DNA from: Lachnospiraceae bacterium
GTDB taxonomy: Bacteria; Bacillota; Clostridia; Lachnospirales; Lachnospiraceae
Direction of reading: 5' to 3'
Assembly (NCBI GenBank): GCA_015057005.1
Contig: SVFF01000009.1
Span: forward strand, 1 to 64,000
Length of the DNA stretch: 64,000 nt
Shown here: positions 1 to 64,000 of the stretch, piece by piece
How the letters are laid out: every line of letters begins with the position of its first letter
Numbering within the stretch: the first letter of the stretch is position 1
The notes under the pieces: model-generated
Database searches by the model: none
What the model was told of the DNA's origin: nothing
The model's input: the letters and a program-made list of their open reading frames with translations, nothing else
Translations under genes and position numbers: made by a program

Positions 1-392
1 CTATGTTGGCATGGTGGGCATATAACGAGGAAAAACAGCAGTTAATCCCGCTAGATGTAACACTTGAAATAGAACATATATTTTCACGAAAAAGACAGGA
101 AAACGAGAGAAGTCTTACTGATAAGAATAGCTTAGAGTCATTAGGAAACAAGGCTCTTTTAGAGAAGAGTATTAATATTAGAGCATCGGATTATCGTTTT
201 GCAGATAAGAAAAAGTATTACATAGGCTTTACTAATGATAAGGGAAAAGTGAAGGACGGAACAAAAATCATTGAACTGGCTGAAATGGCTACTAAGCAAG
301 ATGATTTTGCAGAATCAAATATAATTAACCGTAAGAAAGAAATTATAGATGCCTTTATAGAATATCTTGAATTAAATCAATTGACAGTTTAA
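1..392 (+). CDS. C-terminal fragment of a GmrSD-like / DUF1524 (HNH-type) protein, truncated by window start
   Basis: Protein contains LEIEHIFSRKRQ...NSLESLGNKALLEKSINIRASDYRFADKK, resembling the DUF1524 EHI...N.LLE...N pattern; reading frame runs into the window edge. Confidence 0.6.
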   Translation, partial: MLAWWAYNEEKQQLIPLDVTLEIEHIFSRKRQENERSLTDKNSLESLGNKALLEKSINIRASDYRFADKKKYYIGFTNDKGKVKDGTKIIELAEMATKQDDFAESNIINRKKEIIDAFIEYLELNQLTV

Positions 393-395
393 TAA

Positions 396-476
396 CTTTT
401 GGTCACGATGACCAAAAGTTCCAAATCAACATTCCAAGCCACTTTTGGTCATCGTGACCAGAAGTGGCTTTTCTTT
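396..476 (+). terminator. Two consecutive near-identical hairpins; the second is followed by a T-tract
   Basis: AACTTTTGGTCA-cga-TGACCAAAAGTT then CCACTTTTGGTCA-tcg-TGACCAgAAGTGG followed by cttttctttttttg, directly after the stop at 392. Confidence 0.7.
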
Positions 477-990
477 TTTTGACCAATATTGGGGTTGTAG
501 GGGAACCCTACTGTGAACGCCCTGGGCGTGAAGTTTCCGGCGTAAAGTATACAACTTTAGGCGTATCCTGCTTCTTTCGCAGTCCAATTACGTAGACAAA
601 TTCTACATTTTTGGAATTTTAGACAGAGCCTCTGAAACCCTTGATTTTACTGGGTTTCTCAGTCCGGAATTTTCGGAAAGTGTCTAACGACGTTGGATTC
701 TTTTTAAAGACGCTGGACAAGTCAGTCTCATTTTTTGAGACTATTTGTCCGAGAATTTCGGAATTTGAGAAAATGCTATTTATGAGAAGATACAAGAAAA
801 TATAGTTGATTTTTAGAGTCATCAGCAGAAATGTTGGTGACTTTTTTCTTTTTTTGCCGGATTTTTTGTCATCAGCATTTTTTGACTCCAAGTAATAACT
901 GACAGGAGAAAAAAGTTGAAGAAAAATTGCAAAGATTTTTGCAATCAGCTTTTTTTGACCCTAAGTACTAAACAGAAGGAGGAAAAGAAA

Positions 991-1389
991 ATGCAGAAAC
1001 AGTGGTTAGAACATTTTTGTAAGTACAGACACATTTGTGAATTCCTTGGCAGTGAGGGCAAGGAGAAAGAGGAAATCAAAGAGTATTTGATGCAGGAGTT
1101 GGGATTGCCGGAGGCAACAGCCAGGTATCAGATGACACGAGCTTTGGAAGATGAGGATGGAATTGTCAAAAGCTTTGGATGGAAGTTTTATTTGGACGAG
1201 GAAAAGTTTAAGGCAGTCATAGAGGATTTGCGTTCCATCTATCCTATCAGGTTAAAGCCCTATCCGTATCCGCCTAAAGAAGAGACAGAAGCGAGGGATG
1301 GATTGATTGAATTGAAGAAAAAATATGCAGCTCTTCAGTTGGAATATGATTTACTCCGTTATCGCTATCTAGATGTGAAGGCAAGCTAA
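991..1389 (+). CDS. Hypothetical protein adjacent to integrase remnant
   Basis: ORF 916..1389; likely start ATG at 991 (MQKQWLEHFCKY...) preceded by aaggaggaaaagaaa. Confidence 0.5.
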   Translation: MQKQWLEHFCKYRHICEFLGSEGKEKEEIKEYLMQELGLPEATARYQMTRALEDEDGIVKSFGWKFYLDEEKFKAVIEDLRSIYPIRLKPYPYPPKEETEARDGLIELKKKYAALQLEYDLLRYRYLDVKAS

Positions 1390-1390
1390 T

Positions 1391-2038
1391 GTGTACTGCA
1401 AGTACTACGAGGTGTTCTACATTTTATTTCATACGGGGCTTCGAATTTCTGAATTCTGCGGATTGACCATCAAAGATCTAGATATGAAGAATCGCATCAT
1501 CAACATCGACCATCAGCTTCAGCGACTCAACAATATGGAATATCACATTGAATCCACGAAGACAAACGCCGGAACGAGAAAGATTCCGATGACGGAAGAT
1601 GTGTACCGAATGTTTCAGGCGATTCTGGAGGACAGACCAACAGACCTTCCAGAGGTTATGGTAAATGGTTATGTGGGATTCCTTTTCCGAGACAAGAATG
1701 GAATGCCGGAGGTGGCGCTGCATTGAGAACATCGATTCAAGCATGCGGTCAATCGATACAACAGCATTTTCAAAGTACAGATGCCGAAGATTACGCCTCA
1801 CATTTGCAGACATACCTACTGCAGCAACCAGGCGAAGGCTGGCATGAATCCAAAGACGCTGCAGTACCTGATGGGGCATTCGGATATCGGGGTGACGATG
1901 AATACGTATACGCACCTTGGTTTGGACGATGCAAAGAACGAGATGATTCGAATGGAGGAACTGGAACAGGCCAGAAAAGAAGTGGATAAGACAGAAGGCA
2001 AGAAGCCGATGAAGCAGAATATGTTTAAGGTAGTTTAA
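1391..2038 (+). pseudogene. Tyrosine recombinase/integrase (Tn916-type) C-terminal part, interrupted by in-frame TGA and missing its N-terminus
   Basis: TGLRISEFCGLT...HICRHTYC...LMGHSDIGVTMNTYTHL; ORFs 1391..1726 and 1781..2038 are in the same frame and separated only by TGA at 1724-1726 (H-*-EHRFKHAVNRYN). Confidence 0.85.
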
Positions 2039-2169
2039 GATAAGCAGCGGACGCTCAGGGATTGGAAGGATCCTTGGACGTTATTTTTTGTTAGGAAATT
2101 GAGGTTTGATAAAAATTATTATATAATACTTATAGTTCTTATAATAGAAGAAAATGCTCTGAAGAGGAG

Positions 2170-2988
2170 ATGGAAGACGAAATGAATAAGTTGGTTTATT
2201 TCAATGAAAAGAACGAGCAAATAGTTTTTAGAGAAAATGTTGCTGAAGAAGACATAAATAAATTTTTAGCTGCTAAGGATAATTTTGTTCAAGTAATGAA
2301 TTCTATAGATTACTACAATATTGTGAAAGATAATATAGTTGAATTAATGCAAGCTATTATAAATTATGATTTCAGACAAGAAAAGGCGTTTGCAACTATA
2401 AATAGATATTTTTTTAATATGGTAAGTAGCTTTTATTGTTATGTAAAATATTATGAGAGGTTTTACCACGATCGATACAAGAGAGTTTTTTCAGAACAAT
2501 TTGATAAATATGATACATATAAAATCATATCAGAGTTGAGAAAATATACGACGCATTGTTTTATGGCTATAACCCAAAGCTCCTTCGATATAATGACAGG
2601 AAAATATTCCATTCAAATTATTCCTAATGATTTGTTAGAAAAGGATAAAGGAATGTTAAGGAAAGACGTGAAAGATATTCTGAAACGTCAAATAGAAAAA
2701 GGAGAAGTCATCGATTTAAGACTTTTGACTGGGGATTTCCTTAACATTTTCTGTGAATTACAAATAAAAATTATGAACGAGATGAAAGAAGATATATTTG
2801 AAGATTTGAAAACTATTGAGGATTTTATTTATGGAAAAAATCTGAACAAGAAAGAATCATATATCTTGAAAGAGGATGGTGCGGTTATAAATACTTCTAA
2901 TATTTTGTTTCTGTTTCTGAAAAAATTTCAAGAAGAGTATACAGCAAGCAATGCAGTCGAGATATTAAAGGAAATGCATGAGGGATAA
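2170..2988 (+). CDS. Hypothetical helical protein with RKYTTH (Rx4H) motif
   Basis: ORF of 272 aa; ELRKYTTHCFMAI motif. Confidence 0.6.
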   Translation: MEDEMNKLVYFNEKNEQIVFRENVAEEDINKFLAAKDNFVQVMNSIDYYNIVKDNIVELMQAIINYDFRQEKAFATINRYFFNMVSSFYCYVKYYERFYHDRYKRVFSEQFDKYDTYKIISELRKYTTHCFMAITQSSFDIMTGKYSIQIIPNDLLEKDKGMLRKDVKDILKRQIEKGEVIDLRLLTGDFLNIFCELQIKIMNEMKEDIFEDLKTIEDFIYGKNLNKKESYILKEDGAVINTSNILFLFLKKFQEEYTASNAVEILKEMHEG

Positions 2989-3040
2989 TATTTTCGGATA
3001 CACCAGATGAGATTATTTACGTATGAAGGGAAAATAGAAT

Positions 3041-3760
3041 ATGGAAAAATATACGTTAGAAGATTGTTCTATGTATACTCATTTACAAATTAAGAATAAA
3101 GATGTCTATATTTTTGAAGCACACAATATGGCATTACCCGTCTGGGGAACTTATAGTGATAGATACCAAACGGAATTCAATTTAATAACATTTGATTCTC
3201 ATACAGATACAAGAACGCCATTTACAGCAGAAGTTATTAGCAGAAGTAATGATTTTGAAGTTAGTCCCAAACATCCTGTGGTGAAAGATATTCTGAAAGG
3301 GAAACATTATAAAAAAGATGAATTTTGCTTTGAAGATGTTTTTAAGATTGCACTTCAATATGTAAGAAATGATGAGCATATTCTGACGGCAGATTATTTT
3401 GGATATATCAAATCATATAATGTGATTTGTGATTTGGATGATTTTGAAGCAAAAGGTTATGAGAGTGATGACCGGGTTAGAGGATATGATGCAAAATATT
3501 TTGTTAGGGAGCAGCAAAGTAAAATTAATTACAATGATATTGAACTCCCTATCATTTTGGATTTTGATCTTGATTATTTTATTCATGATAATTGTATAAA
3601 CGAAGAATTAAAAAAAGCTATTGCGCCACTTGTAAAAAATGCCACGCTCATTACTATCGCAAAGGAGCCAGAATATTTTGAACAATGTAAAATGCAAAAT
3701 GATTATACCAACAAAAAGGCATTGGAAGATTTGTTGTTGATGATTGAACAAGTATTGTAA
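3041..3760 (+). CDS. UPF0489-family-like protein
   Basis: EAHNMALPVWGTYSDRY...LITFDSHTDTRTPF...LPIILDFDLDYF: arginase-like Asp/His pattern of UPF0489. Confidence 0.6.
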   Translation: MEKYTLEDCSMYTHLQIKNKDVYIFEAHNMALPVWGTYSDRYQTEFNLITFDSHTDTRTPFTAEVISRSNDFEVSPKHPVVKDILKGKHYKKDEFCFEDVFKIALQYVRNDEHILTADYFGYIKSYNVICDLDDFEAKGYESDDRVRGYDAKYFVREQQSKINYNDIELPIILDFDLDYFIHDNCINEELKKAIAPLVKNATLITIAKEPEYFEQCKMQNDYTNKKALEDLLLMIEQVL

Positions 3761-3883
3761 CGACATTTTTGAATTGGCGCACCATTGAAAGAAAGCTATT
3801 CTTATGGTATCATTGAAGTGACGTTGGCAGTATAGCACACCATTTTAATTCTTAGAGCAAGGCTCTGGAAAGGAGGATGTGCT

Positions 3884-4051
3884 ATGGACGTTAAGGTCAT
3901 AATCGACTATAAAGTCGTACTTGCCCTTGGTGTGGTTGCTATTGGCTCAATTTTTGCTTTGCGAATGGATCCGATGGCAATCAAAGATGTATCGATCTGT
4001 GCGATCGGTGCTGCCAAAGAATTAGCGATTACTGCGGATGGCATTTGCTAA
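3884..4051 (+). CDS. Small membrane-spanning protein (55 aa), not in the ORF track
   Basis: ATG at 3884 after AAAGGAGG; translates MDVKVIIDYKVVLALGVVAIGSIFALRMDPMAIKDVSICAIGAAKELAITADGIC; hairpin follows at about 4068-4092. Confidence 0.6.
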   Translation: MDVKVIIDYKVVLALGVVAIGSIFALRMDPMAIKDVSICAIGAAKELAITADGIC

Positions 4052-4130
4052 TTCTTAAAACGTTGGGCACATAATCGTTTGCATTATGTGCCTTTTTCTG
4101 TATTAGACTTCTTGAAAGTGGAGGAATAAA

Positions 4131-5417
4131 ATGGGAAATTATTATGATGAAGCATTTTCAGAGTTAATAAATTTAATCACTAATAGCAGAGATGCCAGTA
4201 TTCACTTTTATGACGAAACCAATGAAGCATTTGGATCACTTTTGTCATTGGGGGATAGCCGATATAAGAGTTATTCTTTAATGGTAGAAACCAATGAATA
4301 TAGAGCAACGAAAATTATAGAAAAATTAGCAGTATTGTTGTTTCAAAAGAAAGGCGGAAATAACTTTACACTTTATCCAGTAGAAGCATGTTATCAAAAA
4401 TTAAGTATTGATGAACAGGCTAAATCAAGACCGTTTCAAATAGTATTAGAAAAGAACAATCAAAGAACAGGGGTAGTGTTTAGTACCTTAAAAGATGCTA
4501 TAAACTACTATAAACCTTTGGTTGATGGCGAATATTTGGTTGACACATTGCAAATAGTATTACTAATTGATCCTGTGGAAAATGCTTATGATACAGTGAT
4601 TGCTTCTGTAAATGAATTCAATGCAAAAGGAAAAATTTCTCTCGAAAGAGTAACTCTTAGAGAATTTTGGGAACAACATTTTGGAAAAGAAGAATACGAA
4701 GTTCTGGTTGAATACATAAATAGATTCAATGAACAAGCGAAAGAAGTCATTGGATTTAGCACAATAATTACTCCTACAGAATCCGCCTTGCAACGATTCC
4801 GTGAAAAAACAGGTAAAATGTTATGTTCATTTCCCTATACGGAAGCGATTCCTGATAATATATATCAAAAACAGATTGATATATTCCACAATAATTACAT
4901 AGAACGTGGCTTATGGCGTGCGATGATAGGGAAAAATAATTTTGCAATCAGCTTTATTACTTCTGAATGGAACTTTAATATGTATCAGCTGAGTGAAAAT
5001 TTAGATTTAACCAGTGTTGTATCTGGGTACTTAAAATCTATTGAACAGCTTATTTGGGCAATAATAGAATTGAAAAAAGAAAAGACATTTAGTATCAAAT
5101 CTAAATTGGGTGGATTAGTCGAGTTTTCTATGGAAAACGAAGATGTTATCGATGGTACTTTGTGGTCGCTAGAGCAAGTTATTAAGCATAATAGTTGGAT
5201 GGTAGAAGTAAACTACCATGCAAGAAATTATATGATTCAAGCTATCGATGATTGGCGTGAAAAGCATAGGAATGGATACTTTCATAGACATAATTTGCAG
5301 TCAGAAGCAAAGGTTAAAGAAATAAGAAATCAAACGATACAATTGTATTTTTTGATACTTGGTGGTTGTGAAATTAAAGAAGAAGATTTTGAGAAATTGG
5401 GAATTAAGCCGGTATAA
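4131..5417 (+). CDS. Hypothetical protein with C-terminal RNGYFH (RNxxxH, HEPN-like) motif
   Basis: 428 aa ORF; DWREKHRNGYFHRHNL near C-terminus. Confidence 0.55.
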   Translation: MGNYYDEAFSELINLITNSRDASIHFYDETNEAFGSLLSLGDSRYKSYSLMVETNEYRATKIIEKLAVLLFQKKGGNNFTLYPVEACYQKLSIDEQAKSRPFQIVLEKNNQRTGVVFSTLKDAINYYKPLVDGEYLVDTLQIVLLIDPVENAYDTVIASVNEFNAKGKISLERVTLREFWEQHFGKEEYEVLVEYINRFNEQAKEVIGFSTIITPTESALQRFREKTGKMLCSFPYTEAIPDNIYQKQIDIFHNNYIERGLWRAMIGKNNFAISFITSEWNFNMYQLSENLDLTSVVSGYLKSIEQLIWAIIELKKEKTFSIKSKLGGLVEFSMENEDVIDGTLWSLEQVIKHNSWMVEVNYHARNYMIQAIDDWREKHRNGYFHRHNLQSEAKVKEIRNQTIQLYFLILGGCEIKEEDFEKLGIKPV

Positions 5418-5669
5418 AATAAGGTGTGTGTTACTGCAAGATGATTTACACACCCCTTCCCTTTTCAATCGTTAAAAGGTTCAAAAACCTCGGTAGTCTG
5501 CACCCCCCTAAACTGACTACCAATTGACTACTACAGACTACTACACTTGGTCTCAAACTGCCGTATTTTGCCACTTTTGCTACAGTTTCCGGAAAACTGT
5601 AACTCTTGAAGAAATCCGAAAAAGTGCGTAAAATAGGGCAAAACGAGGCATTTCAGGAGGAAGAATATA

Positions 5670-6128
5670 ATGATAAAAGTACTTTTCATCTGCCACGGCA
5701 ACATCTGCCGTTCCACCATGGCCCAATCCGTCCTAACCTACCTGGTAAACCAACACGGCCTCAGCGACTGCTTCACAATAGCCTCCGCAGCCACCAGCCG
5801 CGAGGAAATCGGCAATCCGCCCCACTACGGCACGGTTAATAAACTCCGTAAAGCAGGCATCCCCGTGGTCCCCCACCGTGCTGTTCAAATGACTGCCCGG
5901 GACTACAAAGAGTACGACTACCTGATCGGCATGGATTCTGCCAATATCCGCAATATGACCCGCATCGCAGGCGGGGATCCTGAGGGCAAGATTTACAAGC
6001 TGACGGCCTTTGCCGGGCGCAGTGGAGATATTGCGGATCCCTGGTATACCGGCGATTTTGATGAGACTTATGATGATGTAATGGCGGGCTGTCAGGGTCT
6101 GCTGCAGTATTTGATGGAGCGAATGTAA
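5670..6128 (+). CDS. Low-molecular-weight protein tyrosine phosphatase
   Basis: N-terminal CX5R loop in VLFICHGNICRSTMAQ and DPWYTGDFDETYDDV acid loop. Confidence 0.9.
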   Translation: MIKVLFICHGNICRSTMAQSVLTYLVNQHGLSDCFTIASAATSREEIGNPPHYGTVNKLRKAGIPVVPHRAVQMTARDYKEYDYLIGMDSANIRNMTRIAGGDPEGKIYKLTAFAGRSGDIADPWYTGDFDETYDDVMAGCQGLLQYLMERM

Positions 6129-6395
6129 AGTTAACACCCCAAGGCGATGTGTGGACGCCTTGGGGTGTTTTTCACTTAGGGGAAGCGGCGGTCATATGAC
6201 ACAAAAGTCCTTGGTCAAAATGTTGCACAATTCACAAAATAATGCGGTGAATCATTTGAATATTGAACATTTTAACCCTGAATGTTATAATAAATATGAT
6301 TTTAGACACATATATTTTTAGAAAATAACCCCGCGCGGGTCGGGGTTAAGGCGTTGGAAAGATGCCAATATATTTTTTAAAGGAGGTACTTTTTT

Positions 6396-7754
6396 ATGAC
6401 TGGTTTACCACTTATTATCGCCTTTGTACTTGCGGTTATTGTTATGATCGTGGCAATTTCTAAGTTCAAAGTGCATCCTTTCCTGGCTATCATGGGTGTG
6501 TCCCTGATTCTGGCCCTGATAGCAGGTATCCCTCTGACACAGATTGCAGATGTGATCGGTGCAGGTTTCTCCGGTACGTTCAGTTCCATCGGTATCGTTA
6601 TTATCCTGGGCGCTCTGATCGGTTCCGTTTTGGAGCAGACCGGTGCAGCGTTCAAGCTGGCTGACCTGGTGATCAAGGTTGTGGGTAAGAAGAATCCTGA
6701 GCTGGCTATCGAGCTGATGGGTTGGGTAGTATCCATCCCCGTTTTCTGTGATAGTGGTTTCGTTATTCTGGATCCTATCCGTAAGGCGCTGGTGAAGAGA
6801 ACAGCTACTTCCAGTGTTGCCATGACTGTGGCATTATCTGCAGGTCTGTACATCTCCCATGTATTTATTCCCCCTACACCCGGTCCTATTGCAGCTGCTA
6901 ATACCTTGGGTATCGGCGACAATCTGCTGTTGGTTATGGGCCTCGGTGTGCTGGTATCCATCCCCGCTCTGATCGCAGCGCTGTTCTATGCCAAGTACAT
7001 CGGCAAGAAGGTTAAGAGTGCAGATGAGATCATTACTGATGATCAGGTGACCAAGACCTATGAAGAGCTGGTGGCTGAGTATGGCAAGCTTCCCGGCGGT
7101 CTGAACGCTCTGGCTCCCATCGTTGTTCCCATTCTCCTGATGGCTCTGGGCTCCATCTCCTCCATGGCAGGCTGGACCGGATTTATCAGTGAACTTTGCA
7201 CCTTCCTGGGTAAGCCCGTGATCGCTCTGGCAGTTGGTACGATCTTCGCTGTCATTCAGCTGTCTATCGCAGGCAAGATGGATAAGTTCTATGACATTAC
7301 CAATGACACGCTGAAGGTTACCGGCCCCATCCTGTTCGTTACCGCAGCAGGCGGCGTTCTGGGTAAGGTTATCTCCACCAGTGACATGGTGAACTACATC
7401 ACCACCAATGCAGGCGTTCTGGAAGCAGTTGGTATCTTCTTCCCGTTCCTGCTGGCAGCAATCCTCAAGTCCGCACAGGGATCTTCCACAGTTGCTCTGA
7501 CCACTACCGCCGGTATCGTAGCTCCTCTGCTGGGTGCTATGGGTCTGGATACTCCTGTCCTGACAGCTCTGACCGTTATGGCCATCGGTGCAGGTGCTAT
7601 GACTGTTTCCCATGCAAACGACTCCTACTTCTGGGTTGTTACCAACTTCGGTAAGATGACTCCCGAGCAGGGCTACAAGACCCAGACTGTTATGACCTTG
7701 ATCCTGGGTATTGCTTCCATGATCGGCATTTTCATCTTATCCCTGATCTTCTAA
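6396..7754 (+). CDS. GntP-family gluconate:H+ symporter-like permease
   Basis: 452 aa polytopic protein; GLPLIIAFVLAVIVMIVAISKFKVHPFLAIMGVSL... and SHANDSYFWVVTNF, typical of GntP. Confidence 0.9.
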   Translation: MTGLPLIIAFVLAVIVMIVAISKFKVHPFLAIMGVSLILALIAGIPLTQIADVIGAGFSGTFSSIGIVIILGALIGSVLEQTGAAFKLADLVIKVVGKKNPELAIELMGWVVSIPVFCDSGFVILDPIRKALVKRTATSSVAMTVALSAGLYISHVFIPPTPGPIAAANTLGIGDNLLLVMGLGVLVSIPALIAALFYAKYIGKKVKSADEIITDDQVTKTYEELVAEYGKLPGGLNALAPIVVPILLMALGSISSMAGWTGFISELCTFLGKPVIALAVGTIFAVIQLSIAGKMDKFYDITNDTLKVTGPILFVTAAGGVLGKVISTSDMVNYITTNAGVLEAVGIFFPFLLAAILKSAQGSSTVALTTTAGIVAPLLGAMGLDTPVLTALTVMAIGAGAMTVSHANDSYFWVVTNFGKMTPEQGYKTQTVMTLILGIASMIGIFILSLIF

Positions 7755-7868
7755 AAGTAAATAGTGCAGTGACTTTAATTTAGTTACATAAGTAAGTGAA
7801 TTGGCAGGCAGGATGGTGTGGAGCATCATCCTGCCTGTACTGACATAAGAAAAGTGAGGCTTTGACAG

Positions 7869-9401
7869 ATGAAATATACATGTGTTGACCCGGTTGAGTA
7901 TCTTTATCCCGATATAACTGAATACAAGAGTGGAACAGACAAAATTAATATTCTGGCACCCAGAGGCAGTTTCGCTTGTGCCCAGATTCTTTTTTATGAG
8001 GGCGAAGGTGCCCTGCAGATTACCTGTGAGGGCTGGGAGCCGGAAAGTTACGAAATGGTGGCTATCCCCGTTGAAACCAACGAGCGCATGACTGAGGAGA
8101 ACAGTACTCCTTTTTCACCTGCCAGAAAAGCCCCGTTCTATGTGTATGATTGTTTGAAACCTTACAGCGGCGGGCTCACACTGCAGGATGGTGTGGGCGC
8201 CGTATATTTCTCCTGGAAGATTCCTGTGGATGCCGAGCCCGGTATCGTGCAGGCTTCCGTAAAGGCCGGAGATGTGACCATCTCTGTGACAGTGGAGATT
8301 TCCTCAGCGGTAGTGCCCGCGGAGACGCTGCCTATGATCCTGGGATACAACAGGAACAGCGTTTGTAAGTTCCACAAGGTGGAGAAGGGTACATCTGAAT
8401 ATGAGGCCCTGGACACCGCGTATTTGACCCTACTTCGCCGCATGAGGCAGAATGGCTTGTACGGTATGCCTCACATAAAGTCCATTGAGAATGCTCCCAA
8501 CGAATATGAGTTTGATTTTACTGATTTTGAGGCCTATATGTCTAAGGCTTTGTCTCTGGGTTACAAGTACATGTATCATTTGATTGGATCCAGAATCAGT
8601 TGGCAGAAATCTACGATTGTGGTTGGTGATCGGGCGCTTCCCAGCATGAGCTACGAGGGCTTCTGTTACCTGGCCCAGTTCCTGCCCGCCCTGTCCGCAT
8701 TCCTGGAGGAACGGGGCTGGATGGATAAGTTTGTCATGAGTCTCCTGGATGAGCCCAGAGAGGTCAATTACCTGGAGTACCGCGCCCTTTGCAGTATTGT
8801 GAGAAAATACGCTCCCAAGATCCGCCTGATCGATGCGGTGTCCTGCGGCGAGATGTACGGTTCCATCGATGTTTACATCCCCCTGAGCAACGAATACGAG
8901 GAACACAAGGAAATATTTGAGACCTATCGTAAATATGGCGACGAGGTTTGGTATTACGACTGCGTGCATCCCAGAGGAAACGGTTATATCAACCGCTTCA
9001 TGGACGATCCGCTGTTAACCTCCAGATATCATGGTTGGGCCAATTACGCTTATGACCTGAAGGGTTATCTGCATTGGGCTACCAACGCTTATCAGCCCGG
9101 ACAGGATCCCTTCAAGCAGAGCTGTCCCGAGCACCGCAACACAGATTCTGTGTGCATCCTGCCTCCCGGCGATACCCACTTGGTTTATCCCGGCACCGAT
9201 GGCCCCTGGATGTCCGTCCGTTTCGAGAATTTCAGGGCGGGTACTGAGGAGTTCGAGATGCTGAAAGTCCTGGCAGAGACCGACAAGGAGCTGGCGGATG
9301 AGATCTGCGGCACCGTGTTCCATTCCTTTACTGACGTAGAATATGATCCGGCCGCATTCAGGGCAGTTAGAAATAAACTGATCCGTGCGCTGGAGAAATA
9401 A
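7869..9401 (+). CDS. DUF4091 / GH123-like protein
   Basis: 510 aa; MSLLDEPRE...DVYIPLSNEYEEH...EVWYYDCVHPRGN...WANYAYDLKGYLHWATNAY pattern. Confidence 0.75.
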   Translation: MKYTCVDPVEYLYPDITEYKSGTDKINILAPRGSFACAQILFYEGEGALQITCEGWEPESYEMVAIPVETNERMTEENSTPFSPARKAPFYVYDCLKPYSGGLTLQDGVGAVYFSWKIPVDAEPGIVQASVKAGDVTISVTVEISSAVVPAETLPMILGYNRNSVCKFHKVEKGTSEYEALDTAYLTLLRRMRQNGLYGMPHIKSIENAPNEYEFDFTDFEAYMSKALSLGYKYMYHLIGSRISWQKSTIVVGDRALPSMSYEGFCYLAQFLPALSAFLEERGWMDKFVMSLLDEPREVNYLEYRALCSIVRKYAPKIRLIDAVSCGEMYGSIDVYIPLSNEYEEHKEIFETYRKYGDEVWYYDCVHPRGNGYINRFMDDPLLTSRYHGWANYAYDLKGYLHWATNAYQPGQDPFKQSCPEHRNTDSVCILPPGDTHLVYPGTDGPWMSVRFENFRAGTEEFEMLKVLAETDKELADEICGTVFHSFTDVEYDPAAFRAVRNKLIRALEK

Positions 9402-9523
9402 AATCATATGCAAAGCGTTGCTCAATGAGCATGTTGGAAATAGGAAAGCATGAGTATGGCGTTGTCTGAGGAGTGCGCCGAAAATGATTTTGAGATGATT
9501 TGAAAACAGAGAGGAAGATGCCT

Positions 9524-10756
9524 ATGAATCAGAAATTAAGAGCAAATGCTGACGCAATCGTGGCTGCTTCCATCCGTGCGGTACAGCCGGATGAGGCGGT
9601 AAAGAGAGCGTTGGACGGATATGAGTTCCCGGGCAAGATTGTGCTGGTGGCTGCCGGTAAGGCAGCCTGGCAGATGGCCAAGGCAGCCAGAGATTGCCTG
9701 GGCGATAGAATTGACAGCGGCGTGGTAGTGACCAAGTACGAGCACGTAATGGGTCCCATCGCCAATTTCTCCTGCAGGGAAGCGGGACATCCCGTGCCGG
9801 ATGAGAATTCCTTCTCCGGCACCCAGGAGGCCCTGGATCTGGTGGCGGACTTACAGCCGGATGATACGGTGCTGTTCCTGTTGTCCGGCGGCGGCAGTGC
9901 CCTGTTCGAGAAATCTCTGGTACCCGGTGAGGTGCTGCAGGATATTACCGGACAGCTGCTGGCCTGCGGTGCGGACATCGTGGAGATCAACACTATCCGC
10001 AAACGCCTGTCTGCGGTAAAGGGTGGCCGTTTCGCTCAGCTGTGTGCACCGGCCCATGTATTCGCCATCGTACTCAGTGATATTTTGGGCGATCCTTTAG
10101 ATATGATCGCTTCCGGTCCCGCCTGTCCCGACAGTACCACTTCTGCACAGGCCATCGCCATTGCAGAGAAGTATAATCTGAAGCTCACTGAGGAGGCCAG
10201 AGCCCTGTTGGCAATTGAGACCCCCAAGGAACTTGACAATGTGACCACCCAGATCACCGGCAGTGTCCGTCAGCTTTGTACCGCTGCAGATGCAGTCTGC
10301 AGGAAGCTGGGCTATGAGACTGTGATCCTCACCGACCAGCTTTGCTGCCAGGCCAAGGAGGCAGGAAGCTTCCTGGCTTCCATCTTAAAGACCTACGCAG
10401 GCAGCGGCAAGAAGATCGCTTTCATCGCAGGCGGCGAAACCGTAGTGCAGCTTACCGGTAAAGGTAAGGGCGGCCGCAACCAGGAGTTGGCCTTGGCAGC
10501 AGCAGAAGGCATCCGCGGCCTTGCCGGCGCAGCAGTGTTCAGTATCGGCAGTGACGGTACCGATGGCCCTACGGATGCAGCCGGCGGCTACGTGGACTAC
10601 GAGACCGCAGACGCCTTGAAAGCACAAGGCGTGGAGATCTACAAAGTCCTACAGAACAACGATGCATACCATGCTCTGCAGAAAGTTGATGGATTGATTA
10701 TCACCGGACCTACAGGAACCAATGTAAATGACGTGGCTGTAGCGCTGCTTGGATAA
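9524..10756 (+). CDS. Glycerate kinase type-2 family (MOFRL / TtuD-like)
   Basis: FLLSGGGSALFEKS...INTIRKRLSAVKGGRFA...GGETVVQLTGKGKGGRNQELAL...SIGSDGTDGPTDAAGG. Confidence 0.9.
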   Translation: MNQKLRANADAIVAASIRAVQPDEAVKRALDGYEFPGKIVLVAAGKAAWQMAKAARDCLGDRIDSGVVVTKYEHVMGPIANFSCREAGHPVPDENSFSGTQEALDLVADLQPDDTVLFLLSGGGSALFEKSLVPGEVLQDITGQLLACGADIVEINTIRKRLSAVKGGRFAQLCAPAHVFAIVLSDILGDPLDMIASGPACPDSTTSAQAIAIAEKYNLKLTEEARALLAIETPKELDNVTTQITGSVRQLCTAADAVCRKLGYETVILTDQLCCQAKEAGSFLASILKTYAGSGKKIAFIAGGETVVQLTGKGKGGRNQELALAAAEGIRGLAGAAVFSIGSDGTDGPTDAAGGYVDYETADALKAQGVEIYKVLQNNDAYHALQKVDGLIITGPTGTNVNDVAVALLG

Positions 10757-10779
10757 TAGCAATACGCTTATGATAATGT

Positions 10780-10902
10780 GATGCTCCGGCCAGAATGTAT
10801 ATATGTTCCAATGAGAGACCCTTAAAAAGCGTCGGTGCTAAGCTTTTTACGGAGCGAGAGCGTGTCCGAATGGAACATATATGCAGGCTGTGCCGGAGCA
10901 TC
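10780..10902. repeat. Long intergenic hairpin element 1
   Basis: Outer arms GATGCTCCGGC...ATATATGTTCCA / TGGAACATATAT...GCCGGAGCATC around core CCCTTAAAAAGCGTCGGTGCTAAGCTTTTTACGGAGCGAGAGCGTG. Confidence 0.8.
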
Positions 10903-10923
10903 CCTATTTATATGAAATTTTCC

Positions 10924-10953
10924 TTGACAAACAGCCACGCGATATACTATAGT
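10924..10953 (+). promoter_or_regulatory. Putative sigma-A promoter for T-box-valS
   Basis: TTGACA (10924) - 18 nt - TATAGT (10948). Confidence 0.6.
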
Positions 10954-10982
10954 CAACTATGTAGAAATACATGAAAATTAAC

Positions 10983-11322
10983 CTTATAAAGGCTGTGACG
11001 AAGAGGAGTACGCATTACCCCTTAAAAGAGAGAGTGGCTGCATGATTGGAAATTGTGCGCTGAAAGGCTGCTTGAAGGAAGGTGTGCAGAAGGTAGCTTT
11101 CGAGCCGGAGGCCCAGAGTTGAGCTGTCCAAGATCAACTGTAAGCCCTCACGAGTTATCCCCGTTACCGGATAGGACTTTAAAATCTGTTTTGAAAGGCG
11201 ACACCGGCAGGCGAAGGCATACATGCAGATGAGAAGCTCCATGAGGCAGCGTATGCTGCGAACAAAGGTGGTACCGCGTTAATAACGCCCTTTGCTGACG
11301 GAAGTTGGCAGAGGGCTTTTTT
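10983..11322 (+). promoter_or_regulatory. T-box leader upstream of valS
   Basis: AGAGAGTGG distal motif, candidate GTA (Val) specifier near 11093, T-box AAAGGTGGTACCGCG at 11264-11278, terminator GCCCTTTGC..GCAGAGGGCTTTTTT 11287-11322. Confidence 0.9.
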
Positions 11323-11388
11323 ATGTAATATTACCTGTAAAACATAATATTTTATTTTCTATTCCTTTGGGTATTTCGGGAAAGTGCA

Positions 11389-11537
11389 GGGGAGTGTATC
11401 CTATGTCCTGCAAGGTCCCTTGAAAAACGCCGGCACTTAGCGAGGTAAGGCGAAAAGTATTTTCGCCTCGAGCTTAGTACCGTTGCGTTTTTCACGGAGC
11501 GGAAGCGTGACCGCGCAGGATATAGGATACAATCCCC
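11389..11537. repeat. Long intergenic hairpin element 2, between T-box and valS
   Basis: GGGGAGTGTATCCTATGTCCTGC...GAAAAACGC... paired with ...GCGTTTTTC...GCAGGATATAGGATACAATCCCC. Confidence 0.85.
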
Positions 11538-11585
11538 GCCCCCAACGAAAACGTCAAAGGACCTACAGACCAGAAAGGAGCAAAA

Positions 11586-14267
11586 ATGAGCAAAGAACTG
11601 GCAAAAACTTATGACCCCAAGGGTCTGGAAGACAGACTCTATCAGAAATGGCTTGACAACAAGTATTTCCATGCGGAGGTAGATTACTCCAAGAAACCCT
11701 TCACCATCGTAATTCCCCCTCCAAATATCACCGGACAGCTGCATATGGGACATGCGCTGGACAATACCATGCAGGATATCCTGATCCGTTTCAAGAGAAT
11801 GCAGGGCTACAATGCTCTGTGGCAGCCCGGTACTGACCACGCAAGTATCGCTACCGAGGTTAAGATCATTGAGAAGTTAAAGAGCGAAGGCATCGACAAG
11901 CGTGACCTGGGACGCGAAGGCTTCCTGGAGAGAGCTTGGGACTGGAAGAGAGAGTACGGCGGACGTATTATTTCTCAGCTGAAGAAGCTGGGTTCTTCCT
12001 GTGACTGGGACAGAGAGCGTTTCACCATGGATGAGGGCTGCAACAAGGCTGTAACCGAAGTATTCGTAAAGATGTACGAGAAAGGTTATATCTACAAAGG
12101 CGCCCGTATGATCAACTGGTGTCCTATTTGTAATACTTCCATCTCCGATGCTGAGGTAGAGTATCAGGAGCAGGCCGGACATTTCTGGCATATCAAATAT
12201 CCTCTCATCGATGAGAACGGTGCTCCCAGCACCACTGAGTTCCTGACCTTTGCCACCACCCGTCCTGAGACTATGTTGGGCGATACTGCTGTGGCAATTC
12301 ATCCCGAGGATGACAGATACAAACATCTGATCGGCAGAAAGGTAATGCTGCCCCTGATGAACCGTGAGATTCCCATCGTTACCGACACTTACGTAGACAG
12401 AGAGTTCGGTACCGGTGTTGTTAAGATCACACCCGCTCACGACCCTAACGACTTTGAAGTTGGAAAGCGTCATGACCTGCCCATCATCAACGTAATGAAC
12501 GATGATGCTACCATCAACGAGAACGGCGGCAAGTTCGCTGGCATGGACCGCTATGATGCCCGCAAGGCTATCGTGCAAGAACTGGATGCTATGGGTCTGC
12601 TGGTTAAGATTGAAGACCACGTTCACAATGTAGGTACCCACGACCGTTGTAAGACTACCATTGAGCCCCTGGTAAAAGAGCAGTGGTTCGTAAAGATGGA
12701 CGAACTGATCAAGCCCGCTGTAAAGGCTGTTCAGGACGGCGAGATCCAGCTGATCCCCGAGCGTATGGAGAAGACCTACTACAACTGGACCGACAATATC
12801 CGCGACTGGTGTATCAGCCGTCAGCTGTGGTGGGGCCACAGAATCCCCGCTTACTACTGCGACAAGTGCGGCAAGTTTATCGTTTCCAAGGAAGCTCCTA
12901 CTGCTCCCTGCCCTCACTGCGGTCACGATCATTATACTCAGGATCCCGATACCCTGGATACCTGGTTCTCCTCTGCCCTGTGGCCTTTTGAGACCCTGGG
13001 ATGGCCTGAGATGACCGAGGATCTGAAGTACTTCTATCCTACAGACGTGCTGGTAACCGGTTACGATATCATCTTCTTCTGGGTTATCAGAATGATCTTC
13101 TCCGGCTTCGAGCAGATGGGTGAGAAGCCCTTCAAGACTGTATTATTCCACGGTCTGGTAAGAGACAGCCAGGGCCGCAAGATGTCCAAGTCCCTGGGCA
13201 ACGGTATCGATCCTCTGGAGATCATCGACCAGTACGGCGCGGACGCACTGAGACTGACCCTGATCACCGGCAACGCACCCGGCAACGACATGCGTTTCTA
13301 CTTCGAGAGAGTAGAAAACAGCCGTAACTTTGCAAATAAGGTTTGGAATGCTTCCCGTTTCATTATGATGAACATGGATCAGGCACTTGAGAAGACCGGC
13401 AGCGCGCTGACCACTCCTGCAGCTGCAGATTTCGAGCCTGTGGATAAGTGGATCCTTTCCAAACTGAACACCCTGGTTAAGGATGTTACCGAGAACATGG
13501 AGAACTTCGAGCTTGGTATCGCTGTTCAGAAGGTTTACGATTTCATCTGGGATGAGTTCTGTGACTGGTACATTGAGATGGTTAAGCCCCGTCTGTACAA
13601 CTCCGATAACACTGCAAGCCAGAATGCGGCTCTGTGGACTTTACAGACTGTACTGATCGACGCGTTAAAGCTCCTGCATCCTTACATGCCTTTCATCACT
13701 GAGGAAATCTTCTGCACCCTGCAGAGCGAGGAAGAGTCCATCATGATCAGTAAGTGGCCTGAGTACACCGAGGACAGAAGCTTCGCTAAAGAAGAGAAGG
13801 ACATTGAGACCATCAAGGAAGCTGTTCGCGGCATCCGCAACATCCGCAGCGAGATGAACGTAGCACCCAGCCGCAAGGCCAGCGTTTACGTTGTCAGCGA
13901 GGATGAGGGCATCCTGAATACCTTCGCCGAAGGTAAGCTCTTCTTTGCTTCTCTGGCTTATGCTAACGAAGTGACCATGCAGACCAATAAGGACGGCATC
14001 GCTTCCGATGCAGTATCCGTAGTGATCCCCGGCGCTACCCTCTACATTCCTTTTGCAGAGCTGGTAGATATCGCTCAGGAGATCGAGCGTCTGAAGAAAG
14101 AGCAGAAGCGTCTGGAAGGCGAGCTTGCCCGTGTAAACGGCATGCTGTCCAACGAGCGCTTTATCTCCAAGGCTCCCGAGGCCAAGATCGCCGAGGAGAA
14201 GGAGAAGAAGGCTAAGTACGAGCAGATGATGGCTCAGGTAACTGAGAGACTGGCTCAGCTGCAGTAA
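11586..14267 (+). CDS. valS: Valyl-tRNA synthetase
   Basis: 893 aa; [25 protein letters not shown] and [14 protein letters not shown] (KMSKS) class I synthetase signatures. Confidence 0.97.
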
Positions 14268-14303
14268 TAAAGGCCTGCTGATTAAAAAGCATATAAAAGT
14301 AAT

Positions 14304-14340
14304 GATGGCGCCGTCGTGGGATTCCACGGCGGCGTTTTTG
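14304..14340 (+). terminator. valS terminator
   Basis: gatggCGCCGtcgtgggattccaCGGCGgcgttttt. Confidence 0.6.
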
Positions 14341-14414
14341 GATATTGCAAGGGCTTGCCGGGAGTGGTATGCTTATGACAACAGTTATTTGTAAAGTGGA
14401 GAAAGGAGACTGTC

Positions 14415-14912
14415 GTGCAGGAGCTGATCTACAATCAAAAAAACATACCAAAGAAGCAGTGGCGCTATGGTTTCCGCTCCAGTGCGGCCACCGGCTGCGG
14501 GTGGATCGCTACATACAATGCCCTGGTGCTGATGGGCTTTCGGGCCAATCCGGAGCGCTTGATCCGTTATTATGAGCGTCAGGCTCCCTTGTTAAACGGT
14601 AATCTGGGGACCCTCTTTTTCGGCCCGGCCATTTATTTTAAACAGCAGAAATTCCGGGTGAAAATGACTGCAAAACGCCGCCGCTTCGACGAACTGGTAA
14701 AGGAGAGCGATGTCTGTATTCTCTTTTATTGGTGGCGTAATAAATGGAAATTCGGCAAGCATTTTGTGACCCTTCACTGTCAGGATGAGAAGCTTATCGG
14801 TTACAACACTTACAGTAATTCCAAGGGACCGGACAATTATGGTTCCAGCCTGGATGCATTTTTGAAACAGCGGAGATATTTTGGGGCGGTGTTGATCGGA
14901 GTAAAAAAGTAA
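14415..14912 (+). CDS. Hypothetical protein, possible papain-like/C39-type fold
   Basis: ATGCGWIATYNALVLMGF with downstream GKHFVTLH; 165 aa. Confidence 0.45.
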   Translation: MQELIYNQKNIPKKQWRYGFRSSAATGCGWIATYNALVLMGFRANPERLIRYYERQAPLLNGNLGTLFFGPAIYFKQQKFRVKMTAKRRRFDELVKESDVCILFYWWRNKWKFGKHFVTLHCQDEKLIGYNTYSNSKGPDNYGSSLDAFLKQRRYFGAVLIGVKK

Positions 14913-14969
14913 CAGGAGACTGAAGAGAGCGAAAGGGAAAACCACATAAAGATTCGCGGTAGGAAAGAG

Positions 14970-15470
14970 ATGGATACACAGGAGGAAATACAAATGTTCC
15001 GGAAAATGATCAGAACTGCAAAACAACTTCCCATGGAGGAGTGCATTACCATATTAAAAAAAGAAAAGCGCGGAGTACTATCTGTGTTAGGCGATGAAGA
15101 TTACCCTTACGGCATGCCCATGAATCACTTTTACAATGAGGATGACAGTGCCGTTTATTTCCATTGCGGTAAGGTGGGACACCGGCTGGATGCCCTGAGA
15201 AAGCACGATAAAGTGTCTTTTTGTGTTTACGATCAAGGGTATCTGGATGAGGGCGATTGGGGCCTGAATATAAAGAGTGTGATTGTGTTCGGCAGGATGG
15301 AGATTGTGGACGATATGGCGCAGATAGCGGATATTTCGGCCAGACTCAGCCGCAAGTTTACTTCTGATGAAGAATATATCCGAAAAGAAATAGAAAAATA
15401 CGGTCCGGGCACATTGCTGTTAAAGCTGGTGCCGGAGCATGTCTGCGGAAAACGGGTAAAAGAATCGTAA
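14970..15470 (+). CDS. Pyridoxamine 5'-phosphate oxidase-family (FMN-binding split barrel) protein
   Basis: KKEKRGVLSVLGDEDYPYGMPMNHFYNEDDSAVYFHCGKVGHRLDALRKHDKVSFCV. Confidence 0.85.
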   Translation: MDTQEEIQMFRKMIRTAKQLPMEECITILKKEKRGVLSVLGDEDYPYGMPMNHFYNEDDSAVYFHCGKVGHRLDALRKHDKVSFCVYDQGYLDEGDWGLNIKSVIVFGRMEIVDDMAQIADISARLSRKFTSDEEYIRKEIEKYGPGTLLLKLVPEHVCGKRVKES

Positions 15471-15519
15471 CAGAGGCGTAAGGAAACGGAGAGAGAATGG
15501 GAAGAGAAACGGAAGTGTC

Positions 15520-16212
15520 ATGCCGGCAAAGAAAAAAGAGTTAAATTGGGACCGAAAACTGAATATACAGACCACCGGCCGGGATGATTCTGCGGCAGAT
15601 GCTTATCATCATCCCTACGAGCCCACGCCTTATTCGGTGTTAGAAAGACTGGCAGAGAGCGGTTACATAGATCAGGACAATGTGGTGGTGGATTACGGCT
15701 GCGGTAAGGGAAGAGTGGGGTTCTTTCTCCATCATGTGCTGGGCTGTAGAACCATCGGTTTGGAATATGATGAGAGGATTTTTCTGCAGGCGGTGCAGAA
15801 TAGTGATTCGTATAATGAAAGCGTGGGTGAAGGGCAGATATCTGGGCAGATAAAGGTAGCGCGTCCGTATGTCCGAATGGGTGGTGATGCGGAATCGCCG
15901 GTATCGTTTTTGTGTCAAAACGCCGCTGAATATGAGCCGACAGGTGCCGACTGTTTTTATTTTTTCAATCCTTTTTCTGTGGAAATCTTGCGGTCAGTAT
16001 TGGCGAAAATTCTGGATTCCTACTATGAGGAGCCCAGGACCATGCGGTTATTTTTTTACTATCCGGATGATGAGTATGTGGCCTGTCTGATGACAGGCGG
16101 TGCCGGCACGGAGATGCTGGATTTTGTGGATGAGATTGATTGTCAGGACCTGTTCCCTGGAAAAGATAAGAGAGAGCGGATCCTGATTTTTGAGATTGGA
16201 GAGTGCAATTAA
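15520..16212 (+). CDS. SAM-dependent methyltransferase
   Basis: VVVDYGCGKGRVGFFLHHVLGCRTIGLEYDERI motif I/II. Confidence 0.8.
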   Translation: MPAKKKELNWDRKLNIQTTGRDDSAADAYHHPYEPTPYSVLERLAESGYIDQDNVVVDYGCGKGRVGFFLHHVLGCRTIGLEYDERIFLQAVQNSDSYNESVGEGQISGQIKVARPYVRMGGDAESPVSFLCQNAAEYEPTGADCFYFFNPFSVEILRSVLAKILDSYYEEPRTMRLFFYYPDDEYVACLMTGGAGTEMLDFVDEIDCQDLFPGKDKRERILIFEIGECN

Positions 16213-16213
16213 T

Positions 16214-17263
16214 ATGATCCGTGCAGTGATCTTTGATATGTTTGAGACGTTGATTACACATTTTGAAAGTCCTTTGTATTTCGGTGCACAGATGGCGGCG
16301 GATGCGGGGATTGCGGAAGCAGACTTTCAGGCGGTTTGGAGGCCGGCAGAGGATGACCGTACCCTTGGGAAGCTGACCCTGGAGGAACTGTTGGAGCGGG
16401 TCCTGAAAGAAAATCAGTGCTATTCGACGGACCTTTTGCAAAAGCTGGCAGACAAGCGAAGGGCTGCCAAGGAGGAGTGCTTCCGTCATCTCCACGGGGA
16501 GATTCTGCCTATGCTGGAGGCTTTAAAGGAGCAGGAGATTAAGATCGGACTTGTCAGCAACTGTTTTTCGGAAGAGGCAGAAGTGATCCGTAGAAGTGCC
16601 CTTTTTCCTTTTTTCGATGCGGCATGCCTCTCCTGCGAGCAGGGCTTGAAAAAGCCCGATCCGGAGATTTTCCGGCTATGTATGGACAAGCTGAACGTGG
16701 CTCCCGGTGAGTGCATTTATGTGGGAGACGGCGGCAGCAGAGAGCTGGAGACGGCCAGGGATCTGGGCATGAAGCCGGTGCAGGCGGCTTGGTATTTGAA
16801 GAAAGATTCCTTGCAGCCCGCAGGAAGAATGCCGGAATTTATCCAGGCGGAGAACCCTCTGGAAGTGCTGCGGTATGTGAAGTGGTATGATGCCTGCGGA
16901 AATGATACCGATGAAAAGGGCGCTGGTGAAAAGGACAGCGGAAAAGAAGACGGAAAAAAAGCTGGGCGCGGGATGAAGTGCCAAGAAGCGGCAGGCCGGA
17001 TTGCAAGAATCATTCAGATGGAAAATATTCTGGACGAGATCCTTCTGGCACTGGAGAACTGCGCGGAGGCCATAAAAGAGGACGCTGCCCTGGGAGAGAA
17101 GATGGACACTCTTTTCAATTATTACGAGGGTGGTCTGTGGCTGCAGGATTATGAGGCGGATGAGGCCGGAGAATTGCCCCGGGATTTAAAGCGGGGCGTA
17201 TTGGCGCAGGATACGCTCTATAATCTTTGGATTCGTGTGGATCAGATAAGGGGATTATTGTAA
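16214..17263 (+). CDS. HAD-family hydrolase with C-terminal helical extension
   Basis: IRAVIFDMFETLI...LVSNCF...KKPDPEIFRLCMDKL...YVGDGGSRELETARDLGM. Confidence 0.85.
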   Translation: MIRAVIFDMFETLITHFESPLYFGAQMAADAGIAEADFQAVWRPAEDDRTLGKLTLEELLERVLKENQCYSTDLLQKLADKRRAAKEECFRHLHGEILPMLEALKEQEIKIGLVSNCFSEEAEVIRRSALFPFFDAACLSCEQGLKKPDPEIFRLCMDKLNVAPGECIYVGDGGSRELETARDLGMKPVQAAWYLKKDSLQPAGRMPEFIQAENPLEVLRYVKWYDACGNDTDEKGAGEKDSGKEDGKKAGRGMKCQEAAGRIARIIQMENILDEILLALENCAEAIKEDAALGEKMDTLFNYYEGGLWLQDYEADEAGELPRDLKRGVLAQDTLYNLWIRVDQIRGLL

Positions 17264-17439
17264 GTTTGTCGTAACAGCAGGGTTACCGTCGAAAAAACGC
17301 TATCCTTTCCTTAATTTTAAGAATAAAACCATTGATTTTTCTGCCGGTACTCGGTATTATGATTATATTAGGGTTACTTTGCATATTATGGTCGGATGTC
17401 AGCGGAATGTCCGGTTTTCGATAAAGGAGTTTTGGTAGA

Positions 17440-17592
17440 ATGATTAATTTTGAAGAAGAACTGAAGAAATTTTATCCCAGCCTTGAGGTGGAAGATGCAG
17501 CAGACGCTATTTACAATCAGGATCTGACTGATGTGGCCGATCTGCTGATAAAGATGGTGCAGGAAGCAGATGTAAAGACAGGCAAGCAGTAG
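17440..17592 (+). CDS. Small acidic protein (50 aa)
   Basis: ATG at 17440 after AAAGGAG; MINFEEELKKFYPSLEVEDAADAIYNQDLTDVADLLIKMVQEADVKTGKQ; not in ORF track. Confidence 0.6.
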   Translation: MINFEEELKKFYPSLEVEDAADAIYNQDLTDVADLLIKMVQEADVKTGKQ

Positions 17593-17602
17593 GAGGAAAG
17601 GT

Positions 17603-19003
17603 ATGTTTTGTTATAATTGCGGCTGCCGTTTGTCTGAGCATGATTTTTGTACCGCCTGTGGTGCTGATGTTTCCCTGTACAAGAGGATCATCGCAGTATC
17701 CAACAGATTTTATAATGAGGGTTTGGAGAAGGCCGGCGTGAGAGATCTGACCGGTGCTATCAACAGCCTGCGGCAGAGTTTAAAGTTTAATAAGAATAAT
17801 ATTGAGGCCAGAAACCTCCTGGGTCTGGTCTATTTTGAGATGGGCGAAGTAGTTGCTGCTCTCAGTGAGTGGGTTATCAGTAAAAATCTGCGCCCGGAGA
17901 AAAATATTGCAGATGATTATATTGATATGCTGCAGTCCAACGCAGGTCGTCTGGATTCCATCAATCAGACCATCAAGAAATACAATCAGGCCCTTGGCTA
18001 TTGTCTTCAGGACAGCAAGGATCTGGCGGTGATCCAGTTAAAGAAGGTGCTTTCCCTGAATCCCAAGTTTATCAGGGCGCATCAGCTTCTGGCGCTGCTC
18101 TATATGGACAGCGAGGATTGGGAGCGCGCCAAGAGAGAACTGAGAAAGTGCATGGAGATTGACCGCAACAATACACTGACCCTTCGTTATATGAAGGAAG
18201 TGGAGCGCATGCTGGCCCCTGATGAGGCTGTAAAACAGCCTTCCAGGCGCAAGAAAGAGGAGGCTGTGCGCTATCAGAGCGACAATGAGATCATCATTCA
18301 GCCCCTGAATGTAAAAGAGCAGAAGAGCGGCGGAGCATCTACTTTGCTGAATCTGGGCATCGGTCTGGTGATCGGTCTGGCAGCAATGTACTTCTTGGTA
18401 GTGCCGGCTGCAGTATCCAATGCCAGAAATGAGGCGCAGGCGTCCATGGCTGAGATCGGCAATCAGCTGGATGCCAAGACTTCCCGTGTGCAGGAACTGG
18501 AAACACAAGTTGGCAAGCTGCAGACAGAGATTGACGGGTTGAATCAGGAACTGGAAGGCTATGTGGGTACCGAAGGTACACTGCAGACCATTGAAAGCCT
18601 GCTGAAAGCAGCCAATGCTTATCTGGAGACCAAGGATGTTTACCAAACCGCAGAAAGTCTGGAGGCCATTGCGGCTACAGTCAATGTGGAGGAGACTTCC
18701 GAGGCTTTCAGTAATTTGTATCACAGCCTGAAAAAGTCCATCGGACCACAGTTGTCGGCGGATTATTATCAGGAAGGCTATGAGGCATACCGCACAGAGG
18801 ATTACGCAACCGCCATCGAGAAGCTGACCAAGGCTTTCGAATATGACGAGACCAATATGGAAGCCTTGTATCAGTTGGGTCATTCTTACCGCAAGAGTGA
18901 TGAAAAGGCCAAGGCAATCGAGACCTACCAGAAGGTAGTGGACCTGTTCCCTGAAACAGAGCGTGCCCGCAAAGCGCAAGGTTATATAGACGATTTGCAG
19001 TAA
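17603..19003 (+). CDS. Zinc-ribbon + TPR membrane protein
   Basis: CYNCGCRLSEHDFCTACG ribbon; multiple TPR-like repeats; central TM LLNLGIGLVIGLAAMYFLVVPA; coiled coil. Confidence 0.8.
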   Translation: MFCYNCGCRLSEHDFCTACGADVSLYKRIIAVSNRFYNEGLEKAGVRDLTGAINSLRQSLKFNKNNIEARNLLGLVYFEMGEVVAALSEWVISKNLRPEKNIADDYIDMLQSNAGRLDSINQTIKKYNQALGYCLQDSKDLAVIQLKKVLSLNPKFIRAHQLLALLYMDSEDWERAKRELRKCMEIDRNNTLTLRYMKEVERMLAPDEAVKQPSRRKKEEAVRYQSDNEIIIQPLNVKEQKSGGASTLLNLGIGLVIGLAAMYFLVVPAAVSNARNEAQASMAEIGNQLDAKTSRVQELETQVGKLQTEIDGLNQELEGYVGTEGTLQTIESLLKAANAYLETKDVYQTAESLEAIAATVNVEETSEAFSNLYHSLKKSIGPQLSADYYQEGYEAYRTEDYATAIEKLTKAFEYDETNMEALYQLGHSYRKSDEKAKAIETYQKVVDLFPETERARKAQGYIDDLQ

Positions 19004-19138
19004 TAGGATTTCTAAATAAGTAACATACAAATGAGAAGAACTTGCAGAATATTTCTGCAGGTTCTTTTGTTTTTTATTCGACAAATATCGCGACACCGGG
19101 TCGCCAGGCCGGGTACGCAAAGAAAGAGAGGATATTAT

Positions 19139-19456
19139 ATGGAAGAATTTCGGGTCATTGATAATTGCCTGATGATCAGGCTGCCGGAAGAGGTGGACCA
19201 TCATCGGAGTGCGTACATAGGAGAAAAAGCAGACCGGTTTATTCTGAATAAAGAAGTGAAGCATGTAGTGTTTGATTTTGGAGATACCAAGTTTATGGAC
19301 TCCTCGGGGATTGGTATTATCGTAGGGCGTTACAAGAAGATATCCTGCTTTGGGGGCCGGGTCTATATCATTCATGCGGACAAGCAGATCCGCAGGATCC
19401 TGCGGATGTCAGGGCTGGAACAGATTGTAGAAATAATGGAAAGGCAGGAAAAGTGA
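19139..19456 (+). CDS. spoIIAA: Anti-sigma F factor antagonist SpoIIAA
   Basis: STAS domain FDFGDTKFMDSSGIGIIVGRYK; first gene of spoIIA-type operon. Confidence 0.92.
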   Translation: MEEFRVIDNCLMIRLPEEVDHHRSAYIGEKADRFILNKEVKHVVFDFGDTKFMDSSGIGIIVGRYKKISCFGGRVYIIHADKQIRRILRMSGLEQIVEIMERQEK

Positions 19457-19457
19457 G

Positions 19458-20057
19458 ATGATTACAGGACAACTGTTGGAAAAAAATGTGAAAACGGATG
19501 CGGAAGAGGGTTTGAGGAAACTGCCGGAAATGGGCAAGAGACTGCGAAAAGTCTGGGAGGAAATGGAGAATGAGATGGAGATGATATTTGATGCTGTTTC
19601 CTATAATGAAAGTCTGGCAAGGACGGCGGTAGCTGCATTTATCACGCCGCTGAATCCCACACTGGACGAGATGGCAGATGTGAAAACCGCAGTTTCCGAG
19701 GCGGTGACCAACGCCATCATCCATGGGTATGGGAATGTGCAGGGATACTGCAGGCATGGAGAGACTTTGCCTTGTCATGAGGAAATTCTGCCCGGCAAGG
19801 TAACGCTCCGCTGCCGGCTGGAAAAAGGTATTTTGTATGTGGATGTGTCAGATCAGGGAAAGGGTATCGACGATATCGATCGGGCAATGGAGCCTTTTTA
19901 CACCTCCAAGCCGGAATTGGAACGCTCCGGCATGGGATTTGCACTGATGGAAGCTTTCATGGATCATCTGGAGGTGGAAAGCAATCCGGGAGAGGGCACT
20001 TGTGTACATATGAAAAAGAAAATGTATACAGGCTCCTGGATGGACAGAGAGGACTAA
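19458..20057 (+). CDS. spoIIAB: Anti-sigma F factor SpoIIAB (start may be internal, ~19563-19566)
   Basis: NPTLDEMADVKTAVSEAVTNAIIHGYG...VSDQGKGIDD...SGMGFALMEAFMD GHKL ATPase motifs. Confidence 0.92.
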   Translation: MITGQLLEKNVKTDAEEGLRKLPEMGKRLRKVWEEMENEMEMIFDAVSYNESLARTAVAAFITPLNPTLDEMADVKTAVSEAVTNAIIHGYGNVQGYCRHGETLPCHEEILPGKVTLRCRLEKGILYVDVSDQGKGIDDIDRAMEPFYTSKPELERSGMGFALMEAFMDHLEVESNPGEGTCVHMKKKMYTGSWMDRED

Positions 20058-20060
20058 AAC

Positions 20061-20825
20061 ATGGAGGAACTGTCAGTACTGATTGAAAAGTCACAGGCGG
20101 GAGATAAAACAGCAAGGGAAGTACTGATAGAGAAGAATTTAGGGTTGATTCATCACATTGTAAGGCGGTTCGCAGGCCGCGGGCATGATCTGGAGGATTT
20201 GTTTCAGGTGGGCTCTATCGGTCTCATGAAGGCCATCGATAAATTTGATTTGAGCCTCCAGGTCCGCTTTTCCACCTACGCTGTGCCTATGATAACGGGA
20301 GAAATCAAGCGCTTTCTTAGGGATGACGGCATGGTAAAGGTGTCCCGCACCATCAAAGAGAATGGTATGCTGATCAGGACTGCCAGGCAGAAGCTTCAGA
20401 CGGCACTGAACAGGGAACCTACTCTGGAGGAACTGGGGCGGGAGACCGGACTTTCCAGAGAAGACATCGTGCTGGCTATGGAGGCCGGTGTAGAGGTGGA
20501 ATCCATCTACAGCGCAGCTTACCAGGATGACGGCAGCGAAATTTACCTGGTGGACAAGGTGGTGCGGGGCGTTTCCGGATCCGTGGGTGCCAGCGCAGGC
20601 CACTATGGTGCCGTGAACACTGATGTGGAAAAGGAAGAATTGTTAAATCATCTGGTGATCAAGCAACTGCTGGACACGCTGGAAGCCAGAGAGCGACGGT
20701 TGATCCATATGCGTTATTTTCAAGGCAAGACCCAGTCCCAGGTGGCCCAGGTGCTGGGCATCAGTCAGGTGCAGGTCAGCAGGCTGGAGAAAAAAATCCT
20801 GCTGCAGCTGCGGCAGATGGTGTGA
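20061..20825 (+). CDS. sigF: Sporulation sigma factor SigF
   Basis: sigma-70 region 2 DLEDLFQVGSIGLMKAIDKFDLSLQVRFSTYAVPMITGEIKRFLRDDG; follows spoIIAB. Confidence 0.93.
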   Translation: MEELSVLIEKSQAGDKTAREVLIEKNLGLIHHIVRRFAGRGHDLEDLFQVGSIGLMKAIDKFDLSLQVRFSTYAVPMITGEIKRFLRDDGMVKVSRTIKENGMLIRTARQKLQTALNREPTLEELGRETGLSREDIVLAMEAGVEVESIYSAAYQDDGSEIYLVDKVVRGVSGSVGASAGHYGAVNTDVEKEELLNHLVIKQLLDTLEARERRLIHMRYFQGKTQSQVAQVLGISQVQVSRLEKKILLQLRQMV

Positions 20826-21053
20826 GATGAGAACGGCCGTGAAATGGTAATAGAAAAATAAAAAAGATTAATATTTCATAAAGAAATAAAAATCGACTTT
20901 TTTTTCCGTATACTTTCGTTTATCATAGAATGTGTAAGAGTCCTATTGATAAAGAAGTATACAATGTAAGGTCGGGATTTTGCGAAAGAGGATCCGGGAG
21001 AAATACGGAGGATTGGTTTTGCAGGAAACGAAGAACACATGAGGAGTGATTGA

Positions 21054-22190
21054 ATGAAGAACAACAAAAGAATGTCTTATGCACTGGCCATTGCCGGGGC
21101 GTTGATGATATTGATTATGGGAATCCTGCTGACAGGGCTGGTGTACAAGGCAGTGACCGGAGGGTTTTCCAAAGATAAGGACAAAGCGGCGCTTTCCGGG
21201 CAGATAACAGGTCAAGACAGCGACGGTACGGAAGGCCAAAACGGCGACCTGATAGAGGACGAGGCGCTGGAACCGGGGAAAGAGACCTATACCCGGAAAG
21301 AGGTGGCAGAACTTTTGCAAGAGGCCCGTGAGAAAGCTGGTAAGGCGGGAACAGAAGGCATCCTGGAGGATATTAAGAGGGTGCTGTCCGGTGGAAGTAT
21401 GACCATGGTGGAAATGCTGCGTCCCTATTATGAGGACGAGATTGTAGTGGTGAGCAGCGGCGCATTTCATTTTGTGCCCATCAACGAAGCTTTGAAGAAA
21501 AATGATTATAAGTCGGAGAATCTGAATATTTTGGAATCCGGCGAGATCCAGTATGTTGAGGATGGTCAGGTGACCTCCCACAAGGGCATTGATGTGTCCA
21601 AATTCCAGGGGGAGATTGACTGGGAGGCTGTGGCTGCGGACGGCGTGGAATTTGCCTTTATCAGAGTGGGCAACAGAGGTTACGGCGCAGAGGGTAAGCT
21701 TTTAGAGGATGACATGTTTGAGACCAATATAGAGGGCGCGCTGCAGGCCGGTATTAAGGTGGGTGTTTACTTCTACACCCAGGCTCTGAATGAGGAGGAA
21801 GTGCTGGCGGAGGCCCAACTGGTGCTTCAAAAGATTGCTCCTTACAAAGTAGAGTGCCCGGTGGTGTTTGACGTGGAGAAGGTAAGCGGTGCCAACGGAC
21901 GTATGAATGCCTTGTCTGCCAAGGATCGAACCGATCTGACGCTGTTATTCTGCGAGACGATTAAGGAAGCTGGCTATGAGCCCATGATCTACTACAACAT
22001 GGAGATGGGCACGTTGATGCTGGAGCTGGAGCGGCTGGAGGAGTATGAGAAGTGGTTTGCTTATTACAATCCGGATTTGTATTATCCTTATGATTATAAA
22101 ATCTGGCAGTACAGTCACAGCGGCAAGGTGAATGGTATTAAGGGTGAAGTTGATATGAACATCAGCTTTGAACCGATATGGGAAGAGTAA
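21054..22190 (+). CDS. Membrane-anchored GH25-family lysozyme-like protein
   Basis: HKGIDVSKFQGEIDWEAVAADGVEFAFIRVGNRGYG...VVFDVEK...IWQYSHSGKVNGIKGEVDMN. Confidence 0.9.
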   Translation: MKNNKRMSYALAIAGALMILIMGILLTGLVYKAVTGGFSKDKDKAALSGQITGQDSDGTEGQNGDLIEDEALEPGKETYTRKEVAELLQEAREKAGKAGTEGILEDIKRVLSGGSMTMVEMLRPYYEDEIVVVSSGAFHFVPINEALKKNDYKSENLNILESGEIQYVEDGQVTSHKGIDVSKFQGEIDWEAVAADGVEFAFIRVGNRGYGAEGKLLEDDMFETNIEGALQAGIKVGVYFYTQALNEEEVLAEAQLVLQKIAPYKVECPVVFDVEKVSGANGRMNALSAKDRTDLTLLFCETIKEAGYEPMIYYNMEMGTLMLELERLEEYEKWFAYYNPDLYYPYDYKIWQYSHSGKVNGIKGEVDMNISFEPIWEE

Positions 22191-22379
22191 TTGTCAGAGA
22201 TATACTCCCAGGTGATTTGCAAGTAAAGTGATAATAAAGAGTCTGTGTGTTCGCAAGATTGTGGACATGCGGACTCTTTGTTCATTTTGAAAGAATCTTC
22301 TTGCATAGAATGGCCGGTTTTGCAAAAACTATTTTCAGTGTATTAAGGAAAGGCGTGCTGAGGGGAGAATGAAAGTCCT

Positions 22380-22892
22380 ATGAAATATTTCTTTTTGATA
22401 TTTGGGGGTGTAAGTTTCGGTTTGCTGTCCGCAGCAGGAGTCTTTACGGTACTTACCGCTGTGGGGTTGGTCCCCCGGTTTGCGGGCAAGACCCACACCG
22501 CCCGGAAAATATTGCTCTTTGAAGAGATGGTGATCATAGGGACGATTCTGGGGTGTTTTGTCAGTATCTTCCCGGAATATTGTCAGGTGGGGGGGCTGTT
22601 GGAACGGGCTGGAACATTGATAGGGCAAACTGATGTGCAATGGGCAGCCGCGGTGAGCGGTCTGCAGCAGACGATTGGCGTGCTTTTGCAGGGAGGTTTC
22701 GGTCTCTTTGCAGGAATGTTCATCGGCTGTCTGGCTCTGGCTATTGCGGAAATGCTGGACAGTGTCCCTATTTTTGCCAGGCGGATCGGTTTCAGGCATG
22801 GCATTGGTCTGGCTATTTTCAGTGTGGCCATAGGAAAGCTGGTGGGGTCACTATGGTATTTCTGGGTAGAACTTCATCAGGTGATGGAGTAA
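22380..22892 (+). CDS. spoVAB: Stage V sporulation protein AB
   Basis: FGGVSFGLLSAAGVFTVLTAVGLVPRF...GMFIGCLALAIAEMLDSVPIFARRIG...GKLVGSLWYF resembles SpoVAB. Confidence 0.8.
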   Translation: MKYFFLIFGGVSFGLLSAAGVFTVLTAVGLVPRFAGKTHTARKILLFEEMVIIGTILGCFVSIFPEYCQVGGLLERAGTLIGQTDVQWAAAVSGLQQTIGVLLQGGFGLFAGMFIGCLALAIAEMLDSVPIFARRIGFRHGIGLAIFSVAIGKLVGSLWYFWVELHQVME

Positions 22893-22976
22893 GGTGTAAA
22901 GGCAGAATGGTACGTATCGTATGAGTGGCAAAGCAGCAGCTACTGCTATCCGGCGGCAGGCGCAGGAAGGCTGGAT

Positions 22977-23633
22977 GTGAGGGAGAATAGGGCAGGTGAA
23001 ATCGTGAAAAGTGCAACAGTATATTTCCGGTGCGAGCGCTATGTGGAGGTACAGACTGAGGATGTGTTTTTAAAGGACTTGGGCAGCTTACAGTGTACAG
23101 ACCGAAACGTGGCGGCAAAATTAAAATCCCTGAAGGTGAAGCACTTCCCAAAAGATAAGCAAAAGCGGTGTGTGATCAGCAGTGTACGCCTGATCGCACT
23201 GATGGAGAAAATGTGTCCGGACATTCAGGTTCAGTGGCTGGGCGAGCCGGATGTGCTGGTGGAGTGGGGGGATGTGAACAAACATAAGGCCTGGCAGCAG
23301 TGGTGCAAGATAGTGCTGGTGTGCATGGTGAGCCTGTGTGGTACTGCTTTTACCATCATGGCTTACCACAACGATATCGGTATCAATGATATTTTTGAAG
23401 AAGTGTACCGTCTGGTGATGAACAGGGAACCTCAGGGACCCAATGTATTGGAGGTGTCCTATTCCATCGGTTTGGCACTGGGGATTATCGTTTTCTACAA
23501 TCATATCGGCGGCAGAAGGCTGACCAAAGATCCAACCCCCATCGAGGTGGCCATGCACAATTACGAGTATGATGTGGATATGACACTGATTGAACTGGCG
23601 GATCGTGAAGGAGTGGAAGAAGATGTAACATGA
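22977..23633 (+). CDS. spoVAA: Stage V sporulation protein AA (start probably internal GTG/ATG)
   Basis: MAYHNDIGINDIFEEVYRLVMNREPQGPNVLEVSYSIGLALGIIVFYNHIGGRRLTKDPTPIEVAMHNYE resembles SpoVAA. Confidence 0.82.
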   Translation: MRENRAGEIVKSATVYFRCERYVEVQTEDVFLKDLGSLQCTDRNVAAKLKSLKVKHFPKDKQKRCVISSVRLIALMEKMCPDIQVQWLGEPDVLVEWGDVNKHKAWQQWCKIVLVCMVSLCGTAFTIMAYHNDIGINDIFEEVYRLVMNREPQGPNVLEVSYSIGLALGIIVFYNHIGGRRLTKDPTPIEVAMHNYEYDVDMTLIELADREGVEEDVT

Positions 23634-23656
23634 GCAGTGCAAAGGGAGGACAAAAC

Positions 23657-24115
23657 ATGGACCAATGGAAACAAAAGGAATTTCAAAAATTAGTTAAGGA
23701 TGTAACGCCCACACACAATCTGGGCCTGCAGATGCTGAAAGCATTCCTTGTAGGAGGATCCATCTGCACCTTGGGGCAGTTTATTTTAAATATAGCCGGG
23801 AATAACTTCGGTCTGGACAAGGAAGCGGCGGGCAGCTGGTGCTCCCTGATATTGGTATTGTTATCAGTGTTGCTCACCGGCCTGAATATTTATCCGGGGA
23901 TTGCCAAGTGGGGCGGTGCCGGCGCGCTGGTGCCCATTACCGGCTTCGCCAACTCCGTGTCGGCCCCGGCCATTGAGTACCAGAAGGAGGGGCAGGTGTT
24001 CGGCATCGGATGTAAGATATTTACCATTGCCGGGCCCGTGATCCTCTACGGCATCCTGGCAAGCTGGGGGCTGGGAGTGGTCTATTGGATCGGGAAGATG
24101 ATGGGTTTGATGTAG
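23657..24115 (+). CDS. spoVAC: Stage V sporulation protein AC
   Basis: KAFLVGGSICTLGQFILN...GGAGALVPITGFANSVSAPAIEYQKEG. Confidence 0.9.
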   Translation: MDQWKQKEFQKLVKDVTPTHNLGLQMLKAFLVGGSICTLGQFILNIAGNNFGLDKEAAGSWCSLILVLLSVLLTGLNIYPGIAKWGGAGALVPITGFANSVSAPAIEYQKEGQVFGIGCKIFTIAGPVILYGILASWGLGVVYWIGKMMGLM

Positions 24116-24211
24116 TGGTGTCGGGTGCGGACCGATCGAACTAAACAGAAGTCATAAACAGTGAAAAAATGGAAACGGCAAAAGTGGAAGTGCAAAATAA
24201 GGGAGAAGAAT

Positions 24212-24433
24212 ATGAAGGACAGAGAAAAATTGAGTGGTCAAAGTAACAGATGGAACATTGGAGCAGGAGGCGACCTTCCCATCGGTTTTGGTTTGTCCCT
24301 GGCGGTCAACGAAAAGGCCATGGCAGCATTTGCCGGCATGAATGATGAGCAAAAGCAGGCAACAGTGGAGAAAAGCCGCACCATGCACACCAGGGTGGAT
24401 ATGGAGAACTTTGTGAACAGTTTGGGTGAGTAA
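24212..24433 (+). CDS. Small conserved-type hypothetical protein (LPxGFGxxLAxNxxAM)
   Basis: MKDREKLSGQ...DLPIGFGLSLAVNEKAMAAFAGMNDEQKQATVEKSRTMHTRVDMENFVNSL. Confidence 0.6.
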   Translation: MKDREKLSGQSNRWNIGAGGDLPIGFGLSLAVNEKAMAAFAGMNDEQKQATVEKSRTMHTRVDMENFVNSLGE

Positions 24434-24554
24434 ATCGATAGATGGTTTGTCTCCTTAGCTGTAAATTGAAAAAATAAATCAAATATTATATTTATAAGTT
24501 GACTCAGCTGTGATAAAGTAAAGATAAGAATAATATAACAAAGGAGACGATATC

Positions 24555-26408
24555 ATGAAACAGTGGCAACTTTACACATCCAATGAACTGAAACCCCAGG
24601 GGTGGCTTAAGCGTCAGCTGGAGATCCAGGCTGAGGGATTAAGCGGCAACCTGGACAAAATGTGGCCGGATGTAAAGGACAGCGCCTGGATCGGCGGTGA
24701 CCGGGAGGGCTGGGAGAGAGTACCTTATTGGCTGGACGGTTTCATTCCTCTTGCTTATTTGCTGGAAAATGAGGACATGATAAGCAGAGCCCGCAAATAT
24801 ATTGACGCAATCATTGCTGGACAAAAGGAAGACGGCTGGATCTGCCCCTGCAGGGAAGATGAAATAGAAAAGTACGATACCTGGGCGGTACAGCTGATCA
24901 CCAAAGTCTTGGTGGTTTATTATGAGTGCTCAAAGGATGAAAGGATTCCCGGTGTTGTGTATAATGCGCTTAAGAATTACTATGAGCTGCTCAAAGCCGA
25001 GAAGATCCGACTGTTCGATTGGGGAAAGTTCCGCTGGTTCGAGGCTTTTATCGCAATCAATTTTACATATGAAAGATATCAGGAGAATTGGCTTCTGGAA
25101 TTGGCCAAGCTTATGAGGGAGCAGGGAGCAAATTATAATGATTATATTGAGTCCTGGAAGCGCCCTTTAAATAAGTGGACATTCTATACCCACATTGTAA
25201 ATCTCGGCATGATGCTGAAGACCGAAGCGGTTAGCTGTGATCTGTTGGGAGAGGAATATACAGACAATGCAGAGTTTCTGCGAAGCATCCTGGAAAAATA
25301 TAACGGAACCGTTTATGAGAGCTTCACCGGAGATGAGTGCCTTTCCGGCCTGAGTCCCGTCCAGGGAACGGAGCTTTGTGCCATCGTGGAGCAGATGTAT
25401 TCTTATGAACTCTTATACGCGTACACCGGCGACAGCAAGTGGGCTGAGCGCCTGGAAGTGCTGGCTTTCAATGCGCTCCCGGCTACTATCAGTGACGATA
25501 TGTGGGTGCATCAGTACGTGCAGTTGAGCAATCAGATTGCCTGTCAGCGTTTTCCGGGCCGTTCCCAGTTCAGAACCAATGGACCGGACGCCCACATGTT
25601 TGGTCTGGAGCCTAATTTCGGCTGCTGCACCGCCAACTTTAATCAGGGCTGGCCTAAATTCGCCCTTTCAGCGTTTATGCACAATGAAGATACCATTATA
25701 AACTCCGTGATGCTTCCTTCTGAGTTGAAGACAGAGGGCGTGAATATCCTGCTGGAGACCAATTATCCTTTTGAAAACGCGATGACATATAAGATCAATG
25801 CGGAGAAAGAGTTTTCTTTCAAAGTCCGTGTTCCTTCTTTTGCACAGAAGCTTACTATAACGAGCAAGGGAGCAGGCTGTGAAAAGGATATGACAAGAGA
25901 TATGACAAGGGAAAGCGAAAAGGCTGCAGGAGAGCTTACTTTTGAAATTAAGGCCGGTGAAACTGAGATTCACATTGCTTTTGAGACCGTGCCATATTTC
26001 CGAAAGAGACCTCATGAATTGAATGCAGTACAGTGGGGTTCCCTGCTATTTTCTGTTCCTGTTAGCTTCGACAAGAAAATTATTGAGTATGAAAGAGATG
26101 GCGTGGAGAGAAAATTCCCTTACTGCGATTATGAGTTTATTCCTACCTCTGATTGGAATTATGCTTATTGCAGTGAAGAGCTGGAAGTGTGCCGGAAGGG
26201 CGTCGGTACTGTTCCTTTCTCAGGAACCAATCCTCCTGTGGTCGTAAAGACCAAAGTCCAAAAGATTGACTGGGGTCTGGCAGATGGTTTTGATACTGTT
26301 TGCGCGAAGAAACCGGAGTCTACAGAACCGATTTCTGAGATGATGGAGATGGAGCTTCATCCTTATGGCTGCGCGAAGCTTAGGATGACGGAGCTGCCGA
26401 AGCTGTAA
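24555..26408 (+). CDS. GH127-family (DUF1680) beta-L-arabinofuranosidase-like
   Basis: LSGNLDKMWPDVKDSAWIGGDREGWERVPYWLDGFIPLAYLL...GLEPNFGCCTANFNQGWPKF. Confidence 0.9.
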   Translation: MKQWQLYTSNELKPQGWLKRQLEIQAEGLSGNLDKMWPDVKDSAWIGGDREGWERVPYWLDGFIPLAYLLENEDMISRARKYIDAIIAGQKEDGWICPCREDEIEKYDTWAVQLITKVLVVYYECSKDERIPGVVYNALKNYYELLKAEKIRLFDWGKFRWFEAFIAINFTYERYQENWLLELAKLMREQGANYNDYIESWKRPLNKWTFYTHIVNLGMMLKTEAVSCDLLGEEYTDNAEFLRSILEKYNGTVYESFTGDECLSGLSPVQGTELCAIVEQMYSYELLYAYTGDSKWAERLEVLAFNALPATISDDMWVHQYVQLSNQIACQRFPGRSQFRTNGPDAHMFGLEPNFGCCTANFNQGWPKFALSAFMHNEDTIINSVMLPSELKTEGVNILLETNYPFENAMTYKINAEKEFSFKVRVPSFAQKLTITSKGAGCEKDMTRDMTRESEKAAGELTFEIKAGETEIHIAFETVPYFRKRPHELNAVQWGSLLFSVPVSFDKKIIEYERDGVERKFPYCDYEFIPTSDWNYAYCSEELEVCRKGVGTVPFSGTNPPVVVKTKVQKIDWGLADGFDTVCAKKPESTEPISEMMEMELHPYGCAKLRMTELPKL

Positions 26409-26435
26409 TCGTATAAAATAAATAGTGTATGTTGA

Positions 26436-26465
26436 AATAAGGAGCAGCAGGTGCTGCTCCTTATT
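26436..26465. repeat. 30 bp perfect palindrome
   Basis: AATAAGGAGCAGCA-GG-TGCTGCTCCTTATT between GH127 and the HTH-GH51 gene. Confidence 0.85.
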
Positions 26466-26483
26466 GATTTAAGTGTCGATAAA

Positions 26484-26513
26484 ACGTCGATTGACGTCCC
26501 CTGCTTAAGGGAC
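26484..26513. promoter_or_regulatory. Candidate operator: two nested inverted repeats upstream of HTH-GH51 gene
   Basis: ACGTC-gatt-GACGT (26484-26497) and GTCCC-ctgcttaa-GGGAC (26496-26513). Confidence 0.45.
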
Positions 26514-26568
26514 TACAATAATCGTGTACATGTGCAACTGGCATCTTGATATCAATGAGGGCAAACAT

Positions 26569-28710
26569 ATGAATACACAAAAGCTGGCTTCCTGTATAGC
26601 GGAATATCGAAAAAAATCAGGCATGACACAACGTGAATTTGCAGACCATTTAGGGGTTACTGCCAAGGCTGTATCCAAGTGGGAGACGGGAGTGAATGTC
26701 CCGGACGTTTCTTTGTTGGCAATGATCATTCGTACTCTGGGGATTCCTGTGGAAATATTATTAGAAGATGAGCCTGATTCGGAGCAGGAATTTTTCAGCA
26801 GTTTGTTGTTAAACCCTACTTATCCGAAGGAGAATCTTATGAATACCAATCAAGCCTTTGAAACAATTCAGATCAATCTGGATGGAAGCGGTCCGTTGTC
26901 TCCCTATGTCTTCGGACATAACCTGGAGCATACCAGAGCAAGTATCCACACAGGATTAAGTGCCCAGATGCTGCGCAACCGGAAATTTGCAGGAAAACCT
27001 GCAAAAAATGACGGATGCCCAGCTTTTTGGTTTCCTGTTGGCGGAAAAGATGTATTTTTAGACTTGTATATGGCCCACCAGGAAAAGAGCTATACCAAAC
27101 ATGCTGTCGGTAATAAAATGCGCCGCTGGAGCGAGATCCAGTGCCTGGGAGTACAAAATTTATTTGGTGAAAAGCTTTGCGGTATCGGACAATCAGGAAT
27201 TGTTTTAACCAAGAATACAACTTATGAGCTCAGAACGGTTACCCGGTGTGACCGGGAGGCGGAAATTTGTGTCAGATTGCAGGATGCCGCCGGCAATGAA
27301 ATATATGCAGAGGAAAAGCTTTCCCTGGTGCCCGGCGACTGGCAGGTTTGTGAGTTTACATTAACTTCCGGGCAGGATGTGGCAGATGCCTGCGTTACAT
27401 TCGCTTTTAAAGAGAAGACAAGAGTACTGTTTGGCGCCCTGTCAATGATGCATGCGGATCATTTTCACGGTATGCGCACGGACGTTATTGCGCATCTGAA
27501 AGAGATGGGTGTAAGTGTTCTGCGCTGGCCCGGTGGTAATTTTGCCGGGGAGTATCGTTGGCAGGATGGTCTTCTTCCCGTTGACATGCGTGCGCCTTTG
27601 CAGGCTTATATGGAGATGGAGACACAGACCTACAGCAACGGTTATGATTTCCACGAAATCGGTACCGACGAGTTTATTGCGCTGTGTAAGGAAATTGGTG
27701 CAGAACCTTATATTACCATCAATGCTGTGTGGAATACCTCCGAAGAAAACGCTGCCTGGGTAGAATACTGCAACGGCTCTGAAGAAACCGAATATGGCAA
27801 GATCCGCGCGGAGCGTGGTCATAAAGAACCTTACAACGTAAAATTCTGGGCGCTCGGAAACGAGATGGGCTTTGGGCATATGGAAGGCCCTAAGACGCCG
27901 GAACAGTATGTGGCTCTGGTAAGACCTCATGCAAAGGCCATGCTTGCAGTGTCCCCTGATATCCAGCTGTTTGTATCAGGTCCTTATCCCAATGCCAACT
28001 GGGTAGAGCATGCGGCAATTCCCTTGTCCGATCAGGCAAGCTTCGTTTCGCTTCATCATTATGAGGAGGTATACAGAGATTATACTACCCCGGAAGCCAT
28101 CGAAGAAACCTGCCGTCAGCTCCTCGGCAAGCCCAAAGGGGTGCAGGAGATGATAAGGGAAATGAGAGGATTAATGGGTGACAATGCCCATATCGCTTAC
28201 GATGAGTGGAACTGCTGGTATGCATGGCACCGTGCCTCTAATGTGCTGGATGGTATTTTTGCTGCCAAGATGCTGCATATGTTTATGTATGAATCCCAGA
28301 CCTCCGATGTGCCTATCTGCTGCTATTTCCAGCCCGTTGGAGAAGGTGCGATAGAGGTTGATCCTACAGAGAGCAGACTGACTGCCATTGGCCAGGTATT
28401 TGCCCTGTTAAAAGATCACATGGGCGGCAATCTTTGTCAGATGGTTTCTATGGGGGAATTTAATAGTGCAGCAACCATCAAAGACGAAATCCTGACGGTT
28501 ACGCTGATCAATACGGATTTGTATGATGCTAAGCCGGCAGTGATCAATATAGAGGGCAAAGTTTGCAGTGCAGAGATTTTGGAATCGGAAAGCGTACTTC
28601 CCTATACTTATTTTACAAAGAGAGATCTGGCAACAACTTCTGAAAATGGTCTGTTAAAGGCAGTATTGCCGCCGCACAGTGTTGCGAAGATTTGTGTGGC
28701 TGTGGTATAA
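26569..28710 (+). CDS. XRE-family HTH domain fused to GH51-type alpha-L-arabinofuranosidase
   Basis: N-term KLASCIAEYRKKSGMTQREFADHLGVTAKAVSKWETGVNVPDVSLLAMIIRTLGI, then GPLSPYVFGHNLEHTRASI...VLRWPGGNFAGEYRW...ALGNEMG...YDEWNCWY in one uninterrupted frame. Confidence 0.9.
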   Translation: MNTQKLASCIAEYRKKSGMTQREFADHLGVTAKAVSKWETGVNVPDVSLLAMIIRTLGIPVEILLEDEPDSEQEFFSSLLLNPTYPKENLMNTNQAFETIQINLDGSGPLSPYVFGHNLEHTRASIHTGLSAQMLRNRKFAGKPAKNDGCPAFWFPVGGKDVFLDLYMAHQEKSYTKHAVGNKMRRWSEIQCLGVQNLFGEKLCGIGQSGIVLTKNTTYELRTVTRCDREAEICVRLQDAAGNEIYAEEKLSLVPGDWQVCEFTLTSGQDVADACVTFAFKEKTRVLFGALSMMHADHFHGMRTDVIAHLKEMGVSVLRWPGGNFAGEYRWQDGLLPVDMRAPLQAYMEMETQTYSNGYDFHEIGTDEFIALCKEIGAEPYITINAVWNTSEENAAWVEYCNGSEETEYGKIRAERGHKEPYNVKFWALGNEMGFGHMEGPKTPEQYVALVRPHAKAMLAVSPDIQLFVSGPYPNANWVEHAAIPLSDQASFVSLHHYEEVYRDYTTPEAIEETCRQLLGKPKGVQEMIREMRGLMGDNAHIAYDEWNCWYAWHRASNVLDGIFAAKMLHMFMYESQTSDVPICCYFQPVGEGAIEVDPTESRLTAIGQVFALLKDHMGGNLCQMVSMGEFNSAATIKDEILTVTLINTDLYDAKPAVINIEGKVCSAEILESESVLPYTYFTKRDLATTSENGLLKAVLPPHSVAKICVAVV

Positions 28711-28720
28711 TCTAAACAGC

Positions 28721-28767
28721 ATCAAAGAAAATCAAGCGACGCAAAGCGGCATTTGATTTTCTGATGC
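28721..28767 (+). terminator. Terminator-like hairpin after GH51 gene
   Basis: GCATCAaaGAAAATCAA...TTGATTTTCtGATGC. Confidence 0.5.
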
Positions 28768-28801
28768 GTTTAACGAGCAAACCGTCTGCGAAGCAGGCAG
28801 T

Positions 28802-28877
28802 GAGTGCGAAGCACGAGTTTGCGAGTCTACGGAGAAGGAAGCAAACGCAAGAGTGCGAAGCACGAGTTTGCGAGTCT
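28802..28877. repeat. Two copies of a 27 bp direct repeat
   Basis: GAGTGCGAAGCACGAGTTTGCGAGTCT at 28802-28828 and 28851-28877. Confidence 0.9.
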
Positions 28878-28909
28878 GTTAATCAATTCATACAAAAGAG
28901 GGAGAATAA

Positions 28910-29315
28910 CATGACCAAAAAAGAATTAGCAATCAGTCTGCATGATAGAGGATTTAACTGTGCACAGTCCGTTGCCTGCGCTTTTGCAGAGGAGATCGGT
29001 GTGGCAGAAGAGGTTCTGTTTGCGGCAAATGAAGGCTTTGGCCTTGGTATGGGTGCCATGGCGGGTACCTGCGGTGCTGTTTCCGGCGCCATCATGCTGG
29101 CCGGTTTTAAGAACAGCTGCGCAGATCCTGCACAGCCCAGAACAAAGGCGTCCACCTACAAGCTGGCAGCAGAGATCACCAAGCAGTTCGCGGAGCAGAA
29201 CGGTTCCCTGGTTTGCCGCGAGATTAAGGGTGTTGACACCGGTAAGGTGCTGAGAAGCTGCCCTGACTGCATTATGGATGCAGTAGAGATCGCAGAGAAA
29301 GTGCTGGGACTGTAA
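28910..29315 (+). CDS. C_GCAxxG_C_C-type small redox protein
   Basis: FNCAQSVACAFAEE...GMGAMAGTCGAVSGAIMLAG...CREIKG...SCPDCIMDAVEI. Confidence 0.85.
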
Positions 29316-29345
29316 GAGTTATTGCAAATGAGCGAAGGCTGCTGA

Positions 29346-29402
29346 AAAAAGTCATAAAGAAATGCTACGGTGATACCCTAAAAGGTAACATCGTAGCATT
29401 TT
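29346..29402. terminator. Bidirectional terminator
   Basis: AAATGCTACGgTGataccctaaaaggtaaCAtCGTAGCATTTTTG between convergent genes. Confidence 0.75.
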
Positions 29403-29409
29403 TGTTGTT

Positions 29410-30072
29410 TTATACACCTTTGCGGTAGAGCATATAAGAGTAGACAAACGGCACCAATACCATCAAAAGAGCGGTGGGAAGGATGATCCAGGTAAGGCTG
29501 AAGAAACCTGTAAACAGGATGATAAGGCCGCATACCACCCAGAGCCTTCCGGCCAGACGGTGGGTTCTGTTCCAGTTTTCTTCACTGTCCAGAGTCCAGG
29601 GAACCTTGATGCCGATGGTGTAGTTTTGCTTGCATTTGGGCAGGTAATTGCCGATGATGGTAAACAGAAGACCCAGGATCACGGGCAATACCATTTCTAT
29701 CCTGACTTCTTTGCCCAGAGCAGCTGCGTAAGTGAGTGCATGCATTACAACGGACAAAACAGGGATGAACCAAAAGATCATGTGCAGGATCTTTTCGGGA
29801 TGAGCAGCTTTTTTGGGATCAGCTGAGGTGGCAATTACACAAAGCCATTGAGCACCCAAAAGAATCAGGGGCAGGCAAAATACAGCAAAGGGTTTGCTGC
29901 TCCAGCCGTCGATCTCACCTGCAGCGTTCCAATGGGTAGGCATTTGCTCGGGAAGCTGATTCCAGAGAAAAAGGCCTGCCAATATGGGAAGCAGAGTGAT
30001 GAGGGAGGTAATAATCAATATTTTCAGATTTTTCTTAATCATTTTTCTTCTCCTTTCAGGCCCTTGAGCCAC
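29410..30072 (-). CDS. SdpI-like (DUF1648) membrane protein
   Basis: NQLPEQMPTHWNAAGEIDGWSSKPFAVFCLPLI...IGIKVPWTLDSEENWNRTHRLAGRLWV. Confidence 0.88.
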   Translation of the reverse strand: MAQGPERRRKMIKKNLKILIITSLITLLPILAGLFLWNQLPEQMPTHWNAAGEIDGWSSKPFAVFCLPLILLGAQWLCVIATSADPKKAAHPEKILHMIFWFIPVLSVVMHALTYAAALGKEVRIEMVLPVILGLLFTIIGNYLPKCKQNYTIGIKVPWTLDSEENWNRTHRLAGRLWVVCGLIILFTGFFSLTWIILPTALLMVLVPFVYSYMLYRKGV

Positions 30073-30326
30073 AGCAAAACTTCCTCTAAAACGGAAGCGT
30101 TCAGTTCATAAAAAATAAATTTGCCCTCTTTGGTATCACGGATCAAATCTGCTTCCTTCAGCACGGAAAGGTGTTTGGAAACAGCAGCGCCGCTGACTGG
30201 GAACTTTTCTGAGATCTCACCGGCAGAAAGCCGGCCGGATTTCAGTTGTTCCAAGATTTCCCGGCGGATAGGATCGGACAGGGCTTTTAATGTGTTTTGT
30301 ATTCCCATAATAGGACCCTCCTTCAT
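30039..30326 (-). CDS. ArsR-family autorepressor (SdpR-like)
   Basis: LKALSDPIRREILEQLKSGRLSAGEISEKFPVSGAAVSKHLSVLKEADLI. Confidence 0.9.
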   Translation of the reverse strand: MKEGPIMGIQNTLKALSDPIRREILEQLKSGRLSAGEISEKFPVSGAAVSKHLSVLKEADLIRDTKEGKFIFYELNASVLEEVLLWLKGLKGEEK

Positions 30327-30400
30327 TTAACCTTTTGGTTAAATATAGAATAACATAACAAAAAGTACCTGTCAATGCATATTTAACCATTTGGTTAAAT
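30325..30400. promoter_or_regulatory. Duplicated ArsR/SdpR operator
   Basis: ATTTAACCTTTTGGTTAAAT (30325-30344) and ATTTAACCATTTGGTTAAAT (30381-30400), starts 56 bp apart. Confidence 0.75.
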
Positions 30401-30417
30401 GTATGCTGGCAGGTACT
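30364..30417. terminator. 54 bp palindrome downstream of the MFS gene that contains the upstream SdpR-type operator
   Basis: AGTACCTGtCAatgcATATTTAACCATTTGGTTAAATGTATGCtgGCAGGTACT. Confidence 0.6.
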
Positions 30418-30431
30418 GATTGTGCTAAATA

Positions 30432-31709
30432 TTATTCGTTTCCAGTTTTTGAAAAATATCTCTTCATAAACAGCAGCAGGAAAGTGCCCAGGATGGGGAA
30501 GAATGCTGCGGTGAACATGCCGGTTTTCATACCCAACTGTTCTGTGGTTAGGGCGAGTGCGGGGGCCATTTCAGCGGCCCAGCTGCTGGCAGCCACTTTG
30601 TCTACGATAATGCCCAGCATCTGAGGTGCCAGGGAGGCACCGAAATCACCGCCTGCAGCCATCAGTGCGTAAGCAGCCACGCCCACATGGGGAATCTTTT
30701 CTTCCATCAGGATTAAAGTACCGGGCCACAGCATGGAGGTGAAGCATCCGGTGAAGATACAGGCCAGGAATCCGAGAAGCGTATTCCGGGAAAGGCCGAT
30801 CACCAGGTAGCAGCTGGCTGCGCCGATCATGCCTACCAGCAGTACATTGGAAATATTGCCGCCTTTCTTGCCGTACCAGGTTCTGACTGCACCCAGAAGG
30901 ATGGCAAATAGTGCCATGCCGAAAATGTCGCCCATGGCCTTGGGAATCTGCAAAGCGTTTTCCATGTAACCGGAGATCCAGTTGGACATGGTGTTCTCCG
31001 CGCAGCTGCCCAGGAAGATGCAGGCGATGCAAAGGGCCAGGCCGATATTTTTCTTCGCAGAAACGGAAGAACCCACCGCGTGGGAAAGATTCATCTCGGG
31101 CATGGGGGAGGTGGCAAAAAGGTAAGAAGCCACCAGAGGGAACAGCGCCAGCAGGACCACCAGGAACATCCAGTTCTCACGGCCGAAAATGCTTAAGAAT
31201 ACGGTACTGATCACTACCATGACCAGTACGCCCCAAGCATATAAGGAATGCAGCATGCTCATATCCTTTTCGGGATGTTTGGAAGGGATAGCTGCCACAA
31301 GAGGACTTAGCAGCACTTCACTTAAACCTGCGGATACAGAAAATATAATGGTACCCACTACCAATCCCAGATAAGCAATATTAGGGAAAAAGGACGGGAT
31401 CAGCGCGTAGATCAAAAGGCCTATAGAGGTCAAAAGAGGCATGATCTTTACAGTAGTATGTATGTTAAAATATTTCGCAAAGAAGCTGAAGATCAGGTCA
31501 ATGGTCAGCTGGGTACAGAAATTGATCAATACCAGGGTACCCAGTAATGTATAGGAAATACCGTACATTTCCCGAAAAGTCACAAACAGAATGGGGGGCA
31601 CACTGAATACGGACGCCATGGAAAGGTAGGCGTAAAAACAGGACAAGCGGGTCCTATTGAAATTAGGGGATTTTGCAGTCATTTTTTTCTCCAATCTTGT
31701 TTTAAGCAT
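30432..31709 (-). CDS. MFS transporter
   Basis: 12-TM pattern; RLSCFYAYLSMASVFSVPPILFVTFREMYGISYTLLGTLVLINFCTQLTIDLI. Confidence 0.85.
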   Translation of the reverse strand: MLKTRLEKKMTAKSPNFNRTRLSCFYAYLSMASVFSVPPILFVTFREMYGISYTLLGTLVLINFCTQLTIDLIFSFFAKYFNIHTTVKIMPLLTSIGLLIYALIPSFFPNIAYLGLVVGTIIFSVSAGLSEVLLSPLVAAIPSKHPEKDMSMLHSLYAWGVLVMVVISTVFLSIFGRENWMFLVVLLALFPLVASYLFATSPMPEMNLSHAVGSSVSAKKNIGLALCIACIFLGSCAENTMSNWISGYMENALQIPKAMGDIFGMALFAILLGAVRTWYGKKGGNISNVLLVGMIGAASCYLVIGLSRNTLLGFLACIFTGCFTSMLWPGTLILMEEKIPHVGVAAYALMAAGGDFGASLAPQMLGIIVDKVAASSWAAEMAPALALTTEQLGMKTGMFTAAFFPILGTFLLLFMKRYFSKTGNE

Positions 31710-31955
31710 AAATGTTACTATACAAAGTTACCATACAAAAAATGGAAAGTAAATCCCTAAGTGTTGTGTGCAGTGTGTTTGCGAATTTGCGAGCAATAGA
31801 TAATTTTAAGGAGCTACTATTTTTGGCGACTTGATTATGTTATAATTAGTCAGACAAACATGAATTGATCGCACAAATTTATTGTAAAAAATTATTGTAC
31901 TACAAAAGTAGACTGTTCATTGACAAAAGTGGACTTCTGTGTCTAAAAGTATTGC

Positions 31956-31993
31956 CAGCTCAGAATCATTCTTCCGAGCTGGCTTTTTTCTTC
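31956..31993 (+). terminator. Orphan terminator on + strand
   Basis: GCCAGCTCaGAAtcattcTTCcGAGCTGGCTTTTTTC with no convincing + strand gene directly upstream. Confidence 0.65.
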
Positions 31994-32111
31994 TTGACGA
32001 ACTTTGGTTCCTCGCTCAGTACCCTCTTTGAAAATGTGTCTCTGTTTTCTAAATCCCCATTTATATATTTTTGCAATAGTGTAAATGGAAGTGTAATAGA
32101 CTAGACAAGTG

Positions 32112-32125
32112 ACTATAAATATAGT
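32112..32125. promoter_or_regulatory. Candidate BlaI-type operator
   Basis: ACTAT-aaat-ATAGT inverted repeat ~58 bp upstream of the blaI-like start. Confidence 0.4.
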
Positions 32126-32182
32126 AAAATAGAATTGTCAGAAAATACAACAATATGATGAATATAACAGAAAAGAGGATTT

Positions 32183-32578
32183 ATGGAACGATTTTATGAA
32201 GATGAAAAGAATTTAACTGCTAGTGAGACTACAATTATGAAAGCTATTTGGGATGAAGAGTCTGACATTTCCATTCCTGATTTAATTGAAAAATTACGTG
32301 TGGTATATGGGAAAGACTATGCCAGAACTACAGTAGGGACTTTTTTGCTGAAATTATCGGAGAAAGGTTTTGTCAAGACATATCGTAAAGGGAAAATATC
32401 TTTTGCGCATGCGGTCAAAAATGAGGAGGAGTACAAGACAAAGTTGTTGTGCGAGGAGACTGATTTCTGGTTTAAGGGAAGTGTGTCAGCACTGATTTCT
32501 GCGCTGTGCAGTGAAAAAAAATTAACCAAAGAAGAAATTTGCGAGATAAGGAGTATGCTTGATGACACCGGGGTTTAG
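32183..32578 (+). CDS. BlaI/MecI-family repressor
   Basis: LTASETTIMKAIWDEESDISIPDLIEKLRVVYGKDYARTTVGTFLLKLSEKGFV. Confidence 0.9.
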   Translation: MERFYEDEKNLTASETTIMKAIWDEESDISIPDLIEKLRVVYGKDYARTTVGTFLLKLSEKGFVKTYRKGKISFAHAVKNEEEYKTKLLCEETDFWFKGSVSALISALCSEKKLTKEEICEIRSMLDDTGV

Positions 32579-33962
32579 TACGGTACAAATGACACCTAAT
32601 GTATTATTGATTAATTTAGCTATGTTATTTTTTACTACTACACTTGTTGGTGGTATCATGACAGTATTATGGCAAGGAATTGGTAAATTGTTGGAAAGAG
32701 TCGGATTTATCAATATTACCTTTGAATTGCTGAAAATGGCTGCATTCTTTTACTGCTTTCCAATGGTCTATGTGTTTTTGAAAATATTTGAGAAAGAACT
32801 GGGTAGAGGATATTTGTTTGGTCCAACAGAAATAATCCTTTCCATTTCGAAAGTTTTTTTACTGACATATTGTTTGGGAATACTGATCATGCTGGCTTAT
32901 ATACTGCATGCTACCATAAAACTTAAGAAAAAATATGCGGATTTGTTTCCCTGTGATAAGAAGACACAAGAAATATTTGATGATGTATTAAAGGCACTTA
33001 ATGAAAGAAAGAATAACAGGTTTTCCAAATTGCAGCTACGGCAGTCTTATCGAGCATCGGTACCTTGTATCACAGGGATTCTGCACCCGACTATTATATT
33101 GCCGGTTGTAAAGTATTCTGAAGAAGAATTAACGTATATTCTGATGCATGAAGCGATGCACTATAAGCAGAACGATGTTTTGTTAAAAAGAGTAGCAATT
33201 TTGGTATGTGCTTTTCATTTTTATAATCCCTTAGCATGGATGCTTCTAGTAAACATTCAAAAGTGTAGTGAATATGCCTGCGATGATAAAGTCTGTCGGC
33301 ATAAGAGGAATATACAGGAGTATTTCGAAGTGTTGATGAGTGTTGCAGCGGGAGAAAGGATGCATTCCCGATTCGCTTCCCATTTGGTAGAAGACCGGCA
33401 CGAACTGGTTAAAAGGGCAAATAAAGTAAAAAAACTATATGGGAAGAAGTGCTCAAAAGTAAGTGCTGCCATCATCCTGTGTGGTGCATTTATCTTGAGT
33501 TCTATGACCGTGTGCGTAACAACACTGGTGAGTGCAGAGCAGTATATACTATTAAAACGTAAGACGGTAGTGGAGATTGAAGTAGAACATATAGATTATG
33601 AGGAATATGCGGAAATTGGGGATGCGGAAGATATACAGGTTGTCGAAGGGGAAGTAGAACGTTTTCACGGTTGTCAGTACAGCATAAATTGGAAAATGGA
33701 CGGGAAGACACAAAAAATAACTCCTATTATGAAGTGTAATCAGAATGATTTGATGCCATTATCTATAGATGTAGTGCCAAATGATGTAAATATCAAGATG
33801 GGTATCAAAGATTTTTCCGGTAAAAAGTGTTACGTAACTGGTAACGGTAACGTGGAGAAGGTCTTTGTAGTAGATGATGCTAATGATTATTGTTTCTTTG
33901 TAGAGAATAACAGTGACGCGATAATAACAGTAACCGGTGGCTATTTGTCACCAGATGAATGA
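32559..33962 (+). CDS. BlaR1/M56-family membrane metallopeptidase without PBP-type sensor domain
   Basis: ILMHEAMHYKQNDVLLKRVAILVCAFHFYNPLAWMLLVNIQKCSEYACDDKV (HExxH); ~140 aa C-terminal ectodomain without SxxK/transpeptidase motifs. Confidence 0.85.
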   Translation: MMTPGFSTVQMTPNVLLINLAMLFFTTTLVGGIMTVLWQGIGKLLERVGFINITFELLKMAAFFYCFPMVYVFLKIFEKELGRGYLFGPTEIILSISKVFLLTYCLGILIMLAYILHATIKLKKKYADLFPCDKKTQEIFDDVLKALNERKNNRFSKLQLRQSYRASVPCITGILHPTIILPVVKYSEEELTYILMHEAMHYKQNDVLLKRVAILVCAFHFYNPLAWMLLVNIQKCSEYACDDKVCRHKRNIQEYFEVLMSVAAGERMHSRFASHLVEDRHELVKRANKVKKLYGKKCSKVSAAIILCGAFILSSMTVCVTTLVSAEQYILLKRKTVVEIEVEHIDYEEYAEIGDAEDIQVVEGEVERFHGCQYSINWKMDGKTQKITPIMKCNQNDLMPLSIDVVPNDVNIKMGIKDFSGKKCYVTGNGNVEKVFVVDDANDYCFFVENNSDAIITVTGGYLSPDE

Positions 33963-34138
33963 AACATGTTACAGAATTGGATATTTATGAGGTGTATCTT
34001 AAGTATTCATTTCCTAAATTTGGAGCTTGTCTATAAGCAGTAGGAGGTGCTACTAACAAAGAAGACGTTATATTACTTGAAGTATCAGATAGTCAAAAGA
34101 AGTATGTCATTTTAAACTGTAAATACGACATTTTGCCC

Positions 34139-34171
34139 CGTTAAAATGACGTTTAACGGAATATTTTTTTT
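34139..34171 (+). terminator. Terminator
   Basis: CCGTTAAAatgacgTTTAACGGaatatttttttt. Confidence 0.6.
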
Positions 34172-34237
34172 CAATTTCTTTTGGATAGGTATAATATAAT
34201 TGTAAAAGATGAAATTGCATTGAGAGGAGTGATGTGT

Positions 34238-34771
34238 ATGAAGAAGAATTATAAATGGATACTTATTTTATTAGCCGCTGTTTTTGTGGTTGGTGGATTT
34301 GTTTTGGTGTTGAAAGGCGAAAAAGATCGCGAACTTATATTAGCGGATTTTAAGTATGGTGAGGAATATCAGTTTGGTGCGCTTGATTGGAACACACCAT
34401 TAGAAAAAGTTGAGGATTTTTTGGACTGTTCATTAGAAATAGAACCTGCTATGACACCTGCCCCTGCAGGATATGCTTTTTATCGTTTTGTTGATACAAC
34501 ATATGTTTTAGACGGAAATATTACCAATGCATTTGTTGAATTCTATGAAGATGGTTTATCAATGATAGAGTTTTACGTTAAACCTGAGAATACGAACACT
34601 TTTCTGGAAGAAATTGTCGTGGTGTGCCGGGAAAATTTCGGACAGGAAACTCGTTTTATGGAAAACAATGGTTTTGTTGGCTATCAGTGGAAAACAGATA
34701 AGTCAATGCTTCAGATTGACTGCTCTGATTCAACAATTCACATTTCTGTCGGAACACTTGAGATATACTGA
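34238..34771 (+). CDS. Hypothetical membrane-anchored protein
   Basis: MKKNYKWILILLAAVFVVGGFVLVL N-terminal TM; RBS gagaggag upstream. Confidence 0.55.
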   Translation: MKKNYKWILILLAAVFVVGGFVLVLKGEKDRELILADFKYGEEYQFGALDWNTPLEKVEDFLDCSLEIEPAMTPAPAGYAFYRFVDTTYVLDGNITNAFVEFYEDGLSMIEFYVKPENTNTFLEEIVVVCRENFGQETRFMENNGFVGYQWKTDKSMLQIDCSDSTIHISVGTLEIY

Positions 34772-34968
34772 ATCTAAGAATCCTTTATTTGACGAAGAAA
34801 CACAGATGATTTCAGAACATGTTGCGAAAGTGAAAGAAATATTTAAGGGACATGAGTATCTTTTTTTGAAAAGTTGTTATGGAATATTAGACGAATTGTT
34901 TATAAAGCTTGAAGTTGCATTAATGAACATTTAAGGATTTGCGCAACTCACATCGGGGAGGGAAATAA

Positions 34969-35973
34969 ATGAAAAAAAAGATTATTGCATTTTCGATAAC
35001 GGTCGTTGTATTGATTATTTGTATCTATAGGATAGCGGATAGGATTGATAAGGAAGAAATTCCACGCTCTTTTGAGCCAAGTACAGCTCCTGGCATTGAG
35101 TGGATAAAGGTCGAGAAGGGTTTGGAAAAATATGATTATGCATATTACGGCGGAACATGGATGACTCTAGAGGATGTGCTTAAGGTATCGAAAAAGGGAA
35201 TAAATCTTACCGGGCGAGATTTATGGAAATATAATTTTTACGAGGATCTGACAGGGAGTTATCAGAGAATTTATCCGATCGCAGATTTGGATATGTTGTT
35301 CGAGCTTCGTGTGGGCTGGGATATAGATAAAAAAGAAAGGTTCTCAATGGCTAAGGATCCGGTGGATGAACTGACCGCCTCAGTAGCAATACTGATTGCC
35401 AAGAATGGACTGAATACGCAGGTGGATTTCTTGAATGGGGATGTAGAAGCCTATATAGAGGAACAGCAAGATAATCCGGCATACAACACCTTTACATTTG
35501 CTTATTATCCGATAGAAGTAGAAGGTACTTCTGAGACTATTGAAAAATTTGCTTCACTTTGGGAAGAGAGTGAGACATACATAATCAGTAATGCTGATGT
35601 GAGTACGGGAATAAAGCTGGACAATATAGATGAAATGTATACTTTTTCAGAAGTAATGCAAAATGAATTGAAGTACACAGACAAAGCGATACCGGAAAAT
35701 GTTTTCCTGAAATTAGGTCAAAATTTGGATAAACGGAACGCAGAACCTACTTTTCTTTTATATCTTTCCGCGGGAAATACGGCTAATAAATATAGTGTTT
35801 CTAAGGTGGAAAAACATGGTAAGGATTTGCATATTTCCATAAAGTCTGAGGCTAGGAGTAACCAAGATGTGATAATGGATGGTTGTTTAATAGGATTACA
35901 AATTGTAAAGGATGGTCAGGAACCCTCTACGATAAAAGATGTGTCAAGGATACATCTGGAAGTGATGGAGTAA
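34969..35973 (+). CDS. Hypothetical exported protein
   Basis: MKKKIIAFSITVVVLIICIYRIAD signal anchor, 334 aa; RBS gggaggg. Confidence 0.6.
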   Translation: MKKKIIAFSITVVVLIICIYRIADRIDKEEIPRSFEPSTAPGIEWIKVEKGLEKYDYAYYGGTWMTLEDVLKVSKKGINLTGRDLWKYNFYEDLTGSYQRIYPIADLDMLFELRVGWDIDKKERFSMAKDPVDELTASVAILIAKNGLNTQVDFLNGDVEAYIEEQQDNPAYNTFTFAYYPIEVEGTSETIEKFASLWEESETYIISNADVSTGIKLDNIDEMYTFSEVMQNELKYTDKAIPENVFLKLGQNLDKRNAEPTFLLYLSAGNTANKYSVSKVEKHGKDLHISIKSEARSNQDVIMDGCLIGLQIVKDGQEPSTIKDVSRIHLEVME

Positions 35974-36101
35974 TCGATATATGCTGGTTGCAAATGGGAA
36001 GCAGAAAGTACTGTGTTACAGGTTAGTTCAGATGGCACTCGTGTTACCGTTTCAGTGGGCCTTAGACCAATGTTTCAAACCAATTAAATGCTGTATAACT
36101 T

Positions 36102-36136
36102 CAGGAGGTTTTTATACCTCCTGAAGTAGTTTAGTA
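36102..36136 (+). terminator. Terminator-like hairpin
   Basis: ACTTCAGGAGGtttttatACCTCCTGAAGTagttt. Confidence 0.65.
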
Positions 36137-36333
36137 ATGTTGATTACTCCATGTGTAAATGCGAGGAGAAAAAGCATAAACATTTATATTTGGTACAAGG
36201 AATCATTAAGTGTATTGGAGATGGGGAAATATTTAATTAATGATATTCTCGATTTAATTTGTACCTCTTTGATCTACTATTCAATTCTTAGGTGGAGTGT
36301 CTGTTTTGATGGATTTATGAAGGAGATATTGAA

Positions 36334-38762
36334 ATGTTCCGAAATTTACTTCCCCTGGCCTTTCAGGGAGCACTACAAAAATACGAGGCAGTATTCTGAT
36401 CTTCCTGGTCCTGTTCATTTCGTTTTCATCAGTGATCGTGGCTATTTCTCTGGTGGGTAGTATAAACAAGACAAATGCAGAGTTTCGGCGGGATACCTAC
36501 GGTGAGTGGTATTTTGCAATTCCCTCCGGTATAGAAAGAGATGCGGCATGGTTGGAAAAACAGACATATATTGAAAAAATCGGTGTGGCGGGAAATTACG
36601 GAACCATCAATACCATGGCCGGAAAGGCTGCATTTGGCACCATCGACAGCAACCTGATCGATATCGGTCGTATCAAGTTGGATATGGGAAGTTTTCCTGT
36701 GACGGATGATGAAATTGCCATGGAGGCAGATATCCTGAATGCTCTGGGATACAACTATGAGTTGGGGCAGGAGATCACTCTACGGATTGAAATCCCCTAT
36801 GAGGGCCAGGTGATCCCGGTGGACTGGAAGTTTCGCTTAAGCGGCGTCATCCATGAATACAGTAATCTGTGGGTTTTAAACCGAAATTTTGACAACCGTC
36901 TGCTGGTCAGCGCTATGGTGACAGAAAACGCAGCGGAACAGGTCCTGGAGAGTGCAAGGCAGTACATAACTGACCCGCAAAACAGGGAACTGGTGGCCTC
37001 GCTTCCCCAATATTTCCTGTCTGTGGAAGAAGAGAACAGAGAGGAGGGCTTACGATTTATAAATGGCTGGCTGGAATACACTCGGCCCCTCGATCAGGTG
37101 TGTGAGAATATTGTAGCCTATCCCAATACGAAAACACGGGATTACAACAGTCTTTATGTGTGTATGATCGCTGTTGTGACAATGATAGCAGTCTTGTGCG
37201 CATATATTATGCAGATGTCCAATGAAATCCACAGTTATGCAGTGCTCCGGAGTATTGGTATTACAAAGATGCAGATGGCGCAGCTTTTGCTTTTGGAAAC
37301 GCTGTTGTTGGTTCTGCCTGCCATTGTATTCGGTATTCCTTTCGGTGCGGGTCTGACCTGGGTAGCCCTGCGGATGCTTTTGTATTCCGGAAGTGTTCCC
37401 ATTCAGGTGTCGATTCCGATTGGTGCACTGCTGGCCGTGGTGGGGCTGTGGATTACTGCAGTGATCATCTCCAGGCTGATTATGTTTACTGTAACGGTAA
37501 ATATGCCGCTGACAGGACGGATGCAGCTGCAGAGTCGTAAGTCCCGCAGAGCTACCAGAATACGTAGCGTGATGATCATTTTGCTCTTGAGCGCATTGAG
37601 CTTTGTTGTGATCTTTACGGACATAGAATCTGTGAGACCTGCGTATTTGCGAAAATACTGGAGCCTTAACTATGATTATCTAGTTAATGAATTGGGAGGC
37701 GTCAGCGTGCTTCCCATCAGGAAAGCAGAAATGATCAAACAGCTTCCCGGAATTTTACGGGTGGACGGTTATGGCGAAATGTATATTGGACTTTCCTTTG
37801 ACGGAGTGGAAGAACAGACAGTTTATATCTATGCCATTGACGAGGAGGGGTGGACAGAAAGCCTTGATTTTAGCGGAATCAAAGAGGATTTCCACGATGG
37901 AAAGCTTGTTTTGATGTGTTTCCCGGAAGAAACGGAGGAGAAATACATCTTGCCAAAAGGCCGGATCACTCTGCGAGTCTATGAAGATTGTGAAGAGTGC
38001 ATCACGAAAGCAGAAGCCTGTGGAGAGTGCATCGCTGAAGATGAGACGGATGTAGTGATTGTAGAAACACCGGCGTATGCTATAAATCAAGGTCTGGTTG
38101 CTTTTTGGGGTCCGTACACCATTTTCTGTTCGAAAAGTTATTTAAAACAACTGTTGGCATCCATGGAGCCGGGGAGACGATGGGACAAATATATCTCCGG
38201 AGGAGAATTTGGTTATGACTGGGCCCACGTCTTTGTAGATCTGAATTCTGATTCTCTGTCTACGGATGTCGCAATGGCAGATCTGAGCAAAGAGAATAAC
38301 ATGGGATTCCTTAACTTCAGACAGAAAAACCAGGCGCTGGAACAGTCAGTAGTCCAGACACTGGTCTTTCTGTATTCTGCCGGCATCTGCATTGGACTGG
38401 TGATACTGCTGATCCTGGCAAGCATCATGTCTTTGGAGGCAGAGCAGGAAGGGCAAAAGTATAAAATTTGGCGAGCCATTGGTATGTCGAAGCGGCAGAT
38501 GCGCCGCAGGAGATTGCGAGAAGCATTTCTAAGAGGTTTGACAGCGGTGATTTCGGGCTGGTTGCTATATAGTGGATATTGTGTTCTGGGTCAGCTGACA
38601 GAGGAGATTGGGCTGAAAGAAGCGGTATCTGAAGCTGTGGCCACATTGGAGCGTAACGGTTGTGATTGGGAACATTTTTGGATACTCTCCGGTGGCATCA
38701 TTTCGCTGGTCATGATGCTGCTTGCAAAGGGAAAGAGCGGGAAAGGAGATGCGGTGTTATGA
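36334..38762 (+). pseudogene. FtsX/MacB-type ABC transporter permease; 5' end apparently frameshifted (main ORF 36432..38762)
   Basis: 36334-36399 encodes MFRNLLPLAFQGALQKYEAVF*; next frame continues SILIFLVLFISFSSVIVAISLVGSINKT...; body has FtsX-like ...SYAVLRSIGITKMQMAQLLLLE and GQKYKIWRAIGMSKRQMRRR. Confidence 0.7.
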
Positions 38763-39442
38763 GTATCATCTTATCTGCAAGGGATATCTATAAAGTATAT
38801 AAGACATCTTCGGGAGATGTACCAGCACTGAATGGTGTCAGCTGTGATTTCGAAAAGGGGCTGTTTTACGCAATCATTGGCCGAAGCGGCTCCGGGAAGT
38901 CTACGATTTTGCACATCCTGGGTGGTCTGGACCGGCCTACCAGCGGACAAGTGCTGATCGAAGGGAAAGACATATGTGCCATGAACGACGAGCAGATGGC
39001 CACCTTTAGACGCAGGCATATGGGGTTCGTGTTCCAGCAGTACAATCTGCTGGACGAATACAATGTTAAAAACAACATCTGTATGCCCCTGAAACTGGAC
39101 GGCCGAAAGCCTGATCCAAAGTTTTATACAGAAGTGATCGAGACGCTGGGATTGCAGCAGAAGGTCAACAAATTTCCAACAGAGCTTTCCGGTGGTGAAC
39201 AGCAGCGTGTAGCCATTGCAAGATCTGTTCTCGCAAAGCCGGAGTTGATCATTGCTGACGAGCCTACGGGCAACCTGGATAAAAAGACAGGAGAGGAAGT
39301 GCTGCAGCTTCTGATCACATGTGCTGCAAAGTTTGGACAGACGCTGATTGTTGTGACCCATGATCCGGAGCTTGCAAAAAAGGCAGACCGGGTAATATGT
39401 ATTGAAGATGGAAGGATTATAAAATCCAACGATTGTGAGTGA
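38759..39442 (+). CDS. ABC transporter ATP-binding protein (MacB/LolD-type)
   Basis: Walker A IGRSGSGKSTIL, signature ELSGGEQQRVAIARS, Walker B LIIADEPTGNLD. Confidence 0.95.
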   Translation: MSIILSARDIYKVYKTSSGDVPALNGVSCDFEKGLFYAIIGRSGSGKSTILHILGGLDRPTSGQVLIEGKDICAMNDEQMATFRRRHMGFVFQQYNLLDEYNVKNNICMPLKLDGRKPDPKFYTEVIETLGLQQKVNKFPTELSGGEQQRVAIARSVLAKPELIIADEPTGNLDKKTGEEVLQLLITCAAKFGQTLIVVTHDPELAKKADRVICIEDGRIIKSNDCE

Positions 39443-39513
39443 AACAGAGCTTGTGCGATAAATCCCAATAGGTAGAACAGTTAGAAAAACAGGAATTTGT
39501 GGAGGTGATTTAT

Positions 39514-40167
39514 ATGCTGAAAGTTATTGTATTTGATTTTGATTATACATTGGGCGATTCTACAAATGGTATTGCATTGAGCATAAATTATGCACTAGGT
39601 CAACTAGGCCATACTGCTAAAAGTATTGATGAAATAAAAAAGACAATAGGATTGTCACTAAAAGAAACTTATTATTCATTGACGGCAATAAACGATTTTC
39701 AGAAAGCAGAACAATTTACAAAATTATTCAAAATTAAAGCTGATGAAGTAATGGTCGAAAATACCATATTGTATGAAGGAGTAAAAGAGACATTATCAAA
39801 GCTAAGAGAACAAGGGTATAAAGTCGCTATTGTTACAACAAAATTTCATTATAGAATTGAGCAGATATTAAATAAATATAATGCAAATAATTTGATAGAT
39901 GTTATTGTGGGAGCAGAAGATGTTAAAGTAGAGAAGCCTAGTCCAGAAGGTTTGCTTTGGGTTATTGATTATTTTAGAGTAGACAAAACAGGTGTACTTT
40001 ATGTGGGTGATAGTATTGTTGATGCCAAAACTGCCGAAAACGCCAAGGTTAAATTTGCTGCTGTATTGACTGGAACAACTTCAAGAGTAGAATTTGAAAG
40101 TCACAGTAATGTATACATAGGTAAGACAGTATCTGATGTTTGTAAAAATGCTATAACTTTTGTATAA
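39514..40167 (+). CDS. HAD-family hydrolase, phosphoglycolate phosphatase-like
   Basis: KVIVFDFDYTLGDS...IVTTKF...KPSPEGLLWVIDYFRVDKTGVLYVGDSIVDAKTAENAKV. Confidence 0.88.
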   Translation: MLKVIVFDFDYTLGDSTNGIALSINYALGQLGHTAKSIDEIKKTIGLSLKETYYSLTAINDFQKAEQFTKLFKIKADEVMVENTILYEGVKETLSKLREQGYKVAIVTTKFHYRIEQILNKYNANNLIDVIVGAEDVKVEKPSPEGLLWVIDYFRVDKTGVLYVGDSIVDAKTAENAKVKFAAVLTGTTSRVEFESHSNVYIGKTVSDVCKNAITFV

Positions 40168-40198
40168 CAAATCTCAATTTGACATGGAGTGTGATTGT

Positions 40199-40471
40199 AT
40201 GAAAAAGTTGCAAATAGTATCCCTCGTTGTTCTTGTAATAACAACGATAATTAGTGTGGATTTGCTGATTAACTTCCTCGGGAACTTAATTCCCGAAATG
40301 AATGATGGACTTGGAATATATAGTGTTCTCTTGCCAGCCAAATTGTTCTTTGGAGATAGCCTTTGGAGTCTTGAAAGTTTTTATAACACTTTTCTAACAA
40401 GTTCGTTGATTACACTTGCCATATTCATTGAGAATGTGGTTTTGGCAATCATCGACATTTCAAAGAAGTAA
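40199..40471 (+). CDS. Small membrane protein
   Basis: MKKLQIVSLVVLVITTIISVDLLINFLGNLIPEMNDGLGIY, two TM-like segments. Confidence 0.5.
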   Translation: MKKLQIVSLVVLVITTIISVDLLINFLGNLIPEMNDGLGIYSVLLPAKLFFGDSLWSLESFYNTFLTSSLITLAIFIENVVLAIIDISKK

Positions 40472-40542
40472 GTCAATTCCAATTTTTAAAACGGAATAAT
40501 GTCGATTATAGGCAAGAAATCCTGGAGAAGGAGGCATCTATC

Positions 40543-41601
40543 TTGGTGAAAAAAACATTAAAGAAGATAATGACTGTATTAATGAGTTTATGTATAATCG
40601 TTCAATTAGCAGGTTGTACCAGTACATCTATAGAGGAAACTAAGGTAGAAGTGAATCATGTAGATGCCAAGGAACTTGAACCCTTAACAATTTATAATGT
40701 GGAGGGTGAACGTGCTGGTATGGCAGGGGCAGTTGTGAAATCGGAGTGGATCAATTCTAATCCCTGGACAAAAGAATCACAGTTGTCAACACTTCCTGTA
40801 TTCCGCAACACCTGGAAACGGGGCAAAAACAATGCTAATGCAAATGTGGACCCAAAAGACATGGAAAACCTTTTGGTTGAAACTGCCAAGTGTTTGGGCT
40901 ATAAACCTGGTAAATACGAAATAGAAGATCGAACTTATCAGATGCGAGCATGTTTGAAAGATATTGAGATTGTGGTAAATGATGAATTGATTACCCGGAT
41001 TTATTTTGATTCCGGAGTGTCACTTCCACGAAAATATAATATGGCGAATGATGCTTCTTATGAGGAAAAATTGAAAGTTGCCCAATATTTACAAAAGACT
41101 TATAAAAAATTAATAAATATGAAGGATCCACAAATTAACGTCAGCAATGGATACTATGATAGTAAAAATTATTCAATTTCTTTTTTCGAAGGTGATACAG
41201 ATTTGACCGGACGAATTGTTAATTATAATTTTAATAAAATTGAATTTTCCGGCAATAAAGAAGGTCAGCTTTCAATGATTACAATCTACCGTCCTGACTT
41301 GTCTCAAAAAGTAGGAGATTATCCACTTATTTCAGTGGATGAAGCAAAGGAATTGTTGGCCAATGGATACTTTTATACAAAAGCTGGTAGTTGGACTCGT
41401 GATGAACAGGGCAATATCGTGTACAATTTACCTGTCATGGAATGGGTAAAATTTGTGGAATTGATATATGATTCTGATAGCAGTCACAATGTATATATTC
41501 CGTATTATGTTTTCTATGCAGGTGTGTATTATCTTGTTCCTGCCATAGATCCACAATACATAACGAATATGCCCGAGGGGAATTATCGTGATTCAAAATA
41601 G
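40543..41601 (+). CDS. Putative lipoprotein of unknown function
   Basis: Lipobox-like MSLCIIVQLAGC; 352 aa. Confidence 0.65.
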   Translation: MVKKTLKKIMTVLMSLCIIVQLAGCTSTSIEETKVEVNHVDAKELEPLTIYNVEGERAGMAGAVVKSEWINSNPWTKESQLSTLPVFRNTWKRGKNNANANVDPKDMENLLVETAKCLGYKPGKYEIEDRTYQMRACLKDIEIVVNDELITRIYFDSGVSLPRKYNMANDASYEEKLKVAQYLQKTYKKLINMKDPQINVSNGYYDSKNYSISFFEGDTDLTGRIVNYNFNKIEFSGNKEGQLSMITIYRPDLSQKVGDYPLISVDEAKELLANGYFYTKAGSWTRDEQGNIVYNLPVMEWVKFVELIYDSDSSHNVYIPYYVFYAGVYYLVPAIDPQYITNMPEGNYRDSK

Positions 41602-41945
41602 CTTGTGCGATACCCTCCAAGTTAATTAACAAGTTGTAGAATCAAGGAAACTGCCGGATTTTGATTGGTGGTTTCCTTTTTGGTTGCAAAGTGGTAAAAT
41701 TATATCGTATGCTGATTTGTTGAATTGGTATAAAGGAATTAACAGTAAATGATATATGAAACAGTTTGCCAATTCCAATTTGACGAGGAGCGTGATTGTA
41801 TGAGGGAAATTAGTTTGCAGATGATAGAACGTAATATCGTCTCTTTCCGGTGGAAAGAGCTTGTGGAGCATAGACAAGTAAATTCCAATACAATTCAGTA
41901 TTCCGTTTTGAAAAAGAGGGTAATAGGTAACGTAAGGAGAAAAGC

Positions 41946-42827
41946 ATGAAATACATAGAGAAACATCCCATGATTATGATTGTGGTGGGAGTTTTAGGCA
42001 TTTCCATGTCTGCAATTTTTGTAAGATATTCTACAGCACCGTCTGCAATGACGGCCGCGTTTCGGTTGCTGTGGACTGTGATTTTAATGTCTCCGATTGT
42101 AATTGGAAAAAAAGAGGTACGTCAGGAGCTAGCCACGTTGGATAAAAAGAAAGTGTGTCTAAGTGCAGTTAGCGGAGTATTCCTGGCAATACACTTTGTG
42201 TTATGGTTCGAGTCATTGCAACATACAACAGTGGCAAGCTCTACTACAATCGTTTGTACCGAAGTGATTTGGGTAGCGCTTGGATTTTGCATCTTTATGA
42301 AAGGCAAATTAAAGGGAAAGGCAATTTTAGCAATCGCAATTACTTTTGCGGGAAGTATTGTGATTGCATGTGCGGACTCTGTTTCAGGTGGAGTGCATTT
42401 GTATGGTGATGTGCTGGCGCTGCTGGCCGCGATAGCGGTTGCAGTATATACGTTGATAGGACGTATCATCCGGGAAAAAGTATCCACAACCGTTTATACA
42501 TATGTGGTGTATTCTGCTTGTGCATTTGTGTTGGTGTTGACTTGCATGGTACAAGGGTATGCACTTTTTGATTATGGGATAAGTGCAATTATTGTGGGCG
42601 CATTGCTTGCCATTTTTTCTACTATATTAGGTCATAGCATATTTAGCTGGTGCTTGAAATATTTTTCTCCGACTTTTGTGTCAGCATCAAAGCTTTGTGA
42701 GCCGGTAGTAGCTGCTATATTTGCCGGACTTTTGTTTGGAGAAGTGCCGGCAATACCGGTATTTGTAGGTGGTGCGATGATACTTGGAGGTGTCCTTTAT
42801 TATTCAAAAATTGAAAGAGAAATGTAA
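41946..42827 (+). CDS. EamA/DMT-family transporter
   Basis: Tandem EamA repeats: GVLGISMSAIFVRYSTAPSAMTAAFRLLWTVI ... AIFSTILGHSIFSWCLKYFSPTFVSASKLCEPVVAAIFAGLLFGE. Confidence 0.9.
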   Translation: MKYIEKHPMIMIVVGVLGISMSAIFVRYSTAPSAMTAAFRLLWTVILMSPIVIGKKEVRQELATLDKKKVCLSAVSGVFLAIHFVLWFESLQHTTVASSTTIVCTEVIWVALGFCIFMKGKLKGKAILAIAITFAGSIVIACADSVSGGVHLYGDVLALLAAIAVAVYTLIGRIIREKVSTTVYTYVVYSACAFVLVLTCMVQGYALFDYGISAIIVGALLAIFSTILGHSIFSWCLKYFSPTFVSASKLCEPVVAAIFAGLLFGEVPAIPVFVGGAMILGGVLYYSKIEREM

Positions 42828-42939
42828 TATATTCGGGATCTGTTGAAGATATGGAAATCCATAGTTCAATTCTTAATGGAATTGCAACATATACGTTGAA
42901 TTTCAGTTGCAAACAAGAACTTGACGGAGAGATAGTGAA

Positions 42940-43647
42940 ATGGATATTAAGAGTTACAAAGAATATATGACAGCAGAAATGCTGATGGGACCTAATAGTG
43001 CAAGAATCTTGGAAGAGTTGTTGAAGCAGTATCCATTGCAACTAAGTGACAAGAACAAGGTACTTGATTTAGGATGCGGAAAAGGATTGACAAGCCTTAT
43101 ACTTGCAAGAGAAACAGGGGCGAAAGTATATGCAAATGACCTTTGGGTTAGTGCAGAAGATAATACAAAGCGATTTGAGGATTGGGGTATTGGCGAACAA
43201 ATCACATCTGTTTGTGAGGATGCTAACAATTTAAGCTTTGCCAAAAAGCAGTTAGATATTTTAGTCAGTATTGACTCTTATCACTATTTTGCTACTGATA
43301 TTGGTTTTTTTGAAAATAAGATTTTGCCTTTTCTTAATAATAACGCTGTTGTGTTGATTGGTATTCCCGGCATTAAGGATGAATATACAGGCCGTTCCGA
43401 AGAACTTCTTTCTGAATGGTTGGGAAATGAAGCTTATATGTTTAAGAGTCCGAGGGAATGGAAAAAAATTATTGGCAATCACGATAGAATTGAAAAGATT
43501 GAAACTTGGGAAATGGGCTGTTTTGACCTTGCTTGGAATGAATGGTTCGACACAGAGCACAAATATGCTTTAGGAGATAAGCAATTTTTCGCAACACTCA
43601 TCAAGCCATATACCTGCTTTGTTGGTATTTACATCAAGATAAAATAA
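42940..43647 (+). CDS. SAM-dependent methyltransferase
   Basis: NKVLDLGCGKGLTSLILARETGAKVYANDLW...DILVSIDSYHYF. Confidence 0.85.
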   Translation: MDIKSYKEYMTAEMLMGPNSARILEELLKQYPLQLSDKNKVLDLGCGKGLTSLILARETGAKVYANDLWVSAEDNTKRFEDWGIGEQITSVCEDANNLSFAKKQLDILVSIDSYHYFATDIGFFENKILPFLNNNAVVLIGIPGIKDEYTGRSEELLSEWLGNEAYMFKSPREWKKIIGNHDRIEKIETWEMGCFDLAWNEWFDTEHKYALGDKQFFATLIKPYTCFVGIYIKIK

Positions 43648-43813
43648 ATAAGCCAATTTCATTGACCAAATGATGGATCAAGGGAGCACCAGCGAGAGGT
43701 TCCTTTTTTCGTCATATAGTACTATAATGGATTTGTTTAGAAAACAGGAAGTGATCGCACAAGATGATTATAAAAAGAAATAATAAGTGATAAAGTGCAA
43801 AGGAGAGTTTAAA

Positions 43814-44632
43814 ATGTACCAGAGTAATTTCCCGAATGATAAAGAAATGACTTATCCAAGAATCTGTGCGCATAGGGGATTCAGTAAGATTGCGCCGGAA
43901 AATAGTCTTCCGGCATTTGGTGCGGCAGTAGCACTTGGGGCAGAAGAAATAGAGTTTGATTTACGTGCTACGAAAGATGACGTGATCATCTCCTTGCATG
44001 ATCCTTCATTAGAACGAATTTCTGATGGAATCGGTGCGGAAGTGGACCATACCTATGAGGAATTGCTTCAATATGATTTCGGCTTTAAGTTCAACGAAGC
44101 CTTTAGGGGTCTAAAAATCATAACTTTTGAAGACATTTTAAAGAAATTTGCGCGTCAGGTAATCATGAACATCCATATCCAGATTCGCGATGTAAACGAT
44201 GAACATTTAAAGACGATCATTTCGTTGATTGAAAAGTATGACTGCAAAGACTATTGTTATTTCATGGTTAGCGAAGAAGAAACGTTAAGTAAACTTCAGG
44301 TTTTGGCACCGGATATTGCACGTTGTGCAGGAGAAGAATGGGACAAACATCCTGACTATCTGCTGGAAAAAGCAATCCGCACAGGTTGTACCAAGATTCA
44401 GCTTTTTACGCCGCTTTTTGAACGCTATATAAATGAATTTCGTCAGGACTATTTGGAGGATATGGTATCTAAAGCACATGCCAACGGAATTACTTGTAAT
44501 CTATGTATTGCAAATGAACCGGAACTGGCAGAATATTATCTGTCAAAAGGTGTCGATACACTCCTGACCGATGATTTTTTGAAGATTGCAATCTGCTGTG
44601 AGAATTTCCGAAAGAATAGGGGCGCTGAATAA
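43814..44632 (+). CDS. Glycerophosphodiester phosphodiesterase-family protein
   Basis: ICAHRGFSKIAPENSLPAFGAAVALGAEEIEFDLRATKDDVIISLHDPSLER. Confidence 0.92.
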   Translation: MYQSNFPNDKEMTYPRICAHRGFSKIAPENSLPAFGAAVALGAEEIEFDLRATKDDVIISLHDPSLERISDGIGAEVDHTYEELLQYDFGFKFNEAFRGLKIITFEDILKKFARQVIMNIHIQIRDVNDEHLKTIISLIEKYDCKDYCYFMVSEEETLSKLQVLAPDIARCAGEEWDKHPDYLLEKAIRTGCTKIQLFTPLFERYINEFRQDYLEDMVSKAHANGITCNLCIANEPELAEYYLSKGVDTLLTDDFLKIAICCENFRKNRGAE

Positions 44633-44739
44633 GAATTTGTAGAAATAGATAAATCTTGCTAATAAGGTTTGCAAAGGATTAGAGAAGAACCCACCGTTGT
44701 GTGTATGGAAACTTGAATTTTGGCGGAGTGAGATAGCAA

Positions 44740-44877
44740 ATGAAAATTGAGAACAACATTCTAAAACATTATCTCAAAAATGTGTATTTTATTACAGGAA
44801 CAGCCTATATACTTTGTATGGTGCTTATGATGGGGATGTGGTTGAGTGGAGTTATGGCTATAGCAAGCATTTTCTAA
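44740..44877 (+). CDS. Small hydrophobic protein (45 aa)
   Basis: MKIENNILKHYLKNVYFITGTAYILCMVLMMGMWLSGVMAIASIF; upstream AT-rich leader. Confidence 0.35.
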   Translation: MKIENNILKHYLKNVYFITGTAYILCMVLMMGMWLSGVMAIASIF

Positions 44878-44985
44878 CGGAGGTGAATTGGTTGTTAATC
44901 TGAAGGTGTGCTATATTTATAAATATGCGATATCGCTGGATGCCAATGGGGATATTATAATTAAGATATAATAAGGAGAAAGACA

Positions 44986-47175
44986 ATGGCAATCAAATTC
45001 GATGAAGTTAGCAGAACATTTTATCTGGATGGAAAAGATATTACATACGCTTTTTTTATTAATGAATATGATTATGCAGAGCATTTGTATTATGGAAAAA
45101 CCATAGGGCATGACGATCTTCGTTATACCAGAGGAACATTTGGAGGAAGCGCTGTTGTCAAATTGTCCAGACCGGATGTAAAAACAGCTGTCAAATCCTA
45201 TAATCATTTTGGTTCAGAGCTTACGTTTCATGGTACAGGTGACTATCGTGAACCTATGGTTGAAGTTGTGAATCCGGCAGGAGACCGATTAACACAGCTT
45301 TTATATGACAGTCATGAAATATTAAGCGGGAAGCCGGCTATAAAGGGTATGCCTTCCATGCGAGGTGGAGAAACACTGGTGCTTCATTTGAAAGATAAAG
45401 TTAGTTGTCTGGCATGTGATTTATATTATACGGTGTATGAAGATACCGGCGTGATTGCCCGTAGAGCAGTATATAAGAATGAGAGTAAGGATGTGATCAT
45501 GTTAAATCGTGCATATTCTTTTGCGATGACTTTACCGCATATGGAATATGATGTAGTTTCCTTGTATGGATGTTGGGCAAAAGAACGAAAGATCGATCGC
45601 ATTCCTATGCATCATGGAGTAGTCTCCATAGATTCCAAACGTACATCATCTTCTGCCACACTGAATCCGTTTATGGCACTTGCTGAGAAAAATGCCACAG
45701 AAGAGCAGGGAAATGTATATGGTATCAGCTTGATATATTCTTCTTCTTTTGTGTTAAAAGCGGAAGGAACCCCTGACGGAAGAACGTTAGTGACCGGAGG
45801 TATCAATGACTTTGATTTTAAATGGAAACTGGAATCCGGAGAAGAATTTGAAACGCCGGAAGTGATCATTGCATATTCCACGGAAGGTATGGGAGGTATG
45901 AGCCGTTCTTTCCACGACGCTTTCCGTAATTACCTCATTAATCCTCGATTCGTAAGAAAGCATCGGCCGGTGGTTATCAACAACTGGGAGGCAACTTATT
46001 TTTCTTTTGATTCAGAAATGCTTAAGAACATTGCTAAGGCAGTGGAAGGTACCGGAATAGATACCTTTGTATTGGATGACGGTTGGTTTGGTAAGCGTAA
46101 TAACGATTCTGCCGGATTGGGTGATTGGGTAGTAAATACCGATAAATTGCATGGCGGATTGAAAGAGATCATTGATTATGTAAATAGTCTGGGAATGAAA
46201 TTTGGTTTATGGTTTGAGCCGGAAATGGTCAATGAGGATTCTGATTTATATCGGGAGCGTCCGGATTATGCCATTGGCGTACCTAACAGGCCACATTGTT
46301 ACTCTCGAAATCAGTTCGTGTTGGATCTGACCCGTAAGGAAGTGCGTGACTATATTGTGGAATCCGTAAATAAGGTTCTGCAAGAAAATCATATTGAATA
46401 TGTAAAATGGGATTTTAACAGAAATGTTACAGAATCTTATTCTCTTGGCCGGGAACCTGAGAGACAGGCGGAGTTTGCTCATAGATATGCGCTGGGTCTT
46501 TACGATTTGTGTGAGCGTATTGTTGAAGCGAACCCGGATGTATTCTTTGAAGGGTGTTCCGCGGGCGGGGCAAGATTTGATCCGGGTATACTGTACTACT
46601 TTTCACAGATTTGGACTTCCGATGATACAGATGCAGAAGAAAGAACGCATATACAGTATGGCACATCCATGGTATATCCCCTGTCTGCAATGAGTTGCCA
46701 TGTTTCAGTAGTGCCAAATCATCAGACTTGCAGAATGACACCGATGGCTACCAGAGCAGATATTGCTCATCTGGGTGCTACAGGTTATGAATTAGATACT
46801 TCTCATTTTAGTGATGAGGACAGAGCAGTGGTACGCAAACAAGTGGAAGAATACCATGAGATAGAAGATCTGATTTTAAATGGGGATTTGTATCGTACAG
46901 AAAATCCAATGGAAAGCAATTATTTTGGATTTATGGTAGTTTCTAAAGATAAGAAAGAGGCAGTGCTAACAGCATACCGTCGTATGGGCGGTGTAAATAA
47001 TGAGATGAAATTACTGAAAGTAGCAGGATTGGATGCTGAGAAGGTATATCATGTAAGTGGCCTGGATATGACTTTAAAGGGTTCTACATTGATGAATGTT
47101 GGTGTTGCGCCTATGTTTGCTGGTGGAGATTTCATGACTGTAAAATATTGGTTTAAAGAGGTTGGCGCAAGATAG
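44986..47175 (+). CDS. Alpha-galactosidase, GH36
   Basis: VINNWEATYFSFDSEM...FVLDDGWFGKRNNDSAGLGDW...YVKWDFNRNVTE...FFEGCSAGGARFDPGILYY. Confidence 0.95.
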   Translation: MAIKFDEVSRTFYLDGKDITYAFFINEYDYAEHLYYGKTIGHDDLRYTRGTFGGSAVVKLSRPDVKTAVKSYNHFGSELTFHGTGDYREPMVEVVNPAGDRLTQLLYDSHEILSGKPAIKGMPSMRGGETLVLHLKDKVSCLACDLYYTVYEDTGVIARRAVYKNESKDVIMLNRAYSFAMTLPHMEYDVVSLYGCWAKERKIDRIPMHHGVVSIDSKRTSSSATLNPFMALAEKNATEEQGNVYGISLIYSSSFVLKAEGTPDGRTLVTGGINDFDFKWKLESGEEFETPEVIIAYSTEGMGGMSRSFHDAFRNYLINPRFVRKHRPVVINNWEATYFSFDSEMLKNIAKAVEGTGIDTFVLDDGWFGKRNNDSAGLGDWVVNTDKLHGGLKEIIDYVNSLGMKFGLWFEPEMVNEDSDLYRERPDYAIGVPNRPHCYSRNQFVLDLTRKEVRDYIVESVNKVLQENHIEYVKWDFNRNVTESYSLGREPERQAEFAHRYALGLYDLCERIVEANPDVFFEGCSAGGARFDPGILYYFSQIWTSDDTDAEERTHIQYGTSMVYPLSAMSCHVSVVPNHQTCRMTPMATRADIAHLGATGYELDTSHFSDEDRAVVRKQVEEYHEIEDLILNGDLYRTENPMESNYFGFMVVSKDKKEAVLTAYRRMGGVNNEMKLLKVAGLDAEKVYHVSGLDMTLKGSTLMNVGVAPMFAGGDFMTVKYWFKEVGAR

Positions 47176-47333
47176 AAAGCATCTCTTTTCAAAACCTCAG
47201 AAACTATGTGTTTCTGGGGTTTCTTTTGTCCCAATATACCGATGAGACATCAGAATCGACCGAACAGACAAAAAACAACATCTTCCCATAGCCTTGTGTT
47301 TTTTACTTGTTAGGATAGGAAGGAGGGTAATAT

Positions 47334-47405
47334 ATGAAGAAAAGGATAATATTGTGGGGTGTCATTATTGTAGAGGAACTGCGGAAGCATGCACTTACCG
47401 GATAA
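47334..47405 (+). CDS. Possible 23-aa peptide ORF followed by a terminator-like hairpin
   Basis: aaggagggtaatatATG; MKKRIILWGVIIVEELRKHALTG*; hairpin AAGGCCTTCTGTAGAGAAGG-TTTTTTT at ~47430-47456. Confidence 0.3.
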   Translation: MKKRIILWGVIIVEELRKHALTG

Positions 47406-47735
47406 CAGACCGTAGCAAGATACGTCTTAAGGCCTTCTGTAGAGAAGGTTTTTTTGTTGTACAGTGAACACGGAAATATCGTTGTATGATAACGGTATTG
47501 ATTTGCAAAATCATGTGTTTATGATAAAATCAAGGGAAAGAGAAGGATTGAAAATCCATAGAACGTTGATAAACCAGACGCGATTTGGTTCAATTGGTGA
47601 AAATCAGCGTGCAGTCCAAAGGAATGGGCAGATACCAATAAGAGTGTAGTCTGCTTTTTCCTTTGGACTGACACCGATTGTTCACGTATTAATTTGTCTA
47701 ACTGTTAACAAATACGAATTAATGGGTGAAATGAT

Positions 47736-47993
47736 ATGGATGTTCTTCTTAGCTTATCTATTAGCTGTGTCACACCAGAAAACTATTGGGCAGAATATCC
47801 CATTGGATTCTTCGCATCTGCCGAAGAAATAGATGTAGTTGTCAAAAGACTTATGAGTAATAGTGGAAATTTCTCGGAGTCTCATTGCAAAGTCAGAATT
47901 GAAGAGGTTGAAGTTGTTGGTGAAAGCAAAAGGAATACCCCACGACAACAGTGGCATCTGGAAACACATATTATTGGAAAAAGCAATTATTGA
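47736..47993 (+). CDS. Hypothetical protein
   Basis: 85 aa ORF, ATG after gaaatgat leader. Confidence 0.4.
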   Translation: MDVLLSLSISCVTPENYWAEYPIGFFASAEEIDVVVKRLMSNSGNFSESHCKVRIEEVEVVGESKRNTPRQQWHLETHIIGKSNY

Positions 47994-48088
47994 CAAATGC
48001 CAAGTAATCGAACAAGAAGGAGGAAGATAGTATAAACAGTAATTTTCGGTGAGGCTGTTGTATTTAGTGCAATTATATAATTAAAATG

Positions 48089-48184
48089 GGGAACTTTTAT
48101 TGGTGTGATAAAATCAAAAAGTTCCCTATAATTATATTGATAAATAGGGAACTTTTTTGATATAATAAAAACATAAAAGTTCCC
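48089..48184. promoter_or_regulatory. Duplicated inverted-repeat operator and promoter upstream of fic-like gene
   Basis: GGGAACTTTT...AAAAAGTTCCC (48089-48126) and GGGAACTTTT...AAAAGTTCCC (48147-48184), starts 58 bp apart; TTGATA (48137) - 18 - TATAAT (48161). Confidence 0.75.
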
Positions 48185-48205
48185 GAAAAGAAAGAAGAGA
48201 TTAAA

Positions 48206-49144
48206 ATGAGTGCGACCTATGCAGAAATTCAAGAACTGTTGCAGCAACGAGCGGATATACAAGCAAGAATTAATTTAATGCCATATGATGGTAATCCGGA
48301 AATTAAGGACGCAAATGGAGCAAAGTATTTATATATCCGAAAAAGAATAGCAGGAAAGCTTACATCTACTTATGTGGATGTATATTCTGATGAACTTTAT
48401 CAGTTGCTCTTGCTTAACGCAAAAGAAAGAAAAGAGTTAAATAAATCCATCCGCAAAATAAATAAGGAGTTAAATTCTCTTGGTTATGAAGATAAAGAGC
48501 TTTCAACTAGAGTATTACAGAATCTTGATTTTGCAAGAATCAATATGAAAGCAAATATTTATGATCAGGCTGTATTGGAAGGTGTGGCAACATCCTTTCC
48601 ACAGACAGAGGATATTATCGAGAATGGAAAAGTCAATGGTATGTCTGCGACTGATGTACAGAAAATTCTCAATTTAAAACATGCATGGGAATTTATTTTG
48701 GATAAAGATGTTATTCAAAGTGAAAGCGATTATTATATGCTCTGTCACATTGCAAAGTTAGTAAATGAAGGGTTTTTCTATGACGGTGGACGCATTCGTG
48801 GTATTCCTGTTCAAATTGGAGGAACGAGCTATATACCATCATTACCGATTGAGTCAGTAGTAATTGAACGCATTGATGAAATTCGACAACAGCAAAAAGA
48901 TACGATAGATATAGCGATTGAATTATGTATGTATTGTATGAAAACCCAAGTATTTAAGGATGGAAACAAACGGGCATCCGTTATTTTTGCAAATCATTAT
49001 TTGATTGCACATGGAATGGGTTTTTTGGTAATTCCTGAAAAGGATGTTCCGGAGTTTAAGAAACTATTGGTTAAGTATTATGAAGGTGAACCACTTGAAG
49101 TTATAGGATCATTTTTGAAAGAAAAGTGTTGGAGAAATTTTTAG
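48206..49144 (+). CDS. Fic-family protein with non-canonical motif QVFKDGNKR
   Basis: KTQVFKDGNKRASVIFANHYLIAHGMGFLVI; HxFxxGNxR position carries Q instead of H. Confidence 0.85.
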   Translation: MSATYAEIQELLQQRADIQARINLMPYDGNPEIKDANGAKYLYIRKRIAGKLTSTYVDVYSDELYQLLLLNAKERKELNKSIRKINKELNSLGYEDKELSTRVLQNLDFARINMKANIYDQAVLEGVATSFPQTEDIIENGKVNGMSATDVQKILNLKHAWEFILDKDVIQSESDYYMLCHIAKLVNEGFFYDGGRIRGIPVQIGGTSYIPSLPIESVVIERIDEIRQQQKDTIDIAIELCMYCMKTQVFKDGNKRASVIFANHYLIAHGMGFLVIPEKDVPEFKKLLVKYYEGEPLEVIGSFLKEKCWRNF

Positions 49145-49332
49145 GAGGAGGTATACTCTTATGACATACGAGACTATTCAGCATTGTATGCTACCAGCAC
49201 CGACACTCTTCTGTGTGCTTGGGAATCGGGCCCAGCGGATGGATTATAGAGTATAAGTCTCCATACATTGAAGAATTGTATGAGATATGCGGTTTGAAAT
49301 GATGGAGATAACACTATAAAATGGCAAAAAAA

Positions 49333-49378
49333 TTCCGCCCATTTGAGTAATATGCGCAAATGGGCGGATATTTTTTTG
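49333..49378. terminator. Bidirectional terminator
   Basis: CCGCCCATTTGagtaatatgcgCAAATGGGCGGatattttttt. Confidence 0.75.
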
Positions 49379-49382
49379 CTAT

Positions 49383-50048
49383 TTATTTGCAGTCTTTCTT
49401 CTGGCCATATTTGTGCAGGAAGAAGTCACGGAAAGTATCGCAGTCTTCCTCGCTGATGGTGGTGTAGCAGCCCAGAGTCTGAACATCGATCCAGATCTGT
49501 GCGGTCTTCTCCAGAACAGCAGCGCCTACCAGAGCTTCCTTCAGGGAACGGCCCATAGCGATGGAACCGTGGTTAGCGATCAGTGCGCCCATACGGTCTT
49601 CCAGAGCTTTTGCAACGCTCTCAGCCATCTCTACGCTGCCGGGCATGGTGTACTCTGCACAGCGGATGTCGCCGCCCAGAATCTGTACCTGGTCATCGCA
49701 AATGGAAGGAATACCCTTGCGGGTAACTGCTACAGCCAGTGCCTTGGAAGAGTGAACGTGTACAACACCGTTTACTTCAGGACGGGTCAGCAGAAGCTTT
49801 GCGTGAACGGGAACCTCGATGGAGGGCTTTAAGTCGCCTTCGTACTCCAGGGTGTTCATATTTACGATAACCATATTTTCAGGAACCAGCTTGGAGTAGT
49901 CCATGCCGGAGGGAGTGATTACCATGTAGGTATCATCGATTCTGCCTGCAATGTTGCCCCAGGTACCTGCGGTCAGGCCCTGATCAGCCATTGCCTTAGC
50001 GGTTGCACAAACTTCCATCTGTACTAATTTTGCTTTTTCTCTGTTCAT
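49383..50048 (-). CDS. Class II aldolase/adducin-family protein (fuculose-phosphate aldolase-like)
   Basis: GLTAGTWGNIAGRIDDTYMVITPSGMDYSKL...KPSIEVPVHAKLLLTRPEVNGVVHVHSSKALA...LIANHGSIAMG. Confidence 0.9.
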   Translation of the reverse strand: MNREKAKLVQMEVCATAKAMADQGLTAGTWGNIAGRIDDTYMVITPSGMDYSKLVPENMVIVNMNTLEYEGDLKPSIEVPVHAKLLLTRPEVNGVVHVHSSKALAVAVTRKGIPSICDDQVQILGGDIRCAEYTMPGSVEMAESVAKALEDRMGALIANHGSIAMGRSLKEALVGAAVLEKTAQIWIDVQTLGCYTTISEEDCDTFRDFFLHKYGQKKDCK

Positions 50049-50088
50049 TTGATATGTACCTCTTTCGTTTTTTATTTTTTTTCTAAAC

Positions 50089-50223
50089 TGGTGATTGCGG
50101 AAATATATGTATGATGCGGAACCAGGGGGAATGCCCTCAAAGAGCGACTAGCCACTGCTTCGGAGTTCTTTGGGGGTATTCCCCCTCGGTTCCCTCATAA
50201 CCTTAGCTTTTCGCAATTACCAT
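50089..50223. repeat. Long intergenic hairpin element 3
   Basis: CTGGTGATTGCGG...GATGCGGAACCAGGGGGAATGCCCTCAAAG paired with CTTTGGGGGTATTCCCCCTCGGTTCCCTCAT...TCGCAATTACCAT. Confidence 0.8.
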
Positions 50224-50228
50224 TCATC

Positions 50229-51263
50229 TTACTGATAACGATACAGCAGATGTTCACCGTTTAAGAAGCGGCGAACCTCGCCAACGATCATCTTGGTGTG
50301 GTTGGTGAGAACCTCCTGAGAAGCGCCTGCAATGTGAGGAGTTACCACTACATTGTCCAGCTCGCACAGGAAAGGATGGTTGCGCACGATGGGCTCCTTA
50401 GCGTAAACGTCCAGAGCAGCGCCTGCGATGGTGCGGTTGCGCAGTGCATCGATCAGAGCTTCCTCATCTACAACAGCACTTCTGGAAGCGTTGATGAAGT
50501 ATGCGGTGGGCTTCATGCAAGCTAACATCTCGCGGCTGATGCAGCCGGTGGTATCGGGAGTAACCTTTAAGTGACAGGTAACGAAATCAGCCTCTTCCAT
50601 AGCCTGCTTTAAGGTCAGTGCTTTACGCACGCCAATCTCCTCAACGTCGATCTCACCTACGTAAGGATCGTAGATCAGCAGTTCCATACCGAATGCGCGG
50701 GCAATCTTGCCTACACGCTTACCGATGCTGCCGTAGCCGATGATAGCCAGAGTCTTGTTCTTCAGTTCAACGCCCTTGAATACAGAGTAAGGAGCATCCT
50801 CGCCTACACCCCAGAAAACATCTGCCTTCAGACCGTCTTTGGTCTTCTTCTCGAAGTCGGGCTCGCTGGTGTACAGACCTGCCTTTAATGCGCCGTGCGC
50901 CATGGGGATCTTACGTGCGATGGAGAGCATCAGGCCGATGGTCAGCTCTGCGGTTGCGTCGGAGTTTCTGCCGGGGGTGTAAAGAACGGGGATGTTGCGC
51001 TCTTTTGCAGCAGCCATGTCAACGTTTACCGGTGTGGCACGTGTGCAGGCGATCAGCTTCAGGTTCTTGGCATTCTCGATAACGCCGCGGGTGATCTCGT
51101 CGAAGGTGGTGATGATGATGTCTGCATCAGCAGTCTTGGCCTTCATCTCTTCTTCTTCCAGATTGGGAAGTCCCTTTGCCCAACCGTCAATGATAACTTC
51201 GCCCATTTCCTCTAAGGGGCCGATTTCTCTGGGATCATACTCAGCAGTAAAAAAGATTTTCAT
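50229..51263 (-). CDS. D-isomer-specific 2-hydroxyacid dehydrogenase
   Basis: NKTLAIIGYGSIGKRVGKIARAFGMELLIYDP...NASRSAVVDEEALIDAL...VVTPHIAGAS. Confidence 0.93.
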   Translation of the reverse strand: MKIFFTAEYDPREIGPLEEMGEVIIDGWAKGLPNLEEEEMKAKTADADIIITTFDEITRGVIENAKNLKLIACTRATPVNVDMAAAKERNIPVLYTPGRNSDATAELTIGLMLSIARKIPMAHGALKAGLYTSEPDFEKKTKDGLKADVFWGVGEDAPYSVFKGVELKNKTLAIIGYGSIGKRVGKIARAFGMELLIYDPYVGEIDVEEIGVRKALTLKQAMEEADFVTCHLKVTPDTTGCISREMLACMKPTAYFINASRSAVVDEEALIDALRNRTIAGAALDVYAKEPIVRNHPFLCELDNVVVTPHIAGASQEVLTNHTKMIVGEVRRFLNGEHLLYRYQ

Positions 51264-51335
51264 TTTACATTTTCCTCCATGGTGTGTGATTGAATATATT
51301 TTAATGGTTTCTAAATTAAAAACAAATTCGGGTGA

Positions 51336-52271
51336 CTATTGTACGGCCGTAATAATTTCCCGGGCCAGGGCGTAGTCTACGATCAGCGTCTTTAAAAGAC
51401 CGGAACGGAGAACTGCGGTCACGGCCTCTGCCTTGTCGGTACCGGCGGCAATGCCGATGGTGTTCTTCATTTCCCTGATACAGTCGGGAGACGCGTTCAA
51501 CAGGCGCTCCTGCAGGAAACAATTGCCGGTAGAGCCGTCTGCACGGACGGGGTTCATACCGATATCGGCGATGAAACCGTCAGCATTTAAACGGTATAGG
51601 TCTTCCTTTTCCAGGTAGCCCATCTGGCACATGGGAGCCTCCTCTTTCAAGGCGCCGATACCGAAGATGCCCACATCGCATTTGCGCATCTTTTCAAAGG
51701 TGCGGCGGATGGATTTTTCTTCCATGAGAAGGGTCTTGGTCTCAGGCTTTTCCACTACAACGGGAGCGTACAGCATGTAGGTGGGGCAATCCAGTTTCTC
51801 GGCCAGGGAGCGGACGATGTCGTCGCTCTTCATGGGGAAGCGGTCCAGACTCTGGGCGCCGCAAAGCTGCATTACCCGACAATCGGACTTTTTTTGAAAG
51901 CGCATTTCCCTTACTGTGGCGGCCAGTGTACGGCCCCAGGAGACGCCGATGGTGTCACCGGAGACAATGATCTGTTCCAGATGCTGGGCGGCGGCGTTGG
52001 CCACCTTGATAAACGCAAGTTCCGGACTGTCGTAGTCGGGAACGATGATGGCCTGCTCCAGACCGAAATGTTCCTCCAGAAAATGCTCCCACTCGGGATA
52101 ATCCCGCTCGCAGCCCCGGATGCTCACGGTCACAATACCGTCTTCCTTCAAGGCACCGATGATGGCGTTGACTTTCTGGCGGGTCAGGGAAAGTCTGCGG
52201 GCGATCTCCTCCTGAGTCAGGCCGCAGGAATAGTACCAAAATGCAATTTTTGTTTTGATATCCTGTTCCAT
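51336..52271 (-). CDS. SorC/DeoR-type sugar-binding transcriptional regulator
   Basis: KIAFWYYSCGLTQEEIARRLSLTRQKVNAIIGALKEDGIVTVSI; sugar-binding domain with GDTIGVSWGRTLAA. Confidence 0.9.
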   Translation of the reverse strand: MEQDIKTKIAFWYYSCGLTQEEIARRLSLTRQKVNAIIGALKEDGIVTVSIRGCERDYPEWEHFLEEHFGLEQAIIVPDYDSPELAFIKVANAAAQHLEQIIVSGDTIGVSWGRTLAATVREMRFQKKSDCRVMQLCGAQSLDRFPMKSDDIVRSLAEKLDCPTYMLYAPVVVEKPETKTLLMEEKSIRRTFEKMRKCDVGIFGIGALKEEAPMCQMGYLEKEDLYRLNADGFIADIGMNPVRADGSTGNCFLQERLLNASPDCIREMKNTIGIAAGTDKAEAVTAVLRSGLLKTLIVDYALAREIITAVQ

Positions 52272-52289
52272 GTGGCTCCTCCATCCATG

Positions 52290-52322
52290 AAATTACAAAT
52301 GTAATTTTGATTTACAATTGTA
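52290..52322. promoter_or_regulatory. Operator-like palindrome pair upstream of the SorC-type regulator
   Basis: AAATTAC-aaat-GTAATTT (52290-52307) and TACAATTGTA (52313-52322). Confidence 0.55.
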
Positions 52323-52466
52323 TTATACCATGACACGGCAGTATGTCAAGGGAGAAGTAGTGTTTTGGCGGCTTTTCTTTTTGGCATTCTCTTGACGGAA
52401 ATGACCGGTAAATTTATGCGGAATTTATACTGAATATTGCATAATTAAAATAGGATAAACATCAGA

Positions 52467-53849
52467 ATGTACAATCTTTTACCAAGGGAAAAGAGGGTGA
52501 GTAATGTGAATAAAGCAATTAGGAGTTTGACGTCCTTTCAAATGATTACGATGGGTTTCTTTACGGTTATCATGCTGGGGGCTTTGCTGCTGACGTTGCC
52601 TGTTTCAACACAGGATGGCAGGGGAGCGTCTTTTTTGGATGCTCTTTTTACGGCAACCTCTGCTACCTGTGTCACCGGCCTGATCGTGCAGAATACGGTC
52701 ACCTATTGGTCTGGCTTTGGGCAGTTTGTGATCATTTGCCTGATTCAGATCGGCGGCATGGGTGTGGTGACGCTGGCTGTGGCCATTACGATGATCTCCG
52801 GCAAAAAGATAGGCTTGATGCAGCGCAGTACCATGCAGGAAGCAATATCGGCGCATCAGGTGGGCGGCATCGTGCGGCTCACCGGTTTCATTATCAGGGG
52901 AATCCTTCTCACAGAACTTCTGGGAGCCCTCGTGATGTTCCCGGTATTTGCTCGTGACTTTGGCTGGAAAACCGGTGCCTGGTACGCAGTCTTTCACTCC
53001 ATATCGGCTTTCTGCAATGCCGGATTCGACCTGCTGGGCATCAAACAGCCTTATATCTCCCTGGTGGAATATGGGGGCAATCCTGTGATCACAATCACAA
53101 TCGCTCTGCTGATCATCATCGGCGGTATCGGCTTTATGACCTGGGATGATATCAGGACCCACAAATTGCGGCTGCGGAAGTACCGTCTGCAGAGCAAGGT
53201 GATCCTGCTCACCACGACGATTTTGATACTGCTTCCGGCCCTGTTCTTTTATTATTATGAATTTTCACAGCCCCAATGGGCAGAATTTACAAGGCAGGAA
53301 AAGTTATTGGGAGCCTTTTTCCAAGCGGTAACGCCCAGAACGGCGGGATTTAATTCGGTGGATTTAGGCCTGTTCAGTGAGGCTGGACAGATGCTCTTGA
53401 TGGTCCTGATGCTGATTGGAGGAGCGCCGGGCTCCACAGCCGGTGGTATGAAGGTGACCACCCTGGCGGTGCTGATCATGACGGCAGTGGCGGTATTTAA
53501 CCGCAGGGAGAGTGCACAAGGCTTTGGCAGGCGTATCGCCGGCGATACCGTAAGGAATGCGGCCACCATATCACTTTTGTACATATCTCTTTGTTTTTTG
53601 GGAGCCTTTGCCATCAGCTGCATCGAAAACCTGCCCATGGTCACTTGTCTGTTTGAGGCAGCATCAGCCATCGGCACGGTAGGACTGACCCTGGGCATCA
53701 CGCCCCAGCTTGGCAGTGCATCCCGGCTGATACTGATCATTCTGATGTTCATCGGCAGAGTAGGGGGGCTTACACTGGTGTTCACGGCGCTGTTCAAAAA
53801 ACATGCGGTGGTATCCAAGCTGCCCCAGGAGAGAATTACGGTGGGGTGA
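52467..53849 (+). CDS. TrkH/KtrB-type potassium uptake protein
   Basis: LDALFTATSATCVTGLIV...SAFCNAGFDL...AVTPRTAGFNSVDLG...LIGGAPGSTAGGMKVTTLAVL. Confidence 0.94.
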   Translation: MYNLLPREKRVSNVNKAIRSLTSFQMITMGFFTVIMLGALLLTLPVSTQDGRGASFLDALFTATSATCVTGLIVQNTVTYWSGFGQFVIICLIQIGGMGVVTLAVAITMISGKKIGLMQRSTMQEAISAHQVGGIVRLTGFIIRGILLTELLGALVMFPVFARDFGWKTGAWYAVFHSISAFCNAGFDLLGIKQPYISLVEYGGNPVITITIALLIIIGGIGFMTWDDIRTHKLRLRKYRLQSKVILLTTTILILLPALFFYYYEFSQPQWAEFTRQEKLLGAFFQAVTPRTAGFNSVDLGLFSEAGQMLLMVLMLIGGAPGSTAGGMKVTTLAVLIMTAVAVFNRRESAQGFGRRIAGDTVRNAATISLLYISLCFLGAFAISCIENLPMVTCLFEAASAIGTVGLTLGITPQLGSASRLILIILMFIGRVGGLTLVFTALFKKHAVVSKLPQERITVG

Positions 53850-53893
53850 TAATATAGGAATAGACAGAGCAGAATGATAGAGGAGAAGCGTAT

Positions 53894-54541
53894 ATGAAAT
53901 CAATCTTATTGATCGGACTTGGAAGATTCGGCAAGCATATTGCCATAAAACTGCATGAACTGGGACACGAGGTCATGGCAGTGGACAAAGAGGAAGAACG
54001 GGTGGAGGAAATGCTGCCCTATGTGACGGGGGCGCAGATCGGTGACAGTACCAAGGAGGAGTTTTTGCGGCCTCTGGGCGTGCGCAATTACGATGTGTGC
54101 ATTGTGACTATCGGAAACAATTTCCAGGCATCCCTGGAGACCACCTCCCTGTTAAAAGAGCTGGGAGCCAAAGTGGTAGTGGCAAGAGCCTCACAAGATG
54201 TGCAGGCAAAATTCCTGCGCCGGGTGGGCGCAGATGAGGTGGTCTATCCTGAAAAGCAGCTGGCTTCCTGGACGGCTATCCGCTACAGCTCCGACCACAT
54301 TTTCGATTATATTGAGCTGGCTAACGGCTATGCCATTTTTGAGATTGAGGTGCCGGAGCATTGGCGGGGTAAGACCATCGGTGAGATCGATATCCGCCGC
54401 AAATACAATGTCAATATCATGGCCCTGAAGGAAGGAGGCAATCTTCTGATGACAGTCACCTCTGCCACTAGACTGAGCGCCGGCCAGACAATCCTGGTAC
54501 TAGGGAATAATAAAGACATCCACAAATGCTTTCATATTTAA
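53894..54541 (+). CDS. TrkA/KtrA-type RCK protein
   Basis: ILLIGLGRFGKHIAIKLHELGHEVMAVDKEEERVEE RCK_N plus TrkA_C. Confidence 0.94.
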   Translation: MKSILLIGLGRFGKHIAIKLHELGHEVMAVDKEEERVEEMLPYVTGAQIGDSTKEEFLRPLGVRNYDVCIVTIGNNFQASLETTSLLKELGAKVVVARASQDVQAKFLRRVGADEVVYPEKQLASWTAIRYSSDHIFDYIELANGYAIFEIEVPEHWRGKTIGEIDIRRKYNVNIMALKEGGNLLMTVTSATRLSAGQTILVLGNNKDIHKCFHI

Positions 54542-54617
54542 AAGACGGTATGGGTTGACAATTTTGTGCGGAAGCGATTTAATAATTGGGGAAGTGGGAT
54601 GTGCTATGTTTTGACAA

Positions 54618-55502
54618 GTGGAGGACATAGATGAAATGTACGATAGGATAGGTCAGACAACGCAGAATGCTTTAGACCGCAGCGGCTATAGTCTGTATGA
54701 AAAGAAAATTATTTCAAATCGGGATTTCCCTATTGAAATTCTCATTAAGAGCAGCAGCAACCTTAGGGAGAAGAAAGCGATTTTTGGCCTTCATTGGCAC
54801 GAGCATATAGAACTGCATTATATTATATCAGGTGTTCTGGAGGGAACTGTGGACCAGAGAACGTATGTGGTCAGAGAGGGGGATCTGGCGGTTTTTAACG
54901 GCAATGTCCTTCACTCAGGCTTTTGTTCCAGCGAGGTCACCACGCTGGTGATCATTTTCAGGATGGAAGATCTGGCCGGGGAATTTGCGGATAAAAATAT
55001 TGTCTTTCAGGAGATGGTGTCTCAGGATGCGTTTGTGAAGGAACTAATGACTGATATCTATGAGGAATATGAACGGAAGGAAATCGGTTATTTGCTGGTG
55101 TGCAAGGGAAAAATATTGCAGCTGATCAGTTATCTGACCCGCAATTATTCCCATGCCATGCTGACAGAGAAGGAAAGTTTGAAACACATGAAAAAGCTGG
55201 AGCGGCTGAATACAGTGCGGCACTACATTGAGCATCATTACACGGAAGATATTACCAATGGAGAGCTTGCAGCGCTGATCCATCTGAGTGAGGATCGGTT
55301 TAACCATTTGTTTAAGGAGTGCCTGGGTGTTTCGCCCCTGCAGTATATGAATGAGGTGCGGCTGGATAAGGCAATGCAATTGTTAAAGTCAGGGCATTGC
55401 GGTGCTGCTGAGGTGGCAGGGATGGTAGGTTTTGGGGACTACAATTATTTTGGCAGGATTTTCAGGAGAAAATTCGGTGTTACACCCACGCAGGTGAAGT
55501 AA
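54618..55502 (+). CDS. AraC-family transcriptional regulator
   Basis: cupin-like N-term and AraC DNA-binding domain LIHLSEDRFNHLFKECLGVSPLQYMNEVRLDKAMQLLKSGHCGAAEVAGMVGFGDYNYFGRIFRRKFGVTPTQ. Confidence 0.92.
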   Translation: MEDIDEMYDRIGQTTQNALDRSGYSLYEKKIISNRDFPIEILIKSSSNLREKKAIFGLHWHEHIELHYIISGVLEGTVDQRTYVVREGDLAVFNGNVLHSGFCSSEVTTLVIIFRMEDLAGEFADKNIVFQEMVSQDAFVKELMTDIYEEYERKEIGYLLVCKGKILQLISYLTRNYSHAMLTEKESLKHMKKLERLNTVRHYIEHHYTEDITNGELAALIHLSEDRFNHLFKECLGVSPLQYMNEVRLDKAMQLLKSGHCGAAEVAGMVGFGDYNYFGRIFRRKFGVTPTQVK

Positions 55503-55639
55503 ACAGCAGAATTGTACGATGAAACGGCAGAGGAATGCTATCATTTTTCTGCCGTTTTTTTATGCTTAATTATATAAGGAAAAGTGCGCGCAAGAGGAAA
55601 TTTACCTTTTGTGAAATAACAACGTAAGGAGGACATACC

Positions 55640-57610
55640 ATGCAGTATTTTAGCAGACAGGGTCAAGAGCTTATATTCCGCAACAATAATGAAACACTTG
55701 TTATCACCCCTTGGGGAAAAGACAGCCTTCGTGTGCGGTCCGTGATGATGGGAGAGGTAACCGATAACCGTTTTGCACTGTTGGAACCCGAAGAAACAGA
55801 GGTGGAGATTACCATCGAAGAGATGAAAGCCACTATGATAAACGGCAATATTACGGTGGTGGCAGAGGTGCCCCATTGGGACCGCCCGGTAAGACTTTCT
55901 TTTTATAACCGGAAGGGAGAATTGCTGATGCGGGAGATTGACTGTGCCAATGCCATTCAGCTGCGTCCCCGCAAATACGTTCCCCACTTGGGCGGCGATT
56001 ATGCGTTGTCGGTGGCTTTTGACGGTCAGGATGGTGAGCGTTTCTACGGTATGGGACAGTACCAGGAAGAGGAAGTAGACTGGAAGGGGTGTACGTTAAA
56101 TCTGCTCCAGCGTAATTCCCAGGTAAGTGTTCCCTTCGTGATGTCCAGCCGGGGCTACGGTATGCTGTGGCACAATCCTGCGGTTGGTTATGTGTCTTTT
56201 GGTAAAAACCGCACAACCTGGCACGCAGAATCTACCAAGCAGATGGATTATTGGATCACTGTGGGTGACAAGCCCACTGATATCAGCCGCAATTATGCAG
56301 TGGCAACCGGTTTTGCACCTATGATGCCGGAGCATGGACTGGGATTCTGGCAGTGTAAGCTGCGTTACTGGAACCAGCAGCAGGTGCTGGAGGTGGCCCG
56401 TGAATACAAGCGCCGTAACCTTCCCATTGATGTGATCGTGATCGATTACTTCCATTGGCCTCACATGGGCGATTTCCGCTTTGATCCGGAATTTTTCCCG
56501 GATCCCAAGGCTATGGTAGAAGAATTGAAATCCATGGGTATAGAAGTCATGGTAAGCGTATGGCCTACTGTGGCAATGGGAAGTGAGAACTATAGGGAAA
56601 TGCGCCAGCAGGGTCTGATGCTTCGGGCGGATTATGGGGAGCAGATCACCCACGCATTTACCGAGTATACCATTTTCATTGATGCAACCAATCCACGCAC
56701 GAGAGAATATGTTTGGGAGAAATATAAAAAGAACTTTTATGATAACGGCATCCATATGTACTGGCTGGATGTGGCAGAACCGGAAATTAGTGACGGAGCA
56801 TTCCAAAATTACCGCTATTATATTGGTAACTGCCAGCAGACAGGTAATATTTATCCCCAGTATTTGTCGCGCCTTTTCTATGAGGGAATGGTGGCAGAAG
56901 GACAGGATAATCCGGTCAATCTGGTCCGTTGTGCCTGGGCAGGCAGTCAGCGCTACGGAGCGCTGGTATGGAGCGGCGATGTTCACTGCAAGTGGGTGGA
57001 CTTTAAGCGTCAGATCTGCGCAGGCGTCAGCATGGGCGTAGCGGGTATTCCTTGGTGGACTACCGATATCGGAGGTTTTGGAGGCGGATATCCGGAGGAC
57101 CCTGAATTCCGTGAATTGTTGGTACGTTGGTTCCAGTGGGGCTGTTACTGTCCTGTGATGAGACTGCATGGTAATCGTCTGCCTTCAGAAGAGGTATTCC
57201 GTCAGGATGGCACCAAAATGCCCGGCTCCGGTACCGATAACGAGGTTTGGAGTTTCGGTGAGGAAGCCTATCCGATTCTCGTGAAATATCTGGAGCGACG
57301 GGAGACTTTGCGCGACTATGTGCGCAGCCTGATGAAAACAGCCCACGAAGAAGGTACTCCCCTTCTGCGTGGTATGTTCTATGAGTTCCCGGAGGATACT
57401 GAGTGCAACGCATTGAAGGACCAGTACATGTTCGGAGACCGTTATCTGGTCGCACCGGTGATGGAATACCTGGCCCGTTCCCGCAGCGTATATCTGCCGG
57501 CTGGTGCCTGCTGGCGCAACATTGATACACAGGAAGTATTTGAAGGCGGTCAGCGGATTGATGTGCCGGCACCTCTGGAAGTGATTCCTGTTTTTGAGCG
57601 CATCCGGTAA
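55640..57610 (+). CDS. GH31-family glycoside hydrolase (alpha-xylosidase/alpha-glucosidase type)
   Basis: PIDVIVIDYFHWPHMGDFRFDPEFFPDPKAMVEELKSMGIEVMVSVWP...HMYWLDVAEPEI...WSGDVHCKW. Confidence 0.92.
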   Translation: MQYFSRQGQELIFRNNNETLVITPWGKDSLRVRSVMMGEVTDNRFALLEPEETEVEITIEEMKATMINGNITVVAEVPHWDRPVRLSFYNRKGELLMREIDCANAIQLRPRKYVPHLGGDYALSVAFDGQDGERFYGMGQYQEEEVDWKGCTLNLLQRNSQVSVPFVMSSRGYGMLWHNPAVGYVSFGKNRTTWHAESTKQMDYWITVGDKPTDISRNYAVATGFAPMMPEHGLGFWQCKLRYWNQQQVLEVAREYKRRNLPIDVIVIDYFHWPHMGDFRFDPEFFPDPKAMVEELKSMGIEVMVSVWPTVAMGSENYREMRQQGLMLRADYGEQITHAFTEYTIFIDATNPRTREYVWEKYKKNFYDNGIHMYWLDVAEPEISDGAFQNYRYYIGNCQQTGNIYPQYLSRLFYEGMVAEGQDNPVNLVRCAWAGSQRYGALVWSGDVHCKWVDFKRQICAGVSMGVAGIPWWTTDIGGFGGGYPEDPEFRELLVRWFQWGCYCPVMRLHGNRLPSEEVFRQDGTKMPGSGTDNEVWSFGEEAYPILVKYLERRETLRDYVRSLMKTAHEEGTPLLRGMFYEFPEDTECNALKDQYMFGDRYLVAPVMEYLARSRSVYLPAGACWRNIDTQEVFEGGQRIDVPAPLEVIPVFERIR

Positions 57611-57642
57611 CTGTTTTATGATCTGAAGTTTTGAAAAGCATA

Positions 57643-57741
57643 TTGCATGAATAAATTTATTGGCATATAATGATTATGTTGATAAGTTTGCTTTGGGCGG
57701 GATATCAACCACTGGGAAGCCACATGGTGAATAGCCCGCCC
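57643..57741 (+). promoter_or_regulatory. Promoter plus structured 5' leader upstream of Gfo/Idh gene
   Basis: TTGCAT (57643) - 17 - TATAAT (57666); leader hairpin GGGCGGG-atatcaa-CCAC..GGTG-aatag-CCCGCCC (57695-57741). Confidence 0.5.
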
Positions 57742-57774
57742 ACTATTTTGAAATGACATAAGGAGAGAAAAGTT

Positions 57775-58851
57775 ATGCGCAAATTAGTAGTAGGCGTTGT
57801 GGGATGCGGCGGTATTGCCAATTCCAAGCATTTGCCTTCCATCAAATCCAATGGCAATTATGAAGTTGTGGCATTCTGTGACCTGATCCGGGAGAAAGCA
57901 GAGGCCTCCAAAAAGGAATTCGGTACAGAGGATGCCAGAGTTTACACTGATTATCAGGAACTTCTGAAGGAAGAACTGGATGCAGTTTACGTGCTGACGC
58001 CCAACAGCTCCCATGCACCTATCACCATCGCAGCACTGAAGTCCGGCAAGCACGTTATGTGCGAGAAACCTATGGCTACCTGCTATGCTGATGCCAAGGC
58101 AATGGTGGATGCAGCCAAGGAGACCGGTAAGATTTTGACCATCGGTTATCAGAACCGTTACCGCACCGATTCCCAGTATCTGAAGGCAGCCTGTGAGGAT
58201 GATGAGCTGGGAGAGATCTACTATGCAAAGGCTCACGCCATCCGCAGAAGAGCAGTTCCCACCTGGGGGGTATTTCTGGATGAGGAGAAGCAGGGCGGCG
58301 GTCCCCTGATCGATATCGGTACCCATGCACTGGATCTGACTCTCTGGATGATGAACAATTATGAGCCTGCGTCTGTGACCGGTTCTGTATACCGTAAGCT
58401 TGCTGACCAGAAGAACACAGCAAATGTATGGGGCGACTGGGATCCGGAGATCTTTACCGTTGAGGATTCTGCATTCGGCTTTATCAAGATGAAGGACGGT
58501 GCGACCATCGTACTGGAGGCTTCCTGGGCGTTAAATTCTCTGGAAGTAGATGAAGCCAAGACCAGCCTGTGCGGTACCAAGGCCGGTGCTGATATGAAGG
58601 ACGGCGTGCGCATCAACGGCGTTAAGCATAACAAGATGTATGTTGAGAAGCCCGCTCTGGGTGCCGGCGGCGTGGCGTTTTACGACGGTTCTGAGTTAAA
58701 GCCTCAGGAAGTGGAGCAGAAGGTATTCTACGAGGCTATCACAGAGGGCAAGCCTCTGACAGTACTGCCTGAACAGGCCCTGGTAGTAACCCAGATCCTG
58801 GAGGCTATTTACAAGTCTGCCAAGGAAAACAGAACCATTTATTTTGAATAA
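57775..58851 (+). CDS. Gfo/Idh/MocA-family oxidoreductase
   Basis: VGVVGCGGIANSKHLPSI...VYVLTPNSSHAPITIAALKSGKHVMCEKPMA. Confidence 0.94.
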   Translation: MRKLVVGVVGCGGIANSKHLPSIKSNGNYEVVAFCDLIREKAEASKKEFGTEDARVYTDYQELLKEELDAVYVLTPNSSHAPITIAALKSGKHVMCEKPMATCYADAKAMVDAAKETGKILTIGYQNRYRTDSQYLKAACEDDELGEIYYAKAHAIRRRAVPTWGVFLDEEKQGGGPLIDIGTHALDLTLWMMNNYEPASVTGSVYRKLADQKNTANVWGDWDPEIFTVEDSAFGFIKMKDGATIVLEASWALNSLEVDEAKTSLCGTKAGADMKDGVRINGVKHNKMYVEKPALGAGGVAFYDGSELKPQEVEQKVFYEAITEGKPLTVLPEQALVVTQILEAIYKSAKENRTIYFE

Positions 58852-58947
58852 AAGGAAATTTACATAGAATAAGGCGGCAGACGGGGGGCAGCGGCACAGG
58901 TCAGCCGCAGATAATGATAAGATAATGCGAGAGGAAAGGAAAATACC

Positions 58948-59664
58948 ATGATCAAAGTAACCGTATGGAATGAATTCGAGCATGAGAAGATTGATGAAAC
59001 TGTAAAAAAGATGTACCCCAACGGTATTCACAGTGTAATCGCTGATTTTTTAAAATGTGATGATATTCAGGTGCGCACAGCCACTCTGGATGACGAAGAG
59101 TACGGCCTGACCGAGGAAGTGCTGGCTGACACTGACGTCCTGATCTGGTGGGGACATATGGCGCATCACAAAGTACCTGATGAAATTGCCTGGAGAGTGA
59201 GAGATGCAGTGCTTAAGGGAATGGGCTTCATCGGCCTGCATTCCGCACATCACTCCAAGCCCTTCCGTTTCCTGATGGGCACCTCCTGCAATCTGTCCTG
59301 GCGCGAGGACGGAGATATGGAACGCATCTGGACCATCAATCCCGCACATCCCATCGCCCAGGGTATCGGCAGATACTTTGAACTGGAGCATGAGGAGACC
59401 TATGCGGAGCCTTTCAGAATCCCCGAGCCCGACGAAGTGATCTTTATGGGATGGTACGAAGGCGGCGAAGTATTCCGCTCCGGTTGTACCTACCACAGAG
59501 AGAACGGCAGAATCTTCTACTTCCAGCCCGGTCATGAGACCTTCGGCGCGTTCTACAATCCCAACGTGCAGACTATTATCCGCAATGCGGTGCGCTGGGC
59601 AAAGCCTGTGATCCGCCTGGAGGAGCTGGAGTGCCCTCATATCAAGAAAATCGGCACAGAATAA
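58948..59664 (+). CDS. ThuA-like (trehalose utilization) protein
   Basis: VTVWNEFEHEK...DTDVLIWWGHMAHHKVPDEIAWRVRDAVLKGMGFIGLHSAHHSKPF...PIAQGIGRYFELEHEETYAEPF. Confidence 0.9.
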   Translation: MIKVTVWNEFEHEKIDETVKKMYPNGIHSVIADFLKCDDIQVRTATLDDEEYGLTEEVLADTDVLIWWGHMAHHKVPDEIAWRVRDAVLKGMGFIGLHSAHHSKPFRFLMGTSCNLSWREDGDMERIWTINPAHPIAQGIGRYFELEHEETYAEPFRIPEPDEVIFMGWYEGGEVFRSGCTYHRENGRIFYFQPGHETFGAFYNPNVQTIIRNAVRWAKPVIRLEELECPHIKKIGTE

Positions 59665-59732
59665 TAAAATAGTTTTCATGTTAAAGAGATTTGCTAAAAG
59701 AGATGCCCTATATGGCAGAAAGGACAAAAGAG

Positions 59733-60647
59733 ATGAAATTCGATGATATTATCGCAAAAGTAAAAGAGTGCGGCAAGAAGACTGTTGCTGTGTCTGTAGC
59801 TCAGGACGAAGCAGTGCTTCAGGCTGTAATGGAAGCAAAGAAGCGCGGAATTGCAGATGCAATCCTGGTAGGTGATGAGGAGAAGATCAAAGTACTGGCA
59901 GACAAGATCGGCATGGATCTGTCCCAGTTTGAGGTGATCAACGAGACTGACAATATTGCAGCTTCCTTAAAAGCTGTAAAGCTTGCACACGATGGCATTG
60001 CTGATATGTACATGAAGGGTATTATCGATACCAAGAACTTCTTAAAGAGCGTGCTGGACAAGGAAGTGGGTTTAAGAACCGGCAAGCCCCTTTCCCACGT
60101 AGCTGTATTTGAGATCGAAGGCATGGACCATCTGCTGTTTTTAACTGATGTTGCTTTCATGACTTATCCTACTCTGGAAGATAAGGTGAATATTATCAAC
60201 AACGCTATTCCCGTATGTAAGGCTTGCGGCGTGGAACTGCCCAAGATTGCACCTCTGGCAGCAGTTGAGGTAGTAAATCCCAAGATGCCCGAGACTGTTG
60301 AAGCAGCTGAACTGACCCGCATGTGCGAAGCAGGTGAGATCACAGACTGTATCATCGACGGACCTCTGTCCATGGATCTGGCTACTCATCCTGAGGCTGC
60401 TTACCACAAGGGTGCTCTTGACCGCAAGATCCAGGGCGATGCAGATGTGCTGCTATTCCCTAACATTCATGCTGGTAATATGGTTTACAAGACCCTTGTA
60501 CATATGACCAATATGAAAGTGGGCGGTATCCTGTCCGGCACCAAGGTGCCTGTTATCTTGACCAGCCGTTCCGATACCTTTGAGACCAAGGTAAATTCCA
60601 TTGCATTGGCAGCAGTCGTTGCTGAGGAACTGAAGAAGGTTCAGTAA
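59733..60647 (+). CDS. ptb: Phosphate butyryltransferase / phosphate acyltransferase
   Basis: TVAVSVAQDEAVLQAVMEAKKRGIADAILVGDEEKIK...DMYMKGIIDTKNFLKSVLDKEVGLRTGKPLSHVAVFE. Confidence 0.85.
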   Translation: MKFDDIIAKVKECGKKTVAVSVAQDEAVLQAVMEAKKRGIADAILVGDEEKIKVLADKIGMDLSQFEVINETDNIAASLKAVKLAHDGIADMYMKGIIDTKNFLKSVLDKEVGLRTGKPLSHVAVFEIEGMDHLLFLTDVAFMTYPTLEDKVNIINNAIPVCKACGVELPKIAPLAAVEVVNPKMPETVEAAELTRMCEAGEITDCIIDGPLSMDLATHPEAAYHKGALDRKIQGDADVLLFPNIHAGNMVYKTLVHMTNMKVGGILSGTKVPVILTSRSDTFETKVNSIALAAVVAEELKKVQ

Positions 60648-60649
60648 TA

Positions 60650-60718
60650 AAAATCAGCCCCTGTCCCCGGTCACATGTATAAGGTTACATGAAAACCGAA
60701 GGCAGGGGCTGATTTTTA
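60650..60718. terminator. Bidirectional terminator between convergent genes
   Basis: AAAAATCAGCCCCTGtccccGGT...ACCgaaggCAGGGGCTGATTTTTAT. Confidence 0.8.
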
Positions 60719-61579
60719 TATGCTGTCTTCCACCTTTGCATCCAGAGGCTTTTCCAGGCAGGCAGGATTCTGCATGAACTTGCGCAGCTGGCGAAGAGAA
60801 AGTGCAAAATACAGTCCGTCGCAGAAACGCTCGTCAGATACCATGCCAAAGCCCATGTGCTTCTGGGGAGAAATCTGGTCACCATGGTGTACGGAAGCGA
60901 TACGCTGCTCCTTTCCCATTGCGAAGAACAGGCCTGTGGTACCGAAATTGTACACATGATGAAAAACGTGATTGATGCCCAGGGACTTCAAGTTGGTGAC
61001 AAAGAAAGAGGTGTGGAAGGGGCTCAGTTCAATGATAGCCTTGGGCAGGATGTTGTGCTTGTCCATCCACATCAGGGTGTTGATCACCAGTTTGATAAAG
61101 GGACCGGGAATACGGTTCATTAAGGTGCGCAGAAGCTTGTCGGTGCCGTTTTCGCCTACACGCTTGGTGGTTTCTTTTTCAATGGCTTCGTTTATTTTTT
61201 CGGCTACTTCCAGGATGGTCTCGGTACCTTCAAAGCAGAGCTTGATGGTGGTGCCTACGCTGCCGTCCTGCAGCGTGGGGTGTACCACGAAGCTGACCCA
61301 GATCTTGGGTCTGGCATAAATTTTGCCGTTCATGACAAAACGGTTCAGCTGAGGGCGAAGGGCGATCAGGCGCACAATGGCGGCAATGATAATGTGCATG
61401 TAACCAAGCTTGATGCCCTCTGCTTCCTTTGCTTTGATATAAGCGTCCATAGGCTTGCAGGCGAAAGTATCCTCGTACATATTCATGGAGTCGGTACGGG
61501 TCTTCATAATGTAGGGCATGATCTTCTGCATGGGCTCAAGGTCGCGAATGACGCGGCCATCCGGGCGTTTTCCAAACAT
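60716..61579 (-). CDS. 2-oxoacid dehydrogenase E2 catalytic-domain-like acyltransferase lacking a lipoyl domain
   Basis: LSPFHTSFFVTNLKSLGINHVFHHVYNFGTTGLFFAMGK...FGMVSDERFCDGLYFALSLRQLRKFMQNP CAT/E2-like active-site region. Confidence 0.75.
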   Translation of the reverse strand: MFGKRPDGRVIRDLEPMQKIMPYIMKTRTDSMNMYEDTFACKPMDAYIKAKEAEGIKLGYMHIIIAAIVRLIALRPQLNRFVMNGKIYARPKIWVSFVVHPTLQDGSVGTTIKLCFEGTETILEVAEKINEAIEKETTKRVGENGTDKLLRTLMNRIPGPFIKLVINTLMWMDKHNILPKAIIELSPFHTSFFVTNLKSLGINHVFHHVYNFGTTGLFFAMGKEQRIASVHHGDQISPQKHMGFGMVSDERFCDGLYFALSLRQLRKFMQNPACLEKPLDAKVEDSI

Positions 61580-61712
61580 AATTTCCTCTTTTCCTGACAA
61601 ATAAGTCAATGTAAAGTTTATAAAAAATTTATAATTTTATGTCATTATACTTGATTTGTCAAAAGCGGACAAGGTTTTTAGACAAAAAAACCGAAAAAGG
61701 ACTAAAAAAGTG

Positions 61713-62191
61713 GTTGACTTAGGAAACTATATCAGAAAAGGCCCTGCCTGCCCCGGGACGCACTTCCACCGAAATACGCAAGCTTTTCGGGATTTTATGG
61801 ACGCATGAATTTTAAGAGCCAATTAGGCGCCCTGGTTCGAAACTCAGACCCACAGGGCATTGGCAAAAAAACGTCCCCAGAAATGTTTCCTAGAAAAATA
61901 ATGATGTACCATTCAAGAGACGGACACCAAAATTGCTATGTCTGAACGTACGTGAGTTTAGCAATTTTGGTGTCAAGCTCGTCGGCTGAATGGTACATCA
62001 TATATTTTTCAGGAAAGATTTATCGGCGTTTTTCTGCCAATGCCCTGTCGGTCCTCAGACAGTCTCACCACGGGCGCCGCTTTTTAAAATTCATGCGTCT
62101 TAAAATCCAACGAAAAACTTGCACGGGTATTTCTTGCGGAAGTGCGTCCCGGGGCAGGCAAGGTCTCTTCTGATACATTTTCCTGAGTCAC
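61713..62191. repeat. Giant (~479 bp) imperfect palindrome / long-hairpin element
   Basis: Collinear reverse-complement blocks between arms centred near 61952: GACT.AGGAAA, TGCCTGCCCCGGGACGCACTTCC, GACGCATGAATTTTAA, ACAGGGCATTGGCA, ATGATGTACCATTCA, GACACCAAAATTGCTA. Confidence 0.95.
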
Positions 62192-62227
62192 TGCTTGCCG
62201 GTGTGGGGAGCGTCTTGACTAAAAACA

Positions 62228-63637
62228 CTACAGCGGGAAATTGAAATATCTTCTGGCATTATGGTAGGAGATGTCGGTGACGATTTCTCCCAGGATATGG
62301 TAATCTGCGGGAAATTCTCCGTTTTCCACCCAGCCGCCTAAAAGATTGCACAGGATGCGGCGGAAGTATTCGTGTCTGGTGTAGGATAAGAAGCTTCTGG
62401 AGTCGGTGAGCATGCCCACAAAACCGGAGAGATTGCCCAGATTGGCCAGGGAGATCATCTGGTCCTGCATGCCGGTCTTGTGGTCGTTGAACCACCAGGC
62501 ACTGCCCTGCTGGATCTTAGCGGCTGCGGAGGAGTCCTGGAAACATCCGATGATGGAACCGATGGCCTGATTGTCCTGCGGGTTCAGACTGTAGATGACA
62601 GTTTTGGGAAGCTCATCAGTCACATTCAGGGCGTTCAGGAAATCAGCCAACTGTGCAGAAGGAGTGTGGTTATTGATGCAGTCAAAACCGGTGTCGGGGC
62701 CCAACTGTAAAAATCTTGCGGTATTGTTGTCTCGCTTACAGCCGTAATGCAGCTGCATTGCCCAATTCCGTCTGTGGTATTCACGGCCCACAAAAATCAG
62801 GAATGCAGTCTTGAATTTCAATTCTTCTTCCCGGGTCACTGTCTGACCGGAAGTTCTTTTGGCAAAGATTGCTTCCACCTCAGCTTCAGAAGCAGGCTGG
62901 TACATGACATATTCCAGACCATGGTCAGACACGCTGCAGTCTCTTTGGGCAAAATATTCCATGCGGGCTTTCAGCGCATCCTTTAAGGCTGCGAAGGTAG
63001 TGATGGCGGACATATCCGCTGCAGCAGCCAGTTTTCCCAGATACTCCAAATAATCAGCCTTTTCGATGTTCATGGCCTTGTCCGGTCTCCAGGCGGGGAG
63101 TACTTTCACATCAAAAGAGGAATCGGCTGCAATTTGCTCATGCCACTCCAGGGAATCGACGGGATCATCGGTGGTGCAGAGCAGTGTCACGTTGCTGCGT
63201 TTGATCAGATTGCGGACACTCATGGAAGGGTGACGCAATTTCTCGTTACAAAGTGTCCATACTTCGTCAGCAGTCTTTTTGTTGAGCACGCCTTGGTAGC
63301 CGAAATATCTTTGCAGTTCCAAATGGCTCCAGTGGAAGAGGGGGTTGCCGATGGCTTTGCCCAGGCACTCTGCCCATGCGCAGAATTTCTCGTAGTCGGA
63401 AGCGTCACCTGTAATATACTTTTCCTCCACGCCGCAGGAGCGCATAAAGCGCCATTTGTAGTGGTCGCCGCCCAGCCAGACCTGGGTGATGTTGTCAAAC
63501 TGACGGTCCTCGGCAATCTCTCTGGGGTTGATATGGCAGTGATAATCCAATATGGGAGTGGCTGCCGCATAATCGTGGTAGAGCTTACGGGCGGTTTCGC
63601 TCTCCAATAAAAAGTCCTTGTCCATAAATGCTTTCAT
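62228..63637 (-). CDS. uxaC: Glucuronate isomerase
   Basis: ATPILDYHCHINPREIAEDRQF...WLGGDHYKWRFMRSCGVEEKYITGDASDYEKF...HLGPDTGFDCINNH-type region (LQLGPDTGFDCINNH). Confidence 0.96.
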   Translation of the reverse strand: MKAFMDKDFLLESETARKLYHDYAAATPILDYHCHINPREIAEDRQFDNITQVWLGGDHYKWRFMRSCGVEEKYITGDASDYEKFCAWAECLGKAIGNPLFHWSHLELQRYFGYQGVLNKKTADEVWTLCNEKLRHPSMSVRNLIKRSNVTLLCTTDDPVDSLEWHEQIAADSSFDVKVLPAWRPDKAMNIEKADYLEYLGKLAAAADMSAITTFAALKDALKARMEYFAQRDCSVSDHGLEYVMYQPASEAEVEAIFAKRTSGQTVTREEELKFKTAFLIFVGREYHRRNWAMQLHYGCKRDNNTARFLQLGPDTGFDCINNHTPSAQLADFLNALNVTDELPKTVIYSLNPQDNQAIGSIIGCFQDSSAAAKIQQGSAWWFNDHKTGMQDQMISLANLGNLSGFVGMLTDSRSFLSYTRHEYFRRILCNLLGGWVENGEFPADYHILGEIVTDISYHNARRYFNFPL

Positions 63638-63716
63638 TTGATTTCCTCCTTAATCAACTTCACATAAAGCTCTTTGCTTGGGCATTTCTTTGCCGTTTCT
63701 GGCACAGGAAATCTCC

Positions 63717-63731
63717 TTGTAAGCGGTTACT
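63717..63731. promoter_or_regulatory. Candidate catabolite-responsive element (cre) between uxaC and uxaB
   Basis: TTGTAAGCGGTTACT fits a WTGNAANCGNWNNCW-type CcpA cre pattern. Confidence 0.55.
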
Positions 63732-63874
63732 TAAATATTACTATGTAGATTATAAGTGAGGTGTTAAGTCTTTGCAAGGGTTAGTTGGAATGGTGGGCAA
63801 AACCTTGACGAAAAAGAAATGCGCCAGTAGAATTGAAATAGGAAAGAGGTTATATAAGGGAAGGGGAATGAGCA

Positions 63875-64000
63875 ATGGAGCGTTTGACGAAAAAGGTGGT
63901 GCCAAAGTCCCACCGTCCCATCAGGATCGTACAGTTTGGCGAGGGGAATTTCCTCCGTGGATTTGTGGATTACATGATCGATGTTGCCAATGAACAGGGG
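63875..64000 (+). CDS. uxaB: Tagaturonate reductase / altronate oxidoreductase N-terminus, truncated by window end
   Basis: ATG at 63875: [42 protein letters not shown]; mannitol-dehydrogenase-like GEGNFLRGF next to uxaC. Confidence 0.75.

Follow-up and report, generated by a model that had tools for sequence, protein, structure and literature searches.

Hairpins flanking a valS T-box leader belong to an apparently undescribed, probably mobile hairpin repeat family of Lachnospiraceae

Hairpins arise and are kept up through template switching, which can also invert their loops; GNRA loops, which are stable in DNA, are enriched at template-switching events (PMC8794818). When the switch takes place between inverted repeats, the arms are homogenised and the spacers inverted (PMC8604942). 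Among mobile elements, those of the IS66 family are reported to be flanked by 8-bp duplications (PMC3281130) and may end in GTAACCGTCCGGGCA (PMC12888890).

Here we analyse a window of 64,000 nucleotides from a Lachnospiraceae bacterium (contig SVFF01000009.1), in which two long hairpins flank the valS T-box leader. Comparison with related genomes leads us to propose, with a probability of roughly two in three, that they belong to a MITE-like mobile repeat family in which DNA-level events homogenise and flip the hairpin.

The valS hairpins and their family

Element 1 (10780..10902, + strand) lies between the end of an ORF that reads as glycerate kinase (9500-10756; name read from the sequence) and the valS T-box, upstream of a putative promoter recognised by eye (TTGACA-18-TATAGT, 10924-10953). 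Element 2 (11389..11537, + strand) follows the T-box terminator in the valS leader and precedes the start codon of valS, and would therefore belong to the valS transcript. The T-box leader (10986..11295, + strand; RF00230, scoring 74.9 bits, short of the gathering threshold of 93) and the valS ORF (11586..14267, + strand; 893 aa, ValRS identity read from the sequence) are context outside the family; as a DNA query, valS finds a match in 132 of 138 same-genus genomes. Applied to this region at gathering and permissive thresholds, Rfam returned the T-box alone and no family for either element.

Both hairpins fold far better than expected by chance, at -63.3 kcal/mol (z -9.3) for element 1 and -82.9 kcal/mol (z -9.2) for element 2, with none of 200 shuffles doing as well in either case. 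Their outer arms are unlike each other and each is self-complementary, with 28 and 21 Watson-Crick pairs, respectively, in a neutral arm alignment, which bears out the original prediction of two long hairpins with a common core and unrelated arms. The 5' arm of element 2, GGGGAGTGTATCCTATGTCCTGC (11389..11411, + strand), pairs with its 3' arm (11515..11537, + strand) through 21 Watson-Crick pairs, 1 G.U and 1 other, forming an inverted repeat. The core common to the two elements reads CCCTTRAAAA..CGYCGG ... TTTTTYACGGAGCGNRAGCGTG. It is complete in element 2 (11417..11508, + strand), where CCCTTGAAAAACGCCGG and ACCGTTGCGTTTTTCACGG are paired and are accompanied by an apical hairpin and a GNRA mini-hairpin. 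The core of element 1 (10819..10870, + strand) is shortened: its apical part is missing, GGTGCTAAGC joins TTTTTACGG directly, and the GNRA mini-hairpin AGC-GAGA-GCGT is recognised by sequence reading and by a pattern match at 10819-10835.

A 17-base core word, with two mismatches or fewer, occurs at 24 places in the genome, and all of these but one (L019) are surrounded by a long hairpin. We aligned 21 copies from this genome (alignment A1) and built on them a covariance model, R1, which matches element 1 at 10799-10882 (76.5 bits, E 3.6e-19) and element 2, itself one of the 21 copies that built the model, at 11399-11527 (136.4 bits). R1 finds about 31 copies in this genome. Under a stricter filter and with at most 55 candidates scored per genome, copies appear in 26 of 37 same-genus genomes with a patchy distribution of 0 to about 50 each, the large counts being lower bounds; a search of 24 genomes from other families of the order gave none. 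An exact search for the apical motif yielded at least 119 stretches, and among the matches listed nearly all are labelled Lachnospiraceae or its genera; a second alignment, A2, was taken from this search, so that its apical columns are fixed by ascertainment. The genome-wide covariance search had been expected to reveal many intergenic hits with a conserved core and variable but paired arms, and the copies found are indeed numerous, mostly intergenic and of this kind. Plasmids, phages and viral contigs gave no family match, Rfam recognised no family for the repeat at related loci, and a non-exhaustive search of the literature found no published description. The window hairpins thus belong to a large, high-copy and apparently undescribed Lachnospiraceae repeat family.

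The shared fold comprises one long stem, variable in its outer part, together with a short stem, a core helix and an apical helix, and the GNRA mini-hairpin is placed on the 3' side. The apical helix contains a U.U mismatch as well as a CGAG/CGAG motif; the apical hairpin is optional and variable. In many Lachnospiraceae the apical hairpin, CTTRRYGAGGT..CGARYYTAG, also stands by itself, usually in tandem pairs (L061, L087, L094, L096, L107, L121, L135, L138, L140 and others); over all occurrences its RRY/RYY changes are fully compensated in 171 of 175, and it is often near TATAAT-like sequence and matches no Rfam family. Copies of the family often form divergent (-)(+) pairs 100-400 bp apart with unrelated spacers (G017 and G027, e.g. 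L174-L183). One copy, L002 (G000:C3 near 446,450), lies in sense orientation in an ATP synthase operon, between genes reading as atpA and atpG. In L002, L021 and L195, small palindromes of the type AGGTCAAT..ATTGACCT stand at two places in the core as if inserted.

A hairpin at 50089-50223 had been put forward as a third member. It is strong (about -81 kcal/mol on the + strand and -58 on the - strand), but the family covariance model does not match it, and a search of the genome that tolerated 3 mismatches found its core only once; we reject it. It pairs much better on the + strand, and the genes flanking it appear by eye to lie on the - strand.

The adjacency of the window copies to the T-box appears to be incidental. 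The valS leaders of two relatives (L195 in G091 and L218 in G072) carry a family hairpin at the same leader position with unrelated arms; their flanks have diverged, and orthologous copies and independent insertions both fit. Other relatives have different repeats at that position.

Arm pairing at the DNA or RNA level

By standard measures the family looks like a structured RNA. Across copies, 93% of the cells of 44 pairs are paired, 29 of the 44 pairs have changed on both sides, and the covariation score is 0.404 vs 0.163 after shuffling. The outer columns of A1 have a between-copy identity of 29-33%, close to chance, and the same outer pairs are 89% Watson-Crick within a copy; core identity between copies is 85%. 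In a wider set, arm length ranges from about 20 to more than 70 bp and some arms are perfect or nearly so (54 of 54 positions paired in L091, 72 of 73 in L044).

Selection for pairing in a transcript of the core strand is expected to tolerate G.U and not A.C. We therefore counted both mismatches, with strand defined by core orientation, in an alignment that penalises them equally. The arms contain 2803 Watson-Crick pairs, 68 G.U and 61 A.C, and the core 1679 Watson-Crick, 17 G.U and 21 A.C, or about 12 G.U and 18 A.C without the six apical pairs that the search pattern had fixed. By the same method, 28 valS T-box terminators of the same genomes give 325 Watson-Crick, 34 G.U and 1 A.C. The corresponding figures for tRNAs are 328, 32 and 0, although the pairing rules of ARAGORN themselves favour G.U. 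The G.U:A.C ratio of the family differs from these RNA controls with Fisher p of about 2e-7 and 4e-7. Covariation of the outer arms, which the proposed Infernal search would have taken as support for a maintained structure, consequently loses its value as an RNA-type signal: G.U is no commoner than A.C.

Orientation relative to co-directional neighbours is close to even, with 27 copies sense and 30 antisense (p 0.79; simple ORF calls). When mismatches in co-directional regions are scored on the transcribed strand, G.U outnumbers A.C 66:32 (p 0.0008) whichever way the core points. This excess could reflect C-to-T mutation with a strand bias, or mild selection on hairpins that happen to be transcribed, and leaves room for some mild RNA effect, but RNA selection on the core strand at its usual strength does not describe it. 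Arm complementarity seems to be kept by DNA-level events and not by selection on RNA. The family imitates a structured RNA in standard covariation tests, and DNA-level processes yield an equal signal.

Mobility and remodelling of the element

Some copies have a palindrome that ends in GTAACAGTTCAGCC or GTTACTTTTCAC, which resemble IS66 terminal inverted repeats. Five complete copies with such ends, the only complete ones found, have perfect 8-bp direct repeats outside them, L027 (AACCGTTG), L091 (TGTTCCCG), L137 (GGCTAAAC), L081 (ATAAACAG) and L154, from G012 of the same genus (CCCATTCT); a shifted control gave 0. The sister genome G017 carries an IS66-type element, L352, of 2,202 bp with ends GTTAC[A/T]GTTCAG and an 8-bp duplication, CCGATTTT, which encodes a 543-aa IS66 transposase family protein (PF03050, E 3.5e-19). 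The genome of L137 likewise has an IS66-type locus, L353, with the same variant end GTTACTTTTCAC. In none of eight IS66-type loci examined does the hairpin lie inside an autonomous element. No intact ends of the right kind accompany the IS66 transposase of this genome (G000:C3, L356), and no IS66-type transposase was found in the copy-rich G027, G032, G005 and G012, which are incomplete drafts. Around 10780-10902 and 11389-11537 we found neither IS66-like termini (GTWAC-type) nor direct repeats. The label of IS66 MITE would extend to elements 1 and 2, as members of the hairpin family, through core homology to copies that have ends, and the best explanation of both is that they are old, end-eroded members.

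Other copies have other ends. For five elements (L302, L277, L279, L275 and L303), close relatives (G071, G129 and G011) with conserved flanks have empty or nearly empty sites in which both arms are absent, and the ends of these elements are of the CTCGGGG..CCCCTCGAG type, not GTAAC. In G006, groups of copies that are 96-99% identical over about 450 bp occupy different sites and have the same arms. Since recent copies share arms and empty sites lack both of them, the arms travel with the element and are remodelled later. The hairpin of G006 (L257-L263) sits near one end of a non-coding repeat of ~500 bp, with ends AATGGAAAGTTAGT, recent copies and a possible TA duplication. In G011/G088/G129 it lies within a GGGGACRTGTCTACTGACACA inverted repeat. 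Five loci of the G011/G088/G129 clade (L274, L278, L283, L293 and L297) have an inverted repeat, TGGGTCACGGGGACRTGTCTACTGACACA, around the hairpin, like another mobile repeat. Because copies also lie inside other repeats, the hairpin is possibly not tied to one transposon and may be a module that uses several vehicles.

Close genome pairs were picked by valS identity (G006/G128, 96.7%; G018/G071, 95.6%; G088/G129, 95.4%; G011/G129, 93.2%), and 12 copies with both flanks collinear were compared. In two of the 12 the element is inverted and its flanks have kept their direction. The L253/L272 pair aligns over 134 bp at 95.5% in the opposite direction only, and both flanks are co-linear; in L281/L292, the inversion spans about 290 bp at 80.7% identity, again with collinear flanks, and independent reinsertion at the same site is a possible alternative. 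In a further four (L293/L297, L280/L299, L284/L296 and L298/L301), the apical hairpin has been swapped for an unrelated palindrome and the rest of the element is nearly unchanged. Some of these replacements could be conversion from another copy instead, as the new hairpin of L297 is similar to the one in L276. L256/L268 shows concerted change of arm and apical pairs. Judged from these products, arm homogenisation and inter-arm inversion fit template switching between inverted repeats.

The inversions, apical replacements and concerted arm changes at orthologous loci agree with the original prediction that the pairing goes beyond simple copying of a repeat. They also uphold one half of its suggestion that structure is maintained or generated at the site: maintenance is seen in these changes, and generation on insertion is contradicted by shared arms and empty sites.

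Explanations and comparison with known systems

We propose that each hairpin is a copy of a small mobile, non-coding DNA repeat of Lachnospiraceae intergenic regions, in which complete copies measure about 190-230 bp, and that an IS66-family transposase probably moves the copies in trans. The element would arrive with its arms, and remodelling would follow insertion. Its nested inverted repeat would then serve as a hotspot for template switching between the arms: copying one arm into the other would keep complementarity while the sequence drifts, and a switch spanning the spacer would invert the whole core. Apical hairpins may be exchanged for other palindromes via template switching or conversion from other copies. 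Conservation of the core is left unexplained by template switching; the core may act as a DNA hairpin in mobility. It is also conceivable, though we hold this only tentatively, that the core is a selfish DNA-hairpin module, recognised in its folded single-strand form and able to pass from one kind of transposon end to another, unrelated kind. Template switching would continually rewrite its arms, and inheritance would be limited to the fold and a few core motifs.

A related account, which we consider doubtful, makes the core an independent module that some protein would recognise in its cruciform or folded single-stranded state. The module would hitchhike on transposons of several types, and its arms and apical hairpins could change freely. 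One core does occur in three settings (IS66-like ends, the G006 repeat and the G011/G088/G129 inverted repeat), it is conserved across genera when its flanks are not, and the apical hairpin is also found alone; nested insertion into other repeats would, however, look alike, no recognising protein was found, and Y1 (REP/RAYT-type) transposases are absent from the most copy-rich genomes. We regard as unlikely a structured RNA family, that is, a regulatory leader or small RNA with arms covarying by compensatory substitutions under selection on the transcript. The very strong covariation, the retained GNRA mini-hairpin, the place of element 2 in the valS leader, the G.U excess on the transcribed strand and one conserved G.U position in the own-genome subset all speak for it. 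Yet in core orientation G.U equals A.C, compared with 34:1 and 32:0 in the RNA controls, orientation to genes is random, the core is inverted at orthologous loci, and neither element nor the related loci match Rfam.

The remaining accounts invoke other DNA processes. That a dedicated site-specific invertase, not template switching, causes the inversions and arm matching seems very improbable: two clean inversions do lie between inverted arms, but the arms of different copies have no recombination site in common, and arm homogenisation and hairpin replacement are not invertase products. We give hardly any credence to REP/REPIN elements mobilised by a Y1 (RAYT) transposase. High-copy intergenic palindromes, at times in divergent pairs 100-400 bp apart, do recall BIMEs; against this, PF01797 has no match in G000, G005, G012, G017, G027, G032, G018 or G088 and does have matches in copy-free genomes, and the units measure 120-230 bp with 8-bp duplications at complete copies. 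A driver that is absent where copies are numerous was rejected. Insertion of the core into pre-existing palindromes such as terminators, with arms of host sequence, would explain why arms are locus-specific and why element 1 lies just 3' of a stop codon. It is scarcely tenable given that conserved sequence extends outside the arms as well as inside and that recent copies at different sites have common arms, and it is refuted by the empty sites examined, which have no palindrome and lack both arms.

The mobile, DNA-remodelled repeat that we favour offers hundreds of homologous hairpins as a natural collection for following, between close species, how DNA-level template switching matches and flips arms. 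It cautions that extreme covariation alone is no proof of a functional RNA; the two cases are told apart by how many G.U mismatches occur per A.C. The repeat also adds a mobile repeat family, apparently undescribed, to a major group of gut bacteria.

Of the described systems, IS66-family insertion sequences and their MITE derivatives resemble the family in GTAAC/GTTAC.. ends and exact 8-bp target duplications (complete copies elsewhere), in an intergenic location without coding capacity, and in the matching PF03050 element of a sister genome. The family differs from that IS66-type element in its interior, a conserved multi-part hairpin that the latter lacks, and from IS66-type MITEs in having perfect arms that are specific to each locus, a core that inverts and an apical hairpin that can be replaced; the window copies, moreover, are without ends. 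REP, BIME and REPIN elements with their RAYT are likewise high-copy intergenic palindromes, sometimes in divergent pairs, whereas the present family is larger, has other ends and 8-bp duplications, and lacks a Y1 transposase in copy-rich genomes. The double-hairpin and repetitive hairpin elements of mitochondria are likewise described as mobile repeats defined by a hairpin (PMC2800124, PMC5910586); the type of genome differs. Hairpins shaped by template switching share with the family concerted arm changes and an inverted inter-arm segment (PMC8794818, PMC8604942). The published cases concern rRNA loops only a few bases long and short repeats in yeast genes (PMC8794818, PMC8604942), whereas here 100-290 bp are inverted within a dispersed, high-copy family.

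Follow-up and report, generated by a model that had tools for sequence, protein, structure and literature searches.

A gene joining an XRE-type helix-turn-helix to a GH51-type arabinofuranosidase in a Lachnospiraceae genome, read as a putative trigger enzyme

The window analysed here, a stretch of 64,000 nucleotides from a Lachnospiraceae bacterium, contains a gene in which an XRE (Cro/C1-type) helix-turn-helix (HTH) domain is joined in frame to a GH51-type enzyme. Judged by its sequence, the XRE–GH51 gene is a real and rare fusion, and its architecture is not an isolated accident. Our best reading, drawn by analogy and held with moderate confidence, is that it encodes a trigger enzyme; the product would be a self-repressing arabinofuranosidase that is released by its substrate, possibly made alongside a second product without the HTH. 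If this holds, a glycoside hydrolase would sense its own substrate and control its own gene, which would make sugar sensing very compact, and the protein would be a ready-made biosensor part. Proteins that combine an enzyme with a DNA-binding domain are a known kind, and in this respect the XRE–GH51 gene is not a new one. Regulators of the ROK type, such as NagC and Mlc, fuse an HTH to a sugar-binding enzyme fold and are mostly not active kinases; they differ from the window protein in HTH class and enzyme fold, and the active site of the window protein is complete. Trigger enzymes described as carrying a DNA-binding domain include PutA, BirA and NadR (PMC8249747, which cites Commichau and Stulke 2008; PutA and BirA also in PMC6978683). 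As in these three, a metabolic enzyme and a DNA-binding domain, the defining pair of such a trigger enzyme, are found on one polypeptide in the window protein, and the likeness makes regulation of its own pathway the expected outcome. Nevertheless, PutA, BirA and NadR are not glycoside hydrolases, and their regulatory role was established experimentally, whereas that of the window protein is deduced from sequence. No publication describing a fusion of a glycoside hydrolase with an XRE domain was found in a literature search that was thin on subscription journals.

The frame runs without interruption from 26569 to 28710 (+ strand) and translates into 713 aa. The sequence-only reading had claimed a single uninterrupted frame for both the HTH and the GH51 enzyme, and this is borne out, with both domains matched in profile searches. 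The XRE domain (residues 1 to about 68) and a linker of about 22 aa occupy 26569..26838 (+). The Pfam HTH_3 profile matches residues 10–63 with an E value of 1e-12 and 48.3 bits, against a curated cut-off of 23. A structure predicted from a two-sequence alignment places helices at residues 3–17, 21–28, 32–39 and 47–57 of the HTH region, but the model (mean pLDDT 45, pTM 0.35) is too poor for fold comparison, and the placement of the HTH relative to the enzyme lies beyond its resolution. The HTH is intact in sequence, and sequence-specific DNA binding is predicted for it. The GH51-type part (26839..28710, +; residues ~110–713) comprises N-terminal strands with a CBM-like insert, followed by the catalytic barrel. 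It matches the Pfam ASD1_dom profile at 32.2 bits (cut-off 22.2), and in a search of the sequences of solved structures its best GH51 match is 3s2c (E 6e-51, residues 299–654). The profile of the arabinosylfuranosidase ArfA, NF051901, is matched at 151.8 bits (E 3e-44), and the window protein differs from ArfA in falling below the equivalog cut-off of 625.

The WPGGNF, GNEMG and DEWNCWY motifs named in the sequence-only reading are all present in the frame. E432 in GNE and E546 in DEWN align with their counterparts in 3s2c; from established GH51 knowledge, we take the former motif to hold the acid/base Glu and the latter the nucleophile Glu. These two residues, together with R319, N324, N431, H496 and Y498, are invariant in the alignment of the five known members of the enzyme subgroup to which the protein belongs, and the enzyme is therefore predicted to be active as an arabinofuranosidase. 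The catalytic barrel, the two glutamates and other active-site residues are common to the window protein and the GH51 alpha-L-arabinofuranosidases 3s2c, 4atw, 3ug3 and 1pz3, from which it differs by about 90 extra N-terminal residues with the HTH and by the additional N-terminal insert. By eye, the sequence has no apparent signal peptide, and the best explanation of the enzyme part is a complete, cytoplasmic GH51-type arabinofuranosidase.

The same architecture is found in a second genus of the family. The protein of G217 (L010) has 694 aa and the same domain order, and it is 44% identical overall to the window protein. Conservation across species had been proposed as support for a real fusion; the architecture recurs at this distance but is not widely conserved, most known subgroup members being unfused (two fused versus three unfused), and the XRE–GH51 fusion is rare among them. 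The existence of the second fused genome also bears on whether two separate genes were joined by an assembly or sequencing error, which we regard as extremely improbable. The window genome is a draft (26 contigs, 85.8% complete), and no near relative carrying the locus was found, but the locus lies well within a 91-kb contig, and G217, an independent genome, joins the two domains in frame in the same order through a different linker; this explanation was set aside because of that genome. About 1.5 kb downstream of the G217 fusion gene lies a gene for a separate AraC-type regulator, and the fused HTH therefore need not be the sole control there.

The unfused members occur in varied settings. 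That of G253 (L011) lies downstream of ABC-transporter genes, that of a Lentisphaeria MAG (L001) has a gene for an AraC-type regulator, as read from its translation, just upstream on the other strand, and that of G466 (L049) adjoins a GH28/pectate-lyase-like gene. No XRE-type HTH was found around any of these three in the retrieved stretches, nor in those around distant, conventional GH51 loci. Also near the G253 gene, beside transporter genes, is a 966-aa frame with two sulfatase-type matches (L066:3772-6672). Relatives were sought with the fused protein or its enzyme part as query in overlapping draws of genomes (family, 397; G217 relatives, 41; class, 391; genus, 61; G466 family, 16; order, 392; phylum, 349; G253 genus, 2), of which the large ones score few candidates per genome, and members could be missed. 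At the cut-offs used, these draws gave no additional close subgroup members, and fused relatives close enough for testing selection on the HTH were not found. The plasmid search returned distant relatives only, none of which reached 80% query coverage, and a search of viral contigs returned one distant relative (29%) without an XRE-type HTH.

A feature absent from the earlier reading is an internal start. The HTH start, ATG 26569, has GAGG 8 nt upstream, and the mechanical open reading frame allows a possible earlier start at GTG 26524. Among the 51 in-frame start codons, only ATG 26839 is preceded by a Shine–Dalgarno core of at least 5 at proper spacing (GAAGGAG-6 nt-ATG, 26826..26841, +), and it would yield a putative 623-aa enzyme without the HTH. 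Since this strongest Shine–Dalgarno sequence stands where the unfused relatives start in the subgroup alignment, free enzyme may also be made; ATG 26839 either survives from the ancestral gene as a relict start or gives the 623-aa enzyme beside the fusion, and the HTH-bearing form could be a minor product. In L010, the HTH start has a consensus AGGAGG 7 nt upstream, and no Shine–Dalgarno sequence precedes any start codon in the linker. The full-length form alone is therefore likely in G217, and the internal start is not fixed in the architecture.

These starts bear directly on an alternative that we consider unlikely, in which the gene would serve mainly as an ordinary GH51 gene expressed from 26839, and the HTH frame would stem from an upstream XRE gene that recently became joined in frame through loss of its stop and would contribute little or nothing in the fused form. 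The position of the frame's best Shine–Dalgarno sequence favours it, as does the absence of an XRE–GH51 gene from all 60 sampled congeners, and the two fused HTH domains are not clearly related by common descent. They are 37.5% identical; for each of them, several other XRE proteins of the window genome are better-scoring matches than its counterpart, and 13 of the 14 inner branches of the HTH phylogeny are open. In the enzyme tree, built from five long-branched members, L049, which is unfused, clusters with the fused L010 (support 96/94), and a constraint grouping both fused proteins is weakly rejected (p-AU 0.036). Since neither HTH is the other's nearest relative and L010 clusters with an unfused enzyme, two separate fusions are plausible; one fusion with a later loss would fit these sequences as well. 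Two separate fusions, if true, would argue for function. Against a functionless join, the second genus has the architecture without an internal start, an HTH scoring 48 bits is undecayed, and the unfused relatives have no XRE-type gene beside them in the retrieved stretches.

For the trigger-enzyme reading, a candidate site of control lies directly upstream of the fusion gene. A predicted sigma-70 promoter, TTGACG-N17-TACAAT (26491..26519, +), matches the consensus at 10 of 12 positions, a consensus match only. Two inverted repeats touch it: ACGTC-N4-GACGT (26484..26497) overlaps the –35 region and is not above chance, and GTCCC-N8-GGGAC (26496..26513) lies in the promoter spacer as a candidate autoregulatory operator. 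The inverted repeats claimed earlier at 26484–26513 are thus present, but they carry little weight as operators by number; repeats of such size occur in shuffled stretches of equal length at a mean of 0.82, with at least one in 55%, against two observed. GTCCC-N8-GGGAC has a single exact copy in the 2.67-Mb genome, and its pattern is not enriched genome-wide, as it occurs with at most one mismatch at 35 places versus 134 for the reversed control pattern. The palindrome upstream of the L010 gene, CAACC-N7-GGTTG (465–481), is unlike that of the window and is also of chance-level size. The position of the spacer palindrome is suggestive, and statistical significance is absent. Further upstream, between a GH127-like gene and the fusion gene, is a terminator-like hairpin with a perfect 13-bp stem and a 4-nt loop (26436..26465, +). 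This 30-nt palindrome, 3' of the upstream gene, falls within the probe that had been proposed for an EMSA.

GH51 enzymes are typically hexamers. In the mechanism that we propose, an oligomer without substrate would present paired HTH domains and repress its own promoter at the spacer palindrome. Binding or turnover of arabino-oligosaccharides would alter the oligomer and release the DNA, so that enzyme would be made when substrate is present. The internal start at 26839 may supply HTH-free enzyme, by which catalysis could outrun repression. DNA binding, the target, the ligand effect, the oligomeric state and the existence of two products are all deduced here. The trigger-enzyme reading fits the intact HTH and catalytic parts, the promoter-like site of the gene itself and the further XRE–enzyme fusions of the same genome. 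It is also conceivable, but improbable, that the HTH binds DNA elsewhere and that the enzyme part is only a sensor or oligomerisation scaffold, the protein acting mainly as a one-component regulator for arabinan genes other than its own. XRE domains with diverse C-terminal parts are common in the window genome, and the fusion gene stands alone behind the hairpin, as would suit such a regulator. However, the protein keeps all GH51 active-site residues, which a pure sensor would not need, and the genome has no further exact operator-like copies.

Inspection of the other XRE proteins of the window genome revealed at least five more XRE–enzyme fusions, at least six in total, each of the five with HTH_3 and an enzyme domain above cut-off. 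The enzymes are a PfkB kinase (L008:1501-2712), a BadF/BcrA-type kinase (L079:609-1733), an APH-type phosphotransferase (L007:1501-2775), a phosphoribosyltransferase (L082:1508-2296) and a dCMP deaminase (L087:1454-2158). Like the window protein, all five have an N-terminal XRE domain of about 65–70 aa followed by a whole enzyme; unlike it, they carry different enzymes, and no glycoside hydrolase is among the other fusions examined. For the PfkB and BadF fusions, the relatives in the family sample align with the enzyme part only, and no XRE-type HTH was found near those retrieved. With five more fusions and these HTH-free relatives, the joining of XRE domains to enzymes thus looks recurrent here. 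A broader proposal, which we offer only tentatively, is that this lineage repeatedly adds XRE domains to whole metabolic enzymes, giving a self-regulating class gated by substrate, that it has done so with GH51 at least twice independently, and that the internal start of the window gene would then give a repressor-enzyme together with free enzyme. The set of fusions in one genome makes it testable whether this family recurrently uses such fusions to link enzymes to promoters.

The gene upstream of the hairpin encodes a 617-aa GH127-like protein of the beta-L-arabinofuranosidase type (24555..26408, +), matched by Pfam in its catalytic domain (E 8e-10) and middle domain (E 9e-6), with no signal peptide apparent by eye. 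It is likely a partner of the fusion enzyme, probably as a separate transcription unit, and by analogy it would fit arabinan use. Its family scores are weak, and it falls far short of the cut-off for aceric acid hydrolase; the protein is divergent and possibly has another specificity. In the Roseburia arabinan locus Ros-8, GH51 and GH127 genes also stand together, accompanied by genes for an ABC transporter and for a separate regulator of the TetR type (PMC5320581). The window locus differs in that the HTH lies within the enzyme and no adjacent transporter operon was seen. Directly upstream of the GH127–GH51 pair, at 19458–24433, are an ATPase/sigma factor pair and then SpoVAB, SpoVAA and SpoVAC, with a GH25-type gene among these sporulation genes; SpoVAD, which usually follows SpoVAC, is not obvious at this locus. 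On the 3' side of the fusion gene, 28708–29315 holds a gene of the C_GCAxxG_C_C redox family; its real start is probably an ATG near 28926, preceded by a stretch in which the repeated sequence GCGAAGCACGAGTTTGCGAGTCT occurs twice.

Follow-up and report, generated by a model that had tools for sequence, protein, structure and literature searches.

The window, a stretch of 64,000 nt, carries a very large palindrome in the gap between two minus-strand genes, uxaC and an E2-like acyltransferase gene (Table 1). A sequence-only reading had described an intergenic palindrome of ~479 bp here, with collinear arms, several perfect blocks and no credible ORF. The palindrome is real, and when its DNA was compared with its own genome by blastn, it matched itself in antisense over 61715-62190 at 77% identity (E = 6e-88). 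The outer arms are 53 nt each and 89% complementary, with further collinear inverted blocks inward at 61800-61815/62084-62099 and 61847-61873/62027-62053, and the innermost at 61876-61922/61980-62026 and 61923-61938/61959-61974. The perfect blocks and centre quoted in that reading match the sequence, and the arms do align collinearly when computed, with the refinement that they are ~77% alike overall and interrupted by internal loops and bulges. These interruptions are not simple decay, because other copies of the element keep them. No ORF with a known domain was found inside the palindrome, and the distance of 37 nt given for the uxaC stop codon agrees with the end of that gene at 62228.

Table 1. 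Features of the palindrome locus in the window
Feature	Positions	Strand	Basis or remark
Whole palindromic element (copy c01, 476 bp)	61715..62190		Inverted-repeat blocks, folding, blastn
Left outer arm	61715..61767		Common to c01 and copies c02-c07, absent from other copies
Right outer arm	62138..62190		Pairs with left outer arm
Core	61770..62133		Common to 18 full-length copies; conserved internal loops, 119 consensus pairs
Apical 158 nt	61872..62029	+	Source of covariance model R1
Apical loop TGTCTGAACGTACGTGAGTT	61939..61958	+	Local form of conserved motif TGTYTGAGC..GCGAGTT
uxaC, glucuronate isomerase	62228..63637	-	Pfam UxaC, E = 2e-202
E2-like gene, 2-oxoacid dehydrogenase acyltransferase domain	60716..61609	-	Downstream of palindrome
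T-runs directly beyond hairpin base	61684..61709	-	Putative terminator-like tail for uxaC
Promoter-like site TTGACA-17-TAAAAT, candidate for downstream gene	61634..61662	-	11/12, consensus match only

Folded on the minus strand, the palindrome reaches -298.1 kcal/mol, ~22 sd (z = -21.9) below 100 dinucleotide shuffles (mean -146, sd 6.95), none of which reached this energy. Past the hairpin base, the minus strand reads TTTTTTAGTCCTTTTTCGGTTTTTTT and then the promoter-like site; a simple scan for terminators did not detect a short stem followed by a T-tail here. An assembly artefact, which the earlier reading had raised against its own proposal, was ruled out: the family is also found at ~20 further sites on many contigs of the source genome, and single-contig genomes, among them G342, G251, and G292, carry its hairpins too. 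The palindrome had no match in the phage or plasmid collections.

A dispersed family in the source genome and its relatives

The source genome contains at least 21 diverged copies, including the window's own c01, which are 66-96% alike. About 20 sites in this identity range were recovered when the palindrome DNA was searched against its own genome, and a motif search added one more copy, of a different subfamily (C3:496428, L275). The hairpin of this second subfamily, at C3:496428-496446 with its flanks, has the exact apex TGTCTGAGCGCAGCGAGTT and stems unrelated to those of the window. Aligned copies have a core of ~365 bp in common. The outer stems of c01-c07 resemble one another, and those of the remaining copies are each different, yet every outer stem pairs with itself. 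Arm lengths from unanchored local alignment overran the true ends, and boundaries were not drawn from them. Copy c20 (C3:320831-320941, L044) has lost most of the core; it is a short hairpin that consists of the outer stem and a small remnant of the core, an internally deleted derivative. The same DNA query gave no comparable match in 36 congeners or in 24 other genomes of the order.

The covariance model R1, built from the apical 158 nt and, as a long-hairpin model, able in principle to pick up unrelated hairpins, had matches in 22 of the 397 genomes sampled from the family, representing 20 of 334 genera, and in 6 of the 296 genomes of the order sample, including other families, with the source genome counted in both. 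Nearly all aligned R1 matches carry the apex TGTYTGAGC..GCGAGTT or a close variant, and relatives often occur in several copies per genome. The apex motif was counted 93 times in G664, 62 times in G421, and 24 times in the complete genome G342, with essentially none in the reversed control; in the phylum sample it was present in 16 of 400 genomes (control 0). Stems differ freely between relatives, while the apical motif and internal loops are common to them. The centre of the apex, GCGNAGC, is presumably of the very stable GNA DNA mini-hairpin type, and GNRA-like apex forms, such as GCGTAAGC, are also present. The family is probably under-counted, because its hairpins often sit at the contig ends of draft genomes, where palindromes would break the assembly.

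The hairpin of G664 matched the Butyrivibrio fibrisolvens plasmid pNP243 by blast, the sole plasmid match among the relatives tried, and from this match G664 is probably a Butyrivibrio. Further afield, the same apex was observed in Ca. Aminicenantes MAGs, in shorter hairpins with internal loops, and in 87 viral or proviral IMG/VR contigs (L102-L181), many of which fall into a small number of recurring types. In IMG/VR, some matches lie in clear stem-loops with internal loops, and others lack a clear stem. We treat the possible homology of these hairpins to the family as a lead. Outside Aminicenantes, the matches to our first loop pattern (L045, L049, L056-L058) have no such hairpin and look like chance.

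Stem pairing is maintained while stem sequence changes

Among 18 copies from the source genome, 97.7% of cells pair across the 119 consensus core pairs, and 51 of these pairs show compensatory double changes. Covariation, by which the sequence-only reading had proposed to recognise a functional RNA, was 0.289, as against 0.116 in shuffles and 0.04-0.063 with partners slid. Whole stem blocks have been swapped, as with TGTACCATTCA/TGAATGGTACA in c01 and TGCGGGATTCA/TGAATCCCGCA in c10, and the internal loops, bulges, and apex are largely kept among copies. The folded form is maintained: stem positions change along with their partners, and the loops keep their sequence.

In copy c08, the right arm has been converted so that it is exactly complementary to the left arm of the same copy. 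The youngest copies of G664 mostly carry one-sided differences (24% two-sided), whereas 73-76% are two-sided in older copies. Double changes were adjacent more often than under random placement, a comparison in which rate differences along the hairpin are not controlled. The arm conversion in c08 and the adjacent double changes are what template switching in quasi-palindromes does, a process that is reported both to give rise to hairpins and to maintain them (PMC8794818). Copying between arms would by itself remove the conserved loops, and therefore something also keeps these. At C21:52925-53078 and flanks in G400 (L065), the outer stem looks nearly perfect over roughly 90 bp, a run of pairing that selection acting on individual pairs would hardly account for.

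Mobility and gene-end position

Movement is shown in the sister genome G664. In one of its subfamilies, near-identical copies occur at several places with different flanks and with the ends AAACTTCGCACTTG...CAAGTGCGAAGTTT. Terminal inverted repeats are present (ACTTCSCACTTG ends), with 126 matches to the terminal repeat compared with 2 in the control, and 5 of 19 elements have exact flanking direct repeats of 7-8 bp, as 8-bp target duplications, where 0.41 would be expected from shuffled and re-paired flanks. In five congeners, polA and coaE are close neighbours; in G664, a ~290 bp palindrome that begins ~4 nt after the polA stop separates them, and a second palindrome follows coaE. Shorter palindromes, of 40-173 bp, share the ends of the elements and appear to be internal deletions. 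This anatomy suggests a MITE whose transposase would be of the DDE type.

No autonomous partner was seen among the listed G664 terminal-repeat matches, and no mobilising enzyme was found. On C1 of G664 (L219-L228), we observed ~10 inverted hairpin pairs, separated by 400-1000 bp and with their 5' sides turned towards each other, some of which flank one gene (coaE; a hexapeptide-repeat protein). The genes between the pairs were rejected as transposase candidates, as they encode CoaE, a hexapeptide-repeat protein, or products with no known domain.

In the source genome, neither target duplications nor clean ends were visible; the window's element is entirely an inverted repeat, and shared ends were found in c01-c07 only. 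In the comparison for an empty site between aspartase and guaB, where c08 lies, a strong match came from a single congener, at 70% identity; the congeners are too distant for such a comparison at the window's copy. We infer mobility in the source genome from the family relationship with the mobile elements of G664, because the ends are too diverged here to show duplications. The suggestion that the palindrome is a MITE-like element is supported: the element is short (476 bp), multi-copy (at least 21 copies), dispersed, and without an ORF, and its relatives in G664 have terminal inverted repeats, target duplications, and filled and empty sites. The sequence AAGTGC/GCACTT was seen in the outermost stems of c02 and c07 (AAGTGCGCCTTTAAAC) as well as at the ends of the G664 elements (CAAGTGCGAAGTTT); its presence in both genomes could be a coincidence or could mark a common end signal.

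Copies in the source genome favour gene ends. With gene context taken from stretches of sequence by a simple ORF caller, 11 of the 17 copies have convergent genes on either side, compared with 10 of the 102 remaining gaps in these stretches (Fisher 2.4e-6), and no copy lies between divergent genes (Fisher 0.04). Typically, a copy is at most 60 nt from a stop codon. The G664 copies show no enrichment between convergent genes, yet most adjoin a stop codon. In the window, the palindrome probably ends the uxaC transcript, judging from its position and the T-runs, and the next gene would be transcribed separately from its own candidate promoter beyond the hairpin. The transcription insulator that had been among the suggested roles is better described as a putative terminator, which fits the position, the T-runs, and the candidate promoter just beyond.

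Interpretation and relation to known systems

We consider it likely that the window's copy is a non-autonomous mobile palindromic element, of the foldback, MITE-like kind, that sits at the 3' end of uxaC and acts as its gene-end hairpin. Elements of the family would be moved in trans by a putative transposase, and a copy once inserted would serve as a gene-end hairpin. Transcription of uxaC would meet a very stable hairpin and then T-runs, and stop, with the next gene starting from its own promoter beyond. Two processes together probably account for the maintained fold: template switching, by which one arm is copied from the other, and selection for retention of the loops. As a tentative extension, this may be a widespread form of hairpin mobile DNA in which invariant loops are recognised in the folded state by a putative factor and the arms drift by mutual re-copying; the Ca. 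Aminicenantes and proviral apex hairpins would then belong to one superfamily across phyla.

More doubtful is a purely mutational origin of the pairing, in which MITE-spread palindromes are kept paired solely by template switching between arms and the fold has no function. The correction of the c08 arm, the blocks of adjacent double changes in excess of random (with the reservation on rates given above), and the long outer stem in G400 are consistent with such a process, as is the known capacity of template switching to create and maintain hairpins. However, loops, bulges, and apex are conserved across copies and genera, whereas arm copying would erase them, and the gene-end position of the copies also argues against it.

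A structured non-coding RNA, with one strand transcribed and working as RNA (in protein binding, as an RNase III substrate, or as a regulator) and selection on that RNA giving the compensatory changes, appears unlikely. It would account for the strong covariation with conserved loops and bulges and for the GNA- or GNRA-like centre of the apex. Under selection on one RNA strand, G.U should be tolerated and A.C should not. The motif strand in G664 does have a mild excess of G.T over A.C (52 vs 29), but the source genome has no strand bias, at 94 vs 97 in a pair set chosen without strand preference and 7 vs 13 for Watson-Crick-only pairs, all in mismatch cells that are not independent, since the copies are related. 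These counts give no support for one-strand RNA selection and are not disproof of it either. The motif reads on the plus strand and both neighbours on the minus, with no plus-strand promoter found, and the G664 copies have transposon ends. A known RNA family was ruled out by the absence of any match in an Rfam covariance-model search. Of the earlier proposal of an undescribed structured RNA family, the covariation, the conserved loops, and the empty Rfam result agree with what we observed, and the strand bias that would mark RNA is missing.

An element of the REP/REPIN type, which a RAYT (Y1/HUH) transposase would move via its single-stranded hairpin, is very improbable: the family is palindromic, intergenic, and multi-copy, with the inverted pairs of G664, but its size and ends are unlike those of REPs (PMC3733652), target duplications of 8 bp would not be expected if transposition were of the HUH type, and the RAYT/IS200 enzyme was ruled out as mobiliser, as the Y1 transposase domain PF01797 is absent from the source genome, complete G342, G445, and G271, and is equally common in genomes without the element.

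The mobile gene-end hairpin that we favour has partial counterparts among known systems. Among bacterial MITEs, ERIC and YPAL each fold into a single long hairpin, with models of 115-168 bp (PMC2267715). Like them, the family is intergenic, multi-copy, palindromic, without an ORF, and foldable on both strands; unlike them, it is ~480 bp long with locus-specific outer stems, and its conserved apex and internal loops are common to genera whose stems no longer align. It resembles REP/REPIN-RAYT systems (PMC3733652, PMC3116915) in its extragenic, dispersed, and mobile palindromes, but REPs measure 20-40 bp and carry a GTAG or CGTC tag (PMC3733652), and the family has neither a GTAG-tagged unit of this size nor a link to Y1 transposases. 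As with intrinsic (bidirectional) terminators, copies adjoin stop codons, lie mostly between convergent genes in the source genome, and, in the window, have T-runs beyond the stem, whereas the arms exceed 200 bp, the loops are conserved, and the copies are dispersed as a repeat family. Hairpins maintained by template switching (PMC8794818) likewise stay paired through multi-base double changes, and the long mitochondrial palindromes of Nematomorpha (PMC6649704) likewise have very long inverted repeats; both of these are single loci, and the family is instead mobile with conserved loops. We found no description of the motif or of long palindromic repeats in these bacteria in the literature, and the giant-hairpin family is apparently undescribed, as far as Rfam and the literature searched can tell.

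Palindromes of such size are expected, from work in E. coli, to be unstable in bacteria, and the family keeps dozens of them per genome despite this. Its dispersed copies of different ages offer a natural experiment on how hairpins originate, keep their pairing, and shorten. If the loops are a recognition site, a protein that recognises them should exist. The repeats also matter for annotation, as they split operon genes (polA, coaE) and often lie at draft contig ends. The apex motif was observed within ~140 bases of contig ends on contigs C8, C12, C23, C29, and C42 of G912, and at L047, L051, and L052.
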